Assembly (NCBI RefSeq): GCF_009676955.1
Contig: NZ_CP045696.1
Span: 62,001-126,000, forward strand
Direction of reading: 5' to 3'
Source of the DNA: Sodaliphilus pleomorphus
GTDB lineage: Bacteria > Bacteroidota > Bacteroidia > Bacteroidales > Muribaculaceae
DNA: 64,000 bases
The translations under genes were made by a program, and so were the position numbers. Under the pieces are notes generated by a model. The model was given only the letters and a program-made list of their open reading frames with translations, was not told where the DNA came from and did no database searches. This document shows positions 1-64,000 of the stretch, in pieces. Each line of letters opens with the position of its first letter. Within the stretch, counting starts at the first letter, position 1.

Positions 1-1
1 C

Positions 2-169
2 CTGAAAAATCCTGTGCTCAACACAGTAGAGGAGCGCACGCGCTGGTTGTGCGAGCACTACAGCAGCATGGGGATCAACACAGTGTTTCAGCTCAACAAC
101 GGCAACCACTACCAGCAGCCGGCATGGCGCACAGCCCGCGGCATCACATGGGCCCTGAGGCAGTTATGA
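2..169 (+). CDS. 3' end of an unidentified gene
   Basis: The reading frame is open from the window edge to a TGA at 167-169 and encodes the last 55 residues of a protein whose start lies outside the window. The tail contains RTRWLCEHYSSMGINTVFQL and ends TWALRQL. Codon use fits the neighbouring genes, and a second overlapping frame (49-249) looks like a shadow. I do not recognise the family from so short a tail. It converges on the minus-strand helicase gene, whose end is 43 bases away, with no clear terminator between them. Confidence 0.6.
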   Translation: MKNPVLNTVEERTRWLCEHYSSMGINTVFQLNNGNHYQQPAWRTARGITWALRQL

Positions 170-211
170 TGAGCTTTTTTTCACGCTTTCTCGATGCTGA
201 ACCAGCCCGCA

Positions 212-2917
212 TTAAAACTTCAGCATTTTTTCTATCGTATCGAGGTTGACTGTTGCAGTTGTCGAGATACGCTCAACTTGCATTCCACATTTTGCAAGAA
301 GACGGTCTTTGATGTTGTCGCGCTCTTGCTGGGCTTCACTTTCCTTGTGAAAATGCCAGCCGTCAACCTCTATGGCCTTGAGCGGCTGCTTGGTGAGAGA
401 ATTGTAAATCAAGAAATCGACATGAGAGAAGGGACTCTCTACATAAGCCTTCTCCCGCTCGTCGAGCCTCATATTGCTGCCGATCAAATTTGACAGTGGA
501 TAGTGGCACAGGACCTCGGTGCTGGTAAGGCCCAATTTAGAAATGGCCGTGGTGAGCATGTCATACACAAGATTTTCTGACAGTTGACTCGACACCCCGC
601 GATGAGCCTTCTCATAGGCAAGCCGCTGGGCCGTGTATTGCTTGTAGAGCAAGTCAAAAACCGAGTGTAGTTTACTCTCGCTCACATCAAAGTTGTTGTA
701 TTTCACGTAGGCTATGAGTTGGGCCAAATTGGAGTCGGGAGGCATCTCATTGCCGCTGGCAACAATGCACAGGCGTTTTTTAGCTCGTGATATAGCCACG
801 TTCAACAGGTTGCCATCGTCAGAAAATTGGGTAGGCGAGTTGTCAACCATGCTCATAACAATGGTGTCGCATTCACGGCCTTGGTACTTGTGCACCGTGC
901 TGGCAATGTTGCAGCCCAACGCCTTGTTGATTTCTTCGGCCTGTTGTCGATAGGGCGTGGTGATGCCCACACTGTCTTTGCCGCCATATTGAGGCATCAC
1001 TTCTCGCACAATCACATCGATTTCGCGCTGGTTGAAGTGCTCGCGAGCATGATTGCCTGCCACTGTGCGCATCACCTTGAGTACATCGTCTTCACCATGA
1101 TCAACAGTCATGGTTATCAATTCCCCATCATAAAAACGCCTGTTGCAGAACTCAATGATTTTAGGGTGGCAACGATAGTGCTCACGTAATAGTGTGACCG
1201 GGGCATCGTCGAAAACCTCGACGCACGATTGCAGAAAACTGTGGGTGACGGCATTGTAGCGTTCGTCTACATTGTAGGCATGCTGGATGACCCGCAATAC
1301 CATTGCCTCCTCTTGGCTCACCACATTGGGAAGTTGCTTGTCGTCGCCCACAATCACAGCATTCAATCCACACGACAAAGCCAAGGCGCCAGTTGTGATG
1401 TCGACCTGCGAGGCTTCGTCCATGATCACATAGTCAAAAACCATGTCCTTGCCGATGCAATTCTTCGATGAGTAGGTAGTACTCAGTACGATAGGATACT
1501 CTTTCAAGAACTCCTCACTGCGCGATTTCAGGTCTTTAATCGTAAAGATTCTTCTGGTCGATGCTATGCAATGCCGTGCTATTTCGTTTCTCAGCAATGC
1601 CAGCGAGGATTCGCGCAGGTCGTGAGTGCTTTGCGTCATGTCAAGGTCGCGCAGTGTAGCGCCGGTGCTGGCAAGTTCTTCTTCTATCTCCGTCTTTCGG
1701 CTGTAGTAGTAGGATGTTTCTAAACTTGATACTACTATTCCGGGATTTTCCTTGAGTAGAGTGAACGCTCTCCATCCTGCTTGGCACGCCCATCTCAAGC
1801 GAAACCACAGACCGGGCCTGTGACCGCTCTCGGTCAACAGCTGGTAGCGGTGAAGCAGCCGCATGAGCCTGGCCGATTTGCAAGCACTCAACCGCACGAC
1901 CTTGTCGTCGTGTTTCGCTTGCAACATTTTTTCGTATTTTGCTTCCTTGAGCAGTGCATCGCGTTCGGTATTCAGCTGCGCTTGCCGCGTTTGGGCATCA
2001 AAGCCGCGGCTCATCATGTCGAGTGCCTTTTTCGTTTTGGCTCTCGCAGGTTCCTCATCGATTGTCCACCTGTCCATGTCGGGATATGCAACCTGGTTGT
2101 CGATAAAGGCTTTCTTGTTTTCGGCACTCCCCAGTTTAGCGGCAATGAAGTCCAGACCCTCGCTACTGAGTTTTTCGACAATATTGTCGATGGCCGAGTT
2201 GTTGTTCGACACGACCAAAACGGTTTTTCCAGCCATCAGCACATTGGCGACAATGTTCAATATCGTCTGCGTCTTTCCTGTGCCAGGAGGTCCCTGGATG
2301 ATACTCAGCTGGTGCGTCAATGCGGCTTCTACCGCCGATTTCTGACTCGAGTTGCAACCGAAGGGGTAGTACACTTGCCTTGGCATGTGGCGGGTTTTGA
2401 GTGGTGACTTGTCGCCCAGGTACTGTGCCAGTGGCACGTCGTCGCGATTCAAGTCGACCAGCTCATATTGCTTTGAAAGCAGGTTCTCGTCATTGTCACC
2501 TACAAGCCCAGTTTCGGCAGCCAGCTGGCACAGATAGCTCCACAGCGACCCGTTGGTCTTGTTGATGGGCGTGCGTGTGACATACACCTTGTTGCCCTCT
2601 ATGTCTTCGTGATAGCCGGTAGCATGGGTCAGGTGGTAGAATGTGTGTGTGCCATCGGTAAAGCGCAACAGATGTTTCGCATCGGTTATGTGCTTATTCA
2701 TTATATACACCCCTTTATCGTTGAGGTCTATTTCTTCGGGGTTAACCAGGTAGAGCAATCGTGAACGACTGTAATTGAACACCCGTGACCCTGACAAAAA
2801 ACGCACTGCCCACATTCTGTTTCTCGTCACGCTTATCGAAGCGACTGCTTCGGTGATAAACTTCTGCCGTCCGCCTCGAGGCTCTAAATCTACAATCATA
2901 CACTTCTTGGCATCCAT
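212..2917 (-). CDS. Superfamily 1 (Upf1-like) helicase with C-terminal nuclease-like domain
   Basis: A 901-residue protein with a full set of SF1 helicase motifs: Walker A GPPGTGKT at about 209-216, Walker B DEAS, motif III VGDDKQLP, HYRCHP, then VHKYQGRE and NVAISRAKKR near residue 650-700. The order matches AAA_11/AAA_12 proteins of the Upf1/Dna2 type. The last 130 residues contain EVDGWHFH followed by RDNIKDRLL, the pattern of DUF2726, a restriction-endonuclease-like fold often joined to such helicases. The first 180 residues are not assigned. The likely role is ATP-driven unwinding coupled to cleavage of DNA or RNA, in repair or defence; which of these cannot be told from sequence. The gene stands alone with a 650-base upstream gap. 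Confidence 0.85.
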   Translation of the reverse strand: MDAKKCMIVDLEPRGGRQKFITEAVASISVTRNRMWAVRFLSGSRVFNYSRSRLLYLVNPEEIDLNDKGVYIMNKHITDAKHLLRFTDGTHTFYHLTHATGYHEDIEGNKVYVTRTPINKTNGSLWSYLCQLAAETGLVGDNDENLLSKQYELVDLNRDDVPLAQYLGDKSPLKTRHMPRQVYYPFGCNSSQKSAVEAALTHQLSIIQGPPGTGKTQTILNIVANVLMAGKTVLVVSNNNSAIDNIVEKLSSEGLDFIAAKLGSAENKKAFIDNQVAYPDMDRWTIDEEPARAKTKKALDMMSRGFDAQTRQAQLNTERDALLKEAKYEKMLQAKHDDKVVRLSACKSARLMRLLHRYQLLTESGHRPGLWFRLRWACQAGWRAFTLLKENPGIVVSSLETSYYYSRKTEIEEELASTGATLRDLDMTQSTHDLRESSLALLRNEIARHCIASTRRIFTIKDLKSRSEEFLKEYPIVLSTTYSSKNCIGKDMVFDYVIMDEASQVDITTGALALSCGLNAVIVGDDKQLPNVVSQEEAMVLRVIQHAYNVDERYNAVTHSFLQSCVEVFDDAPVTLLREHYRCHPKIIEFCNRRFYDGELITMTVDHGEDDVLKVMRTVAGNHAREHFNQREIDVIVREVMPQYGGKDSVGITTPYRQQAEEINKALGCNIASTVHKYQGRECDTIVMSMVDNSPTQFSDDGNLLNVAISRAKKRLCIVASGNEMPPDSNLAQLIAYVKYNNFDVSESKLHSVFDLLYKQYTAQRLAYEKAHRGVSSQLSENLVYDMLTTAISKLGLTSTEVLCHYPLSNLIGSNMRLDEREKAYVESPFSHVDFLIYNSLTKQPLKAIEVDGWHFHKESEAQQERDNIKDRLLAKCGMQVERISTTATVNLDTIEKMLKF

Positions 2918-3564
2918 AATAAGTCAAAAATCAATGATATGTCTGCTGCTATATTGGCTTATATATTGCACAGCTGCTGTGAGAAACAGTGTTGTTCCAC
3001 TTGTTTCAACAGCCTCTCCATGACAAAAGTACAAATAATATTGCATTACCCCATGCCTTATTCAGTAATAAATGTAGGCTGTTTTTGGAGATAAATTTAG
3101 TAGTAAATTAATTGACAAGATCGTCCAGGATGTAACCATACAATCACATCATGTGGTGCAAGATTAGTAAAAATTTTTAACCTGTGCATTAAAAAAAATA
3201 ATACAGATTCCTATAGGCGGGTTAAACTGGCAAATGCAAATGCAGCTTGTATTATTGTAGCCTTCTTGCTGGTCGACAAGTGTGGGACGCTCGGCAGTTG
3301 CGCCGTATTTGTCATAATCACGACGCACATTATTATTTCTGCCCCCGCCACTGCCTAAGGCCTGCTTGCCGCCATCGCCTTGAGTCCCTCCTTCAGGCTA
3401 AGCTGGTCCATCGCCTTGCGCAGGTTTTCAAATAAAGAGATTATTACTTACAAATATTCAAGGGGGAGTGGGATGTTTTTTTGAAAATATCTTTGTATTT
3501 TTGTGAAATAAAACAGGACTGATGTTGTGGAAGACGGCATTTGGTCGAAAGAGCAATATAAATT
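2918..3564. other. Intergenic region with a possible gene remnant
   Basis: This 647-base stretch between divergent genes is AT-rich except for about 3190-3435. There the minus strand reads like decayed coding sequence in two frames: one gives LRKAMDQLSLKEGLKAMAAS and stops; the other, one frame over, gives GGRNNNVRRDYDKYGATAER. I cannot name the parent gene, and chance is possible. Two matches to the Bacteroidetes -7 box (TATCTTTG at 3488-3495, TATTTTTG at 3496-3503) lie 60-75 bases before tamB and may be its promoter, although no -33 box stands at the right distance. Confidence 0.3.
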
Positions 3565-6500
3565 TTGCAGGGATTGAAAGAAAATAAAACAGCAAGACGC
3601 ATTCTTAAGGCTTTGGGGGTCGTCGTGGTACTCGTGTTGGTGCTGCCGTGGACGCTCTACATCCCTGCCGTGCAACGAGTGGCCAAAGACTACGCGTGCG
3701 ACTATGCCAGCAAGAAGACAGGCCTCGCGGTGAAAATGGACCGTGTGTTGCTCAAGTTCCCGCTGAGCGTGAGCATGGACGGCTTCTCGGTGCTGGACCA
3801 GGCCCGCGACACGATGCTGCGGGTGGCCAACCTCACCACAGGGGTCGAAGTGCTGCCCATGTTGCACAGCGACTTCAAGATAGGCAGTGCCAGGCTCACG
3901 CATGGCTACTACCGCATGGTGAGTGAAGACTCGGCGATGTGCCTCACAGCCGATATCGACCACTGCGTGCTCATGGGCACCGATTTGGATCTCAATCATC
4001 GTGTGGTGAACGTGGTCGCCGGCGAGATGAGCGGGGGACGCATTCAGTATGCCGGCTACCCCGACCGCAAGAAGGAAAAGCCCGACAGCGACACGGCGGC
4101 CGCCAAGCCGTGGCGGGTGAATGCCATCAAATTCACCTTGCGCGACGTGGACTTCACCATGCGCCAGTTGCCCACAATCGACAAGATGCATGCCCATGTG
4201 GGTTATGCCCGACTGCTCGACGGCAGGGTGAACACAGGCGACTGCACCGTCGATGTGCGCAGCTTGAGTGTCGACAAGGTGAAGTGCAGCTACTATGCCA
4301 TGAGCGCCCGCGACGCGGCCCTCTACGAGCGGCTGCATCCGACCCCTGTCGACACCAGCAAGTCGCAACCTTGGGCCGTGAGGGCCGACACGCTGCGAGT
4401 GCACCGTCTCGACTACAACATGCAGATGTTGCCCACTATCGATGTGCTCAAGGCCACGGTGGTCAATGCCCTGCTGGTGGAGGGGGAGGTGAACACAGAA
4501 ATCCAGAATGTGACTGTGTCGCGCCTCGCGGTCGACAGCTTAGACGCCCGCTATTTCACGCCCACTGAGAAAGTTGCAGCTGCAACTGCTGTCCCGCAAG
4601 CCTGGACCTTGCAAGCCGCCCCAACACCTACTCCCGATACAGGACCATGGACGGTGACGTGCGACACATTGCAACTCTCGGGCAGCCATGCACTCTATGC
4701 CACCTCGCGCCACAAGGCAGTGAAAGGCCTTGATCCCAGCTATATCGAGGTGAGTAATGTGAATCTTGCCGTGCACAACCTCTACAACCGAGGCACCACG
4801 GTGAGCGTGCCGCTGCAATACCTCAGGGCCAAGGAGCGATGTGGCATCGAGATTGAAAATGCACACGGCACCCTGGCCATGCATGACGGCATGGTCGACA
4901 TCGACAAGTTTGGCCTGAAAACCTTCATGAGCCGCATCTATCTCGATGCTCACGGCCCCATGACGTTGCTCAACAAGAAGCCCACAGGCCAGTTCAGGGT
5001 GAGCACCAACTCACAGATTGCCCTGCAAGAGATTGCCATGATGCTACCACGACTCAAGCCCATGTTCAAGATGGTGCCGCAATACAACCCAGTGGCCCTG
5101 CGCGGCAGCCTCGCAGGCACCCCGAGTCGCATCAATATCAAGACCTTGACGGCCGAGATTCCAAAATATGCCCGCGTGGCAGTGAGCGGAGGCGTGAGCA
5201 ATCCACTTGAGCCTGCACGGTTGAGCGGCAATGTGGCCTTTGATGCCACGGTGACCAATGCCGACTTTATCAAGCCCACTTTGCTCGACAAGGCCCAGCA
5301 GCGTCAACTCAACATACCTCCCATGGCCCTCAACGGTCGGGTGCACTTCGATGCCAAGAGCAATGTTGCAGGCAACGTAGCCATGCGGCTGGCTGGAGGC
5401 CGCGCAGTGGGGCAGGGCAGCTTCAGCGCCAACAGCCAGCGCTACAACGTCGATGCCACATTCGTTCAATTCCCGGTGAAGAAAATCTTGCCGCTTGCCC
5501 CTGCCGACAATCTCACGGCCCATGTCACAGCCAGCGGCCACGGCTTTGATTTCTTGAAGGCCTCGACAGCAGTCAATGCCAAAGTCGACCTGGGCGGCGT
5601 CACCTATCAGGGGCAACGCTACGAGCACATCCAGGCCCAAGTGAACATGAACGGCGGTATCGTAAAGGCACAAGTGGTGTCGCACAACAAAGACTGTGAC
5701 TTGAACCTTACTGCCGACGGTACAATACAAGGCAACCACTATGTGATGGCCGTGAACGGTGTTGTGAATGATCTCGATGCCCAAAAGTTTGGCTTGGTCG
5801 ACGTGCCTTGCCGCGGAGGCGGAAAAATAAATGGCTCGTTCGACTACAACGCTACGACACAGTATTGCGACCTCAATGCCAACCTGACCGATCTCGACTG
5901 GAACTACGACGGCAACAAGATCGTGAGCAAAAACACCGACGTGAGGTTTGCCTCCAATGCCGATACCGTGAGCGCTTATGTCGACAACGAGGACACCCAC
6001 CTCGACTTTGTGTCGCAGTGCAACCTCAAGCAGTTCACTAAGCGGCTAAATGAGACTTTAGGAATTGCCCAAAAGCAATACAAGGCCCGCTATCTTGACA
6101 TCAACAGCTTGCAGGAAGCCTTGCCAAAATTTGTGCTCGACCTGCGATGCGGCCCCAACGGCATCATCCCGCGTTATGTGGCGCGCTACAACGTTGACTT
6201 CCGTGACATCAACTGCCAGATACGCAACGATTCCACCATCTACATGAACGGTTATGTGCACCAGCTCAGCGTGGGCGACCGAGCAATCGACACCTTGCGT
6301 TTTCATGCCAACGAGCAAGACGACAAGTACTTGACCTTCGACGTGCACATGGGCAACGCTCCTGGCACGTGGGACGACTTTGCCCAAGTCGATGTCGCAG
6401 GCGGTGCGCTCGGGTCGACTCTCGACTTCATGGTGGTGCAACACAACCTCAAGGGCGAGATGGGCTATCAGTTTGGTGCCAATGCCACTCTCGACAAGGA

Positions 6501-8694
6501 TGAGATCAAGGCACGGCTGTTCCCCACACAGCCAGTGATAGGGTATCGCACCTGGGAAATAAATCCCGACAACTATTTTAATTTCAATTATAAAACACGC
6601 ATGCTCGACGTCGATTTCTTGATAAAGAACGACTCGAGCAGCCTGGCCTTGAAATCGGAAAAGACCGACGACCCCAACAAGGAAAAAATTTTACTCAACA
6701 TCAGCAACCTAAAGCTCGACCAGTGGACAACCTATGTGCCTGCACTGCCTGTCATGAGCGGCACGGTGAACGGCAATGTGAATGTGCTCTATGACGGACG
6801 TAACATGGACGGTGATGGCCTGGTCGAAATCAAGGACTTTGCCTACAATGGCACGCACGAGGGCGATGTGGCCATCGACACTAAGCTCAGTGTCGATCCC
6901 GCCACAATGGCGACCAAGCTCAATGCCACCCTGTCGCTCGACGGCTCCAAGGTGGCTCTTGCCTATGGTGTGCTCAACGACTCCACTTCACGCAGCCCCA
7001 TGAACATGAATGTGCAGCTCGATCGCTTCCCGTTGCAGAAGGCCTCGGCGTTCATTCCTGGCTACTATGTGGCACTCGACGGTTATATCGATGGAGAAAT
7101 GCACATGACGGGCACGACTGCCAAGCCCGAAATCAATGGTTATGTGCAAGGCGATTCGGCAGTCGTCTCATTGCCTGCCTATGGCTGCTCGTTGCGCCTC
7201 GACACGAGCAGAATAGTGGTTGACAACAGCCTGTTGCGCCTCGATGGCACGAAATTCTACGGTCTCAACGACAGCCCCATCTATGCCCGTGGTCAGGTCG
7301 ACTTGAGCACGATGGATATGAACTTGAAGTTCTCGGGCCAGAACGTGCAGTTCATAGGCACCAAGCAACAGCGATGGTCCGAAATGTTTGGTGCTTGCTA
7401 TGGCGACCTCGATGCCTCAATCGTGAGCAAGAGCGGCAACATGCGCGTTGGCGCCTCGGTCAACATCCTGCCCACAAGCGATATAACCTATGTGATGCTC
7501 GATGAGGTAGATGCCTTGCGCAGCAGCAAGATGGTAGATGAAAACATGGTGACCTTTGTAAATCCTGCCGACACAACCCATGCATTGAGTAAACTCGTCA
7601 CCGGCGAGGCCACCTCGTCGCTCGATCTCAATATCAACATCGCCATTTTGCAGGGAGCCAAATTCAACGTGTATCTCACACAAGACGGCAAGAGCCGCGT
7701 AACTACTAAAGGCACAGGAAAATTACGCTACACGCTCGACTTCGCCGGCAAGGACAATCTTGTGGGTTCCTACACTATCAAGAGCGGTGAAGTGCGCTAC
7801 ACGCCCCCAGTGATATCGCAGAAGGTGTTTGAAATAGCCGAAGGCAGCTCAATATCGTGGACTGGCGAGATGATGAATCCCCTGCTGAACTTGAAGGGTA
7901 CCGACAAGTTGCGGGCCACGGTAAACTCCAGCAGTGGATCGTCGCGCGTTGTCGATTTTCTCGTGACTGCGATGATCAAAGACAACTTGAACCATATGAA
8001 TGTGAGCTTCGACCTGGCTACGACCAACGATGCCGACATTGAAAACGAACTGCAAGGCATGACGGCCGCCCAACGCAGCGCCGCCGCCATCAACCTGCTG
8101 CTATACAACACCTACTCGAGCGAGGCAAGCGCCAACAATCCAGAGCTGGCCTCGGCCAACAATGCACTCTTCTCGTTTATTCAATCACAGCTCAACAATT
8201 GGGCAGCCAACAACCTGCATGGCATCGATCTCTCGTTTGGCATTAATTCCTACGAGAGCCAAAGCGGTTCCAGCACAAGCGACCAGATGAGTTATTCCTA
8301 CCGCTTGTCGAAGACCCTGTTCAACGACCGGCTCAAGGTTGTAGTGGGCGGCGAGTACTCGACCGATGCCACACAGCAAAACAACTTTGCCGACAACTTG
8401 TTCAACAACATCTCGATAGAGTACAACCTCAATCGCAGTGGCAACATGATGGTGAAACTCTTCCGCTCGTCGGGCATTGAGAGTATACTTGAAGGTACCG
8501 TCACGCAGACGGGTGCCGCATTTGTGATGAAACGTAAAATAGGCAACATGAAAGATTTCTTCTGGTGGCGCAAAAACAAGCAAACGCTGGTCGACACCAC
8601 AATAAGGGTGGCACCAAAGTTGCAGATCGAGGACAAGTCGAGCGGACTCGAAGCTCCTGTAGCATCACCCGTAAAACGCACAGTGAAAGAATGA
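3565..8694 (+). CDS. tamB: TamB-like translocation and assembly protein (DUF490)
   Basis: A 1709-residue protein with one N-terminal membrane segment (about residues 14-36) followed by a very long repetitive beta-rich region and a C-terminal DUF490-type domain ending in a predicted barrel-like segment. This is the layout of TamB/AsmA-like proteins that bridge inner and outer membrane and help insert outer-membrane proteins or move phospholipids. No ATG is available at the N-terminus: the frame opens after a TAA at 3559-3561, and the start is TTG at 3565 or TTG at 3574. The stop overlaps the ATG of the next gene (ATGA at 8691-8694), so the two are translationally coupled. The neighbouring Omp85-type lipoprotein supports the TamA/TamB assignment. 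Confidence 0.88.
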   Translation: MQGLKENKTARRILKALGVVVVLVLVLPWTLYIPAVQRVAKDYACDYASKKTGLAVKMDRVLLKFPLSVSMDGFSVLDQARDTMLRVANLTTGVEVLPMLHSDFKIGSARLTHGYYRMVSEDSAMCLTADIDHCVLMGTDLDLNHRVVNVVAGEMSGGRIQYAGYPDRKKEKPDSDTAAAKPWRVNAIKFTLRDVDFTMRQLPTIDKMHAHVGYARLLDGRVNTGDCTVDVRSLSVDKVKCSYYAMSARDAALYERLHPTPVDTSKSQPWAVRADTLRVHRLDYNMQMLPTIDVLKATVVNALLVEGEVNTEIQNVTVSRLAVDSLDARYFTPTEKVAAATAVPQAWTLQAAPTPTPDTGPWTVTCDTLQLSGSHALYATSRHKAVKGLDPSYIEVSNVNLAVHNLYNRGTTVSVPLQYLRAKERCGIEIENAHGTLAMHDGMVDIDKFGLKTFMSRIYLDAHGPMTLLNKKPTGQFRVSTNSQIALQEIAMMLPRLKPMFKMVPQYNPVALRGSLAGTPSRINIKTLTAEIPKYARVAVSGGVSNPLEPARLSGNVAFDATVTNADFIKPTLLDKAQQRQLNIPPMALNGRVHFDAKSNVAGNVAMRLAGGRAVGQGSFSANSQRYNVDATFVQFPVKKILPLAPADNLTAHVTASGHGFDFLKASTAVNAKVDLGGVTYQGQRYEHIQAQVNMNGGIVKAQVVSHNKDCDLNLTADGTIQGNHYVMAVNGVVNDLDAQKFGLVDVPCRGGGKINGSFDYNATTQYCDLNANLTDLDWNYDGNKIVSKNTDVRFASNADTVSAYVDNEDTHLDFVSQCNLKQFTKRLNETLGIAQKQYKARYLDINSLQEALPKFVLDLRCGPNGIIPRYVARYNVDFRDINCQIRNDSTIYMNGYVHQLSVGDRAIDTLRFHANEQDDKYLTFDVHMGNAPGTWDDFAQVDVAGGALGSTLDFMVVQHNLKGEMGYQFGANATLDKDEIKARLFPTQPVIGYRTWEINPDNYFNFNYKTRMLDVDFLIKNDSSSLALKSEKTDDPNKEKILLNISNLKLDQWTTYVPALPVMSGTVNGNVNVLYDGRNMDGDGLVEIKDFAYNGTHEGDVAIDTKLSVDPATMATKLNATLSLDGSKVALAYGVLNDSTSRSPMNMNVQLDRFPLQKASAFIPGYYVALDGYIDGEMHMTGTTAKPEINGYVQGDSAVVSLPAYGCSLRLDTSRIVVDNSLLRLDGTKFYGLNDSPIYARGQVDLSTMDMNLKFSGQNVQFIGTKQQRWSEMFGACYGDLDASIVSKSGNMRVGASVNILPTSDITYVMLDEVDALRSSKMVDENMVTFVNPADTTHALSKLVTGEATSSLDLNINIAILQGAKFNVYLTQDGKSRVTTKGTGKLRYTLDFAGKDNLVGSYTIKSGEVRYTPPVISQKVFEIAEGSSISWTGEMMNPLLNLKGTDKLRATVNSSSGSSRVVDFLVTAMIKDNLNHMNVSFDLATTNDADIENELQGMTAAQRSAAAINLLLYNTYSSEASANNPELASANNALFSFIQSQLNNWAANNLHGIDLSFGINSYESQSGSSTSDQMSYSYRLSKTLFNDRLKVVVGGEYSTDATQQNNFADNLFNNISIEYNLNRSGNMMVKLFRSSGIESILEGTVTQTGAAFVMKRKIGNMKDFFWWRKNKQTLVDTTIRVAPKLQIEDKSSGLEAPVASPVKRTVKE

Positions 8695-10994
8695 AAAATT
8701 ACTGGATGAAACTCATGTGTATTGCAGTGGCCACGCTCACGCTCGCCGCTTGCTCCACTACCTCGCGCTTGGGTAGCGGTGAGACGCTCTACACAGGCGT
8801 GAAGGAGTTGAAATATAAGCAAGACGACAGTGTGAAGATTGCCACTGATGTGCAGGATGCCATCTTCACCACCATCAATGTGAAGCCCAACAACCCATTG
8901 TATTCGCCCTACTACCGCACCCCGTTCCCAATAGGGTTGTGGGTGTATAACCATTGGGATGAGAATTCGACAGGGCTCAAGGGCTGGCTCTACAAGAAGC
9001 TGGTTGCCGAACCTAAACTCATAAGCTATGTACGGCCTGCCACGCGTGTCGACATGATCAACACCTTGCTGCGCAACAACGGCTACTTTGGTTCCAGTGC
9101 CAAGTACACACTCAACTACAGCAAGAGCAATCGCAAGAAAGCCAGCATAAGCTACCAGGTGTGGGTGCACAAGCCCTATGTGATAGGAAAAATCTCCCCA
9201 TTAGGCACTGGCACGCCAGTGAGCAACTTCATCGACTCATGCGCTCGAGCAAGCAACTATTACCGCACGGGCAGCCGTTACTGCCTCGACTCTCTCAACC
9301 AGGTGCGCATCGACATCGCCAATGCACTGCGCGACAACGGCTACTATTTTTTCAGACCCGAATACATCCAGTATGTGGCCGATAGCTTGACTACCAAGGG
9401 CGTTGTCAACATGCAGATGACCAAAGCGAGCAATATTCCTAACTCGGCGTTGGTGCGCTACTACGTAAACAATGTGACAGTGACAGTGCTCAACAACGAC
9501 AATTCGGGCACCCCCGACACTCTTGAGACACCACGTTGCACACTGGTGAAGTATGTTCCTATCAGGTTGCGCGACGCATCTTTGCTCTCATGCATAAGAG
9601 GGCGCAAGGGTCGCCCCTTCAAGGTGGGCAACATGGACCGCATGCAGGTGCAATTCTCCAACCTGGGTATCTTCAGCAATGTCGACATGAAGGTAACACC
9701 GCTCGACTCGACCAATGCCGAAGGCAACGGCCTGCTCGACCTCGCCGTGACGTGCACGCTCGACAAGCCCATCGAGGCTAACTTGCAGGTACAGGGGGCC
9801 TACAAGTCAAACAGTTTCCTGGGTCCAGGCCTTAAGGTGGGCATGACCCACAAGAACCTTTTTGGTGGAGGCGAGCGATTCAGTGCCGATGTGCGCGCCT
9901 CCTATGAATGGCAAACGGGCAAGGGTGGAGCCTACAAAAACAGCGAGTTCAATTCCTACGAGTTCGGCTACAATGTCGAGCTCTCCGTGCCGCGGTTGCT
10001 CGCCCCGCGCTTTGTTGATCGCAGCCGTCGCTATGTGAACTGGACCCGTGTGTCGCAATATGCAAGCATCCTTAATCGTCCCGACTATTTCAAAATGCTG
10101 CAATTGGGCATCGACTTCACGTGGCAGTGGCATTCCAATCGCCACACCCTTAATGAGTTTACTCCTTTTAGGCTGGTCTACAGCAAGCTGCTTTCGACCA
10201 CTCAGGCCATGGACGAAATCATGAGCATGAATCCCGTAGTTAAAAACAGTTTCAACAATACCTATATTCCCTCGATGGGGTATTCGTTTACCTATACCAA
10301 CGACTTCGGACGCAACAGCATCACTTGTAACATCGATGCAAAAGAGGCTGGCAACATCTTTGCCGGCATATGGGAAATGTGCGGAAGCAAAAACGATAAG
10401 AAACTATTTGGCACCCCCTTCTCCCAATTCTTCAAGATTCAAACCCAACTGGTGTGGAAATTCTCATTCACGCAGTCGTCACAACTGGTGTCGCGCTTGC
10501 TTGTGGGGGCTGCCCATGCCTATGGCAACTCGGCCGAGGTACCCTATAGCGAGCAATTCTACTCGGGTGGCGCCAACTCGGTGCGAGCTTTCACCATACG
10601 CTCTATAGGCCCTGGGAGTTATCGCGCTTCAGAGGAAGACAATTTCGGCTACTATGACCAAACTGGCACTTTTAAATTTGAAAACAACTGGGAGTACCGC
10701 TTCCCTATACTGGGCTACCTGCACGGAGCCATATTTCTCGACGCTGGCAATGTGTGGCTGCTCAAGAATGACCCCGAGCGCGAGGGCGGCAAGTTGACTA
10801 TGAAGAAATTCTTCGACCAGCTGGCTGTGGGCACTGGTCTGGGTTTGCGATTTGACATGAGCATGATCGTGGTTCGTGCCGATTTGGGCATTGGCATCCA
10901 TGCCCCCTACGATACAGGCAAGAGCGGATACTACAACATCGCCAAGTTCAAAGACGGCCTGGCCTTCCATCTGGCCATAGGCTACCCCTTTTAA
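8691..10994 (+). CDS. Omp85-family outer-membrane lipoprotein (TamA/BamA-like)
   Basis: A 767-residue protein that starts at ATG 8691, overlapping the tamB stop; the frame stays open further upstream but that part is inside tamB. It has a lipoprotein signal with lipobox LAAC (Cys near residue 20). The N-terminal half holds POTRA-like repeats. The C-terminal half is a barrel with typical Omp85 signatures such as YSGGANSVRAFTIRSIGPGS and a final aromatic residue, Phe. In Bacteroidetes such lipid-anchored TamA-like barrels are encoded next to tamB; together they would form an outer-membrane assembly module. Confidence 0.88.
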   Translation: MKNYWMKLMCIAVATLTLAACSTTSRLGSGETLYTGVKELKYKQDDSVKIATDVQDAIFTTINVKPNNPLYSPYYRTPFPIGLWVYNHWDENSTGLKGWLYKKLVAEPKLISYVRPATRVDMINTLLRNNGYFGSSAKYTLNYSKSNRKKASISYQVWVHKPYVIGKISPLGTGTPVSNFIDSCARASNYYRTGSRYCLDSLNQVRIDIANALRDNGYYFFRPEYIQYVADSLTTKGVVNMQMTKASNIPNSALVRYYVNNVTVTVLNNDNSGTPDTLETPRCTLVKYVPIRLRDASLLSCIRGRKGRPFKVGNMDRMQVQFSNLGIFSNVDMKVTPLDSTNAEGNGLLDLAVTCTLDKPIEANLQVQGAYKSNSFLGPGLKVGMTHKNLFGGGERFSADVRASYEWQTGKGGAYKNSEFNSYEFGYNVELSVPRLLAPRFVDRSRRYVNWTRVSQYASILNRPDYFKMLQLGIDFTWQWHSNRHTLNEFTPFRLVYSKLLSTTQAMDEIMSMNPVVKNSFNNTYIPSMGYSFTYTNDFGRNSITCNIDAKEAGNIFAGIWEMCGSKNDKKLFGTPFSQFFKIQTQLVWKFSFTQSSQLVSRLLVGAAHAYGNSAEVPYSEQFYSGGANSVRAFTIRSIGPGSYRASEEDNFGYYDQTGTFKFENNWEYRFPILGYLHGAIFLDAGNVWLLKNDPEREGGKLTMKKFFDQLAVGTGLGLRFDMSMIVVRADLGIGIHAPYDTGKSGYYNIAKFKDGLAFHLAIGYPF

Positions 10995-11028
10995 CTGAGA
11001 ATTATAGAAGCTGGCTTGCAAGAAGTAA

Positions 11029-11086
11029 AACAAAAAAATCCTGAGCAACAAATATTTTATTCCAAAATTGGAGATGTTGCTCAGGA
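11029..11086 (-). terminator. Terminator after the buk gene
   Basis: A perfect 12-base inverted repeat (TCCTGAGCAACA at 11039-11050 and its complement at 11075-11086). Read on the minus strand it is followed by seven T, a G and four more T, so it is oriented to end the ptb-buk transcript. The 24-base loop is long. The same stem may also stop readthrough from the tamB-tamA operon. Confidence 0.75.
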
Positions 11087-11127
11087 CTAAGACTGCATAT
11101 ATTTAGAATGAATGAAAGCGTGCCTTG

Positions 11128-12189
11128 TTACACGTAGGTCTTTACCTTCACCTTGCCAGTGAGCACCGACAATGCATTGCCTGCCAGTGCCTCCATTTCA
11201 TCTTCTCCAGGGAAGCAATAGGTGGGGGCGATAAAGTCGATGCGCTTGCGCAACCGTGGAATCACATATTCGCTTCTTGCAATTCCGCCAGTCAACAGAA
11301 TGGCATCAACTTTGCCATAGAGCACAGCAGCCTCGGCCACAATATACTTGGCAGTGTGATAAATCATTGCATCAAGTATCAACTTGGCATGTTCATCGCC
11401 ATTAGCGATGCGGGATTCTATCTCTTTCATGTCCTTGGTGCCTAAAAGTGCCATGAGTCCTGCCTGTCCTGCAATGCGCTTGAGCAGTTCCTCCTCGGTG
11501 TACCTGCCGCTGAAACACAGCCTCACCAAGTCGGCTGCTGGCAGCGAGCCAGCTCGCTCGGGCGAGAACGGGCCTTCGCCATCGAGCGCATTGTTGGCGT
11601 CGACGGCACGTCCGTGGTCATGGGCCGCGATCGAGATGCCTCCACCCAGGTGGCAAATGATGAGGTTGAGGTCTTCATAGTTCTTGCCTATTTCGTTGGC
11701 AAACCGCCGTGCTATAGCGCGCTGGTTGAGTGCATGCCATATACATATGCGGTGCATGAGCGGTGTGCCGCATATCCTGGCATAATCGTTGAGCTCGTCG
11801 ACCACGCCAGGGTCGGCAATAAAACTACGGCAACCAGGTATGTTCTTGGCAATGGAGTGAGCAATGAGGCAGCCCAGATCGCAGGCGTGCTTGTGTATGG
11901 CATTGCGGGTGTCGTCGAGCATTTTCTGATTGATTTCATACACGCCTCCAGCCATGGGCTTCGACAGCCCGCCGCGTCCTATTACGGCCGAAAATGTGAA
12001 GGGCACATTCAATTTCTTGAGCTCATCGATGATGAGTTGTCGACGGAAGTCAAACTCGTCGGTGACTTCTTCAAATTTTTCAAGATCTTCGGGGCGGTGG
12101 CTGATGCTGCGCAGCAACATCGGTTTTTCATCTTCATACACGGCCAGCTTTGTTGAAGTAGAGCCTGGATTGATGACAAGAATAAGCAT
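11128..12189 (-). CDS. buk: Butyrate kinase
   Basis: A 353-residue acetokinase-family protein that converts acyl phosphate (butyryl, isobutyryl, isovaleryl) and ADP to the free acid and ATP. The N-terminal phosphate-binding motif VINPGSTSTKLAVYED and the later CHLGGGISIAAHDHGR and LLTGGIARSE segments are diagnostic, and the length matches the family (about 355). It follows the phosphate butyryltransferase gene by 32 bases, so the two form the classical acyl-CoA to ATP module. No other butyrate-synthesis genes occur in this window, so the real substrate may be a branched or other short-chain acyl group. Confidence 0.92.
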   Translation of the reverse strand: MLILVINPGSTSTKLAVYEDEKPMLLRSISHRPEDLEKFEEVTDEFDFRRQLIIDELKKLNVPFTFSAVIGRGGLSKPMAGGVYEINQKMLDDTRNAIHKHACDLGCLIAHSIAKNIPGCRSFIADPGVVDELNDYARICGTPLMHRICIWHALNQRAIARRFANEIGKNYEDLNLIICHLGGGISIAAHDHGRAVDANNALDGEGPFSPERAGSLPAADLVRLCFSGRYTEEELLKRIAGQAGLMALLGTKDMKEIESRIANGDEHAKLILDAMIYHTAKYIVAEAAVLYGKVDAILLTGGIARSEYVIPRLRKRIDFIAPTYCFPGEDEMEALAGNALSVLTGKVKVKTYV

Positions 12190-12221
12190 AATGTGAATGT
12201 GGGGTTTATGGAGTGATTAAT

Positions 12222-13124
12222 TTAAATAGATGCAATTGCCAAGCTGTAGAACTTGGATTCTGGCGTATCGGCTCGTGAACTCAGCACCACAGGAGCCTTT
12301 GTACCTTGCAACAAACCAGCAGTTTGGGCGCCGCAGAATAGCGTGATGGTTTTGTAAAAAACATTGCCTGCCTCTATATCGGGGAAGATGAGCGCATCGG
12401 CTTTGCCGGCGATGGGCGAGTTGATGTTTTTTCCCTTCATGCTCTCCAGGTCACACGACGTCTTCAGGTCGAGAGGCCCGTCGACAATTACATTGCCAAA
12501 TTTTCCTTCACCAGCCATCTCCTTGATTGCAGCATAATCAGCGGTGAAGGGGAATATCTTGGTGTTGGTCTTCTCGGTGCAGTGTATGAGCGAAATTTTG
12601 GGTTGAGTGATGCCCAGCGCTGAGCATATTGTTGCCATGTATTTTATTTGCTCGATGCGTTGCTCTTGTGTGGGGTAGGGAATCACAGCAGGATCACTGA
12701 ACAAGAGCAGGCGGTCGTATTGCGGAATGTCGGCTATTGTGATGTGAGTGAGCACCTTGCCGCTGGGCAGTATTCCAGTTTGCTTGTTGAGCACGGCATG
12801 GAGCAAGTCGTCGGTATTGATCAAGCCTTTCATCAATGCATCGGCTTCGTCGTTACGTACCATGGCAACTGCCTTGACAGCTGCATCGACGGGGCTCTCG
12901 GCATCGACAAATTTTACATGTGCACCATCGGCATGACCATGCAACTGGCTTTCTACATATTGCTTACAGCCTACGAAGATGAAGTCGGCAAAGCCACAGT
13001 CCAAAGCACGTGCACATGCTTGTGTGGTGTGGTCATCGGCAGCCCACACCACGACTATTCGTTTCCTTGACTCACGCTCATTGAGATGATTGATCAAGTC
13101 GGAAAAGCTCTTAATGGAATTCAT
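12222..13124 (-). CDS. ptb: Phosphate butyryltransferase
   Basis: A 300-residue protein of the phosphate acetyl/butyryltransferase family, which exchanges CoA for phosphate on an acyl-CoA. Recognisable parts are GLINTDDLLHAVLNKQTG, the TDPAVI-like FSDPAVIPYPT segment and the C-terminal GAQTAGLLQGTKAPVVLSSR. It is short compared with Pta, as expected for Ptb. It is the first gene of a two-gene operon with butyrate kinase and has a good promoter 80-110 bases upstream. Confidence 0.9.
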   Translation of the reverse strand: MNSIKSFSDLINHLNERESRKRIVVVWAADDHTTQACARALDCGFADFIFVGCKQYVESQLHGHADGAHVKFVDAESPVDAAVKAVAMVRNDEADALMKGLINTDDLLHAVLNKQTGILPSGKVLTHITIADIPQYDRLLLFSDPAVIPYPTQEQRIEQIKYMATICSALGITQPKISLIHCTEKTNTKIFPFTADYAAIKEMAGEGKFGNVIVDGPLDLKTSCDLESMKGKNINSPIAGKADALIFPDIEAGNVFYKTITLFCGAQTAGLLQGTKAPVVLSSRADTPESKFYSLAIASI

Positions 13125-13202
13125 TGGGTTTTGTTAAGTGGTTGATAGTTGTTTGTTAAGTAAAATTGTGTTGCCGATAGTGTCTCGCCACAATCGACCT
13201 CG

Positions 13203-13233
13203 CAAATATAAGGATAAGAAATTAATTATTCAA
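13203..13233 (-). promoter_or_regulatory. Promoter for ptb-buk
   Basis: On the minus strand a TTG (13231-13233) is followed after exactly 20 bases by TATATTTG (13203-13210). This matches the Bacteroidetes sigma factor consensus of a -33 element and TAnnTTTG at -7, and the pair points at the ptb start about 80 bases away. Confidence 0.65.
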
Positions 13234-13332
13234 CATTTTGTCACCAATTTTAACACACACTTTGCACGTTTTAGTATTAATTGTGCAGAATGCATTACGC
13301 GTCACAGGAAAAGGCCATGTTTTACACATGTT

Positions 13333-14682
13333 TTACACACGTTGTACAGCCCTCGACACAAGCACTTTTTTACTTTTAATTTTGCAATGCGACAATTTTG
13401 AGATGAGATTTTCAATGGTATTGCGAGGCACAGCTGCCAGCGAGTAGTGGTCGAAGACGTTGATGGTGCCAATGTCGGTTGCCGAGAGCCCTCCCTGATG
13501 AATAAGAAAGCCCAATATGTCGCCTTTGGATATTTTCTCTTTTTTCCCAGCTTTGAAGTAGATTGTGGCTATTGTTGGGAAGACTTCTTCGCGCTTGGTT
13601 GTAGGTGGGTTGAGTTCCATAGGGGTATACACGCCATCGAGATGCATGTAGCCGGGCGGCTCCTCTCCTGGTCCTGTGACGACAAAGACGCTGCCGCGTG
13701 CATCGACACGAGCGGTACGGCCGTTGCGGTGTACAAAGACCTCTGGAGAAATGGGCATGTGATAATGAACGATGTGCTTCACGCCGTCGATATCCAAACC
13801 TCTTGCACCTAAATCGGTGGTGACAAGAATCTGAAATGTGCCGTTGGCAAAGAGTGCTATGGCTTTTTCTCTCTCGATTTGGTCGAGTGCGCCATGATAC
13901 AAGCCCACCGACATATTGCGTGACTTGAGATGCTGATACACGCGGGCGACAGCTTCACGGTAATTGACAAATACTATAGTCCTGCCATTGGGCAACGATT
14001 GCAAGAGTTGCAGTAGAGTATCGAGCTTGTCCTTGCTGGCGCTTTTCACCTGATAGGTCTTCATGCGGCTGCTCGGTGCGTTGCTGTCGTGGGTGAAGTC
14101 GAAGATTTTGGGATGACTGATGCCTGTGTAGGCAGGTATCTCGTCAAGAACAGTTGCCGAGGTGAGAATGTGCTGTGCACAGGGAGGCATGCAGCGGCAC
14201 AATTGCCTCATCTCTCCCTCAAATCCCAGTTCAAGGCATTTGTCAAACTCGTCGATGACCACAACCTTCACGCCGTTGAGGCTCACATGACCACGTTTCA
14301 CGTGGTCGAGCAGACGTCCTGGGGTGGCTACAACAATATCGGGAAGAGCCTCGATCGAGCGTTTCTCGTCGACCACACTATGCCCGCCATACAAGCACGT
14401 GACTTTGCAACCTGTGGCAAGCACTCTCATCACATCGTAGATTTGCATCACAAGTTCGCGCGATGGGGCAACAACAATGGCCTGCAACTGGCCTATGCAC
14501 GAAGCATTTATTCTACTCAGCAGGTTGAAACTATAGGCCAATGTTTTTCCTGAGCCGGTAGGGGAGTAGATGATCAAGTCGCCAGATAGGTCGCTGCGCT
14601 TAGCTATTGTCGTTTGCATTGCGTTGAGTTGCACGATACCCAGTTTTTCCTTGATGTTGTTGAGAATAGTACTTTGCTCCAT
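13333..14682 (-). CDS. DEAD-box RNA helicase with DbpA-type C-terminal domain
   Basis: A 449-residue SF2 RNA helicase. Motif I is SPTGSGKT near residue 41, motif II reads DEFD in place of DEAD, motif III is TSAT, and the C-terminal core has TTDLGARGLDIDGVKHIVHY and HRNGRTARVDARG. The last 70 residues (GDILGFLIHQGGLSATDIG, then VPRNTIENLISKL) look like the RRM-like RNA-binding domain of DbpA/CsdA helicases, which act on ribosomal RNA during large-subunit assembly or on structured RNA at low temperature. The gene stands alone and runs away from the lipoprotein gene at 14947. Confidence 0.87.
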   Translation of the reverse strand: MEQSTILNNIKEKLGIVQLNAMQTTIAKRSDLSGDLIIYSPTGSGKTLAYSFNLLSRINASCIGQLQAIVVAPSRELVMQIYDVMRVLATGCKVTCLYGGHSVVDEKRSIEALPDIVVATPGRLLDHVKRGHVSLNGVKVVVIDEFDKCLELGFEGEMRQLCRCMPPCAQHILTSATVLDEIPAYTGISHPKIFDFTHDSNAPSSRMKTYQVKSASKDKLDTLLQLLQSLPNGRTIVFVNYREAVARVYQHLKSRNMSVGLYHGALDQIEREKAIALFANGTFQILVTTDLGARGLDIDGVKHIVHYHMPISPEVFVHRNGRTARVDARGSVFVVTGPGEEPPGYMHLDGVYTPMELNPPTTKREEVFPTIATIYFKAGKKEKISKGDILGFLIHQGGLSATDIGTINVFDHYSLAAVPRNTIENLISKLSHCKIKSKKVLVSRAVQRV

Positions 14683-14872
14683 GCTTAAAATGCGATTTCT
14701 TGCAACAATGCACCTTGCACGACAGTACTACAAAGATCCCCCATTTGCTGTGGCAATCTTCATGAGCATTGCCTGGGCGCATTGCTTTTGTTCAGCCAAA
14801 GTTACACATTATCCCCCATTGGCGCAAGAGACTAAGCAAAATGTAAATATTGTTATATTTTTCGTCGCAATC

Positions 14873-14903
14873 TTTGCGAGTTTCAGAATTGTTTGTAATT
14901 TTA
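14873..14903 (+). promoter_or_regulatory. Promoter for the Ala/Lys-rich lipoprotein gene
   Basis: TTTG at 14873-14876, then 19 bases, then TAATTTTA at 14896-14903. This is one mismatch from the Bacteroidetes -7 consensus TAnnTTTG and has the proper spacing. The start codon is 43 bases downstream. Confidence 0.55.
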
Positions 14904-14946
14904 ACGCATTCGAAGCTTTAAGCTCATTTTTTAAACCAACATCAAC

Positions 14947-15618
14947 ATGAAAAAATTTTTATTGTCACTATGCGTAGTGATTTCATCGATTGCACTTGTC
15001 TCTTGCAATGGCAACAAGAACGGGGAGAACAGTGCCGAAGCCTCTGCCGAGGCATCGGTCGAGACTTCGGCTGCAGCCGAGACATCAATTAGTCCTGAGG
15101 ACTTCCAGTCGCAGCTCGACGAAGCTATCAAGGCAAAGGATGCGGCCAGAATCCAGCAACTCGTGGGCGAGTCGCAGACGACCTACAACAAGCTTGCTGC
15201 CACCGACAAGGCCACAGCCGAGGCCTATCTGAAGAAGGTGCAGGATGCTATCACGGCCAAGGCTGCCGACATTAAGGCTGCAACTGGCGTCGAGGCAACA
15301 TCGCTGATTTCTAAAATCAAGCAGATCCCTGAGGATGCAGTCAATGCTGCACAGGCTGCTGGCGACACTGTCGCCAAGGCTGCTGCCAATGCAGTGAAAG
15401 CTACTGCCGACGAAGCTGTCAGCAAGGCCAAATCGGAAACCGTCGACAAGGCCAAGGAAACCGTCGACAAGGCCAAAAGCAAAGTGAAAGCTGCAAGCGA
15501 AGAAGGCAAAAAGAAAGCCAACGAGGCTGTCGATAAGGCTCATCACAAGGCCAGCGATGCTGTCAACAAGGCCTCTCAAGAAGCAGCCAACGCTGTGAAC
15601 AAGGCCTTGGGCAGGTGA
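14947..15618 (+). CDS. Ala/Lys-rich lipoprotein with helical repeats
   Basis: A 223-residue protein with a lipoprotein signal (lipobox VSC, Cys at residue 20). A low-complexity linker rich in Ala, Ser and Glu is followed by about 150 residues of almost pure alpha-helix-forming sequence. The C-terminal half is made of degenerate 11-residue-type repeats such as VDKAKETVDKAKSKVKAA and KANEAVDKAHHKASDAVNKA, resembling apolipoprotein, LEA or phasin-like amphipathic helices. It is presumably exported and anchored in a membrane. No enzymatic motif is visible and the function is unknown. A strong terminator follows directly, so it is a single-gene transcript. Confidence 0.75.
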   Translation: MKKFLLSLCVVISSIALVSCNGNKNGENSAEASAEASVETSAAAETSISPEDFQSQLDEAIKAKDAARIQQLVGESQTTYNKLAATDKATAEAYLKKVQDAITAKAADIKAATGVEATSLISKIKQIPEDAVNAAQAAGDTVAKAAANAVKATADEAVSKAKSETVDKAKETVDKAKSKVKAASEEGKKKANEAVDKAHHKASDAVNKASQEAANAVNKALGR

Positions 15619-15644
15619 TACCTGTTGCCTGATTCATCCCTAGT

Positions 15645-15677
15645 AAAAAATGCACATTGCGATGTGCATTTTTTATT
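15645..15677 (+). terminator. Strong terminator after the lipoprotein gene
   Basis: TGCACAT (15651-15657), a four-base loop and ATGTGCA (15662-15668), preceded by six A and followed by six T. It is symmetric and could work in both directions, but lies 27 bases after the stop codon of the plus-strand lipoprotein gene. Confidence 0.85.
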
Positions 15678-15697
15678 CTTCATACCAGCTAAAAAAG

Positions 15698-15725
15698 TTT
15701 GTTAGTAGAAAAATCACTAACTTTG
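15698..15725 (+). promoter_or_regulatory. Probable promoter of the GLPGLI operon
   Basis: TAACTTTG at 15718-15725 is a perfect TAnnTTTG box 66 bases before the start codon at 15792. A TTTG at 15698-15701 lies 16 bases upstream, somewhat closer than the usual 19-20, so the -33 element is less certain. Confidence 0.5.
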
Positions 15726-15791
15726 CGTGCTCTTAGATTATTGCTCGAGGAGGATTAAGCATAAAATTATAATTGTTGAACAACGTACCGC

Positions 15792-16661
15792 ATGACAAAG
15801 AATTTATTATTGGCCTACAGCTTAGCTGTTATTATAGCTCTATTGGGGACGGAGACATCAAAAGCGCAATCTCTGTCGGGCTCTGATATGCCGCCATTGA
15901 AACCAATAGAAAAGACGGTATTCGATACTGCCTACACAGAAATTTATTACGAATACTCCTTCAGAAAAGATTCTATGAAGAGTAAATGGACCTATGGCCA
16001 AACAATTTTATTGGTTGGGAAAAAGTGCCTTGGTTTTATGGACTATTACCAGTGGCAGTTTGATAAGGCCAACGATTCCCTATACTATGCCAAGCAGTCA
16101 CCCATGTCGCTTATTACCAACGGATCGGGCTTGATCCAGAATGCTGTGTACAAATATCCCCTTGTCATTGACAAGGGGACAGGAAGAGCCATAGTGCAAG
16201 TACAGAATATAAACAATTATGAATACACAGAACAGATGCCTGTAATCAATTGGAATTTGACAGATGGAGACACCTTAATAAGCAATGTACCATGTAAGAA
16301 AGCATTTTGCGTATACGGAGGCAGAAAATGGAACGCATGGTATGCCCCAACTTTCCATCTGAAAGCAGGTCCATACTTGTTCTCTGGCCTGCCTGGGCTC
16401 ATCTTCGACATAAAAGATGCCAAAAACAATTATCATTTTACGCTGAATGGTTTGGAAAACCTTACTATCGGAACAGCAATATACTTGCATGCAGATGTTA
16501 AGATAATAAAAACTACTCGGCAGAATGCTCTCCGGGCGGTTGAAAATGAACAGCGTGACATCATTAAAGCCTTTGAGATGGCTTCACCGGGCATAAGATT
16601 CTCCGAAGATATGCAGAAAGGTATCCACAGTCGCCCATATAATCCCATTGAGATAGAATAA
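15792..16661 (+). CDS. GLPGLI family exported protein
   Basis: A 289-residue protein with an N-terminal signal peptide (LLLAYSLAVIIALLGTETSKAQ) and the family-naming motif in FSGLPGLIFDIKD near residue 200. This Bacteroidetes family (TIGR01200) is exported, has no known activity and is usually encoded next to an outer-membrane barrel protein, as here. The next gene starts on the base after its stop, so the two are translated from one message. Confidence 0.85.
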   Translation: MTKNLLLAYSLAVIIALLGTETSKAQSLSGSDMPPLKPIEKTVFDTAYTEIYYEYSFRKDSMKSKWTYGQTILLVGKKCLGFMDYYQWQFDKANDSLYYAKQSPMSLITNGSGLIQNAVYKYPLVIDKGTGRAIVQVQNINNYEYTEQMPVINWNLTDGDTLISNVPCKKAFCVYGGRKWNAWYAPTFHLKAGPYLFSGLPGLIFDIKDAKNNYHFTLNGLENLTIGTAIYLHADVKIIKTTRQNALRAVENEQRDIIKAFEMASPGIRFSEDMQKGIHSRPYNPIEIE

Positions 16662-18998
16662 ATGAAACGCTTTATAATATTTCTATTAGCTGCCATACCG
16701 TTATTCTCCCGGGCGCAGACCCCTAATGATTCTGTCGGGCGCGAAGTGAAACTTCCAGAGGTCACCGTCAAGGTGAAACCAATAGAACAGAACGGCGACA
16801 CAATAAAATATAACGTTTTGTCCTTTAAAGACAAGGAAGACCATTACCTGGAGGATGTACTGAAGAAACTGCCTGGTATAGAAGTGGGTGAAAATGGGAC
16901 AATCTCCTATAAGGGCAATTCCATCAATCATTTCAATATCGAGGGGCAGGATCTGCTTGGAAACCGTTACAATCAGGCCACACGAAACCTGCCCGTTGAT
17001 GCCGTGGCCCAAGTTCAGATAATGGAGAATGATCAGCCAATCAGAGCCTTGAAAAACAGAATACCATCAGAGCGTGCGACGCTTAATATCAAACTTAAGC
17101 GCGAATACAAATTAAAGCCGTTCGGTGAGGCACAAGTCGGTATAGGCTTTTCCGACAACACCCTGTGGGACAATCACATCACCCTTATAAATATTGCCAA
17201 AAAGAATCAGACTCTGATTACTGTAAAGATGAACAACACAGGGGACAATATCAGCGAGAACACACTGGATCATATCGATGTTGCCAATCTGGACAACTAT
17301 ATTCCCTTACCTAACAATATAATCACGACGTCCTCAGCAACTTATCTACCAATACAGCTTAAAAGATACCTGAGGAACAAGTCATACTCCATGGGTATTA
17401 ACCACCTACATCGCATTGGACGTTACGGGAATTTCCGTACTAATCTTATCTATTATGGTACAAGTGACTTGCTGGCGGACAGCACCTCCAGCCTTTATGG
17501 AGGCTCACCAACACTGTCGCTCAACGAGAGCAACAGAAGGAATTCGCATGAGCATACTTTCGTGCCACAGTTCCGATACGAGCTTAACGCGCCCAAGGTC
17601 TATCTTGTTGACGACCTTTCGGCATCCTTGTCATATACTAACAATATCAACCATTTAAACAGTAATGAGAACTTGCTGCAAGAGCATGTCGCACGGCATA
17701 CATCATACGCACAGAACAAGCTGCAAATGACGCTAAACGCGGGGAAACTAGCTTACACCATTAACTCATCAACAAGGTATTTGCGAAGAAGTGAACTAAT
17801 GGGTGTTGAAGATTCAGCATCAACATACAATAGCCGTGAGAGATTAATCCTCCAACAGCTGTTCACGCGTAACAGCCTATTTACAACACTTCCTCTTTTG
17901 GGCAACAACATTGAATTGAAATATGGAATGGAGTACAAGGTTGACAGATTAAAGGCTGGCTCCAGCGATTTCAAACAGACCCATTATTTTCTCAACAAAG
18001 TGGGGGTTGACTATGCAATTCGGTATCATAAAGGATTCGTGGCATTTGATTTTCCCCTTAATGTTTTTTCATCCTCAATATCCTGGAGCGAGACTAACAA
18101 AAGCGACACAAAAATCTATATCTCGCCTTCCATACACTGGAAGCACGATCTTTCTCCGTTCTGGCGTCTAAAAATACTCGGTTCATTAGATGACGACTTG
18201 GACAATTCCATCATGTATTCCGATAGCATTCTGACTAATTACCGTACTTGGGTGAATCCTTCAGAAAGATTTGGCTGGAAGCACTTGTCCTCTCTTCTTT
18301 TCTCAGTGAATTATGCAAACTTCATCACAATGTTTACTTGGAATCTTACGGCTTCAGCGTCGTGGAGGAAGACCGACCATCACAACCAATATAGCTACGA
18401 AGAACGGTATACTGTCATAACGCCAATTTGGGCAGACACACATTCGCATATGTTGTTGGTCCAAACCTCAGTAGATAAGACTTTCACACATATAGGCTTT
18501 TCTGCTAAAGGCACTGTTAACTATACAAGGAACATACTGCCTGTCGCGCAAAACAACGTGCAACAGACCGTGAAATCAAACATCCTTTCTCCATCAATGA
18601 AATTAAGATGGAACAAATTGACATGGCTTCAACTATCCAATGAGGCTACTTTTAATCTTTCATGGCAAGACTATTACCAAAACCATGCCAGACATCCTCT
18701 GAGGAGTTGGTTTGATGAGTTCAACTTATATCTCTATCCATTAAGGAAAATCTCAGTTAGCGCGGGATGCGAATACTCGTCAATAGAGACTAAAAAGGGA
18801 AAGTATAACCGCAATGCTTTTGTTGATGCCCGTATCACTTATACCCCAACTAAGCGTCTTGAACTTGGAGCAATACTCTCCAACGCCTTCAACCGGAGGC
18901 AATATATAGAAGCGTCTTATACAGGACTCAACTATCAATATTATTCAGTTCCGCTGCGTGGACGTGAATTTCTTTTCTGTGTAAAATTCAATCTGTAG
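16662..18998 (+). CDS. TonB-dependent receptor-like outer-membrane protein
   Basis: A 778-residue protein with a signal peptide ending in SRAQ, a plug-like domain at about residues 25-150 (LEDVLKKLPGIEV, then YKGNSINHFNIEGQDLLGNRY, the usual plug sequence) and a large beta-barrel ending FCVKFNL, with a final-strand pattern as in TonB receptors. It lacks the N-terminal carboxypeptidase-like domain of SusC proteins and sits immediately after the GLPGLI gene. Base composition is lower in GC than in tamB or dnaE, so this pair may have been acquired. Its cargo is unknown; no SusD partner is present. Confidence 0.82.
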   Translation: MKRFIIFLLAAIPLFSRAQTPNDSVGREVKLPEVTVKVKPIEQNGDTIKYNVLSFKDKEDHYLEDVLKKLPGIEVGENGTISYKGNSINHFNIEGQDLLGNRYNQATRNLPVDAVAQVQIMENDQPIRALKNRIPSERATLNIKLKREYKLKPFGEAQVGIGFSDNTLWDNHITLINIAKKNQTLITVKMNNTGDNISENTLDHIDVANLDNYIPLPNNIITTSSATYLPIQLKRYLRNKSYSMGINHLHRIGRYGNFRTNLIYYGTSDLLADSTSSLYGGSPTLSLNESNRRNSHEHTFVPQFRYELNAPKVYLVDDLSASLSYTNNINHLNSNENLLQEHVARHTSYAQNKLQMTLNAGKLAYTINSSTRYLRRSELMGVEDSASTYNSRERLILQQLFTRNSLFTTLPLLGNNIELKYGMEYKVDRLKAGSSDFKQTHYFLNKVGVDYAIRYHKGFVAFDFPLNVFSSSISWSETNKSDTKIYISPSIHWKHDLSPFWRLKILGSLDDDLDNSIMYSDSILTNYRTWVNPSERFGWKHLSSLLFSVNYANFITMFTWNLTASASWRKTDHHNQYSYEERYTVITPIWADTHSHMLLVQTSVDKTFTHIGFSAKGTVNYTRNILPVAQNNVQQTVKSNILSPSMKLRWNKLTWLQLSNEATFNLSWQDYYQNHARHPLRSWFDEFNLYLYPLRKISVSAGCEYSSIETKKGKYNRNAFVDARITYTPTKRLELGAILSNAFNRRQYIEASYTGLNYQYYSVPLRGREFLFCVKFNL

Positions 18999-19024
18999 CT
19001 ATTGATGTCCACCAAATGTTTTTT

Positions 19025-19505
19025 TGTAGATTCCAAAACGAAGTGCAACATTGAGGAGGCTACATTAGTGTAGATTCAATGGAAAGCGTTGACTTTGCCC
19101 CGTGAATCGAAGAGGAGGCGAGCTCTGCTGAGGAGCACCTCGACCAAGCAATAGATTCAACCGCCATGCTGAAATCGTGGAAACAGACGGGGATGTCGTA
19201 AGGCAGCTCCGCTTTTATGATTTTAGAAGGCGGTCATGGCTAAGATTTGCAAGGCCCTGGAATGCACTGTCTATTTCGCTGGTCCTTACTGCTCAGGACA
19301 AAAGGGCGCGATTGAAAACGCAAACAAGATGCTCAGAGAATACTTCCCTAAAGGCACTGACTTCAAGACCTGTCACTCAAGAACAACTCAATAGCGCACA
19401 ATATCAAATCAACGAAAGACCAAGGAAGAAATTAGGCTTTTCAACTCCCAAAATTGTGTTCTTCCGAAAGATTACCGAATTTTGCACTTGCCGCTTGACT
19501 CTACA
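19025..19505 (+). mobile_element. IS30-derived relic, copy 1
   Basis: A 481-base element bounded by imperfect 28-base inverted repeats: the left end begins TGTAGATTCCAAAACGAAGT and the right end, read inward, begins TGTAGAGTCAAGCGGCAAGT. Inside are traces of the C-terminal part of an IS30-family transposase: VYFAGPYCSGQKGAIENANK and LREYFPKGTDF, with the catalytic Glu in IENAN, then after a frame change YQINERPRKKLGFSTP. Most of the catalytic domain is missing and the frame is broken, so it cannot transpose by itself. A second copy with the same internal deletion lies at 22913-23394. Confidence 0.8.
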
Positions 19506-19684
19506 CTAATGAGATTTGTTGATAACTCTTGCATATGTCAAAAATTTTAACGAAATTTGTAAACAAGTTGTACATGTTGTGATTTGAGTTTAATGATTTA
19601 TCCACCAATAGATTACTAGGAATCAGCGATATGCGAAACTTTTTAAACATCATTTTATTAACTTTCTAATTAAGCTAACGGGTT

Positions 19685-21160
19685 ATGGAAAAATGTACAG
19701 TTTCAAAAGGCTTGATACTGAAAGACATTATTCAATATGATGATCATTCAGTAGAGTTTCATCACCAAAAACTTCAATCTCCCATTTCACTTTCTCCTTT
19801 CGGATGGAGAGGTTTTATTGCTCAAGAAGATAGTGAAGTTATTTTTGACAAAGATCTTCACTTTTTTGTGAATACAGGGAAGATTTTGGGAAAGAAAACG
19901 CTGTATTTGTTACATTCAGACAAATATGAGACTTTGCCAACTACAGAACAGGAACTCTCAAGCGATGACAAGGATGACTTCACATACATGCAATTGGGAG
20001 ATAATACAAATGAAGATATTGAGCCAGATGAAGAGCCAGAGGCTCTTGAAGTGGGAGAATCTTCTATTAAAGATACAGATGTTGACTATGACGCGGACTT
20101 GTATCTGAAGCCAGATATCATTCAGTTACGTCTTAAAAATGTGCACATTGAACGCATTTTGTCTTTCTTAAAGGATTCGCCAAGTATTGAAATGAATACG
20201 GCTAAAGTTGGACCGAAATTCTTCAGTCTCAATCAACAGCTTTTGGCTTATGATGATGATTGGGCCCTACACGTCAGGAATCGTTCAAAAATAGACAGCA
20301 CTCCAATTCACCACATGACATTCTTTTTAGAGAAAAAACCGTTCCTACCGTTCATAGGAGAAAATGGTTTGTATTGCGGTTATCATCGACAGATAAATAT
20401 CACGGGCATATCAAAATCTGTAATTAATGAATTTCGGGAATGGTGCCGTAAACGTGCCCCACGTCTAACCTCTAAAGGTGATAACTACCAGTCTTCAGTC
20501 AAAGCTAATCCTTTCAATCTGTTCCGCTGGATTCATCCTGATCAATTATCTATTACTGATGAAGCCTTGGTTTATACCAGAAAGACTTTACGTCGTAACG
20601 AAATGATCTATCTTCCATTCAAGCGTATCTCCGTTTTCCTGTCATCAAAAGGCTTGTTAACCAAGAAATTTGAAGTGTATGGGGAGCAAAATATCATTCC
20701 AAAATATTCTTTTTCTAGTTCCAATGTCTCTGCCATCAAAAAAGCGATGGAGGAACATCATGTTAATACTGCTGTAGGTCGTTCATGGCATGCTTCTTTC
20801 TTATTCTTCAAGAACTGGTTTGGCAGGGCTCCTCGTATCCTTAAGGTTGATGAAAGATTAATTTTCTATCCAAAACGTTTAAAATCAGAGATGAAGAATT
20901 TTTACGGTATGACTACTCGGGTATCTGCTCTTAATAAAATGGAAATTGAGAAAGTAATATGGTATAAAACTATTTTTAATCCCTTCGGTACGATTGTAAT
21001 CAAAGGTACTCCTGCAAACATACGTAATGATCAAAGGGAAAAAACAGCAATAATGATTGTGCCAAATTTGTCTATGTTTTGCTACGGTTCATTGCGTGAT
21101 TTCTTGAAAGAATCCAATGCTGAATTTAAACGAAAACACAAAAAATATAAGTTTAAATAA
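19685..21160 (+). CDS. Unknown protein, possibly with PH-like repeats
   Basis: A 491-residue soluble protein with no signal or membrane segment. An acidic linker (about residues 85-140, rich in Asp and Glu) splits it. Two or three segments have the strand-rich then helix pattern of bacterial PH-like domains: about 190-265 ending in VINEFREWCRKR, about 285-365 ending in VSAIKKAMEEH, and about 380-480. This is a fold guess, not a family match. Base composition is clearly more AT-rich than the housekeeping genes, and the gene lies between two IS relics, so it was probably acquired. A terminator follows. No function can be assigned. Confidence 0.65.
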   Translation: MEKCTVSKGLILKDIIQYDDHSVEFHHQKLQSPISLSPFGWRGFIAQEDSEVIFDKDLHFFVNTGKILGKKTLYLLHSDKYETLPTTEQELSSDDKDDFTYMQLGDNTNEDIEPDEEPEALEVGESSIKDTDVDYDADLYLKPDIIQLRLKNVHIERILSFLKDSPSIEMNTAKVGPKFFSLNQQLLAYDDDWALHVRNRSKIDSTPIHHMTFFLEKKPFLPFIGENGLYCGYHRQINITGISKSVINEFREWCRKRAPRLTSKGDNYQSSVKANPFNLFRWIHPDQLSITDEALVYTRKTLRRNEMIYLPFKRISVFLSSKGLLTKKFEVYGEQNIIPKYSFSSSNVSAIKKAMEEHHVNTAVGRSWHASFLFFKNWFGRAPRILKVDERLIFYPKRLKSEMKNFYGMTTRVSALNKMEIEKVIWYKTIFNPFGTIVIKGTPANIRNDQREKTAIMIVPNLSMFCYGSLRDFLKESNAEFKRKHKKYKFK

Positions 21161-21296
21161 TCCTGTATTATTGCTGTTCGCTAAAAGTTGAGCATTGACA
21201 ATCTATTTGTCCGCGGTACCAATAAATGTGATAGTGAGACGGTTCAATTACCCCGTCAACTTTTCAAAGGAATAAGACTGACAAAACAGCCAACCT

Positions 21297-21337
21297 AAAT
21301 CAGGCAAGCCATAATAGTTTGTCCTGATTTTTGTTTA
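21297..21337 (+). terminator. Terminator after the unknown gene at 19685
   Basis: AAATCAGG (21297-21304) pairs with CCTGATTT (21323-21330), with weaker pairing continuing inward, and a T-rich run follows. It lies about 135 bases after the stop codon. Confidence 0.65.
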
Positions 21338-21449
21338 CTTTATTCTAAACTCATTTAAGGACAATTCAATGAGCCTAGCAAAGTAGCCGAAAAGGTTGAA
21401 CCAGCCAAGAAAGCCACACGCAAGGGCAAAAACCGCCCACCGAGAGAGA

Positions 21450-21490
21450 GCGAGCGCACCCCCAAAAAGGTGTGCTCGCCTTGTCTTTTT
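21450..21490 (+). terminator. Terminator upstream of the 21544 gene
   Basis: GCGAGCGCACC (21450-21460) pairs with GGTGTGCTCGC (21469-21479) with one wobble, then CTTGTCTTTTT. A terminator here has no intact gene before it, which suggests that the body of a gene was lost. Confidence 0.6.
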
Positions 21491-21543
21491 CCACGAAACC
21501 GAAACTGCTTACCTTCGCACCAAGAAACCAAACGGCAACGAAT

Positions 21544-22671
21544 ATGGCAGCAACCCTACAATCACAACTGGAGAGCTTGATGTTTTCCTCGCAAATTCCC
21601 GACATCGTGATCGGCACCAGTGACGACAACGAGGTCGAGGTGTGTCTCGACTGCCGGGACCACACCATTTTCTCGGCACTGCATTTCCCATACGAACGCA
21701 GCGTGAAGATACACGACCTGCACTTGGTAATCGAGTATTACCTACGCGACCGCAGCATCTCGCTCGATGAGTTTCAGTTGCGATCCGCCACGAACGGAAC
21801 GCAACAGATTCTCGCCACCTTCCAAGTGCTTTATCTCGAGCAGCACTTCACTGGCGACATCGGGGAGTTCCTGAGGAACAATTTCCTCACCACCATGGCG
21901 GCGAAACTCACCTCGCCAAAGGCTACGGAGTTCCTGCATTTCTTCATCGAAGCGAATGCCCAGGAAGAGATCACCTACCAGGTGGTGGCAAGTGTGTATG
22001 GCGGTGAACCGCGCATCTACACCTTGCGTGAGGAATGCGGGGTCAGCGGCTCCAACCGCATCAAGACGGTGCAGCTGACCTGCGAGATGCTGACTGGCAT
22101 TGTCGAGAGTCCTGCCCACGGCAGACCACGCGAGGCCATCACCCTGCACGCCTACAGCGTGCATGCCGGGCAACGTGCCTTCACATTCTATGTGCAGGAT
22201 CACGAGCCGCCGCTCTCGCTCTACTTCCGCAATGCCTTCAATGTCTATGAGCGTTGCGACCTGCAAGCAGTCACCACGCACAAGCCGAAATCTGACCGCT
22301 CAATAGCCGTCACACATCGGCTCTCCACGTTCTACAACCAGCAGAACGAGAAGCAGTACGAGGTCGAGACCGCTGGACTTACCATGGAGCAAGCCCGGTG
22401 GATTGAGCAGCTGTTCTACTCCCACGATGTGCGCATAGCGACCAGGCGCACTGACTTCTCGGAGGATGATTTCGAAAACTACAATCCGCAGTACATGCCA
22501 ATTGTCCTCATCACCGACTTCACCTGCGAAATCCACGACGAGGAAGGTGAGCTCAACACTGTTAAGTTCACCTACCAGTACCAAGACAGGCGAACCTATC
22601 TTCCTACTGATTACCTCTCGGTCGACCACGACAGAATTTTCACCGCTCCTTTCAACCCCACATATAACTGA
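21544..22671 (+). CDS. Unknown protein of the IS-bounded island
   Basis: A 375-residue protein; ATG 21544 is preferred over the in-frame alternative at 21472, which lies inside the terminator stem. It has no signal peptide or membrane segment and is rich in beta-strand pattern, for example TYQVVASVYGGEPRIYTL and AITLHAYSVHAGQRAFTFYV. I do not recognise the family. Codon use is close to the chromosomal average, unlike the AT-rich gene before it. The next small gene starts two bases after its stop, so the pair is co-translated. A phage or conjugative-element origin is possible but not shown. Confidence 0.65.
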   Translation: MAATLQSQLESLMFSSQIPDIVIGTSDDNEVEVCLDCRDHTIFSALHFPYERSVKIHDLHLVIEYYLRDRSISLDEFQLRSATNGTQQILATFQVLYLEQHFTGDIGEFLRNNFLTTMAAKLTSPKATEFLHFFIEANAQEEITYQVVASVYGGEPRIYTLREECGVSGSNRIKTVQLTCEMLTGIVESPAHGRPREAITLHAYSVHAGQRAFTFYVQDHEPPLSLYFRNAFNVYERCDLQAVTTHKPKSDRSIAVTHRLSTFYNQQNEKQYEVETAGLTMEQARWIEQLFYSHDVRIATRRTDFSEDDFENYNPQYMPIVLITDFTCEIHDEEGELNTVKFTYQYQDRRTYLPTDYLSVDHDRIFTAPFNPTYN

Positions 22672-22672
22672 C

Positions 22673-22906
22673 ATGGCACAATCCATCCACATAACCACCC
22701 TGCGAAAGATGCTCAAGGCAGGTGACCCCGTCGACATCAAGCTGTGGACAAAAAGCGGTGAAATCCAGGAATGGCGGAACTGCGTGCCGCTTCGCTATAA
22801 TTTCTATCAAGGCACACGCCAGATGAAATTGCTTGACAGCCGGCAGATCCGCCATGTGCGGGATGTCTGCATCTTCGAGATCAACGGCATACCTGTGCAT
22901 CTATAA
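22673..22906 (+). CDS. Small unknown protein linked to the previous gene
   Basis: A 77-residue soluble protein starting MAQSIHITTLRKML and containing VDIKLWTKSGEIQEWRNC, a pattern that could be a small beta-barrel. The frame is also open upstream, but ATG 22673 follows the previous stop (22669-22671) by one base, which is typical of coupled genes. No family recognised. The left end of the second IS30 relic begins six bases after its stop codon. Confidence 0.6.
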   Translation: MAQSIHITTLRKMLKAGDPVDIKLWTKSGEIQEWRNCVPLRYNFYQGTRQMKLLDSRQIRHVRDVCIFEINGIPVHL

Positions 22907-22912
22907 TATTTC

Positions 22913-23394
22913 TGTAGATTCCAAAACGAAGTGCAACATTGAGGAGGCTACATTAGTGTAGATTCAATGCAAAGCGTTGACTTTGCCCCGTGAATCGAAG
23001 AGGAGACGAGCACTGGCTGAGGAGCGACTCGACCAAGCAATAGATTCAACCGCCATGATGAAATCGTGGAAACAGACGGGGATGCCGTAAGGCAGCTCCG
23101 TTTTTATGATTTTAGAAGGCGGTCATGGCTAAGATTTGCAAGGCCCTGGAATGCACTGTATATTTCGCTGGTCCTTACTGCTCAGGACAAAAGGGCGCGA
23201 TTGAAAACGCAAACAAGATGCTCAGAGAATACTTCCCTAAAGGCACTGACTTCAAGACCTGTCACTCAAGAACAACTCAATAGAGCACAATATCAAATCA
23301 ACGAAAGACCAAGGAAGAAATTAGGCTTTTCAACTCCCAAAATTGTGTTCTTCGGAAAAATTAGCTAATTTTGCACTTGCCACTTGACTCTACA
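22913..23394 (+). mobile_element. IS30-derived relic, copy 2
   Basis: A 482-base near-copy of the relic at 19025-19505 in the same orientation, with the same ends, the same transposase remnant and the same internal deletion. It differs by scattered substitutions and one extra base. Two separate copies with identical deletion structure suggest either that the shortened form itself was moved by a transposase acting in trans, or that a segment was duplicated. Confidence 0.8.
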
Positions 23395-23547
23395 GTTTTT
23401 CCAGATATAGTTATATTTTATGATATTCGTTGAATAACTAAAGCGAAAGAAGTCTTCTCTATAAATTTTCCAATGGCATGACAACTATTCAAAGGACATG
23501 GGTTGAGTTGGGGGGCTGTAAAATGCTTAGCTTGTAAAAAATAATAC

Positions 23548-25299
23548 ATGACATACCCTTTAATATCAGAATATGTAGAGGCGGTGAGGAATGCGGAGGA
23601 CAACTTCGATAAGCTGCGCAATCTCCGGCCTGTGACCGATGACAATGGCGATCCTGTGATGACCGGCGGTAACTTTGCCGTGGTGTTCAAGATGCGGGAT
23701 GAGAAGAATGACAAGCTCTATGCCGTGAAGTGCTTTCTCAAAGACCAGCCGAACCGTGCGGAAAACTACCGGATGATAGCTGAGGAACTGGAATATGTCT
23801 CTTCGAGTTTCCTCACCAAGTTTCAGTATTTGGACAATGAGCTGTTCGTCGACGCTGCCCATGCTGATGGCGAGGAGTTCCCCGTCCTGCTGATGGACTG
23901 GGTGGAGGGCACCAACCTCGACCTGTATATCCGTCAGCATCTCCACGACAGCTATCAGTTGCATCTGCTTGCCTACCAGTTCAGCCGTCTCGCCCTGTGG
24001 CTGATGCCGCAGCCATTTGCCCACGGCGACTTAAAGCCAGACAACATCATGGTGAGAGAGGACGGTACGTTGGTGCTGATTGATTATGACGGCATGTTCG
24101 TTCCGGCAATGAAGGGACAGAAGGCGCGGGAGATGGGCAGTCCGGACTTCCGCCACCCCGCACGCACGGAAGAAACCTTCAACGAGCATATTGACGACTT
24201 CTCACTTGCCTCCATTCTGCTTTCTCTCAGGGTGATCGCCGAAGAGCCTGCCTTGCTTGAGAAGTACGGCGCTGCCGACCGTCTTCTCTTCTCAGAAAAA
24301 GACTATAGGGCCATTCATGACTGTCAACTTTTAAAGGACATCTTCCCTTCTGAGTGCCCAGAGGTGAACACCCTTGTGGGACTGTTCATCATCGCCCTTA
24401 CTCAATCCGATTTGTCGAATGTCTCCTTCCGCCTGCTGTCGTTGGAGCGACCGAAAGAACCGGAGATTGAAATCATCAGCACGGAAGTTACGGAAGAAGA
24501 TAAGAAGGACGCATGGACAGATGAGTTTGGCGTGAAATATTCCAAAGATGGGAAGAAGCTATTAAAAAGCACTAATAGCTACTTAACGAATTATACGATT
24601 AGGCAAGGAACAAGGAGCATTTGCAACGGTGCGTTTTCATGGTGCACATCCTTGCAGTCCGTCACCATCCCCGACTCCGTGACCAGCATTGGCAACAGTG
24701 CGTTTTCAAGTTGCGACTCCTTGCAGTCTGTCAACATCCCCAACTCCGTGACCAGCATTGGCGACCGTGCGTTTGCGGTTTGCGATTCCTTGCAGTCCGT
24801 CACCATCCCCGACTCCGTGACCAGCATTGGCGACTGGGCGTTTGCGGGTTGCTCATCCTTGCAGTCCGTCACCATCCCCGACTCCGTGACCAGCATTAGC
24901 GACCGTGCGTTTATGGGTTGCTCATCCTTGCAGTCCGTCACCATCCCCGACTCAGTGACCAGCATAGGCAACAGCGCGTTTTCGTATTGCAAATCCTTGC
25001 AGTCCGTCACCATCCCCGACTCCGTGACCAGCATTGGCAACAGTGCGTTTGAGAATTGCTCATCCTTGCAGTCCGTCATCATCTCCGACTCCGTGACCAG
25101 CATTGGCAACCTTGCGTTTTCGTATTGCGACTCCTTGTAGTCCGTCACCATCCCCGACTCCGTGACCAGCATTGGCGACAATGTGTTTGATGGTTGCTTT
25201 TCCTTACTTTTCATCATTATATCTCGCAAAACATACGACAGATTGAAAGACAGATTGAAATACTATTACTATTTTTCAAAAATCAAATTCACCGACTAA
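23548..25299 (+). pseudogene. Protein kinase-BspA leucine-rich repeat fusion, interrupted by TAG
   Basis: The intact part (23548-25140) encodes 530 residues. Residues 36-320 are a eukaryote-like kinase domain: glycine loop GGNFAVVF at 40-47, lysine K61 in AVKCFLK, catalytic loop HGDLKPDN at 159-166 and metal-binding DYD at 179-181 in place of DFG. From about residue 370 come BspA-type (LRR_5) repeats of 23 residues, unit SLQSVTIPDSVTSIG. In the eighth repeat the CAG codon seen at this place in every other unit is TAG (25138-25140). The frame continues in repeat register to a TAA at 25297-25299 and would give 583 residues. The kinase domain is complete and may still be made. It is a cytoplasmic protein without a signal; targets are unknown. 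Confidence 0.75.
24652..25204 (+). repeat. Tandem 69-base repeats encoding leucine-rich repeats
   Basis: Eight consecutive units of 69 bases, each built around TCCTTGCAGTCCGTCACC and CCCCGACTCCGTGACCAGCA, encode the 23-residue LRR_5 units of the kinase fusion. The units are nearly identical at the DNA level, apart from the short variable stretch for the AFxxC segment, so slippage or recombination could change their number. Confidence 0.85.
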
Positions 25300-25807
25300 C
25301 ATGATAATCATCGAATCAAAATGAAGGAAGACTAAGATTCCTCTTGTAGAGATGGTCACAATTTTTATTGCAGCTATTATTTTCAAAATAGTTTTTGGAT
25401 GATAATGATAGTCACTATGAACAAAATGGTATCTTTCTGACAGTATGATAGCAAATAAGAAATAGCAAGCATTAGGTTCAAGTGAGAAATTGTAGCAACT
25501 TTTTTAGAATAAACATTATGACACAGGAAGAAATCATGAAGCTTGTAACGAGCAAGGACTGGTGAGATCGGAGCAATCCCACCCACTTGGAGACGGTAAA
25601 AACCGTTCACCGGAGGCCAAAAATGACCGAAATAGGGCTGAAAAAACGGAGTATATCCGTTCAACAGTGGCAAAAACCTCCTAAAAAACGGAACAAGCCC
25701 ACACAGCCCCGAAGTCATGTGGGCCATACGGGTAAAAATCGGCCTTAAAACGGAGCAAACCCGTTCACTTTTGTCGTGGTACTTTTGCGTCTTCAATCCA
25801 AAGCAAG
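25300..25807. other. Gap with IS21-end-like repeats and a truncated reading frame
   Basis: The first 200 bases are AT-rich with nothing recognisable. A short frame, MTQEEIMKLVTSKDW (25518-25565), begins like a real gene and stops where the sequence changes character. From about 25561 to 25775 there are imperfect repeats of the type CGGAGCAAACCCGTTCAC (near 25570, 25656, 25688 and 25759). IS21-family elements carry multiple terminal repeats as transposase sites, and the istA fragment follows directly, so this may be the left end of that element. Confidence 0.35.
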
Positions 25808-26125
25808 CATGTGACGCTGCAATTGCTGTGGGAAGAGTACCGCCGGGACAACCCCAGCGGCTACAGCCTCACGCAGTTCAGCTACAACTACCGCCAGAAC
25901 GTCACGGCCAAGGAGGACAACCGTCCGTCGACCATTCTCAAAGACTTGTATGTAGGCGGCTGGGCAGATTTTCCTCGACTTTTCGGGAGACACCATGAGC
26001 TATGTGAACCGTGATACGGGCGAGATTGTAAAGGTGCAGACCTTTGTGGCATGCCTCCCCGCGAGCGACTACGGCTTTATGATATGCGTGCCGTCGCAGC
26101 GTACGGAGGACTTTGTTTACGCATG
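25808..26125 (+). pseudogene. IS21-family transposase (istA) relic
   Basis: Two adjacent frames encode the middle part of an IS21 IstA transposase. The first (25808-about 25965) reads HVTLQLLWEEYRRDNPSGYS and continues to STILKDLYVGG. The second, shifted by one base, reads IFLDFSGDTMSYVNRDTGE and continues to ASDYGFMICVPSQRTEDFVYA, then stops. This is the first part of the catalytic core, with the first catalytic Asp in LDFSGD. The N-terminal helix-turn-helix, the rest of the core and istB are absent. Confidence 0.75.
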
Positions 26126-26402
26126 AAAATTAAGTGAAGGCCATGCAGGGGAGGGCGGCAAGGCCTATGTGTAGTGGCCGACAATCGCGACAGCGCAGCC
26201 GAGGCAGCAACCAGAACTGCTGCAAGCCTATAAAAGGAATGAAAAAAGGCGACTTAACATTTAGGATGCCGCGACTTGAACAGACAAAAGAAGATGTCGA
26301 GGAAATAAATCCTGTTGCGACATTTTTCAATTCCAAGCAATTAATTTTGTGCTCTACAGTATGGGGCGCTCTGAAAAGAGTAAAAGTTTTGGATATTTTT
26401 AT

Positions 26403-26410
26403 TAACTTTG
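26403..26410 (+). promoter_or_regulatory. Probable -7 box of the LysE-type exporter gene
   Basis: TAACTTTG is a perfect TAnnTTTG match 20 bases before ATG 26431. No convincing TTTG is found 19-21 bases upstream, so only the -7 element is supported. Confidence 0.45.
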
Positions 26411-26430
26411 CACACTGCCTGTTTGCAGTT

Positions 26431-27090
26431 ATGATAATGGTATCAATATTAACGACATTGCTGGGTTGTTTCTTGACAGGAATCATTCTGTCGGCACCGA
26501 TGGGGCCAATCGGGATCCTATGCATACAACGCACCCTGAACAAAGGTCGAGAGTCGGGGCTTTACACGGGAGTGGGGGCCAGCTTATCTGATTTGTTCTA
26601 CTGCTTGCTGTCGGGATTGGGCATCTCGATTGTGACCGATTTCATCGATGGACACAAGGATTTGCTCCAGGTCATAGGCAGCGCGATACTTCTCATTTAT
26701 GCTATCTATCTCATTGTAAAGCGAAATACTGCCGCCAACATCAAAGAGACCAATCTTGACAAGAAAGAGACGCACTACCGTGACCTTGTGTCGGGGTTTG
26801 CATTCACGCTTTCAAATCCCTTGATCATTTTTCTCATTTTCCCGCTTTTTGCACGTTTTGGATTTCCAGCAGGTTTGCCTTGGCCAGCCATTTTCATTGG
26901 CTATGTGCTCATCTTCACAGGAGCGCTGTGCTGGTGGACGATGATCACTTACCTTGTGAACAAGGTGAGAAAGCATTTCAACATCAGGAGCATGTGGATT
27001 ATTAATATAATAATAGGCACGATTATCTTGATACTTTCGCTCTACGGCCTTGTTTCAGGTATACAAAGTTTTATTGCAACTCAAGGATAA
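26431..27090 (+). CDS. LysE family exporter
   Basis: A 219-residue inner-membrane protein with six predicted membrane segments. The family signature is near the N-terminus: GCFLTGIILSAPMGPIGILCIQRTL, then TGVGASLSDLFYCLL; FTLSNPLIIFLIFPL marks the second repeat. Members export amino acids such as lysine, arginine, homoserine or threonine; the substrate here is unknown. ATG 26431 is chosen because the frame extends much further upstream only through IS-relic sequence and a promoter box lies just before this start. The next gene follows after 6 bases. Confidence 0.85.
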   Translation: MIMVSILTTLLGCFLTGIILSAPMGPIGILCIQRTLNKGRESGLYTGVGASLSDLFYCLLSGLGISIVTDFIDGHKDLLQVIGSAILLIYAIYLIVKRNTAANIKETNLDKKETHYRDLVSGFAFTLSNPLIIFLIFPLFARFGFPAGLPWPAIFIGYVLIFTGALCWWTMITYLVNKVRKHFNIRSMWIINIIIGTIILILSLYGLVSGIQSFIATQG

Positions 27091-27096
27091 ACGATT

Positions 27097-27735
27097 ATGG
27101 AACTGAATGCACACCGACTTGAAGAACTCGAAGGTCTCTCTCTTGACAAGGCCTGTGACTATATGGAACTGCATTGCGAGAAGCACATGGTGGGCTGTAT
27201 CGACTGGCCAGCTGTTGCCTCCTATCAGCCCATTTGCGCATTTGCCATCGCTTATGGAGCAAAACACATCTACGTTGCATTTACCACGACAGGACAAGAC
27301 TTGCGGGCAATCAACACGGCCAACTTGAGCGCGGTGTCGCAGGACAGCTGTGTGGAATTTTTCATGCAGGTGCCTGGAAGCAAAGAATACTGGAACTTTG
27401 AGTTCAATTGTATAGGTGCTGTCAACGCCAGCCATCGCGAGACCCGGCCATGTCCCGTACGCCTTAATGATGAGCAGATCGAGTCGATAGAGCGATATTC
27501 CTCGGTTGGCTATGAGCCATTTGCCGAGCGGGGTGGTTTGCACACGTGGCGCTTGGCTGTAGCCATACCGTTTGCCCTCATCGGCATTGGACCCGACACC
27601 CCCTATATCATGGGCAATTTTTACAAGTGCGCCGACAAGACGGCACATCCGCATTACCTATCTTGGGCGCCTATTCACATGGAAAAGCCCAACTTCCATT
27701 GCCCTGAATTTTTCGGGCGCATCAACCTCTTATAG
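27097..27735 (+). CDS. CBM9-like carbohydrate-binding domain protein
   Basis: A 212-residue protein that resembles the family 9 carbohydrate-binding-like domain: IYVAFTTTGQDLRAINT early, DSCVEFFMQVPG in the middle, WRLAVAIPFALIG and YLSWAPIHMEKPNFHCPEFF at the end. No signal peptide is visible, which is unusual for a sugar-binding module, so it may act inside the cell or bind another ligand. It probably shares a transcript with the LysE-type exporter. Confidence 0.7.
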   Translation: MELNAHRLEELEGLSLDKACDYMELHCEKHMVGCIDWPAVASYQPICAFAIAYGAKHIYVAFTTTGQDLRAINTANLSAVSQDSCVEFFMQVPGSKEYWNFEFNCIGAVNASHRETRPCPVRLNDEQIESIERYSSVGYEPFAERGGLHTWRLAVAIPFALIGIGPDTPYIMGNFYKCADKTAHPHYLSWAPIHMEKPNFHCPEFFGRINLL

Positions 27736-27839
27736 CTCAAAACAACAAGACAGGGTAGTGGTGCACTGCCCATAACCCTCAATGTAATTGGCATCTACAA
27801 GAGTGGCGCCACACTTGTTGATAACTTGCGGCGTGAATA

Positions 27840-27871
27840 TTTGAACAAGAAAACTTTTAGCATTAACTTTA
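27840..27871 (+). promoter_or_regulatory. Promoter for dnaE
   Basis: TTTG at 27840-27843, 20 bases, then TAACTTTA at 27864-27871, one base from the TAnnTTTG consensus with ideal spacing. An AAGGAGA ribosome-binding site (27899-27905) lies 10 bases before ATG 27916, stronger than most starts in this window. Confidence 0.6.
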
Positions 27872-27915
27872 CCAAAGAATATAAAATCTTGATTTTTTAA
27901 GGAGACAATTACGAT

Positions 27916-30900
27916 ATGATTCCATTTGTACACCTTCATGTGCACTCCTATTACTCGATACTTGACGGTCAGGCTTCGATAAAAGGACTTGTCGACAAGG
28001 CGCGTGCCAACGGCATGCGGGGCATGGCCCTGACCGACCATGGAAACATGTTTGGCATCAAGGAGTTCTTCGACTACACCAACAAAGTGAATGGGGAGGC
28101 TAAGGGAAAGATAAAGGGGCTGAAGCAGCAGCTGAAAGAGGCCCAAAATGTTGATTCGCCCGACCAGGGACAGATTGAGAGCCTAAAGCAGCAACTCGAC
28201 GAGGCCCGGCGTTCACTTTTCATTCCTATATTTGGCTGTGAGGTATATGTTGCCGAGAAAACTTTGAATGATCACGTAGACCGTCGTGATACGGGACGCC
28301 ATCTCATCTTGCTGGCAAAGAATGAGAAAGGCTATCACAATTTACTCAAAATTGTGTCTAAAGCCTGGACCGATGGATTTTATTCACACCCACGCACCGA
28401 TCACGACGAACTCAAGAAATACCACGAGGGCATAATATGCAGCTCGGCTTGCCTGGGCGGTGAAATACCGCAATACATCATGAATGGGCAAATCGAGAAA
28501 GCCAAGGAAGCAGCAAGGTGGTTTAAGGATGTGTTTGGCGACGACTACTATCTGGAGTTGCAGCGTCACAAGGCCACCGTAGCCAAGGCCAATCATGAGA
28601 CCTATCCAAGGCAGCAAGAAGTGAACAAAGTGCTCATTGAGATGTCGAAAGAGCTGGGGATCAAGCTCATTTGCACCAACGACTCACACTTTATCAACGA
28701 GGATGACGCCGAGGCCCACGACCACCTCTTGTGCCTTGCTACAGGCAAAGACCTCGACGACCCCAAACGCATGCTCTACTCCAAGCAAGAGTGGTTCAAG
28801 ACGCAGGAAGAGATGAACGAAGTGTTTGCCGATGTGCCCGAGGCACTGGCCAACACCCAGGAAATCGTCGACAAAATAGAGTTCTACAATATCGAACACG
28901 ACCCTATCATGCCTTTTTTCCCCATTCCAGAGTCATTTGGAAAAGAAGAAGAGTGGCGCAAGAAGTTCAGCGAAGAGGACTTGTACAAGGAATTCTGTTC
29001 CGATGAAAACGGCGAAAATCTCATGTCGCCCCAAGATGCACAGAAACGCATCGACCACTTGGGAGGCTATGACAAGATATACCGCATAAAATTTGAGGCC
29101 GACTATTTGTCGTACCTTGCCTATGAGGGAGCAAAAAAACAATACGGCGACCCAGTGCCCGATGATGTGAAAGATCGCATCAACTTTGAGCTGCACGTGA
29201 TGAAGACGATGGGTTTCCCTGGCTACTTCCTCATTGTGCAGGACTTCATCAACTCGGCCCGCGACAAGCTGGGTGTGATGGTGGGACCCGGGCGTGGCTC
29301 GGCCGCAGGCTCGGTAGTGGCCTACTGCTTGGGTATCACCAAAATCGACCCCCTGAAATATGACCTGCTGTTTGAGCGTTTCCTGAATCCCGACCGCATC
29401 TCGTTGCCGGATATCGACACCGACTTTGACGACGAGGGCCGAGGCAGGGTGCTGCAATGGGTGATGGACAAGTATGGCCATGAAAACTGTGCCCATATCA
29501 TTACCTATTCGACAATGGCTACCAAGAACTCGATAAAAGATGTGGCCCGAGTCGAAAAAGTGCCTCTCGATACAGTGAATGCACTGTGCAAGGCTATTCC
29601 CGACAAGTTCAATGATGGCGCAAAGATGAACCTGAGCAATGCCATTGAGCGTGTCAAGGAGTTGCAAGATGCTGCCAATTCCACCGACACTCACCTGCGT
29701 AATACCATCAAGTATGCCAAGAAGCTTGAAGGCACCGTGCGAGGCACGGGAATACATGCTTGCGGTTTCATCATATGCCGCGACCGCATCGACGACCATG
29801 TGCCGGTATCTACAGCCGACGACCCCGATTTCAAGGGTGTGAAAGTGCCAGTCACGCAATACGACGGGCATGTGATTGAATCTACTGGCCTCATCAAGAT
29901 GGACTTCTTGGGACTGAGCACCTTGTCGGAGCTAAAGGAGGCCGTGAAAAACGTGAAAGAGACAACAGGCAAAGAGATTGATCTCGACAACATACCCATC
30001 GACGACCCGCTCACCTACAAGCTTTTCCAAGAAGGCCGAACGGTGGGCACATTCCAGTTTGAGTCGGCAGGCATGCAAAAGTACTTGCGCGAGCTTCATC
30101 CCGAGGTGTTCGGCGACCTGATCGCAATGAATGCACTCTATCGCCCGGGGCCTATCGAGAACATACCCCACTTCATCGCCCGCAAGCTTGGTAAAGAGCC
30201 CATTACTTACCCCATACCAGAGATGGAGAAATACCTGAAAGATACCTATGGCATCACTGTGTATCAAGAGCAGGTGATGTTGCTCAGCCGCTTGCTGGCC
30301 GGATTCACCCGTGGCCAGAGCGACACCCTGCGCAAGGCCATGGGCAAGAAAAAAATCGAGCAGATGAACAAGCTCGAGGTGCTTTTCTACAAGGGAGGTG
30401 AAGCGCGCGGCCACGATCACGACACCCTGAACAAGATATGGGAAGAATGGAAAAAGTTTGCCTCCTATGCATTCAACAAGTCGCATGCAGCTTGCTACTC
30501 ATGGGTGGCATTCCAAACGGCTTACCTCAAGGCGCACTATCCTGCCGAGTACATGGCCGCACTGCTCACCAGGCGCAGTAGCGATATCAAGGAAGTGACC
30601 AAGTTGATGGATGAGTGCAAGAACTGCAAGGTGGCCACGCTTGGGCCTGATGTGAACGAGAGCTTTGCACAGTTTGGCGTGAACCAGAAAGGGCAAATAC
30701 GCTTTGGCCTGGCTGCCATAAAGGGACTGGGGGTGAAAGCTGCCGAGTCGATTATCAAGGAGCGCAAGCAGAATGGCCCCTACAAGGATATCTTCGACTT
30801 TGCACAGCGCACCGATTACTCGTCGGTCAACCGCAAGGCCTTTGAGTCGCTTGCCTATAGCGGGGGCTTCGACTCGTTTGGGATACCGCGAGAGAGCTTT

Positions 30901-31695
30901 TTTGCCACCGATGCCAATGATGTGGCTTTTCTCGACACACTTGTGCGCTATGGCCAGAAGTATCAAAACGACAAGTCGCTCAACCAGAATTCCCTCTTCG
31001 GCGATAGCAACGCTGTAGAAATTGCAACGCCCGAGATTCCTAAGGCTGAGCCTTGGAGCGACATTGAACGCCTCAACAAGGAAAAGGAGATGGTGGGCAT
31101 TTATCTCTCGGCACACCCGCTCGACAAGTACTACATGGAAATTCAGTTTGGCTGTAACACGAGCCTCAACAAGTTGGACGACAAAAAGTTGACGTTGAAC
31201 GAAGACATCACCTTTGGCGGCATTGTCACCGACTATGTAGAGAAACGCACCCGCAATGACAGGATGTATGGTCGTATCACACTTGAGGACTACTCGGGAA
31301 AATATGAACTCATGCTGTTTGGCCGCAACTTTGTCGACTTCAGAAATTTCGGTATCCCCGGTGAGGCTATTATGGTAAGAGGAGTATATAATAAGTCGCC
31401 ATATAACGATCGCATCAATTTTGATATCAAGGAGATAAAGTTGATGGATGATGTAAAGGGCAAATTGGTGAACCGAATAAGAATTGCTGTTGACGACGAT
31501 CAACTGTCAAGCCTGTCGCAGCTCAAGTTGTGCATGAACGATTCTACAACCAACCGTTGCGATGTTTACTTCAGAATACACGACAAGGCCATCGACCGTG
31601 TTGTCGACTTGAAGTCGCGTTTCAAAATGCCGCTCAACAAGGATGTGATCGATACGCTCAATGACATGGAAATTAATTACGAGGTAAACTTCTAG
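27916..31695 (+). CDS. dnaE: DNA polymerase III alpha subunit
   Basis: The 1259-residue replicative polymerase. The N-terminal PHP domain starts VHLHVHSYYSILDGQ. The polymerase core has VGPGRGSAAGSVVAYCLGI and LPDIDTDFDDEGR, which carry the catalytic aspartates, followed by the fingers region and the helix-hairpin-helix part (AAIKGLGVKAAESI). The C-terminal OB domain is around residues 1075-1170 (ITFGGIVTDYVEKRT). An insertion of about 45 residues rich in Gln, Lys and Glu in the PHP domain (near residues 60-100) looks like a coiled coil and is a feature I associate with Bacteroidetes DnaE. Confidence 0.96.
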   Translation: MIPFVHLHVHSYYSILDGQASIKGLVDKARANGMRGMALTDHGNMFGIKEFFDYTNKVNGEAKGKIKGLKQQLKEAQNVDSPDQGQIESLKQQLDEARRSLFIPIFGCEVYVAEKTLNDHVDRRDTGRHLILLAKNEKGYHNLLKIVSKAWTDGFYSHPRTDHDELKKYHEGIICSSACLGGEIPQYIMNGQIEKAKEAARWFKDVFGDDYYLELQRHKATVAKANHETYPRQQEVNKVLIEMSKELGIKLICTNDSHFINEDDAEAHDHLLCLATGKDLDDPKRMLYSKQEWFKTQEEMNEVFADVPEALANTQEIVDKIEFYNIEHDPIMPFFPIPESFGKEEEWRKKFSEEDLYKEFCSDENGENLMSPQDAQKRIDHLGGYDKIYRIKFEADYLSYLAYEGAKKQYGDPVPDDVKDRINFELHVMKTMGFPGYFLIVQDFINSARDKLGVMVGPGRGSAAGSVVAYCLGITKIDPLKYDLLFERFLNPDRISLPDIDTDFDDEGRGRVLQWVMDKYGHENCAHIITYSTMATKNSIKDVARVEKVPLDTVNALCKAIPDKFNDGAKMNLSNAIERVKELQDAANSTDTHLRNTIKYAKKLEGTVRGTGIHACGFIICRDRIDDHVPVSTADDPDFKGVKVPVTQYDGHVIESTGLIKMDFLGLSTLSELKEAVKNVKETTGKEIDLDNIPIDDPLTYKLFQEGRTVGTFQFESAGMQKYLRELHPEVFGDLIAMNALYRPGPIENIPHFIARKLGKEPITYPIPEMEKYLKDTYGITVYQEQVMLLSRLLAGFTRGQSDTLRKAMGKKKIEQMNKLEVLFYKGGEARGHDHDTLNKIWEEWKKFASYAFNKSHAACYSWVAFQTAYLKAHYPAEYMAALLTRRSSDIKEVTKLMDECKNCKVATLGPDVNESFAQFGVNQKGQIRFGLAAIKGLGVKAAESIIKERKQNGPYKDIFDFAQRTDYSSVNRKAFESLAYSGGFDSFGIPRESFFATDANDVAFLDTLVRYGQKYQNDKSLNQNSLFGDSNAVEIATPEIPKAEPWSDIERLNKEKEMVGIYLSAHPLDKYYMEIQFGCNTSLNKLDDKKLTLNEDITFGGIVTDYVEKRTRNDRMYGRITLEDYSGKYELMLFGRNFVDFRNFGIPGEAIMVRGVYNKSPYNDRINFDIKEIKLMDDVKGKLVNRIRIAVDDDQLSSLSQLKLCMNDSTTNRCDVYFRIHDKAIDRVVDLKSRFKMPLNKDVIDTLNDMEINYEVNF

Positions 31696-31729
31696 TCGCT
31701 CACGCTATGCTATAGTGATTGATTTTATG

Positions 31730-31737
31730 TATATTTG
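31730..31737 (+). promoter_or_regulatory. -7 box before the thioredoxin gene
   Basis: TATATTTG is a perfect TAnnTTTG match 44 bases before ATG 31782. The thioredoxin gene could therefore be transcribed separately from dnaE. No clear -33 element. Confidence 0.45.
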
Positions 31738-31781
31738 CAGTCAATAAACAGTGTTGAACTTTAAAATATGAATTGAAAAAT

Positions 31782-32099
31782 ATGGCTTACATTTTCAACG
31801 ACGGAAACGCCAAAGAGCAGATTGCCACAGGCAAGCCTGTGGTTATCGATTTCTGGGCAGAGTGGTGCGTGCCCTGCAAGAGAATAGCACCTATAGTTGA
31901 AGAACTTGCCCAAGAATATGAGGGAAAAGTTCTAATAGGCAAGTACGATGTCGACAGTGGAGACGACTTGACTGGAGAATATAGCATAAGAAACATCCCT
32001 ACAATCTTGTTCTTTAAAGACGGGAAACTTGTGGAGCGCTATGTGGGCAGTGCAACCAAGGATAAGCTCAAAGAGAAAATTGATGCTCTGCTCAAGTGA
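31782..32099 (+). CDS. trxA: Thioredoxin
   Basis: A 105-residue thioredoxin with active site WAEWCVPCKR, a CVPC variant of the usual CGPC, and the conserved cis-proline segment RNIPTILFFKDGK. No signal peptide, so it acts in the cytoplasm as a general disulphide reductase. ATG 31782 is preferred to the TTG nine bases upstream. The Gly to Val change in the active site may alter redox potential; that is inference. Confidence 0.9.
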   Translation: MAYIFNDGNAKEQIATGKPVVIDFWAEWCVPCKRIAPIVEELAQEYEGKVLIGKYDVDSGDDLTGEYSIRNIPTILFFKDGKLVERYVGSATKDKLKEKIDALLK

Positions 32100-32168
32100 T
32101 AATTTCCAGTAACTTCTGAGCCTGCCACACAGAAAGTGCCGTGACACATCCACATGTGTAGCAAGACA

Positions 32169-32206
32169 ACAAAAAAGCCAGTGCCCAAGAGGGTGCTGGC
32201 TTTCAA
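32169..32206 (-). terminator. Terminator between trxA and htpG
   Basis: AAAGCCAGTGCCC and GGGTGCTGGCTTT form a stem with a four-base AAGA loop and two mismatched or wobble positions. On the minus strand six T follow, so it fits the end of htpG best, but it can also stop trxA transcripts. Confidence 0.75.
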
Positions 32207-32232
32207 TATAGATAGATGTTAAGTTTCAAGTC

Positions 32233-34287
32233 TTATTTTAGCATGTCGACCGACCGTTTCAGGAACTTGCTCAATGCCTCGCCCTTGAGCAGGCCGTTGC
32301 CCAGCAAGGCAATGTCGATGAGCTGCTTCACAGTGTCTTGACCGCTTGCGTACTTGGTGATAATGGCTTGTTGCTTGTCGCGAAGCTCGCTTGCCGTCTT
32401 TTCTTCTTTTTCAAGTTCGGGTTTCTTGTCGTCGGGGATACCCTTGTTGTCTTTGTTGAGATCTCTAATGGCCTTGATCTTGCTGCTTGTGTCGTGCAAC
32501 TGTTGCTCAATGGGCTTGAGTTCGCCGGTCAATGCCGACTCGGCATCATCGATGACCTTTTTCACCACAGGGTGATTGGTGTTCAATGTCAAGTTGTAGG
32601 CTGTGGGCATGTCGCCATAGAAGTTCATGCCAGGCTGGAACTTGGCCATCTCCTTCATGCGGCGCATGTACTCGCTCTGCGTGATGATGACAGGCTGATC
32701 GTTGGGGTTAAGCGATGCATAGGTCACATAGAATTCACACTTATCGAGAGCAGGAATTTGCGACTTAAACAGAGTAGAAGCGATATTTTTCTGCTCATCG
32801 GTGAGTTCTGGTTGCTTGGCATCTTCTTTTTTGACAAGATTGTCGAGCACATCGGCATCGATGCGCACAAATCTCGACTTCTCGTTTTTCTGTTCAAGCA
32901 TGCTCATAAATGGAGTGTCGAGCTCTCCATCCATCATCAGCACGTCGTAGCCCTTGTCGGTAGCCGCCTTGATAAAGGAGTATTGACCCTCCTTGTCGGT
33001 AGCATAAAGGTAAATGAGGTTGCCGTCTTTGTCGGTCTGGTTAGCCTCGATAAGTTTCTTGTAGTCATCGAGCTTGTAGTACTTGCCACTAATGTTTTCA
33101 AGCAAGGCAAACTTCATTGCGCGGTCGCAGAACTTCTCATCGCTCAGCATGCCATACTCAATAAAGATTTTAATGTCTCTCCATTTTTTCTCAAAGTTTT
33201 CAGCATCTTTGCTTGAAATCTCTTCGAGGCGCTCGGCAACTTTCTTGGTGATGTAGGTTGAAATTTTCTTCACGTTGCGGTCGGCCTGAAGGTAACTGCG
33301 CGAAACATTAAGCGGAATGTCGGGCGAGTCGATCACACCTTGCAGGAGCATCATGAACTCGGGAACCACGCCTTCTACACTATCGGTGACAAAGACCTGG
33401 TTGCAGTATAGCTGAATGCGGTCTTTGCGTATGTCGAGATTGGTCTTGATCTTGGGGAAGTAGAGTATTCCTGTCAAAGTGAAGGGATAGTCTACATTTA
33501 GATGTATCCAAAACAGCGGGTCTTCCTGACCAGGATATAGTGCGTGATAAAATTTCAAATAGTCGTCGTCTTTCAAGTCGGCCGGTTTCTTGGTCCATAA
33601 GGGCTCGACATCGTTGATGACGTTGTCATTGTCGGTATCCTCCCACTTGTTGTGCTCTTTGTTCCACTCTTGCTTTTTGCCAAACACAATGGGAACGGGC
33701 ATGAAACGACAATACTTGTGCAGCAACGTGCTTATGCGCGATTGCTCAAGATACTCTTTGTCGTCGTCGGTAATGTGCAAGATGATGTCGGTGCCCCGCT
33801 CTTTCTTGTCACAATCGGTCATTTCATATTCTGGAGAGCCATCGCAGGTCCAGCACACACCCTTGGCTCCATCTTTATAAGACAACGTGTGAATTTCCAC
33901 CTTGTCAGAGACCATGAAGGCCGAATAAAAGCCTAAACCAAAATGTCCAATGATAGCCGAAGCATTGTCTTTGTACTTGTTGAGGAATTCCTCGGCACCC
34001 GAAAAGGCGATCTGGTTGATATACTTGTCAATCTCATCGGCAGTCATGCCTATACCATTGTCGCTCACAGTCAGCGTCTTGGCGTCCTTATCGACTTTGA
34101 CTGTAACCTTGAGGTCATCGGTCTTGCCATTGAAAGCATTGTTGTTGGCCAGTGTTTTCAATTTCTGTATGGCATCGACAGCATTGGATATCAACTCTCG
34201 CAGGAAAATCTCATGATCGCTATAGAGGAATTGTTTAATTACGGGGAAAATGTTGGTTGTAGTTACCCCAATTGAACCTTTTGCCAT
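32233..34287 (-). CDS. htpG: Molecular chaperone HtpG (Hsp90)
   Basis: A 684-residue cytoplasmic Hsp90. The ATP-binding GHKL domain shows ELISNAVDAIQKL, DNGIGM near residue 96 and GHFGLGFYSAFMV; the middle domain has LNVSRSYLQ. It is longer than the E. coli protein (624), as is usual in Bacteroidetes, with a charged stretch near the C-terminus (EKEEKTASELRDKQ). It is transcribed alone, with a terminator at its end. Confidence 0.95.
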   Translation of the reverse strand: MAKGSIGVTTTNIFPVIKQFLYSDHEIFLRELISNAVDAIQKLKTLANNNAFNGKTDDLKVTVKVDKDAKTLTVSDNGIGMTADEIDKYINQIAFSGAEEFLNKYKDNASAIIGHFGLGFYSAFMVSDKVEIHTLSYKDGAKGVCWTCDGSPEYEMTDCDKKERGTDIILHITDDDKEYLEQSRISTLLHKYCRFMPVPIVFGKKQEWNKEHNKWEDTDNDNVINDVEPLWTKKPADLKDDDYLKFYHALYPGQEDPLFWIHLNVDYPFTLTGILYFPKIKTNLDIRKDRIQLYCNQVFVTDSVEGVVPEFMMLLQGVIDSPDIPLNVSRSYLQADRNVKKISTYITKKVAERLEEISSKDAENFEKKWRDIKIFIEYGMLSDEKFCDRAMKFALLENISGKYYKLDDYKKLIEANQTDKDGNLIYLYATDKEGQYSFIKAATDKGYDVLMMDGELDTPFMSMLEQKNEKSRFVRIDADVLDNLVKKEDAKQPELTDEQKNIASTLFKSQIPALDKCEFYVTYASLNPNDQPVIITQSEYMRRMKEMAKFQPGMNFYGDMPTAYNLTLNTNHPVVKKVIDDAESALTGELKPIEQQLHDTSSKIKAIRDLNKDNKGIPDDKKPELEKEEKTASELRDKQQAIITKYASGQDTVKQLIDIALLGNGLLKGEALSKFLKRSVDMLK

Positions 34288-34335
34288 AATAAAATATATA
34301 TTGTTTTAATGTTTTCTAATCAGATATTATTATGA

Positions 34336-34370
34336 CAAAAAAAATGCCACACTGTAGAGTGTGACATTTT
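34336..34370 (-). terminator. Terminator after lpxA
   Basis: On the minus strand AATGTCACACT, loop CTAC and AGTGTGGCATT form a stem with one mismatch, followed by eight T. It ends the lpxD-lpxCZ-lpxA transcript before htpG. Confidence 0.75.
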
Positions 34371-34417
34371 ATCACATGTATTCATGCAACATTGTCTTGT
34401 TTTAGGAGCCGAAAGGT

Positions 34418-35197
34418 TTAGATGCCAATTCTAACGATGCCCCTCTTTGAAGCTTTCACAAAGTCGACAATGATATCGCGCTCGGGACTTGCAGAAATAT
34501 CCTGCTCAACCTTGGCAATTGCATCGCTATTGTTGAGACGCGACATGTAAAGAATGCGATAGATGGAGCTTATCTCGTTCACTTGATCCTCGGTAAAACC
34601 ACGACGTTTCAATCCCACCGAATTCACTCCCTCGTAGGAGAGGGGATAGCGGCCTGCCACGATATAGGGCGGGAGGTCTTTGTTAACCAGCGATCCGCCT
34701 TGAAGCATCACATGGGGACCAATGTGGGTGAATTGATGCACAAGGGCACCGCCACCAAGCACAGCCCAGTCGCCCACGTGAACCTCGCCAGCCAGCTGAA
34801 CCTGATTGGACATGATCACATGGTCGCCTATGAAGCAATCGTGTGCAATGTGGCAGTAGGCCATGATAAGGCAATAGCTGCCCACCACTGTTTTGCCTTG
34901 AGAGGCTGTTCCGCGATGGATAGTGACAAACTCCCGAATGTTGGTATGGTCACCTATGACAGCAATTGTGTCTTCGCCTTTAAATTTCAAATCCTGGGGA
35001 ATGTCGCATATCACAGCGCCCGAATGAATGTGACAAAACTTGCCAATGCGTGCGCCCGAGTGAATGGTAACATTGCTATCGATTATTGTGCCGTCGCCAA
35101 TCTCGACGTTGGCATCGATGGTTGTAAAAGGACCTATTTTGACATTTTTACCGATTTTTGCGCTCGGATCAATCGATGTCAAGGGGTATTTTTCCAT
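34418..35197 (-). CDS. lpxA: UDP-N-acetylglucosamine acyltransferase
   Basis: The 259-residue first enzyme of lipid A synthesis; it transfers a 3-hydroxyacyl chain from ACP to UDP-GlcNAc. Left-handed beta-helix hexapeptide repeats fill residues 10-180 (IGKNVKIGPFTTIDANVEIG), and YCHIAHDCFIGDHVIMSN contains the catalytic His. The C-terminal helical part begins at VNSVGLKRRGF. It is the last gene of the lpx operon, 3 bases after lpxC-fabZ. Confidence 0.95.
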   Translation of the reverse strand: MEKYPLTSIDPSAKIGKNVKIGPFTTIDANVEIGDGTIIDSNVTIHSGARIGKFCHIHSGAVICDIPQDLKFKGEDTIAVIGDHTNIREFVTIHRGTASQGKTVVGSYCLIMAYCHIAHDCFIGDHVIMSNQVQLAGEVHVGDWAVLGGGALVHQFTHIGPHVMLQGGSLVNKDLPPYIVAGRYPLSYEGVNSVGLKRRGFTEDQVNEISSIYRILYMSRLNNSDAIAKVEQDISASPERDIIVDFVKASKRGIVRIGI

Positions 35198-35200
35198 AAT

Positions 35201-36619
35201 TTATTTTTTGTCTTCTTCTTTGTTATCGTTTTTGTTCTTGATTACTTGAGCCATAAACTCAGCCTCCGACACGATATGTTCACCCACAAAGGCATATCCC
35301 TTCATCACAGCGCAGCCGCGACGAATGGGGGTCATGAGCGACAAGTGAAAAATAAGCGTGTCGCCTGGCACAACCTTTTGGCGGAATTTCACGTTGTCGA
35401 TTTTCATAAAATAGGTGGAGTAGTCCTCGGGGTCTTCAACCTTCGACAACACCAGTATGCCGCCAGTCTGCGCCATGGCCTCGACTTGTAGCACACCTGG
35501 CATGATGGGCTCTTCGGGAAAATGTCCCTGGAAGAAAGGCTCGTTGGCGGTCACATTCTTTATACCCACAACATAGTCTTTGCCCATGTCTACAATTTTG
35601 TCGACAAGTTGCATGGGGTAGCGGTGCGGCAGCATTCTGCGCACGGCCATGTTGTCGTACAAGGGGGCTTTGTTGGGGTCGTATACGGGCGCCTGCACGC
35701 TCTGGTAACGAAGCTCCTGACGTATCTTTTTGGCAAGCGTGGTGTTGATTGTGTGGCCAGGCTTGGTGGCTACAATGCGACCTTTCAGCGGACGGCCTAT
35801 CAAAGCCAGGTCGCCAATCACATCGAGCAACTTGTGCCGGGCAGGCTCATTATTATACTCGAGCGGCTTGTTGTTGAGATATCCCAAGTGGCTCACATGC
35901 TTGTGCTCTACGTGCATCAAGTCGGCAAGCTTGTCGAGGTCTTCTTGCTTCATGGGAGTGTCATAGATGACAATGGCATTGTCCAAATCTCCGCCCTTAA
36001 TGAGATTCATCTGTACCAGGGGCATCACCTCACGCACAAACACAAAGGTGCGGCTTGCTGCTATTTCTTTCTTGAAATTTCTAATGTCGTCGAGTGCGGC
36101 AAATTGGTTGGCCAGCACAGGAGAGTTGAACTCAATCATGGTATCGATCGAGAATTGATCGTCGGGGAGCACAATGAGCGATGATCCACTCTTGGGGTCA
36201 ACCACCTTGATGCGTTGCTTGACCACATAAAATTCCTTGTCGGCCTCCTGATCTACAATACCCACCTTGTCGATGTTCTCGCAATAAACTATAGCACTGC
36301 CGTCGAGAATGGGAAGCTCGGGGGCATCCACCTCGATGAGGCAGTTGTCGATACCCGAAGCATAGAGGGCGGCCATGGCATGCTCGATTGTGCCCACTCT
36401 CACATCCTTGTGAGCCTTGTTGGCAATCACAGTGCCGCGCTGTGTTTCAATCACATTCTCGGCCAGAGCTTCCACGGTGGGAGCTCCATCCATGTCGATG
36501 CGCTTAAACACATAGCCAGTATTCACTTGGGCAGGCTTAAACGTGGCAGTGATGTGCAGTCCTGTATGCAGTCCCTTGCCTGTAACGACGAAGGGGGCTT
36601 TGAGTGTACGCTGTTTCAT
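35201..36619 (-). CDS. lpxC-fabZ: LpxC-FabZ fusion: UDP-3-O-acyl-GlcNAc deacetylase / 3-hydroxyacyl-ACP dehydratase
   Basis: A 472-residue bifunctional protein. Residues 1-305 are LpxC, the zinc enzyme that commits lipid A synthesis, with [18 protein letters not shown], the zinc-binding [16 protein letters not shown] and the catalytic [11 protein letters not shown]. Residues 325-472 are FabZ, the dehydratase of fatty acid synthesis, with [13 protein letters not shown] and the catalytic [19 protein letters not shown]. The fusion is common in Bacteroidetes and couples the supply of hydroxyacyl chains for lipid A with their diversion to phospholipids. Confidence 0.95.
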
Positions 36620-36640
36620 AATGAAATGTGTATTTTACGC

Positions 36641-37672
36641 TTACTTTTTAAGTTCCTCAATCTGTTTCTTCAAAGCTTTGATATCGTTGAACATTTCAGG
36701 CAGATACTTGAAATAAAACTGCTGACGTGCAAATTCCCGCGCATTGATAGCGGGTGCACCGAGCAACTTTTGCTTTGAGCCCACATTGTTGGGCACGCCC
36801 GACTGAGCACCTATGCCATTCTGGTCGCCCACAGTGATGTGGCCGGCAAAACCCACTTGCCCACCTATCATGTTGTTTTTCCCAATCTTGGTAGACCCGG
36901 CGATACCCACCTGGGCGGCCATCACCGTGTTTTCGCCAATTTCGACATTGTGGGCAACCTGGATGAGGTTGTCAAGCTTCACTCCTCTGTGCACGACTGT
37001 GGCACCCATTGTAGCACGGTCGATTGTCGTGTTGGCACCTATTTCAACATCGTCTTCAAGAATGACGATGCCTATTTGAGATATCTTCTCGTAGGTGCCA
37101 TCGGGCCGTGGGGCAAAACCGAAGCCGTCGCCGCCAATGGTGGCACCGCCCTGAACAATGCAACGGTTGCCAATCTTGCAGCCATGATAAATTTTTACAC
37201 CAGGGTAAAGAATCACATCATCGCCGAGCACAACATCGTCGCCCACATACACGTTGGGGTAAATCTTTACATTTTTGCCCAGCTTCACGTCTTTCCCAAT
37301 ATAGGCAAAAGCACCCACATAGGCATCATCGGGTACTGCAACCCCCTCACTTATGTAGCAGGGTTGTTCTATTCCTTTCTTTTGAGGACGCTGGCTGTTG
37401 ACAAAGTTCAACAGGTCGGCAATCGTCTCATAAGGATCTTCAACCCTGATCAGTGTAGCTTTTATGGGATGCTCAGGCTTGAAATCCTTGCGCACTAGTA
37501 CTGCCGAAGCCTTGGTGGTGTAGATATAGTGAGTGTATTTTGGATTGGCCAAGAAGGTGATGCAGCCAGGTTCTGCCTCCTCGATTTTGGCATAATTAGA
37601 AATCACAGTCGACCCATCGCCATCCACAGTGCCGTGTACAACGATAGCCAATTGCTGAGCAGTTATTTCCAT
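36641..37672 (-). CDS. lpxD: UDP-3-O-(3-hydroxyacyl)glucosamine N-acyltransferase
   Basis: A 343-residue lipid A enzyme. The N-terminal uridine-binding domain (residues 1-100) is followed by hexapeptide repeats from about 105 ([19 protein letters not shown]), including [20 protein letters not shown] and [18 protein letters not shown] with the catalytic His, and a C-terminal helix. First gene of the lpxD, lpxC-fabZ, lpxA operon, with 21 bases to the next gene. Confidence 0.95.
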
Positions 37673-37797
37673 TCCGATAGTTATCTATAATGTTACAAAA
37701 TTTTCACAAAGGTACAAAAAGGCAGCAACTTGAGCAAGCATTTACCTTATTTAGAGTAAAACAACCCTGTAGAGTGATTTTATTTGCAATTTTGCTG

Positions 37798-39363
37798 CTA
37801 TGCCTCAAAGTACTCAGCCAATTTTTCGGCACAACGCTCGCCGTCGATGGCACTCGACACAATACCGCCAGCGTAGCCGGCACCCTCACCACAGGGGTAT
37901 AGCCCGCCGATTGCAATGTGCATCAAGCTCTCGCCGTTGCGAGGAATCCTAACTGGAGACGATGTGCGAGTCTCAACGCCAATCACTATTGCCTCGTTGG
38001 TCAAGAAACCTTTGGCTGCACGGCCAAAGGTGGCGAAGCCTTTTCTCAAACGGCTGGAGATGAAAGTCGGCAACCACTGGTCGAGGCGCGAGGGCTGCAA
38101 GCCGGCAGCAAACGATGAGGGCGGGATGAGCCGCGACGGTTTGCCTTCGACAAAGTCCTTCATGCGTTGTGCTCCAGCCACCTGGCTGCACCCGGCCTCT
38201 TGGTAGCAACGCAGCTCCAAGTCTTCCTGGAAGTGCATCATTGCCAACTCCTTGTATTTGTGGTATTGCTGCGGCAAATCCTCGGGGTGCATCTCCACAA
38301 CCATGCCTGAGTTGGCCCAAAATGTGCCACGGTTGCTTGGTGACATGCCATTGACAACAAGCTGATTAGGGGCGCTGGCAGCTGGCACGACAATGCCACC
38401 GGGACACATGCAGAAAGAATATACACCTCGACCCTCGACTTGAGTGACAAAGCTATATTCGGCAGCAGGCAGGTAATCGCCGCGTCCGTTTTTACTGTGG
38501 TACTGAATCTCGTCGATAAGGTGCTGGGGGTGCTCGAGGCGAACACCCATTGCTACACCTTTGGCCTCGAGAGTAAAGCCCTCGTCGGCAAGCATCTGGT
38601 ACACGTCGCGTGCCGAGTGCCCTGTTGCCAGTATCACAGGCCCTGTATATTGCTCTCCACTGGCTGTTTCAACACCTGTCACAGTATCGTGCGCGATGAG
38701 CAGCCTCACCACACGCTCTTGAAAATGCACTTCGCCACCATTGGTCAGGATGGTATTGCGCATGTTCTCGATGATGTGGGGCAGCTTGTCGCTCCCGATG
38801 TGCGGGTGGGCATCGATGAGTATGTTTTCGCTGGCTCCATGCTGGAAAAATATGCCTAAGATGCGGTTAACCGAGCCCCGTTTCTTACTGCGCGTGTATA
38901 GTTTTCCGTCGCTGAAGGCACCGGCACCTCCCTCGCCGAAGCAATAGTTGCTGTTGGGGTCGACGATGCCTTGCCGCGAGATGCGAGCCACATCGACTCG
39001 ACGCTCCAGTACATTCTTGCCTCGCTCGAGCACAATGGGCTTGATGCCAAGCTCGATCAAGCGTAGAGCCGCAAACAGTCCTCCTGGGCCGGCGCCCACA
39101 ACAATGGCTTGCTTGCTGCCGTCGACAGGGCGATACTCGACGGGAGGAACAAGAAAATCGGTCCTCAATGGCTCATCTATGTAGGCTCGCACCTTGAGGT
39201 TGACCATCACATTTTTTTGCCGTGCATCGATCGACCGCTTAATGATGCGCACACCTTGTATCCTTGTCATGCTCATGTGGCGCTCGCTGGCTATGTAGTG
39301 GGCAATCGCCTCCTCACATGAAGCTGTGCGAGGCGTGACCCGAATTTGCAGTTCCTCAATCAT
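37798..39363 (-). CDS. FAD-dependent oxidoreductase (COG2509 type)
   Basis: A 521-residue flavoprotein. An N-terminal domain of about 90 residues precedes the dinucleotide-binding motif VVGAGPGGLFAALRLIELG. Later parts include FGEGGAGAFSDGKLYTRSKK, LATGHSARDVYQML, CMCPGGIVVPAAS and the C-terminal GGLYPCGEGAGYAGGIVSSA. It belongs to the uncharacterised FAD-dependent dehydrogenases; the substrate is unknown. It is transcribed from the same 113-base region as the HAD gene but in the opposite direction; TAATTTTG at 39388-39395 (minus) is its likely -7 box. Confidence 0.85.
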   Translation of the reverse strand: MIEELQIRVTPRTASCEEAIAHYIASERHMSMTRIQGVRIIKRSIDARQKNVMVNLKVRAYIDEPLRTDFLVPPVEYRPVDGSKQAIVVGAGPGGLFAALRLIELGIKPIVLERGKNVLERRVDVARISRQGIVDPNSNYCFGEGGAGAFSDGKLYTRSKKRGSVNRILGIFFQHGASENILIDAHPHIGSDKLPHIIENMRNTILTNGGEVHFQERVVRLLIAHDTVTGVETASGEQYTGPVILATGHSARDVYQMLADEGFTLEAKGVAMGVRLEHPQHLIDEIQYHSKNGRGDYLPAAEYSFVTQVEGRGVYSFCMCPGGIVVPAASAPNQLVVNGMSPSNRGTFWANSGMVVEMHPEDLPQQYHKYKELAMMHFQEDLELRCYQEAGCSQVAGAQRMKDFVEGKPSRLIPPSSFAAGLQPSRLDQWLPTFISSRLRKGFATFGRAAKGFLTNEAIVIGVETRTSSPVRIPRNGESLMHIAIGGLYPCGEGAGYAGGIVSSAIDGERCAEKLAEYFEA

Positions 39364-39387
39364 AAGTCATCAATTTTTATTTTTGCG

Positions 39388-39427
39388 CAAAATTACCTCT
39401 TTTTTCCGACATTAATCACTACTTTTG
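39388..39427. promoter_or_regulatory. Divergent -7 boxes for the flavoprotein and HAD genes
   Basis: TAATTTTG on the minus strand (39388-39395) and TACTTTTG on the plus strand (39420-39427) are both perfect TAnnTTTG boxes, set back to back in the 113-base gap. They lie 25 and 50 bases from their start codons. -33 elements are not clear. Confidence 0.45.
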
Positions 39428-39476
39428 TGTTTTAAAACAATCCTACACATAAAGCCTGTGTGTACAGGCATCGATT

Positions 39477-40112
39477 ATGGCAAACAGAAAAACAGGAATA
39501 CTTTTTGACCTCGATGGTGTACTGCTCGATACCGAGGGTATCTATAGCGAGTTTTGGGCTGCCATCGACAAGCAATATCCCACTCATGTTGCCCACTTCA
39601 CCGATGTGATAAAGGGCAGCAACTTGGCAACAATACTCAACACCTATTTTGACCCCTCGCATCACGACGACATCAAGGCCATGCTATCACAGTTTCAAAG
39701 CAACATGCAATATAGGTTCTTTCCTGGAGCCGTTGCGTGGCTCGACAAGCTGCGCGATGCGGGTCTGCCCATGGCTGTGGTCACAAGCAGCGACGAGCAC
39801 AAGATGGAGGCTGTGTATGCACAGCACCCTGGCTTCAACGACTATTTCGAAGCTGTCGTAGTGGGCGAAATGGTCACTAAACCCAAACCTTCGCCCGAGT
39901 GTTTCCTGCTTGGAGCCCGATTGCTTGGGGTGGATATTGCCAATTGCTACATCTTTGAGGATTCAATCAACGGGATTGAGGCTGCTCATGCCTCAGGTGC
40001 CAAGGTGATAGGGCTTTCCACTACCAACCCTAAAGAGTTGCTACAAGACAAAGCCAACTTGGTGATTGACAATTTTGAAGGCTTTACTATCGAGAAAATG
40101 CGCTCTCTATGA
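39477..40112 (+). CDS. HAD family hydrolase (beta-phosphoglucomutase-like)
   Basis: A 211-residue HAD phosphatase. Motif I is FDLDGVLLDTEG with nucleophile Asp at residue 11, motif II is VVTSSD, motif III is KPKPSPECF and motif IV is FEDSINGIEAA. The cap-domain layout fits the phosphatase / phosphoglucomutase subgroup; the substrate cannot be named. Its last codons overlap rlmH (ATGA), so both are translated together. Confidence 0.88.
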   Translation: MANRKTGILFDLDGVLLDTEGIYSEFWAAIDKQYPTHVAHFTDVIKGSNLATILNTYFDPSHHDDIKAMLSQFQSNMQYRFFPGAVAWLDKLRDAGLPMAVVTSSDEHKMEAVYAQHPGFNDYFEAVVVGEMVTKPKPSPECFLLGARLLGVDIANCYIFEDSINGIEAAHASGAKVIGLSTTNPKELLQDKANLVIDNFEGFTIEKMRSL

Positions 40113-40582
40113 AAATTACTCTTACTGTCGTGGGTCGCACGGCGACTGGATATTTAAAACAAGGCATCGATGAGTATGTGAAGCGGTTGTCTCACTATAT
40201 AGGGTTCGACATCTTGTGTGTGGGAGATGCCAAAAACACCAAGAGCCTCACCGAGGCCCAGCAAAAGGTTGCCGAGGGCAAAAGCATACTGGCGACGCTC
40301 GATAAAAGCGACTACATGGTGCTGCTCGACGAGCATGGCAAGGAGATGCGTTCTATGGAATTTGCTGCCTATATTCAAAAACGCATGCTTGGCGGCACGC
40401 GCCGCTTGGTGTTTGTTGTTGGCGGCCCCTATGGTTTTTCTCCCGATGTATACTCTCGAGCCAACGACAAGATATCGCTCTCGAAGATGACACTTTCTCA
40501 CGAGATGGTGCGTCTTGTCTTCACCGAGCAGCTGTATCGAGCCTTCACCATTCTCAACCACGAGCCCTATCATCATGAGTGA
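40109..40582 (+). CDS. rlmH: 23S rRNA (pseudouridine1915-N3)-methyltransferase
   Basis: A 157-residue SPOUT-class methyltransferase that modifies pseudouridine 1915 in helix 69 of 23S rRNA. The SAM-binding knot is seen as FVVGGPYGFSPDVY and SLSKMTLSHEMVRLVFTEQLYRA, and the C-terminal YHHE is the classical family ending. The start overlaps the HAD gene by four bases. Confidence 0.95.
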   Translation: MKITLTVVGRTATGYLKQGIDEYVKRLSHYIGFDILCVGDAKNTKSLTEAQQKVAEGKSILATLDKSDYMVLLDEHGKEMRSMEFAAYIQKRMLGGTRRLVFVVGGPYGFSPDVYSRANDKISLSKMTLSHEMVRLVFTEQLYRAFTILNHEPYHHE

Positions 40583-40650
40583 CCATTACCCCTCGCTGTG
40601 TCGCACAACGACACAACCATAGTGGGAGGCAGCCCAATTTTATAGTAGTG

Positions 40651-41424
40651 CTATTTCAGGTTTTGCCTCACCTCGTTCAAGTATTGCTTCATTGCATGCT
40701 CGTCTTTGTGGTCGATGATGCGCTGCAGCCGGTCGAGCTGCGACTTGATTTTGTCGAGTTGCCGGCTTGTTCTGGGGTTGAAGAGGATTTCCTGGAGCAA
40801 GTAGTCGTCTTCACTCATCAGCCCTCGCGCGATGGCCATGTGCCGCTTGAAAGTGGTGCCTGGTGCATCTTGATGCTTCATGATGCTGGCAAATACCAGT
40901 GTGCTTGCAAAGGGTATCGACAATGAGTAGGAAATCGTCTCGTCGTGTTGCTCAAAGGTGTACTCACACACGTGCAAGTGAAGCTGGTTGTAAAGGTCTC
41001 TAAAAAAGACCTTTCCAAGATGGTCGCTTTCGCTTATGATTATTGCATTCTCGTTGCTCAGGTTGTTGAGCGATGCAAACGTGGGGCCGAACATGGGGTG
41101 TGTGCTCACAAAGGGGTGACCGCAAGTAGCGTAAAACTCAGGAAGACCGCTCTTGACCGAAGCTATGTCAGATATAATGCAGATATCTGGCAGATAGGGG
41201 AGTACCTGGTTGAAAGCCGAAACAGTGTATTTCACGGTAGCTGCATTGATCATCAACTCAGGTTGAAACTCCCTGATTTCGTCCATGGTTGTAAATCTCA
41301 AGGCATTGAATGTAAACCGCAGGCGTTCGGCCTCGATGTCGTAGATTGCCACTTCGTGCTCGCGACTCAACACGTCGCAAAAGAAGTTGCCCATCTTCCC
41401 GGCGCCAATTATTAAAATCTTCAT
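40651..41424 (-). CDS. tyrA: Prephenate dehydrogenase
   Basis: A 257-residue NAD(P)-dependent enzyme for tyrosine synthesis. The Rossmann motif is LIIGAGKMGNFFCDVL at the N-terminus, and STHPMFGPTFASLNN holds the catalytic His of the TyrA family. It is shorter than E. coli TyrA because it has no chorismate mutase domain; that activity is on the preceding gene. Last gene of the pheA operon, 51 bases after the DAHP synthase gene. Confidence 0.9.
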   Translation of the reverse strand: MKILIIGAGKMGNFFCDVLSREHEVAIYDIEAERLRFTFNALRFTTMDEIREFQPELMINAATVKYTVSAFNQVLPYLPDICIISDIASVKSGLPEFYATCGHPFVSTHPMFGPTFASLNNLSNENAIIISESDHLGKVFFRDLYNQLHLHVCEYTFEQHDETISYSLSIPFASTLVFASIMKHQDAPGTTFKRHMAIARGLMSEDDYLLQEILFNPRTSRQLDKIKSQLDRLQRIIDHKDEHAMKQYLNEVRQNLK

Positions 41425-41475
41425 CGTTATTCTATATCAAGTTCTTGTTTATATGTTTGTTGTTAGCTTCTTGTT

Positions 41476-42573
41476 TTACAGTGCATTGCTATTTATAACC
41501 CTTATCTGCTGTCTTACCGACTCCTCGTGTACAGCCTGCATCACCGTTTCAATGAAGTCGCCACTCATGCCCAGCTCTTCGGCCTGGTTGTGGCGCTGAC
41601 TCATCATTGTGCTGTAGCGCTGTGCCTGCACAACCTGCATGTTGTGCTCCTTCTTGTATTGCCCTATTTCGCGGGCTATGGCCATGCGCCTGCTCAACAC
41701 CTCGAGCAGCTCATTGTCGCACTCGTCGATGTGCTGACGCAGCAGCGCCAAGTTTTCGGTTGATTGCTTGGTTTGTCGCAACACAAGCGTGTTGATGATT
41801 AGATTGAGCGAGTCGGGGGTGACTTGTTGCTTGGCATCGCTCAAGGCACAGTCGGGATTGCAATGTGATTCTATGATGAGACCGTTGAAGCCCATGTCGA
41901 GAGCTTGCTGGGAGATGGGGCCTATGAGCTCACGCTTGCCTCCCATGTGAGAGGGGTCGCACAAGATGGGCAAGTTGGGAATGCGACGATGCAGCTCGAT
42001 AGGAATGTGCCATTGCGGTTCGTTGCGGAACAGGTGCTTGCCATAGGTGCTGAAACCGCGGTGAATTGCACCGATGCGGCGCACTCCGGCATTGTAGATG
42101 CGCAGCATTGCGCCTATCCACAACTCAATGTCGGGATTCACAGGATTTTTCACCAGTACAGTCACGTCGTTGTGTCCTTTCAGTGCATCGGCGATTTCTT
42201 GCATGGCAAAGGGGTTGGCACTGGTGCGGGCTCCTATCCACAAGATGTCGACTCCCGAGTCGAGCGCTGCAATCACATGTTCGTGATTGGCCACTTCGGT
42301 AGCTGTCAACATGCCGGTTTCTTTCTTCACTTCTTGTAGCCACAAGAGTCCCTTGATTCCCACGCCTTCAAAGCCTCCTGGTTTTGTGCGAGGCTTCCAT
42401 ATGCCGGCGCGGAATATTTTGATGCCATTTTTTGCCAGCGACTTGGCCGTGTCGAGCACCTGGCTCTCGCTCTCGGCACTGCACGGACCTGCAATGACAA
42501 GTGGTTTGTCGGGATTCACTCCGTCAAAACTCAAGGGTTTTATATCTTGCAAAAGTTGTTGTCTATCAGTCAT
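41476..42573 (-). CDS. DAHP synthase fused to chorismate mutase
   Basis: A 365-residue bifunctional enzyme. Residues 1-255 are the type I beta DAHP synthase (KPLVIAGPCSAES, FRAGIWKPRTKPGGFEG, LPILCDPSHMGGKRELI), the entry step of the shikimate pathway. Residues 275-365 are a chorismate mutase (IDECDNELLEVLSRRMAIAREIGQYKKEHNM). In such fusions the mutase domain often provides feedback control of the synthase by prephenate. Thus one operon covers the first and last steps of Phe and Tyr synthesis. Confidence 0.93.
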   Translation of the reverse strand: MTDRQQLLQDIKPLSFDGVNPDKPLVIAGPCSAESESQVLDTAKSLAKNGIKIFRAGIWKPRTKPGGFEGVGIKGLLWLQEVKKETGMLTATEVANHEHVIAALDSGVDILWIGARTSANPFAMQEIADALKGHNDVTVLVKNPVNPDIELWIGAMLRIYNAGVRRIGAIHRGFSTYGKHLFRNEPQWHIPIELHRRIPNLPILCDPSHMGGKRELIGPISQQALDMGFNGLIIESHCNPDCALSDAKQQVTPDSLNLIINTLVLRQTKQSTENLALLRQHIDECDNELLEVLSRRMAIAREIGQYKKEHNMQVVQAQRYSTMMSQRHNQAEELGMSGDFIETVMQAVHEESVRQQIRVINSNAL

Positions 42574-42580
42574 AGTAGTA

Positions 42581-43765
42581 TTATTGTTTTATGAATTGGT
42601 TAATACGATTTAATGCTTCACGCAGGTTGTCTTGGGTGGCGCACAGCGAAACGCGTATATACCGGTTGCCGTTGCTCCCAAATATAAACCCTGGAACTAC
42701 AAACACGTGGGCCTGGTATAAAACATCGTCGGCAAGCTCTCCGGCATCGGCATAGCGGTCGGGGATTTTCCCCCACACAAACAAGCCTGCCTGCTCCTTG
42801 TCGTAGTGGCAGCCCAGTGCATCCATGATGCGCTCGGCAATGACGCGACGCTTGCGATACTCGGCATTCAACTCTTCATACCAGGAGCTGTCGCACTCAA
42901 GTGCTTTGACAGCTGCGAGCATCATAGGCTTATACTGGCCTGAATCGACATTGGATTTCACTTTCAAAATCCAGTTGATGAAGGCAGGGTTACTGGCCAC
43001 CATGCCCATGCGCCAGCCAGGCATGTTGTGCGACTTGCTCAATGAGTTCATCTCGATGGCTATGTTTTTGGCTCCTGGCACCGATAGAATGCTCAATTGT
43101 TGTCGATGTAGGATGAAACTATAGGGATTGTCGTTGACAATCACAATGTTGTGTTTCTTGCCAAATGCAACCAAACGCTCGAATAGCGATATTGATGCCT
43201 TGTGACCAGTAGGCATGTGCGGGTAGTTGACCCACATGAGCTTGACACGCTCGAGGGGCAAACGTTCGAGTGCTTCAAAATCGGGCTCCCAGTTGTTGTC
43301 CTCGGTCAAGTCGTAGTTGTAGATGACAGCTTCGGCTATCTTGCTGACAGATGTATAAGTCGGGTAGCCAGGATTGGGCACAAGCACGCCGTCGCCAGGA
43401 TTGACAAATGCCAGGGTAGTGTGCAATATGCCTTCTTTCGACCCTATGAGCGGCTGAATCTCGCTATCAGGGTCCAAGTCGACATTGAAATATTTCTTGT
43501 ACCACTTGGCGTAGGCCGCTCTCAAAGCCGGAATTCCCACATAAGGTTGATACCCATGTGCCTCGGGCTTGTGAGCCTCGCGACACAGGGTGTCGACAAC
43601 GGCGGGGTGGGGTGGACGGTCGGGACCGCCTACTCCCAGAGAAATGATACCAGCACCCTGCGCATTGAGGCTGGCGATCTCTTTGAGCTTGACCGAGAAG
43701 TAATACTCTTTTATTTGCTGCACGCGATGTGCTGGCACTATATCATTGTAAATTGCATTCTGCAT
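42581..43765 (-). CDS. Class I aminotransferase (aromatic biosynthesis operon)
   Basis: A 394-residue PLP enzyme of fold type I. LVPNPGYPTYTSVSKIA is in the large domain, NDNPYSF supplies the Asp that contacts the pyridine, and EMNSLSKSHNMPGWRMG contains the PLP lysine. Located between pheA and the DAHP synthase gene, it probably transaminates phenylpyruvate and 4-hydroxyphenylpyruvate to Phe and Tyr; this role is inferred from context, and an aspartate or LL-diaminopimelate activity cannot be excluded. Its start overlaps the 3' end of pheA by 23 bases. Confidence 0.87.
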   Translation of the reverse strand: MQNAIYNDIVPAHRVQQIKEYYFSVKLKEIASLNAQGAGIISLGVGGPDRPPHPAVVDTLCREAHKPEAHGYQPYVGIPALRAAYAKWYKKYFNVDLDPDSEIQPLIGSKEGILHTTLAFVNPGDGVLVPNPGYPTYTSVSKIAEAVIYNYDLTEDNNWEPDFEALERLPLERVKLMWVNYPHMPTGHKASISLFERLVAFGKKHNIVIVNDNPYSFILHRQQLSILSVPGAKNIAIEMNSLSKSHNMPGWRMGMVASNPAFINWILKVKSNVDSGQYKPMMLAAVKALECDSSWYEELNAEYRKRRVIAERIMDALGCHYDKEQAGLFVWGKIPDRYADAGELADDVLYQAHVFVVPGFIFGSNGNRYIRVSLCATQDNLREALNRINQFIKQ

Positions 43766-44585
43766 ATTCTCCTAAAATTTTAAAATCATTGATGAGTGGC
43801 CGAGTTGCATCGATCGACTGCTTGTATCGCTTATAATCGTTGAAAGTTAAGTCGATATAGAAGCGGTACTCCCATTCTCGCCCTATGATGGGCGTGGATT
43901 GAATCTTGGAGAGATTCATCCCGTAGAAAGAAAATATCGTGAGCACAGCCGACAAGCTTCCTTGTGTGTGGGGAAGTGTGAACACAATCGATGCCTTGTT
44001 TACTTTTTTGCTTTGCATGAAGCAACCTGCTGCCGCAGGATGGGCAACAATCAAGAAACGTGTTGAATTGTGCTTGTTGGTCTGGATATCGCTTTCAAGC
44101 ACTTGCAAGCCGTATAGCCGGGCTGCATACGTGCCACACACGGCAGCATGTCCCATGAGCCGGCCCTCGGCAATCATCTTGGCACTCCCAGCAGTGTCAT
44201 TGGTTTCTACCACTTTCATCTTTGGGTGGCGATGCAAGTATTGCTCGCACTGCAGCAGGGCCATGGGGTGAGAGTTAACCTCGACAATGTCTTCGAGCAT
44301 CTGCCCAGGCAGGGCAGCTATGGCGTGTGAAATGTGCATTTTGTGCTCACCAGTGATAATCTCATTGCTTTGTCGCAACAAGTCATAGTTCTGGAGCAGA
44401 CTGCCGGCAATTGTGTTTTCTATGGCCATAATACCAAGCATTGAAGCATCGTCGTGAAGCAGGGAAAACATGTCGCGAAACGTGTCGCAAGGTATTGTTT
44501 CAATATCTTGTCCTTGGAAATATTCACGAGCAGCAGCATCATGAAAGCATCCGGCAACTCCTTGTATGGCGACTTTGTGAATCAA
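43743..44585 (-). CDS. pheA: Prephenate dehydratase
   Basis: A 280-residue enzyme that converts prephenate to phenylpyruvate. The catalytic domain has VAIQGVAGCFHDAAAREYF and STRFLIV, the family's TRF signature. The ACT domain follows from about residue 195. Its Phe-binding motif, normally ESRP, reads QSTP here (KIQSTPI), so feedback by Phe may be weak or different. The start is TTG at 44585-44583: the family N-terminus begins exactly there, with AGGGA 15 bases before. First gene of the operon, behind the attenuator at 44610-44775. Confidence 0.93.
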   Translation of the reverse strand: MIHKVAIQGVAGCFHDAAAREYFQGQDIETIPCDTFRDMFSLLHDDASMLGIMAIENTIAGSLLQNYDLLRQSNEIITGEHKMHISHAIAALPGQMLEDIVEVNSHPMALLQCEQYLHRHPKMKVVETNDTAGSAKMIAEGRLMGHAAVCGTYAARLYGLQVLESDIQTNKHNSTRFLIVAHPAAAGCFMQSKKVNKASIVFTLPHTQGSLSAVLTIFSFYGMNLSKIQSTPIIGREWEYRFYIDLTFNDYKRYKQSIDATRPLINDFKILGEYAECNLQ

Positions 44586-44609
44586 TTTTATAATGAATTT
44601 CCCTGTATG

Positions 44610-44639
44610 AAAAATCCCGTCAATTTCGCTTGGCGGGAT
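44610..44639 (-). terminator. Attenuator terminator in the pheA leader
   Basis: On the minus strand ATCCCGCCA (44639-44631), loop AGCGAAAT and TGACGGGAT (44622-44614) form a nine-pair stem with one mismatched or wobble position, followed by TTTT. It ends 25 bases before the pheA start, so it must be bypassed for the operon to be expressed. Its 5' arm can instead pair with GGTGGAATG (44695-44687), which lies right after the leader-peptide stop codon: eight of nine positions pair, one as a wobble. Confidence 0.75.
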
Positions 44640-44696
44640 GTTATCTTAAAATCAAAATGTGTCTATTAAAAAAATAGAAAAATGAGCATTCCACCT

Positions 44697-44750
44697 TTAT
44701 CGATTGAAATAAAAGTAATAGTAATAATAATATGCACTAAATCGCTTCAT
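44697..44750 (-). CDS. Tyr/Phe-rich leader peptide of the pheA operon
   Basis: A 17-codon frame, MKRFSAYYYYYYFYFNR, with ATG at 44750-44748 and TAA at 44699-44697. Seven codons are Tyr and three are Phe. It starts 18 bases after a TACATTTG promoter box, behind an A-rich AAGAAAGAAAA start region. The antiterminator segment begins two bases after the stop codon and the terminator lies further down. This is the arrangement of ribosome-mediated attenuation: stalling at Tyr or Phe codons when the charged tRNAs are scarce would free the antiterminator and let polymerase read into pheA-tyrA. Confidence 0.8.
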   Translation of the reverse strand: MKRFSAYYYYYYFYFNR

Positions 44751-44767
44751 TTTTCTTTCTTTTGGTG

Positions 44768-44775
44768 CAAATGTA
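44768..44775 (-). promoter_or_regulatory. -7 box of the pheA leader transcript
   Basis: TACATTTG on the minus strand, a perfect TAnnTTTG match, 17 bases before the leader-peptide ATG. The -33 region is AT-rich without a clear TTTG. The rest of the gap to 45047 is AT-rich and shows nothing recognisable. Confidence 0.55.
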
Positions 44776-45047
44776 GAAATTTTTGATTAAAGAATTAAGT
44801 TTTTGCCGTTTTTTTTTAAATGCTTGCATGAGTAAAATAGCAATGCAGCATGGTAATCAATTTATTATCAACATCTTTTATTTCACTTCCTTTATTATAC
44901 AAATCTTTTTTAAACTGTTGTGTCAAAAACGAGGGGGAGAACTTCCGTGTCCAAATTTAACATAATGTCAATTATAGTTCAATTGTAGATTGAAATAATT
45001 AGCAAGCTTGCAACATTGATTTGAGCTGCACAAGCACTTTCCCATTA

Positions 45048-45079
45048 TTTGGTTGGCAACGGTGTTATCATTAAATTTG
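45048..45079 (+). promoter_or_regulatory. Promoter for the PAP2 phosphatase gene
   Basis: TTTG at 45048-45051, exactly 20 bases, then TAAATTTG at 45072-45079, a full match to the Bacteroidetes consensus. The start codon is 28 bases downstream. Confidence 0.7.
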
Positions 45080-45107
45080 CGTCGTCAATCAAAAATTGAA
45101 TTAAAAA

Positions 45108-45896
45108 ATGCAAGCATACAAGTTTTTCATTGCATTCACACTGTGCATCGTTACATCTCACGTTGCATTGAAAGCGCAAATTGAGAGTTACACTCATTGC
45201 GACACGCTCATCGCCATCGATTCCACACAGGCGGCAACACAATCACGCATTGAGTTGAAAAATCTTGCTGCTCCTGTTGCACTCATCGCCACGGGTTCAA
45301 TTCTGGCCTTAGATTACAGACATGGAGTTAACAAGACCGTAAATGGCTGGTTTAAAGACAATTCAAGTCAGCTTAAAATCGACAGGTTCATGCACGTTTT
45401 ACCCTCGGCAGCCTATTTGGCACTCAGCGTAACCCACATAAGAGCCAAACATGCGTTGCACGAGCGTTTGGCAGCGTTTGCAACAGCCCACATGTTGATG
45501 GCTGCAATGGGATATGGACTCAAGGCGGTAGTCAAGGAAGAGCGGCCTGGCAATTCAGGGCACCACTCTTTTCCATCGGGCCACACGACCATTGCCTTTA
45601 CCGGTGCCGAATTGTTGAGGCAGGAATATGGCAACACGCTTGGATGGGCTGGCTATGCCGTTGCCTCGGCCGAGGCTTTTCTGCGTGTCTACAACAACAA
45701 GCACTGGCTGGGTGATGTGCTCGCTGGTGCAGGAATAGGTATACTTAGCGCCCGTGCAGCCTACTGGTTGCTGCCTTGGGAACAACGTCTTTTCGGAAGA
45801 ACCAAAAAGTCAGGAAATGCGACACAACTCACGGCAATTCCACACTACGATGCGATTACTCGCTCGGTCGGAATGGCGCTTGTGGCCCACTTTTAG
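45108..45896 (+). CDS. PAP2 family membrane-associated phosphatase
   Basis: A 262-residue protein with a signal peptide (cleavage after LKAQ) and the three PAP2 motifs: [20 protein letters not shown] and [19 protein letters not shown], with the catalytic His residues in the last two. Several hydrophobic segments suggest membrane association on the periplasmic side. Family members dephosphorylate undecaprenyl pyrophosphate, phosphatidic acid or lipid A; which of these applies here is not visible. Its stop overlaps the end of the convergent smpB gene by four bases. Confidence 0.87.
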
Positions 45897-46345
45897 TGTT
45901 TCATCATGCGGTCCATGTCGCGCTTGTCTTCACGCTCCTTGATGGCCTGCCGCTTGTCATATTGCTTCTTGCCTCGTGCAATGGCAATAACGAGCTTGGC
46001 AAGTCCCCTATCATTGATAAATAGTCGCAACGGAATGATGGAATAGCCTGGTTGCTCGCTCGCCTTGGCAATTTTGATGATTTCTTTACGGTTGAGGAGC
46101 AGCTTTCTGTCACGGTGTGCATCGTGGTTATAGTAGGAGCCCATGGCATATTGTGCAATGTACATGTTTTTCACCCACAGCTCACGGTTCTCAACCATGC
46201 AGTAGGTATCGGTCAGTCCTGCCTTGCCCAGTCTGATTGACTTGATCTCGGTACCTGTCAAAACCATACCGGCTGTGAAAGTCTCGATGATTTCGTAGTC
46301 GAAGTTCGCCCTGCGATTCTTTATGTTTATATTGTTTTCGGCCAT
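45893..46345 (-). CDS. smpB: SsrA-binding protein
   Basis: A 150-residue partner of tmRNA in rescuing stalled ribosomes. The beta-barrel core is seen in [43 protein letters not shown] and [39 protein letters not shown], the classical SmpB signature with its basic C-terminal tail. No tmRNA gene is visible in this window. Confidence 0.95.
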
Positions 46346-46357
46346 AGTGATGTATTT

Positions 46358-46909
46358 CTAAATGATCATTTTTTCAAGCGTCCAGCGAAAAACAAGCGGC
46401 AAGCATATCATGAGCATCGACGCAACTGCTACAAATTTTGTCTTCTTCTCCTCATCCTTCATGTTGATGTAGTCAAGTCCTTTGTAGACAATAACAAAAG
46501 TGTAGAGCAACAAGAAATAGATGGGAGAAAAGCCGTCGGCAAGCACATTGTTGAAAATTTCCAGCAATACAAGGAAAATCAAATTGTAGGCAATGAAGTT
46601 GTTGAGACGGGCATTGGCCGTAGCGGTTTTCACTATCTCAGGATACAAGCTGCCCAGAAGATAGCTTGTGAGGAAATAGGTGGCAAAGTAGCTGGAAAAC
46701 TCAACGATGGCATGCATCAGTGTCTTCGACAAGGTCCATGCAGTGGGATCATATAGCATGAGCGAGAACGAACTGATGGCAAGCAAGGCCAGCATAGGAT
46801 AGAAGCCACTCTGCAGTACTTTGTGAGTGGGATACCCCGACAAGTTGATTTCTTCCCACCCCATCTTGGGAGAAACTATCAACAGTGCTATATTTTTAAT
46901 TAGGCTCAT
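46358..46909 (-). CDS. Yip1-like integral membrane protein
   Basis: A 183-residue protein that starts at the ATG at 46909-46907; the frame is open further upstream but that region overlaps the promoter and start of the divergent permease gene. After a short N-terminus (VSPKMGWEEIN, the typical Yip1-domain beginning) there are five hydrophobic segments. Function unknown; the family includes bacterial membrane proteins of unclear role. TAATTTTG at 46942-46949 (minus) is its likely -7 box. smpB starts 12 bases after its stop, so the two probably form one transcript. Confidence 0.7.
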   Translation of the reverse strand: MSLIKNIALLIVSPKMGWEEINLSGYPTHKVLQSGFYPMLALLAISSFSLMLYDPTAWTLSKTLMHAIVEFSSYFATYFLTSYLLGSLYPEIVKTATANARLNNFIAYNLIFLVLLEIFNNVLADGFSPIYFLLLYTFVIVYKGLDYINMKDEEKKTKFVAVASMLMICLPLVFRWTLEKMII

Positions 46910-46992
46910 ATCTTCAACTTGATTTCTGTGCAAATTTCGTGCAAAATTAATATTATATTGCCATATAAACGAAAATCTTCGGCAATTTTTGC

Positions 46993-47000
46993 TACTTTTG
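46993..47000 (+). promoter_or_regulatory. -7 box for the ABC permease gene
   Basis: TACTTTTG lies nine bases before ATG 47010, so the mRNA leader would be only a few bases long. A divergent TAATTTTG for the Yip1-like gene is at 46942-46949 on the minus strand. Confidence 0.45.
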
Positions 47001-47009
47001 CCTCTTGTA

Positions 47010-48263
47010 ATGAAAGCTGAATTTTTCATAGCGCGACGTCTCAAGCTCTCGGGAAACTCCGAATCCAATGCCCCAAGCCTCAATGTGGCAATGATAGGCA
47101 TCATACTTGCCATTGTCATCATGATTTTGTCGGTTGTCATTGTCACGGGGTTCAAGAGCGAGGTAATGCACAAAATATATTCTCTCGATTCGCATCTCAA
47201 GGTTTCCAATGCGGGCCTTGGCATCGACGACAACTACTCTACCGTCGACGCCCACGACGTGTTCAATGCCGTGCTGGGCGACCCGACGCTCAAGCCCCGC
47301 ATTGAAAGCATGAGCCTGATTGCCGAGAAGCCAGCCATACTTAAGACCGATGATGATTTCAAGGGCATTGTGTACCGTGGAGTCGACCAGTATTACGACT
47401 GGAGGTATCTTAAAGATAATCTTGTGGCCGGGCGTGTTCCCAATTGCAAGGATGGGGCCGACAATCGCGAAATCATAATTTCCAAGTACATGGCCCAGCA
47501 GTTGCAGCTGCACGTGGGAGACAAGATTTTCACCTATTTCATCGACAACAAGGTTAAAATGCGACGTTCGATAATTGTGGGAATCTACAATACCGACTTC
47601 GATGCCTTTGACCAAACCTACATTGTAGGCAACATTTCACTGTTGCAGAGTGTAAACAATTGGAGTTCGTTCACAGGCAACTATGTGGGCATTAACTTAA
47701 ACCAGCTCGGCTCACTCGACAACGACTGCTACAGGGTTTATACCGACTTGTGCAAGTCGATGGTTGCCCACAACTCCCCTACTCTTTATCAAGTCACTCA
47801 AATCAAGAACAACAACGTTTCCTATTTCACGTGGCTCGGAATGCTCGACATGAATGTTGCAATCATACTCATACTGATGATCATAGTTTCATCTTTCACT
47901 TTAATTGCAGCTTTGTTGATGATTGTGCTTGAGCGTATTAAGATGGTTGGTATGCTGAAGGCAATGGGTGCCACCAATCGGTCGATAAGCCGCATTTTTA
48001 TCTACCTCACTTCAAAACTGATTGTCAAGTCGGTTATAATAGGCAATGTTGTGGGCATAGGTCTGGCATTACTCCAGCAGCATTTCCACATCGTCAGGCT
48101 CAATGCCGATGCCTACTACATGAGCTATGTGCCCATTTCCATCGACATTCCCACCCTGCTGCTTCTTAACGTGGGAATCATAGTCATTTCCTACTTGACT
48201 CTCCTTGCACCCAGTCACATTGTGTCGACAATCAAGCCCACGAGCACAATGCAGTTTGAATAA
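47010..48263 (+). CDS. LolC/LolE-type ABC transporter permease
   Basis: A 417-residue FtsX-family inner-membrane permease. One membrane segment near the N-terminus (MIGIILAIVIMILSVVIVTG) is followed by a periplasmic domain of about 225 residues and three C-terminal segments, with LERIKMVGMLKAMGATNRSI as the coupling region. This is the LolC/E layout for extracting lipoproteins from the inner membrane. ATG 47010 is preferred to TTG 46989, which would overlap the promoter. The ATPase partner is not adjacent. Confidence 0.87.
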   Translation: MKAEFFIARRLKLSGNSESNAPSLNVAMIGIILAIVIMILSVVIVTGFKSEVMHKIYSLDSHLKVSNAGLGIDDNYSTVDAHDVFNAVLGDPTLKPRIESMSLIAEKPAILKTDDDFKGIVYRGVDQYYDWRYLKDNLVAGRVPNCKDGADNREIIISKYMAQQLQLHVGDKIFTYFIDNKVKMRRSIIVGIYNTDFDAFDQTYIVGNISLLQSVNNWSSFTGNYVGINLNQLGSLDNDCYRVYTDLCKSMVAHNSPTLYQVTQIKNNNVSYFTWLGMLDMNVAIILILMIIVSSFTLIAALLMIVLERIKMVGMLKAMGATNRSISRIFIYLTSKLIVKSVIIGNVVGIGLALLQQHFHIVRLNADAYYMSYVPISIDIPTLLLLNVGIIVISYLTLLAPSHIVSTIKPTSTMQFE

Positions 48264-48308
48264 GCTGCATTGCGCTCGTGATATGACCTGTCGAGATAAA
48301 AAGCTTGC

Positions 48309-50096
48309 TCAATCGAGTTTCAGCACTGCAAGAAATGCCTTTTGGGGCACTTGCACGGTACCTATCTGTTTCATGCGTTTTTTGCCGGCTTTCTGCTTCT
48401 CCAGCAGTTTGCGCTTGCGACTCACGTCGCCGCCATAGCATTTTGCCGTCACATCTTTGCGCACCTGTTTCACCGTTTCTCGTGCAATGATTTTGGCCCC
48501 TATTGCTGCTTGGATTGCGATGTCATACTGCTGGCGCGGTATGAGTTCTTTCAGTTTTTCGCACATGCGGCGTCCCAGGCTCACAGCATTGTCGGCATGA
48601 GTGAGACTGCTCAAGGCATCCACAGGCTTACCGTTGAGCAAGATGTCGAGCTTTACAAGTTTTGATTCTCTATAAGAGCTTATGTAATAATCAAATGAGG
48701 CATATCCCTTAGATATACTCTTCAACTTGTCGTAGAAGTCAATCACAATTTCACCAAGTGGCAGGTCAAACGATAATTCCAATCGATTGCCGCTGATGTA
48801 CTTTTGATTGGTGAGCGTCCCCCTCTTGGACAGACACAATGTGATGATAGGGCCCATGTATTCGCTCAAAGTGATGATTGAAGCATGAATGTAGGGCTCT
48901 TCTATTTTTTCTATGGTCGTCACATCGGGCAAGCCTGCAGGATTGTGCACTTCGGTCATGTTTCCTTTCTTGTCGTAGACCTTATAGGAAACATTGGGCA
49001 CAGTAGTGATTACCTCCATGTTAAATTCACGGTCCAGGCGTTCTTGCACGATCTCCATGTGAAGCAGCCCCAGAAAACCACAGCGGAAGCCGAACCCCAG
49101 AGCTATCGACGACTCAGGAGTGAACGTGAGCGAGGCATCGTTGAGCTGAAGCTTCTCGAGCGACGAACGCAAGTTTTCAAAATCTTCGGGATCGATAGGA
49201 TACACGCCAGCAAACACCATGGGCTTTACCTCCTGAAAACCTTCGATTGCTTCGCTGCAAGGATTGTCGACATGGGTGATGGTGTCGCCCACTCTCACTT
49301 CTTTGGAGTCCTTGATACCGCTTATGATGTAGCCCACGTTGCCGGCACTTATCTTGTCGCGAGGGGCAAGCTTGAGCTTGAGCACGCCAAGTTCGTCGGC
49401 ATGATATTGCTCTCCTGTGTTCACAAATTTCACCAAGTCGCCCTTGTGAATCGTACCGTTCAACACCTTGAAATAAACAATGATTCCGCGGAATGGATTG
49501 AACACCGAGTCAAAGATGAGCGCCTGAAGCGGTGCTTGCGGGTCGCCTTGCGGTGCAGGAATACGCTTCACGATGGCATCGAGGATTTCGGGCACTCCCT
49601 CGCCTGTTCGGGCGCTGCAACGCAGTATCTCGCTGGGGTCACAGCCGAGCAACTCCACAATTTCGTCTTCGACCTCGTCGGGGTGAGCACTGTCCATATC
49701 AATCTTGTTGATGACAGGTATCACAGCCAAGTCGTGGTCAAGAGCAAGATACAGGTTGGATATCGTCTGGGCCTGGACACCCTGGGTAGCATCTACCACA
49801 AGCAGGCACCCCTCGCACGAGGCAATGGCACGTGATACCTCATAAGAGAAGTCGACATGCCCGGGAGTGTCGATGAGGTTGAGCGTGTATTGCTGGCCGT
49901 CTTCGATATAGTCCATCTGTATGGCATGGCTCTTGATTGTGATGCCACGCTCTCGCTCCAGATCCATGTCGTCGAGCACCTGGTTTTGCATCTCGTGCCC
50001 TGTCACCGTCTTGGTGTACTCGAGCAAGCGGTCGGCAAGTGTGCTCTTGCCGTGATCAATGTGAGCGATTATTGAGAAGTTCCTTATATTTTTCAT
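48309..50096 (-). CDS. lepA: Elongation factor 4 (LepA)
   Basis: A 595-residue translational GTPase. G1 is [19 protein letters not shown]3 is [12 protein letters not shown] and G4 is NKIDM; then come domain 2, the EF-G-like domains and the LepA-specific C-terminal domain ([40 protein letters not shown]). The full length is normal for the family. A TAAATTTG box on the minus strand (50120-50127) lies 24 bases before the start. Confidence 0.96.
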
Positions 50097-50170
50097 CTCT
50101 GCTTATTTCTTTCATTTTGCAAATTTACTATTTTTTTGTCAATTTCCATCGATGTGCCACAGGCTGGAGC

Positions 50171-50211
50171 AAAATAAAAAGCGCCGCTTGCCGTATTTGA
50201 CAAACAGCGCT
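50171..50211 (-). terminator. Terminator after the TPR gene
   Basis: On the minus strand AGCGCTGTTTG (50211-50201) pairs with CAAGCGGCGCT (50190-50180) with two imperfect positions, followed by TTTTTATTTT. It ends the gyrA-TPR transcript. Confidence 0.7.
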
Positions 50212-50240
50212 CTCATAGAGCAAAACTCTGTTAAAACAGA

Positions 50241-51278
50241 TTATTTCTTGTCGAGTATGCCCAGGCCATAGTTGATGTTCTCAATCACAGCCTTCACGCT
50301 TGGATATTCAGGATTGATTTCCAGAGCCTTCTGCAGGTATGGAAGAGCCTCTTTGTAAACCGGCACAACCTGGGGGGCTATTTGGTCGTTGGTTGCATTG
50401 GCAGGAGCTGCATTGATAGCCTCCTGGCCTTTCTTCCACAAGTAGTAGCCCACATTGAAGTTGGCATCGGCATTCTTCGGGTTCAACTCGACAGACTTCT
50501 TGTACATTGCGATGGCATCGTCAACATTCTTGGTCGAGTCGCTGGCATAGAGCGCACCCTTCATGTAATAGTAGGCCGAGTTGTTGGGCTCTGCAGCAAT
50601 CGCCTTGTCGACAGCAGCATAAGCCTTGTCAAACTCCTTGGCATCCAAAAGTGGCTGAAGCATCTTGCTGAAGCAGTCGGCCTTGTAGTCGGCAATGTTC
50701 AAGTTGTATTCCTTGCCAGTGTAGCCAAGTTTCAGCGCATTGTCAAATGCAGTGAAAGCCTTTTTGTAGTCAGGAATGTAGTAGTCGCACAACCCCTCAA
50801 AGAAACGTATCTGTCCCAGAATGGTGTCGGCAGGCACTTGCACATTGTTGGCCTTGGCCATGGGCGACTGTATCAACTCGCAATAGCGGCCGAATGTGTA
50901 AGCACCCTCGGCATACTGCTTGCTGGTGTAGTACATGTTGCCTGCTGCAGTCAGGTCACCTATGTGACCAGCCATAAGGGCCACCATCTCCTTTGAATAT
51001 TTGGTCTTCACTTTAGGCAGACCAGTTTTCTTGTCGATTTTATTGGTCTTCACACTGTCGAGTGGCAGTGCAGCCTCAAAATCCTTGAAGCCTTTCATCA
51101 AGTTACCCAGCATGGCTGCAGTATCGACCGGCTGATTGAGCTGAGTCTTGGCGAAGTCTTTGTCGTAAGCAGCAAATGCCTCTTTGCCCGACTTGTACAG
51201 ACTTTCAACATCACTTTGTGCATAGGCAGAACCTGCCAGCATAGATGCACATGCTAAAAGCAGAATCGTTTTTTTCAT
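50241..51278 (-). CDS. Exported TPR repeat protein
   Basis: A 345-residue protein with a signal peptide (LLLACASMLAGSAYAQ) and tetratricopeptide repeats from about residue 135 to the end, for example YYYMKGALYASDSTKNVDD and ANFNVGYYLWKKGQEA. It is probably a periplasmic scaffold; the partner is unknown. It follows gyrA by 30 bases and is likely co-transcribed with it. Confidence 0.8.
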   Translation of the reverse strand: MKKTILLLACASMLAGSAYAQSDVESLYKSGKEAFAAYDKDFAKTQLNQPVDTAAMLGNLMKGFKDFEAALPLDSVKTNKIDKKTGLPKVKTKYSKEMVALMAGHIGDLTAAGNMYYTSKQYAEGAYTFGRYCELIQSPMAKANNVQVPADTILGQIRFFEGLCDYYIPDYKKAFTAFDNALKLGYTGKEYNLNIADYKADCFSKMLQPLLDAKEFDKAYAAVDKAIAAEPNNSAYYYMKGALYASDSTKNVDDAIAMYKKSVELNPKNADANFNVGYYLWKKGQEAINAAPANATNDQIAPQVVPVYKEALPYLQKALEINPEYPSVKAVIENINYGLGILDKK

Positions 51279-51308
51279 ATTTGCGAAAAATTAAAATTTA
51301 ATTTATTA

Positions 51309-53858
51309 TTACTTGTTGTCTTGTTGTTCGTTTGTCGTGTTGTCGTTTTGGATTTCTTCGCTTGAGTTATCCAAGCTCTCTCCCTGGTTGGTGGCCAATT
51401 CGGCCTCTTCACTTTCAGGCTGAGACTGCACCTTGCACACCGAGGCAATCTCGTCGTTCTTCTTTTCAAGATTGATGAGGCGCACGCCCTGGGTGTTGCG
51501 GCCCATGACACGCAGCGAGGAAACCTTCATGCGCAGCATGATACCCGACTTGTTGATGATCACCAGGTCGTTGCTGTCGTTCACATTCTTGATTGCGATA
51601 AGCTTGCCTGTTTTTTCGGTGATATTCATCGTTTTCACACCCTTGCCGCCACGGTTGGTGACACGGTAGTCCTCAAGCTTAGAGCGCTTGCCCATGCCTT
51701 GCTCCGAGACAACGAGAACATCGTCGTCGGCACTGGTGCGCATGCATATCATGCCCACAATTTCGTCGTCGGCACTGCTCAAAGTCATACCTTTGACGCC
51801 GGTAGCCGAACGGCCCATTGTGCGAATGGTCGACTCGTTGAACCGTATTGCGCGGCCATTGCGGTCGGCAAGTATCACCTCGCTGTCGCCCTCGGTAAGG
51901 ATGGCGCCTATCAACTGGTCGTCTTCTCTCAGGTTGATGGCGATCACGCCATTGGCGCGCGGACGGGAATACTCGGAGAGACGCGTTTTCTTGACCAATC
52001 CATTCTTGGTGGCAAACACAATGTTGTGGCTCTCGTTGTACTCAGGATCCTTGAGCTTGGTGGCGCGTATGAAAGCATATATGCGGTTCTCGGGGCCAAG
52101 GTTGAGCAAGTTCTGTATTGCCCTGCCCTTAGAGTTCTTGCTGCCTTCAGGAATCTCAAACACCCTCAGCCAGTAGCAACGGCCCAAGCCTGTGAAAAAG
52201 AGCATGTAATTGTGATTGGTAGCCTCATACACATACTCGATGAAGTCCTGGTCACGTGTGTCGCTGCCCTTGGCGCCCACACCGCCACGGTTCTGAGTGC
52301 GGTATTCAGTGAGGGGCGTGCGCTTGATGTAACCGAAGTGTGAGATAGTGATAATCATGGGGTCGTCGGGGAAGAAATCCTCGGCATTCATTTCCTCACC
52401 AGAATATTCAATCTGAGTGCGGCGCTCATCGCCATACTTGTCGCGTATCTCGATGAGTTCGTCTTCTATCACCTTGCGACACACATCGGGATTGCTCAAG
52501 ATTTCTTGCAAGTGTGCAATTGTCTTCATGAGCTCGTCAAGTTCGTCGTGCAGCTTGCCTTGCTCAAGATTGGTGAGCTGGCGCAGGCGCATCTCAACGA
52601 TGGCGCGGGTTTGCACCTCGTCGAGGCCAAAACGCTCACCCAGACGCTGGCGGGCTTCATCGGTGGTCTTGCTCGACCTGATGATGTGCACCACCTCGTC
52701 GATGTTGTCGCTGGCGATAATCAAGCCCTCCAGGATGTGGGCGCGGTCTTGCGCCTTTTTCAGCTCAAACTTGGAACGGCGTATCACCACCTCGTGACGG
52801 TGATCGAGGAAGTACTGTATCAACTGCTTGAGGTTGACAGTCTCGGGGCGACCATTGACCAGGCACACGTTGTTAACACTGAACGACGACTGCAGCTCCG
52901 ACATCTTGTAGAGCTTGTTGAGCAGCACATTGGCATTCTGGTCCTTCTTCACATCAATCACTATGCGCATGCCCTGGCGGTCGCTCTCGTCGTTGATGTT
53001 GCTGATGCCGTCGATGCGTTTCTCCTCAACCAGCCGCGCAATGGCCTCGATGAGCTCGCGCTTGTTGACATTGTAGGGGATCTCGGTTACCACAATCTTG
53101 TCGCGATCGTTTTCGGTCTCAATCTCGGCCTTGGCGCGCACCACAATGCGTCCACGCCCCGTCTCGAAGGCATCTTTCACGCCTTGGTAGCCATAGATGA
53201 TGCCACCTGTGGGGAAGTCGGGCGCTTTGATGTAGTGCATGAGCTCGGGAATCGTAATGTCAGGATTCTCAAGCATGGCCAGGCAGCCGTTGATTGACTC
53301 AGTGAGATTGTGAGGGGGCATGTTGGTCGCCATACCCACGGCGATGCCGCTGGCTCCGTTCACCAGCAAGTTGGGGAAGCGCGTGGGCAAAACCACAGGC
53401 TCCTCGAGCGTGTTGTCGAAGTTCGGTTCAAAGTCGACAGTGTCCTCGTCAAGGTCACGCATCATCTCCTCGCCCATCTTGGCCAGGCGAGCCTCAGTGT
53501 AACGCATGGCTGCAGGACTATCGCCGTCGATCGAGCCAAAGTTGCCCTGGCCGTCGACAAGCGGGTAACGCATCGCCCAGTCTTGTGCCAGGCGAACCAT
53601 AGCAAAGTAAACCGACGAGTCTCCGTGGGGGTGGTACTTACCTAACACGTCACCCACGATACGTGCCGATTTTTTGTAGGGGGCATTAGAGAAATTACCC
53701 AACTTCTCCATGCCGAAGAGTACCCTGCGGTGCACAGGCTTGAAGCCGTCGCGCACGTCGGGCAGTGCTCGCGACACGATCACCGACATCGAGTAGTCGA
53801 TGTAGGATGTTCGCATCTCTTTGTCAATGTTGATCTCAATAATTCGATCGCTGTTCAT
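51309..53858 (-). CDS. gyrA: DNA gyrase subunit A
   Basis: The 849-residue breakage-reunion subunit of type II topoisomerase. [17 protein letters not shown] and [21 protein letters not shown] mark the catalytic domain, the Tyr in MRYTEA being the active-site residue. The quinolone region reads [13 protein letters not shown], with Ser at the position of E. coli Ser83 and Phe where E. coli has Asp87. Beta-pinwheel repeats fill the C-terminal third, including the GyrA-box-like [12 protein letters not shown], and an acidic Asn/Gln-rich tail ends the protein. Confidence 0.96.
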
Positions 53859-53950
53859 CTTGTTTTTTCTTTGATTTTCACATTGCCGCAGTCACAAATG
53901 GGGCGAAAATGTGCCCTTCCCTCATGAAATGCGACGGAATATAAAACTTA

Positions 53951-53958
53951 CAAAGATA
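53951..53958 (-). promoter_or_regulatory. -7 box for gyrA
   Basis: TATCTTTG on the minus strand, 92 bases before the gyrA start, with a TTG 18 bases further upstream. On the plus strand of the same 348-base gap, TAATTTTG (54093-54100) could serve the Clp gene. The rest of the gap is AT-rich with nothing else seen. Confidence 0.5.
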
Positions 53959-54206
53959 ACAATTTTATTGTTACTTCAATTGCTTCGCGCTCTAAAATTT
54001 ATTTTTAAATTTAAGAATTTCCTTTTTGGCATAATAATTGCAATATAATCATAAAATCATTTGTTTTTACTGTACAGTTACAAAACATTTTGTAATTTTG
54101 GACGTTGATTCGCCCTCAATTTTGTCAATAAGACTAATGGTTTTAAAGTAGGTTTAAAGGATAACACGCATATTACCACAGTAATTATAACTCCAAAGAG
54201 GAAAAT

Positions 54207-56381
54207 ATGATGAACAAAAGCACAAAATACGCAAATCCTCGCAGCTACTGGCAGCACCATCAAGCGCCATTGCCGCAAGACGGTGTCGACTTTACCGGCG
54301 ATGACGATGACGACGACACCCTCGACGACGACGACAGCTCAGGCGCGGCTCGCGGCTCGGGCGATAGCGGTCAAGAAAGACTCGCACAGCGACGTAATGT
54401 CATGAAAAATGACAATGGGACACCTGTTATCGACAAGTATGGCAAAGACATCACCAAGGCAGCCGCCGAGGGAAAACTCGACCCGGTGATAGGCCGAGAG
54501 CGCGAGATTGCGCGTTTGGCTCAAATCTTGAGCCGTCGCAAGAAGAACAACCCTGTCTTGATAGGCGAGCCCGGTGTAGGCAAGTCGGCTATCATCGAAG
54601 GCCTGGCCCTGCGCATCAACCAGCGCAAGGTGGCACGCGTGCTCTTCGACAAGAGAATCATTTCGCTCGACATGGCCTCGGTTGTTGCCGGCACCAAGTA
54701 TCGCGGACAGTTTGAAGAGCGCATCAAGGCCATAATCGATGAAGCTGCCAACGACAAGAATATCATTCTCTTCATCGACGAGATTCACACGATTGTGGGA
54801 GCCGGCAATGCTTCGGGGTCGATGGATGCGGCCAACCTGCTCAAGCCTGCACTTGCACGAGGCGAGGTGCAGTGCATAGGCGCTACTACGCTCGATGAAT
54901 ACCGCAAGAACATAGAGAAAGACGGTGCACTTGAGCGTCGTTTCCAAAAGGTGATGGTAGAGCCAACGACACCTGAAGAGACACTCGAAATCCTGCGCAA
55001 TATAAAAGATGTGTATGAGAAGCATCACGGTGTCATCTATACCGACGGTGCACTCGAGGCTTGTGTGAAATTGACCGATCGCTACATTAGCGACCGCGCA
55101 TTTCCCGACAAGGCCATCGATGCCCTCGACGAGGCCGGCTCTCGCGTGCACATCTCCAAAGTAGTCGTGCCAAAAGAAATCGATGCGCTTGAAAAACGCA
55201 TAGCCGAGGCTCAGGACAACAAGCTGAAGGCCGTGCATGCACAGAATTTTGAAAGCGCCGCCAACTACAGAGACCAGCAAGAGAAGCTGAAACTCGAGTT
55301 GAATGACGCCAAGGAGAAATGGGAAAAAGACCTCGACTCTCGGCGCGAGACCGTCGACGAAAACGACGTTGCCGAGGTCGTGGCAATGATGACTGGCGTA
55401 CCAGTGCAACGCATTGCACAGTCAGAGGGCATAAGACTGCTTGGCATGACCGATGAGCTGAAAAATCAAATCATAGGCCAGGACGAGGCTATCGACAAGA
55501 TAGCCCGGGCAATCAGGCGCAACCGTGTGGGACTCAAGGACCCCAACCGCCCCATTGGCTCCTTTATGTTCCTTGGCCCTACGGGAGTGGGCAAAACTCT
55601 GCTTGCCAAGCGACTGGCCGAATTCCTGTTCAACTCATCCGAAGCTCTTGTGCGTATCGACATGAGTGAATATATGGAGAAGTTCAGCGTTTCCCGTCTC
55701 GTGGGCGCCCCTCCAGGCTACGTGGGCTATGAGGAAGGCGGCCAGCTCACCGAGAAAGTGCGTAGACACCCCTACTCTGTCGTTTTGCTCGACGAAATCG
55801 AGAAAGCACACCCCGATGTTTACAACATGATGCTGCAAGTGCTCGACGAGGGTTGCTTGACCGACAGCCTGGGGCGCAAAGTAGATTTCAAGAATACGAT
55901 TATCATCATGACAAGCAATATTGGCACTCGAGAGCTCAAGGACTTCGGTGCAGGTGTGGGGTTCAACACCTCTATTACCAAGGAACGCAGCGACTCGGTG
56001 ATACGCAAGGCTCTCAACCGCCAGTTCTCGCCCGAGTTCCTCAATCGTATCGACGACATCATCACCTTCTCATCGCTTGGGCAGGACGACATCATGAAGA
56101 TTATCGACATTGAGTTGAAAGGCTTCTACAAGCGTGTGGGCGAACTTGGGTTCACGCTCACCATCACCCCCGATGCCAAGAGTTTTGTGGCCCAAAAGGG
56201 CTTCGACAGCCAGTATGGCGCTCGACCCTTGAAACGTGCCATCCAGACCTACATTGAGGACCCATTGAGCGAGCTGTTGCTACGCAACGAGGACAAGCAA
56301 GGTGCCAACTTACTGATCGGTCTCAAGGACGGCCAAATCGACGCAAGCATCGAAGATGTCGCCGTAGCCGGCAACCAGTGA
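54207..56381 (+). CDS. Clp ATPase lacking the N-terminal Clp-N domain
   Basis: A 724-residue HSP100 unfoldase with two AAA+ modules. The first has [13 protein letters not shown] and [12 protein letters not shown], then a UvrB/UvrC-like middle region near residues 345-365. The second has [19 protein letters not shown] and [23 protein letters not shown]. The order fits ClpC, but the usual repeated Clp-N domain (about 140 residues) is absent: the first 60 residues are Gln/Pro-rich and then strongly acidic (nearly all Asp around residues 32-43). No Clp-N sequence is seen in the upstream gap, so this is not a simple wrong start. A good AAGAGGAAA site precedes ATG 54207. Confidence 0.88.
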
Positions 56382-56410
56382 TATCCTGTGCAGCGCAAAG
56401 CATCAAAATG

Positions 56411-56459
56411 AAAAGCCATTCATGAAGAGGAAAACCTCATGAATGGCTTTATTTTATTT
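56411..56459. terminator. Bidirectional terminator between the Clp gene and tnaA
   Basis: AAAGCCATTCATGA (56412-56425) pairs perfectly with TCATGAATGGCTTT (56437-56450), with TTTATTTTATTT on the plus side and a weaker T-rich run on the minus side. It serves the two convergent genes. Confidence 0.85.
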
Positions 56460-56472
56460 GTCAATCTGTGTC

Positions 56473-57846
56473 TTAAAGCATCTTGAGTCGCACGGTAAAG
56501 TGCCGCATCAATGGAGCTTCCCACTCGATGGCCACTCCGTGATTGACCTCTTCTCGGCGGTCATACACATTCTTCATGGCGGCGGCAACGACATCCATGT
56601 GATTGTCGGTATACACACGGCGAGGTATGCACAACCTCACCAGGTCGAGCCCGCCAAAGCGGTTTTGGTGTGTCACAGGGTCACGGTCGGCCAAGATATA
56701 CCCTATCTCACAAGCACGAATGCCTGCCTCGAGATACAGCTCGCACGTGAGTCGTTGCGCAGGAAATTCCTCTTTTGGCACGCGGTCGAGCACCTTATCA
56801 CCGTCGACAAATATTGCATGCCCGCCTGCTGGACGCTGGTATGGTATCCCATATTCATCGAGCTTGGCAGCCAAATGTGCCACTTGATGGATGCGGGTGT
56901 TGAGCATGTCGAACTCGGTGTTCTCGTCAAGACCTTGGGCAATGGCATTCAAGTCACGGCCGTTCAAGCCGCCATAGGTGATATACCCTTCAAACGGAAT
57001 GCAGAACTGCATTGCGCCGTCGTACCACTGCTTGTTGTTGGTGGCAATGAAACCGCCCATGTTCACAATGGCATCTTTCTTGCACGACATGGTGGCTGCA
57101 TCGGCCTCGGCATACATCTCGCGCACGATTTCCTTAATCGTCTTGTCGGCATAGCCTGCCTCACGTGTCTTAATGAAATAGGCATTCTCGGCAAAGCGGG
57201 CCGAGTCGACAACCACGGGCACATTGTACTTGTGGCACAAGCGGCATGTGTCCTTGATGTTTTGCATGCTCACTGGCTGGCCACCCACGGTGTTGTTGGT
57301 GACTGTGAGCACCATGAATGGCACATTTCCCTTGTTTTCGACCAGCACCTTCTCAAGCTTCTCAAGCGACACATTGCCCTTGAAAGGCAACTCGAGCTGT
57401 GTGTTTTTGGCCTCATCGATTGTGACGTCGACTGCAAAGGCATGACGGCTTTCGATGTGACCCTTTGTGGTGTCGAAGTGTGCGTTGCCAGGTATCACAT
57501 TGCCTTCCTTTACAAGATAGGAGAACAATACATTCTCGGCAGCACGCCCTTGGTGGGTAGGAATCACATATTCAAAGCCGAAAATCTTTCGCACCATCGC
57601 TTGAAATTTATAAAACGATGTCGCTCCTGCATAGCTTTCGTCGCCAAGCATGAGCTCCGACCACTGGCGGTCGCTCATTGCACCCGTACCCGAGTCGGTG
57701 AGCAAGTCGATGTAGACCTGGTCGGCTCTCAATTGAAACACATTGTAATGAGCCTCTTTCAGCCATTGCTCGCGTTGCTCGCGTGTACTGCGATGTATGG
57801 GCTCAATCATCTTGATTTTCCAAGATTCTGCAAATGGTAATTCCAT
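56473..57846 (-). CDS. tnaA: Tryptophanase
   Basis: A 457-residue PLP beta-lyase that splits tryptophan to indole, pyruvate and ammonia. Seen are THQGRAAENVLFSYLV, VDSARFAENAYFIK and the PLP lysine in SCKKDAIVNMGGF. The near-identical tyrosine phenol-lyase is the alternative. The ending RHFTVRLKML carries His where E. coli TnaA has His463 and tyrosine phenol-lyase has Phe, which favours tryptophanase. It is the last gene of a four-gene operon with iorA, iorB and an aminotransferase, so the group handles aromatic amino acids. Confidence 0.82.
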   Translation of the reverse strand: MELPFAESWKIKMIEPIHRSTREQREQWLKEAHYNVFQLRADQVYIDLLTDSGTGAMSDRQWSELMLGDESYAGATSFYKFQAMVRKIFGFEYVIPTHQGRAAENVLFSYLVKEGNVIPGNAHFDTTKGHIESRHAFAVDVTIDEAKNTQLELPFKGNVSLEKLEKVLVENKGNVPFMVLTVTNNTVGGQPVSMQNIKDTCRLCHKYNVPVVVDSARFAENAYFIKTREAGYADKTIKEIVREMYAEADAATMSCKKDAIVNMGGFIATNNKQWYDGAMQFCIPFEGYITYGGLNGRDLNAIAQGLDENTEFDMLNTRIHQVAHLAAKLDEYGIPYQRPAGGHAIFVDGDKVLDRVPKEEFPAQRLTCELYLEAGIRACEIGYILADRDPVTHQNRFGGLDLVRLCIPRRVYTDNHMDVVAAAMKNVYDRREEVNHGVAIEWEAPLMRHFTVRLKML

Positions 57847-57861
57847 GCTATATTTATATTT

Positions 57862-59175
57862 TTAAATTGGATTGTTTTCAGCAAAAATTTTCATGCGTTC
57901 GTCAAGCAGCTGGAACTGGTGGGGCTTGATAAATGACGTGCACACCCTCAGTCCCTCTTGATGGCTGCCTGTAGTGATAAGGCATATTGCGCTCACACCG
58001 TAATACATCAGCTCGTGGGCAAGCTGGCCGCCAGTCATTCCCGGATATCCTATGGTGAAATAGAAACCGTCGGCTATGGGCTGGTCCAGGTCTTTGTCAT
58101 ACACGATGTAGAAGTTGTGGCGCAAGAATATTTCTTTCATCTTGTGGGCACGACGAGCATATTCCCGGGTTTCCTCCCTGAACTTGTAAGATCCGTCGCT
58201 GGCAGCCTTCATGATGGCGGCCATGGCATATTGGGCACTGTGGCTCGTGCCCGACGACATGGCATAGAGCATGCGCGTAGAGAAGACCAAGCCAAATGGC
58301 AGGCCCTCGTAACGTTGAGACAAAGCCTGGAAGTGGCGATGGAACAATGCATCGCCTATGCACACCACAGCAATGCGCTCGCCAGCATAGCTGAAGGCCT
58401 TGCTGCCACTGATGAACAGCATGTAATTGTCGGTGTATCGAGCCACGGTGGCTTGATATGGAGGCTGGAAAGGAACGTCCAGTTCCTTTCTGAAGTCCAT
58501 GGCAAAATAGGCCAGGTCTTCAAGCACAATAGCGTTGTAGCGGGTAGCGAGATGTCCTATCGTTTCCAGCTCTTCCTCGTCGAGGCACACCCACGACGGA
58601 TTGTTGGGATTGCTGTAAATGATGGCACATATGTTGCCTCTCGACAAGTAGCTTTCCAACTTGGGGCCCAGTTTGTCGCCGCGATAGTCGTACACGTCGA
58701 AGGTCTCATACTTGATGCCCTGTACATTCAACTGCATTTTCTGCACTGGGAATCCAGGATCTATAAAGAGCACTGTGTCACGGTTCTTGTCACACTGAGA
58801 GCACAGGCAGAAAGCCGCATAGGTGCCTTGCATCGACCCAGTGACGGGTATGCACCCCTCGGGGGCAATATCAACACCTATAAATGCTTTGACAAATCGC
58901 GACGCCTGCTCCTTGAGCACCGGTGCCCCCTGTATGTCGGGATAAATGCTTGCAATGCCATTGCTCAGCGCTTCGATTTGTGCTTTCACTCCCACTTGTG
59001 ATGGCGGCAAGCCGGGAATGCCCATCTCCATCTTGATAAATTCCACGCCCGAAGCCAGCTCGGCATCCTCGGCCACACCTTTAACCTCTCTGATGGTGGC
59101 AAAGGCGAAATCCTGAATGTCGCGCTTGGCAATGGCGTCGTCTACTATTTTCTTATCGATAGGTGTGGGTCTCAT
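57862..59175 (-). CDS. Class I aminotransferase (aromatic catabolic operon)
   Basis: A 437-residue PLP enzyme of fold type I. IYSNPNNPSWVCLDEEEL and VLEDLAYFAMDFRK line the PLP pocket, and SGSKAFSYAGERIAV has the PLP lysine. It differs from the biosynthetic aminotransferase at 42581. The start overlaps the iorB stop by four bases (59172-59175), so translation is coupled. By context it converts aromatic amino acids to the aryl-pyruvates used by IorAB; this role is inferred. Confidence 0.85.
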   Translation of the reverse strand: MRPTPIDKKIVDDAIAKRDIQDFAFATIREVKGVAEDAELASGVEFIKMEMGIPGLPPSQVGVKAQIEALSNGIASIYPDIQGAPVLKEQASRFVKAFIGVDIAPEGCIPVTGSMQGTYAAFCLCSQCDKNRDTVLFIDPGFPVQKMQLNVQGIKYETFDVYDYRGDKLGPKLESYLSRGNICAIIYSNPNNPSWVCLDEEELETIGHLATRYNAIVLEDLAYFAMDFRKELDVPFQPPYQATVARYTDNYMLFISGSKAFSYAGERIAVVCIGDALFHRHFQALSQRYEGLPFGLVFSTRMLYAMSSGTSHSAQYAMAAIMKAASDGSYKFREETREYARRAHKMKEIFLRHNFYIVYDKDLDQPIADGFYFTIGYPGMTGGQLAHELMYYGVSAICLITTGSHQEGLRVCTSFIKPHQFQLLDERMKIFAENNPI

Positions 59176-59744
59176 CGTTGTGCTGCTTTACCTATTGCCA
59201 GTGCTTTGAGATTGGCTTCGACTACTGCCTCGCCCTTGCGGGCAAACACGCTGCGGGTTGCTGCCTCCAGCTTTTCAAGCTCTATACCAAGGGCCTTTTG
59301 TGCTGCGCCAAGCAGAATTACATTGGCCGAGCGGGCGATACCGTTGTCTTTGGCCAGTTGCTCGATGTCGAGCACGATGACGTGCTCAAGGGCGTTGAGG
59401 TCGCTCTCCACCTTAGCCATATCGGGATAGTTGGGAATGTTGACAAACGGCTTGCTTGCCGTGATCACCCAACCGTCTTTGCTCAAGTAGGGCAAATAGC
59501 GCAACGCCTCCATGGGTTCCATCGAAATGATGACATCGGCGCTCCCCTCGGCAATCAAGTCGCTCATGATAGGCATGTTGGAAATTCTCAAGTTGCTTTG
59601 CACGTCGCCGCCGCGCTGCGACATGCCGTGCACCTCCGACTGCTTGATGTAGAGGTTCTCCTGCATGGCAGCCTCACCTATTATAGTTGCAATGGTGAGA
59701 ATGCCTTGACCACCCACACCACATAATATGACATCAGTTTTCAT
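59172..59744 (-). CDS. iorB: Indolepyruvate oxidoreductase subunit beta
   Basis: A 190-residue gamma-type subunit of 2-oxoacid:ferredoxin oxidoreductases. The signature is VILCGVGGQGILTIATIIGEAA followed by EVHGMSQRGGDVQSNLRIS. The start is the ATG at 59744, which overlaps the iorA stop (ATGA); the frame is open upstream but only inside iorA. With IorA it would oxidise aryl-pyruvates to aryl-acetyl-CoA and reduce ferredoxin. Confidence 0.92.
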   Translation of the reverse strand: MKTDVILCGVGGQGILTIATIIGEAAMQENLYIKQSEVHGMSQRGGDVQSNLRISNMPIMSDLIAEGSADVIISMEPMEALRYLPYLSKDGWVITASKPFVNIPNYPDMAKVESDLNALEHVIVLDIEQLAKDNGIARSANVILLGAAQKALGIELEKLEAATRSVFARKGEAVVEANLKALAIGKAAQR

Positions 59745-61366
59745 TTTTTTGCCTCCTTTGCTAAACGTTGTTGTTTGATATGACGCTGCAGCGTCTGCAT
59801 GCACTCGCGACGGGGAATGATCACACTCACGCCCTTGTACTCAATTTCCTCGCGCAATATACGCGTGATTTCAGGCATGTTTTTGGGAATGGGCACCACC
59901 ACTTTCAAGTGCTCATTGTCGAGGCCGAGGCCCCGGCATATGGCTTCAAACTTGTTGGTTCCTGCCGAATCCTGCCCGCCAGTCATAGCCGTTGTCAGGT
60001 TGTCGCTTATGATCACAGTGATATTGGAGTTCTCGTTGATGGCATCGAGCAATCCTGTCATGCCCGAGTGGGTGAAGGTTGAGTCGCCAATCACGGCTAC
60101 CGACGGCCATTGGCCGGCATCGGCAGCTCCCTTGGCCATGCCTATGCTGGCACCCATGTCGACACACGAGTGTATGGCTTTGAACGGGGGCAGGAAGCCC
60201 AGCGTGTAGCAACCTATGTCGCCAAACACGCGTGCATCAGGGTAGTCTTTGAGCACCTCGTTGAGTGCCGTGTACACGTCGCGATGACCGCAACCCTGGC
60301 AGAATGCCGGTGGGCGTGGCACCACATCTTCACACGGAGCATAGTTCTCATGCAGCTTGAAGCCCAGTGCTGTGGCTACCAAATCGGGGGTTAACTCGCC
60401 AGTGCGAGGCAGTTCGCCCGAGAGCCTACCTTTTATATAAGCATTTCCGGGCATGACACCTCTCACCTGCTCTTCAACAAACGGCTGCCCTTCCTCAACA
60501 ATGAGGACCGACCGGCACTCGAGTGTCATTTTCCTCACCATTTCCTTGGGTAGAGGATACTGGCTGATTTTCAATATGGGATAGGGACTGCCTTTGGGGA
60601 AATTCTCCATCACATAATTGTAGCCTATTCCACATGCTATGATGCCCAGCGAGTGGTCTTTGCCATCGCAGTAGTCGTTGTACTTGCTTGAGGCGGCCAT
60701 CTGTTCCAGCTCGGGCTGCTGGCCAGTGACCACGTCGTTGCGCTTGCGTGCGTTCACGGGCAGCAACACCCAGTTAGATGCCTTGGCATCATAGTTCAAA
60801 GCATTCTCCTCGCGCGCTTTTTCCTTTATCAAGACTGCTGACCTGCTATGAGCCATGCGGGTGGTCACTCTCACAAGCACGGGAAGGTTCACTTTCTCCG
60901 ACAAATCAAAAGCCAGGGCCATCATGTCGTAGGCCTCTTGCTGGTTGCTGGGCTCAAGAGTGGGCATCATGGCAAACTTGCCATAGAAGCGGCTGTCTTG
61001 CTCATCCTGGGAGGAGTGCATCGACGGGTCGTCGGCAGCAAGCACAACCAAGCCGCCGTTAACACCAGTCATCGCCGAGTTTACAAACGGATCGGCACAC
61101 ACGTTAAGGCCCACATGTTTCATGCACACCAGTGCCCGCTTGCCCATGAAGCTCATTCCCAAAGCTTGCTCCATTGCAGTTTTCTCATTGGTGCACCAAC
61201 GGCTGTGCACGCCACGCTGCACCGCAAGCTGTGAGTTTTGAATGTACTCGGTGATCTCGGTCGACGGTGTGCCCGGGTAGGCATACACGCCACTCAAGCC
61301 CGCATCAAGTGCTCCTTGTGCGATTGCTTCGTCTCCTAAAAGTAATTTTCTCTTCAATTGTTGCAT
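59741..61366 (-). CDS. iorA: Indolepyruvate:ferredoxin oxidoreductase subunit alpha
   Basis: A 541-residue thiamine-diphosphate enzyme. N-terminal part: AIAQGALDAGLSGVYAYPGTP, then KHVGLNVCADPFVNSA. C-terminal ThDP domain: PPAFCQGCGHRDVYTAL and GDSTFTHSGMTGLLDAI, with the ThDP/Mg motif in the latter part. Archaeal IorA proteins end in a ferredoxin-like domain with 4Fe-4S cysteine motifs; this one ends at the basic tail KQQRLAKEAKK and has none. The start is 42 bases from a promoter with both consensus boxes. First gene of iorA-iorB-aminotransferase-tnaA. Confidence 0.92.
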   Translation of the reverse strand: MQQLKRKLLLGDEAIAQGALDAGLSGVYAYPGTPSTEITEYIQNSQLAVQRGVHSRWCTNEKTAMEQALGMSFMGKRALVCMKHVGLNVCADPFVNSAMTGVNGGLVVLAADDPSMHSSQDEQDSRFYGKFAMMPTLEPSNQQEAYDMMALAFDLSEKVNLPVLVRVTTRMAHSRSAVLIKEKAREENALNYDAKASNWVLLPVNARKRNDVVTGQQPELEQMAASSKYNDYCDGKDHSLGIIACGIGYNYVMENFPKGSPYPILKISQYPLPKEMVRKMTLECRSVLIVEEGQPFVEEQVRGVMPGNAYIKGRLSGELPRTGELTPDLVATALGFKLHENYAPCEDVVPRPPAFCQGCGHRDVYTALNEVLKDYPDARVFGDIGCYTLGFLPPFKAIHSCVDMGASIGMAKGAADAGQWPSVAVIGDSTFTHSGMTGLLDAINENSNITVIISDNLTTAMTGGQDSAGTNKFEAICRGLGLDNEHLKVVVPIPKNMPEITRILREEIEYKGVSVIIPRRECMQTLQRHIKQQRLAKEAKK

Positions 61367-61405
61367 AGTTGTTTTTAAGATAAAGGTCAGTCAATAGTTA
61401 CCTCC

Positions 61406-61436
61406 CAAAGATAGAAACTTTTTTTCACATGGCAAA
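61406..61436 (-). promoter_or_regulatory. Promoter for the iorA operon
   Basis: On the minus strand TTTG (61436-61433), exactly 19 bases, then TATCTTTG (61413-61406). Both elements match the Bacteroidetes consensus. The direct repeat that flanks the IS element begins one base inside this -7 box. Confidence 0.7.
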
Positions 61437-61538
61437 GAAATAGTTGAATAAAAATCGATTATTCATCTTGGATTTTTTGTTGTCCCTTTCAATAAAATTT
61501 TATAGCTTTGTGGAACTAATAAACCACAATTCTATAAC
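61407..61538. repeat. Long direct repeat flanking the IS element, left copy
   Basis: Bases 61407-61538 are identical to 63869-64000, where the window ends, over all 132 positions. On the left side the sequence runs on to about 61729, the left end of the IS. If the element is a simple insertion, the whole 61407-61729 segment (about 320 bases) is the target duplication and will continue beyond 64000. Confidence 0.85.
61480..61510 (+). promoter_or_regulatory. Promoter of the acyl-CoA synthetase gene, left copy
   Basis: TTG (61480-61482), 20 bases, TAGCTTTG (61503-61510). The same pair recurs in the right copy of the direct repeat, with the -7 box at 63965-63972, where it would drive the intact gene. 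Confidence 0.6.
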
Positions 61539-61547
61539 TGAACAACT

Positions 61548-61748
61548 ATGATTAATCAACAGCTTTTGAAACCACAAAGCATCGTGGTAGTGGGTGGCAG
61601 CAACAATGTGCACAAGCCTGGCGGCGCCATCGTGAGAAACATCATTCAAGGTGGCTACAAGGGCACCCTGCGCATCATCAACCCCAAAGAAGACGAGGTG
61701 CAGGGCATCAAGGTGTTTCACGACGGGACTTTGACAGTTAGAGTGTAA
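61548..61748 (+). pseudogene. Truncated N-terminus of an ADP-forming acyl-CoA synthetase
   Basis: The first 60 or so residues read INQQLLKPQSIVVVGGSNNV, then GGAIVRNIIQGGYKG and LRIINPKEDEVQGIKVFHD, which is the start of the CoA-binding Rossmann domain of ADP-forming acetyl/aryl-acetyl-CoA synthetases. After that the frame runs six or seven codons into the IS left end and stops. This copy is the 5' part of a target duplication; a complete gene is expected just beyond the window, after 64000. In Bacteroidales such synthetases can recover ATP from the aryl-acetyl-CoA made by IorAB. Confidence 0.75.
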
Positions 61749-63868
61749 AATTTTTTCTAATGAATTGTTGCACAGTTCATTTTTTATTTGTATATTTGTA
61801 GCTAATAGTAGTTATTACATTAAAGGATTATCGATATGAAGGCGACATTCGGCACTACAAAGAAGGGCACGTGGGCTTACATCCAGAAGTCGGTGCGCAT
61901 CGACGGCAAGTCTACCACAAAGACTGTCAGGCGGCTGGGGCTGCTTGAGGACATCAGGCGCAAGTACGGCTGCCAGGACCCGCGCCAGTGGGTCAGGGAC
62001 CTGGCGGCCCGCATGACCGAGGAGGAGAAGGCCGGCAGGGAGCGCATTTCGGTTGACTTCTACCCGGGCCAGACCGTGGGGATGGGCGACCTGCCTCTGC
62101 GGGCGGGCGGCGACCTGATGCTGCTGCCGCTCTACAACAGGCTCGGCCTGCCCCGCATGTGCGCCGAGATCAAGAAGGCGAGCAAGGCGAAGTTCGACCT
62201 CGACGGGATATTGAGGACGCTGGTCACGGGCCGTCTGCTCTTCCCCTGCTCCAAGCAGAGGACGCTGCGAAAGGCGCAGGGGCTGGTGCGGCCCCCGAAG
62301 TTCGGCGAGGCCGACATGTACCGGGCCCTGAGCCTGCTCTCGGGCCACATCGACGACATCCAGGCCGGCGTCTACGCCTGCTCGGCCAGGTTCATGGAAC
62401 GCAGGGACAGGGTGATCTACTACGACTGCACCAACTACTACTTCGAGATCGAGGACAACGACAGGGACACGGTGAACATAGAGACCGGCGAGCTCGTGGC
62501 CGGGCTGCGCAAGCGCGGCAAGTCGAAAGAGAACCGGCCCAGCCCCATCGTGCAGATGGGCATGTTCATGGACATGGACGGCATCCCGCTGGCCTTTGTG
62601 GTCTTCCCGGGCAACGAGTCGGAGCAGGCCACGCTCCAGCCGCTCGAGGATGTGCTGAGGCGCAAGTTCGGCCTGACCGAGTTCGTCGTCTCCACCGACG
62701 CCGGCCTGGCCTCGGAGGGCAACCGGCGCTACAACATGGACCAGGGCCGCGACTACATCTGCGTCCAGTCGATCCCCTCGCTGCCCGCCGCCGACCGCCG
62801 GGCCGCCGTCGACCCCAGGGGCTGGAGGCTGGGCTACTGCGCCGACGGGGAAAAGGCCAGGCTGCTGCACGAGAAGTACTCCGACGGCGGCCTCTACAAC
62901 CTGGACGTGCTGCGCGAGGGCGGCCAGGCTGACAGCTCCCTGCTGCGCCAGACCACATTCTACAAGGAGATACTTGTCGACAAAACCGTGAAATGCCTCA
63001 ACCCGCAGTGGCTCGAGGCCCGCAGGGAGAACCCCGGCGCAACGCCCGTCGACGCCCGGGGGCGACGCATCAGGCAATGGCAAAGCTCCTCCAGGGCCGA
63101 GAGGGTCATCATCACCTACAGCCACGACTTCGCCCTCTTCCTCAGGCACAAGCGCGCCGAGCGCCTCGCGGCGGCCAGGAAGATAGTGGCCAGGGGGCAG
63201 GCCAACCCGCGCCGCTCGCAGCAGTCACCGCTCAACTACATAGAGACCATACACAAGACCGACGACGGACAGACGGCCGTCAAGACCGAGATGGTCATCA
63301 ATGACGACATCCTAGGGCAGGAGGAGAAGCTCGACGGCTTCTACGCCTACGCCACCTCGCTCGACGACGAGGCCGCGTTCGTGCTCAAGGCACGCTCCTT
63401 CCATCACGAGATAGAGCACCTGTTCCGCACCACCAAGACCCACCTCGAGGCCAGACCCGTCTACCTCTCCAGGCAGGACCGCATCCGCTCCCACTTCCTC
63501 GTCTGCTTCCTCGCACTGCTGCTGCTCAAGCTCCTGCAAAAGCAGCTGGCCGACTCGTTCCCCGAGGCCTACAAGGAGCACCCCCTGACCGTCGACCAGC
63601 TGATCGACACTCTCCAGAACCTGCGCTTCGGACAAATCCAGGGACTGGGATACGTGCCCATGTTCCAGCGCACCAGCCTCACCGACCAACTGCAAGAGCT
63701 TGCCGGTGTGGAAGTTAACAAACAGATAATCACAAAAGCAGCGATGAACGCGTTCTACCGAAAGGTTAACAAAGGTTAATCCTTGCAGCACCGAAAAATT
63801 AGCTACATTACTTTACTATGTAAAGTATTGTGTAGTAACACGTTAATACAACAAACTGTCAAATTAGG
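61729..63868 (+). mobile_element. IS1634-family insertion sequence
   Basis: An element of about 2.14 kb carrying one transposase gene. The left end contains TTTGACAGTT (61730-61739) and the right end, read inward, contains the same ten bases (63863-63854), so the inner part of the terminal repeats is clear; the exact outermost bases are uncertain by one to five. A promoter (TTG 61768-61770, 20 bases, TATATTTG 61791-61798) precedes the transposase. The element lies between two copies of a long direct repeat. Confidence 0.8.
61836..63779 (+). CDS. IS1634-family transposase (DDE type)
   Basis: A 647-residue transposase. The first catalytic Asp is in IYYDCTNYYFEIED, the second in VVSTDAGLASEGNRRYN, and the Glu region is HHEIEHLFRTTKTHLEARPVYLSRQDRI, the IS4/IS1634-type YREK-like signature. 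This is followed by a hydrophobic helix, FLALLLLKLLQ. The gene looks complete. Its GC content is far higher than that of all neighbours, which points to recent arrival from another lineage. Long frames on its opposite strand are a by-product of this composition. Confidence 0.9.
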   Translation: MKATFGTTKKGTWAYIQKSVRIDGKSTTKTVRRLGLLEDIRRKYGCQDPRQWVRDLAARMTEEEKAGRERISVDFYPGQTVGMGDLPLRAGGDLMLLPLYNRLGLPRMCAEIKKASKAKFDLDGILRTLVTGRLLFPCSKQRTLRKAQGLVRPPKFGEADMYRALSLLSGHIDDIQAGVYACSARFMERRDRVIYYDCTNYYFEIEDNDRDTVNIETGELVAGLRKRGKSKENRPSPIVQMGMFMDMDGIPLAFVVFPGNESEQATLQPLEDVLRRKFGLTEFVVSTDAGLASEGNRRYNMDQGRDYICVQSIPSLPAADRRAAVDPRGWRLGYCADGEKARLLHEKYSDGGLYNLDVLREGGQADSSLLRQTTFYKEILVDKTVKCLNPQWLEARRENPGATPVDARGRRIRQWQSSSRAERVIITYSHDFALFLRHKRAERLAAARKIVARGQANPRRSQQSPLNYIETIHKTDDGQTAVKTEMVINDDILGQEEKLDGFYAYATSLDDEAAFVLKARSFHHEIEHLFRTTKTHLEARPVYLSRQDRIRSHFLVCFLALLLLKLLQKQLADSFPEAYKEHPLTVDQLIDTLQNLRFGQIQGLGYVPMFQRTSLTDQLQELAGVEVNKQIITKAAMNAFYRKVNKG

Positions 63869-64000
63869 AAAGATAGAAACTTTTTTTCACATGGCAAAGA
63901 AATAGTTGAATAAAAATCGATTATTCATCTTGGATTTTTTGTTGTCCCTTTCAATAAAATTTTATAGCTTTGTGGAACTAATAAACCACAATTCTATAAC
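63869..64000. repeat. Long direct repeat flanking the IS element, right copy
   Basis: Identical to 61407-61538 and cut by the window end. It contains the acyl-CoA synthetase promoter (-7 box 63965-63972), and the start codon is expected ten bases past the window edge. The iorA -7 box is destroyed in this copy, because the repeat starts after its last base (TATCTTTG becomes TATCTTTC). Confidence 0.85.

Follow-up and report, generated by a model that had tools for sequence, protein, structure and literature searches.

A probable ribosome-mediated Tyr/Phe attenuator in front of the pheA operon of a gut Bacteroidales bacterium

Genes and leader parts at the locus

The window, a stretch of 64,000 nucleotides from Sodaliphilus pleomorphus, carries on its minus strand the operon pheA-aminotransferase-aroF/CM-tyrA, preceded by a short leader frame and a terminator (Table 1). 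The Pfam matches of pheA, the aminotransferase, the DAHP synthase-chorismate mutase fusion and tyrA are in good agreement with the initial annotation, according to which the operon makes Phe and Tyr, the amino acids of the leader. The pheA frame is opened at 44585 by TTG and not by ATG.

Table 1. Coordinates of the operon genes and leader elements in the window
Feature	Position	Strand	Basis
Promoter box TACATTTG, TAnnTTTG-type -7	44768..44775	-	sequence
Leader ORF MKRFSAYYYYYYFYFNR + TAA, 17 codons, ATG start	44697..44750	-	sequence; relatives
Segment 1, 5' arm of 1:2 hairpin, within codons TAC TTT TAT TTC	44708..44717	-	window RNA fold; same helix counted in relatives
3' arm of 1:2 hairpin, overlaps stop codon and segment 2 start	44692..44701	-	window RNA fold; relatives
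Segment 2, antiterminator GGTGGAATG, partner of terminator 5' arm	44687..44695	-	sequence; duplex; covariation
Segment 3, terminator 5' arm CATCCCGCC	44632..44640	-	sequence; terminator script; covariation
Segment 4, terminator 3' arm ACGGGAT	44614..44620	-	sequence; terminator script; covariation
Terminator T-run TTTTT	44610..44614	-	sequence
pheA, prephenate dehydratase, TTG start	43743..44585	-	Pfam PF00800
Aromatic aminotransferase candidate, class I/II	42581..43765	-	Pfam PF00155
DAHP synthase - chorismate mutase fusion	41476..42573	-	Pfam PF00793, PF01817
tyrA, prephenate dehydrogenase	40651..41424	-	Pfam PF02153

Box, leader, segment 2, terminator and pheA had been described in this order, and a base-for-base match was found on the minus strand. 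Direct reading of 44695-44687 placed GGTGGAATG two bases past the leader stop codon, as had been claimed. Its announced complementarity to CATCCCGCC was also recovered, with eight of nine positions paired, one of them as G-U; RNAduplex gave the same pairing at -11.0 kcal/mol, a value that 5 of 200 dinucleotide shuffles equalled. The terminator hairpin (ATCCCGcCAA-gcgaaa-TTGaCGGGAT, 44639-44614) consists of 6 + 3 base pairs with one C.A mismatch between them. The window leader displays nine Tyr or Phe in nine residues; eight or more in nine were reached in 0 of 2000 dinucleotide shuffles of the 450 bases 5' of the window pheA. The 1:2 hairpin was absent from the parts first listed for this region.

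Conservation and compensatory changes in relatives

In order to follow the leader in relatives, 100 pheA loci were compared, the window's own included. Three of them (L085, L094 and L100) were unusable and five (L063, L082, L084, L086 and L087) were duplicates, leaving 92 distinct upstream regions, 87 of them 150 bases or longer. A leader with six or more Tyr or Phe in nine residues was found in 76 of these 87 regions, window included. The reverse strand gave 3 of 87, and 20 rounds of dinucleotide shuffling gave 1.45 on average and never more than 4. With a stricter threshold of eight in nine, the same 87 regions gave 55 leaders on the forward strand, 1 on the reverse strand and 0 after shuffling. 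A chance origin of the leader was ruled out by the shuffles together with the conservation. In 70 of 74 leaders a box of the form TAnnTTTG or TAnnTTCG lies at most 70 nt 5' of the start codon, against 5.1 expected from single-base shuffles. The C-termini of the leader peptides vary among the relatives.

The leader is missing in 16 of the 92 regions, 11 with a full-length upstream region and 5 shortened by contig ends. In 5 of the 11 full-length cases tyrA lies at operon distance, judged by coordinates. At L049 the TATATTTG box and the terminator are retained upstream of pheA and the Tyr/Phe codons are lost, and this locus is read here as a decayed or fixed-off attenuator. No pheA match was obtained in 30 of 36 other genomes of the same genus (G001-G036), and 16 of those 30 have a completeness of 90% or more; contigs may be missing, or the strains may be auxotrophic for Phe/Tyr. 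Candidatus Sodaliphilus fimicaballi belongs to this genus too, because L004 is duplicated by L082, whose genome is listed under the same genus as the window.

A core block without Tyr was observed in L053, L055 and L088. A tyrA search covered 58 genomes and gave matches in 47, two of them weak, nearness to pheA being judged by coordinates and strand only; it returned no tyrA match near pheA for L053 and L055 and none at all for L088. The link between Tyr content of the leader and tyrA in the operon is only suggestive, because several Tyr-containing leaders, for example L062, L064, L065 and L067, have no tyrA match near pheA either.

A strict script placed a terminator in 74 of 81 leader units, including that of the window. 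L017 was placed wrongly among the 74, since the script had picked the wrong hairpin, and it was excluded from the alignment, the codon randomisation and the switch models. Over the 74 units, the antiterminator duplex had a mean of -15.6 kcal/mol, compared with -8.0 for shuffled sequences and -11.6 for non-cognate partners. It was matched by at most 2 of 200 shuffles in 48 units and by at most 10 of 200 in 59; in 8 units the cognate duplex was weaker than the non-cognate mean. The window antiterminator is one of the weakest seven among the 74.

Compensatory changes were counted on A1, a structure-free MAFFT alignment of 61 of the 73 unit references (60 distinct sequences). The gene-proximal leaders of L052, L056 and L058, both leaders of L093 and L099, and L092, L095, L096, L097 and L098 were omitted from it. 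RNAalifold returned the terminator alone; as this program reports one structure and the three helices are mutually exclusive, the helices were then named and their pairs counted. For the terminator helix (3:4), 96.8% of cells were paired, with 35 double-change cells compared with a shuffle mean of 3.8 and double changes at 5 of 9 pairs. The antiterminator helix (2:3) had 90.2% of cells paired, 42 double-change cells against a shuffle mean of 15.2, and double changes at 4 of 7 pairs. Slid-register controls on A1 paired 30-69% of cells, a comparison that flatters 2:3 and 1:2 somewhat, their column pairs having been chosen on A1 itself. The aligned sequences are kin, and shuffle counts are accordingly not probabilities.

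Many units fold a long hairpin in the leader and segment 2, whose 5' arm is made of Ala-Tyr and aromatic codons. Its outer stem is GCAUA:UAUGC and its inner stem, for instance, CUUUUAUUU:AAAUAAGAG. This third helix, 1:2, joins the aromatic codons to segment 2 and, with weaker support, completes the classical attenuator set. When 100 synonymous-codon randomisations were folded per unit, the native helix surpassed their mean stability in 64 of 73 units, and with 100 codon permutations it did so in 60 of 73; the synonymous-codon effect is modest (median rank 25 of 100). On A1, 84.8% of its cells were paired and 34 double-change cells were counted, compared with a shuffle mean of 14.0. Double changes fell at 8 of 16 pairs, a number of pairs that shuffles reached in 145 of 500 cases, and the pair-type count was equalled by 187 of 500. 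Sliding the register by -1 gave 31 double-change cells at 9 pairs, against 34 at 8. The covariation score was 0.289, compared with 0.169 or less in slid registers, and the paired percentage likewise stands out. From these counts, 1:2 appears to be the least strongly supported of the three helices. The parts of this RNA are open to compensatory-change testing, and all of them pass, 1:2 with less force.

Conservation of the leader frame and hairpins in close relatives had been set at the outset as the point on which the attenuator reading would stand or fall. Leader, antiterminator and terminator were found to be conserved and covarying in the relatives, and the reading was not refuted; it is supported by both conservation and covariation.

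Spacing and modelled switching

The distance from the last Tyr/Phe codon to the first paired base of segment 2 was determined on A1. Its median was 12 bases (interquartile 12-13), and it was 12 or 13 in 32 of 61 rows and 10 in the window. Measured from the end of the stop codon, the start of segment 2 ranged from -29 to +7, a 36-base range, and its first paired base lay inside the ORF in 34 of 61 rows. Segment 2 holds its distance to the aromatic codons and not to the stop codon. Segment 2 would just escape a ribosome halted at the last aromatic codon, and would be covered once the ribosome had moved on by a few codons; a passage of PMC4833913 puts the reach of a ribosome at up to 12 nt past a stop codon. 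The spacing is arguably the strongest sign that the ribosome position is sensed. Together with the synonymous-codon constraint, the spacing of about 12 bases provides quantitative predictions.

Full-length equilibrium folding gave a lower terminator probability for the stalled than for the finished state in 27 of 73 units, a higher one in 4 and about equal values in 42, window included. It was dropped as a switch test, having shown no difference in 42 of 73 units and a reversal in 4. A snapshot model was adopted after this result had been seen, in which RNA polymerase stands just short of segment 4 and the ribosome footprint is barred from pairing. Here a stall at the last Tyr/Phe codon gave a pairing of 0.73 between the terminator 5' arm and the segment-2 region, and a ribosome at the stop codon gave 0.09. 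For a stall four codons earlier it was 0.78, and for free RNA 0.51. The stalled value exceeded the stop value in 72 of 73 units; the sole exception was the window, with 0.05 in both states. In 33 of 73 units the stalled value was over 0.1 higher than that of free RNA, and in 6 it was lower. Termination without translation is weakly supported in this model, because free RNA already gives 0.51 and stalling adds more than 0.1 in only 33 of 73 units.

A codon-by-codon model was run with the footprint reaching 9 or 11 bases past the A-site codon. For L009, the pairing was 0.69-0.72 at the last Phe and dropped to 0.07 two codons on. For the window with the longer footprint, stalls at codons 1-7 (Phe 4 among them) gave 0.40-0.47 and those at Tyr codons 8-11 gave 0.59-0.69; the value then fell to 0.11 at Y12 and to about 0.05 beyond (F13, Y14 and F15). 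In the model, the A-rich 5' end of the window RNA pairs with the U-run past segment 2, and the predicted failure to switch at the late codons can be attributed to this helix. It might be blocked by a following ribosome. As modelled, the window copy is weak. Since stalls at its last four aromatic codons switch hardly or not at all, the sensing of both Tyr and Phe rests on the family more than on the window copy.

Proposed mechanism, alternatives and relation to known leaders

Ribosome-mediated attenuation is textbook knowledge for enterobacteria. The element is very probably a ribosome-mediated transcription attenuator of pheA-aminotransferase-aroF/CM-tyrA that senses charged tRNA-Tyr and tRNA-Phe. 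RNA polymerase would start just 5' of the leader and a ribosome would begin the 17-codon peptide. With ample charged tRNA-Tyr and tRNA-Phe, the ribosome at the stop codon would cover segment 2, 3:4 would form and the operon would be off. If either tRNA is uncharged, the ribosome would stall on the aromatic block, opening 1:2 and leaving segment 2 free about 12 bases downstream. The free segment 2 would pair with the terminator 5' arm (2:3), and transcription would go on. In the case of no translation, 1:2 could hold segment 2 and the terminator would form. Judged from the sequence, the gut bacterium very probably makes the operon only when Tyr and Phe are scarce.

The Tyr/Phe-rich peptide, or its frame as an upstream ORF, might instead control pheA translation by reinitiation or peptide arrest, the terminator being incidental. 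The leader ORF does sit 5' of pheA, and PMC4833913 describes a proposal of leader-gene reinitiation in which the stop-to-start distances in Bacteroidetes peak at 11-14 bp. However, the leader stop and the pheA start are 111 bases apart with the terminator included, segments 2, 3 and 4 covary, and neither the place of the stop codon nor the peptide C-terminus is conserved, which makes this explanation very improbable. A metabolite-binding riboswitch, with a Tyr or Phe aptamer that contains the ORF by coincidence, is hardly credible. It would be in keeping with the structured leader RNA (fold z = -3.57 for segment 44605-44766) and the terminator at its end. The conserved part is nevertheless the Tyr/Phe codon block, which lies at a distance from segment 2 that suits a ribosome footprint; no Rfam family scored above cut-off in the window, and no compact aptamer core is conserved, since the sequence from segment 2 to segment 3 varies among the relatives.

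Compatible with attenuation, and unlikely without being far-fetched, is a window copy of a real family that is weak or decaying and is mostly terminated or mainly Tyr-responsive. The weak antiterminator, the competing 5' helix and the standing of the window as sole exception among 73 units in the stall model point in this direction, as does the existence of a decayed relative, L049. On the other hand, all parts are present, the leader has six Tyr codons in an unbroken row, stalls at Tyr codons 8-11 still throw the switch in the model, and L001, the nearest relative, has the same architecture.

The spread of the attenuator family was evaluated with a covariance model, R1, under strict filters and with rough E-values. 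In the window's genome only this locus was found at E up to 1 (E 1.6e-9). Across 296 genomes of the phylum, 49 matched at E up to 0.01, with 62 matches in total. Sixty-one matches lie outside the window's genome; 29 of them, mostly the best-scoring ones, were fetched, and pheA adjoins the match in 22 of these, all in genomes of the same order or the same class. Other classes of the phylum contributed three of the fetched loci (L121, L128 and L130), and in these pheA is not adjacent. The spread is claimed for the class and not for the phylum, because 0 of the 22 pheA-adjacent matches come from outside the class.

At L112, the R1 match has an Ile-rich leader, MKNLNNIIITITIIAIQQ, with a terminator-like hairpin, and the downstream protein is presumably a threonine dehydratase, ilvA-like; it looks like the same architecture for another amino acid. 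The other six fetched R1 loci have neither pheA nor a leader with six Tyr/Phe in nine, and look like chance matches.

Two Tyr/Phe leaders in tandem, each followed by its own terminator, precede pheA in L052, L056, L058, L093 and L099. One leader of the pair is very short in L093 (13 residues) and in L099 (10 residues). A gap of just 6 bases separates the stop of the second leader from the terminator stem in L056 and L058, and a ribosome at this stop would overlap the stem. If the tandem reading is true, two terminators must be passed. There is about an even chance that all this represents one unregistered RNA family across the window's class, and perhaps wider in Bacteroidota, acting as a two-input Tyr-or-Phe attenuator with a footprint ruler that some lineages have doubled. 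Wide use, if true, would mean that ribosomes closely trail RNA polymerase in these bacteria, at least near the promoter.

A known Rfam family was ruled out by the lack of a match at gathering score; 44560-44860, searched at E up to 10, gave only 12 sub-threshold matches, to other families. The Phe_leader model, taken here to be RF01859, had no match at gathering score and was not among the matches at E up to 10. In the enterobacterial pheA attenuator (pheL), a leader with Phe codons and exclusive 1:2, 2:3 and 3:4 helices with an intrinsic terminator lie upstream of pheA. The window element shares the leader with Phe codons, the exclusive helices, the terminator and pheA downstream. In contrast to pheL, its block mixes Tyr with Phe, its operon also makes Tyr, its promoter is of the TAnnTTTG type and no Rfam model recognises its sequence. 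A further difference is that flavobacteria, relatives in the same phylum, are described as being without Shine-Dalgarno sequences in a section of PMC9723704.

Two other RNAs bear comparison with the element. Bacteroid-trp has a Trp-codon leader with a terminator before trp genes. This RNA (RF01692) was not found in the window's genome at E up to 0.001, nor among the matches of 44560-44860 at E up to 10. Like the window element it comes from this phylum and is cis-regulatory, as its trp-named entry in Weinberg et al. 2010 (PMC2864571) indicates, but it concerns different amino acids and genes. The Leu/phe leader of Lactococcus, listed as RF01743 in the same source (PMC2864571), reads two amino acids, judged by its name, but belongs to another phylum and to another amino-acid pair; the Rfam search gave no match to it in the window.

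Closer to the window element is a conserved structured 5' element before pheA in Flavobacterium psychrophilum and other Flavobacteriaceae, also without an Rfam hit, described in an excerpt of PMC9723704. It is probably of the same family, for which peptide, helices and amino-acid specificity are described here. Strong clues for leader-peptide attenuation upstream of amino-acid operons are mentioned in the same text (PMC9723704), and sORFs reminiscent of attenuation leader peptides are noted for B. thetaiotaomicron in a passage of PMC7366714. No description of a Tyr/Phe attenuator in Bacteroidales was found in the literature searched; older comparative surveys may include one.

The mechanism is the enterobacterial one. 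The present analysis adds the leader peptide with its mixed Tyr/Phe block, the compensatory changes in the helices, the ruler, the tandem copies and the spread. The literature searched has little on ribosome-mediated attenuation in Bacteroidota, to which many dominant gut bacteria belong. The family offers a genetic handle on Tyr/Phe sensing by gut bacteria, and a direct test of transcription-translation coupling where translation mostly starts without a Shine-Dalgarno sequence.

Other leaders were looked for in the window's genome. No leader peptide was seen by eye in the 350 bases 5' of the chorismate-binding genes L133 and L134. For ilvD (PF00920) there was no match in the whole genome, the gene being present in 14 of 14 control genomes. 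Upstream of hisG, at L131 (G000:C1, 2251652-2252119, minus strand), a His-rich leader, MVYTHRHHHHHSSIPHRKARYGCCSTRR, lies behind a TACCTTTG box and is followed, by eye and by fold, by a terminator-like hairpin with a T-run and then hisG. This is a candidate for a second attenuator in the window's genome, and the His leader with its hairpin counts for the attenuation reading of the pheA leader.
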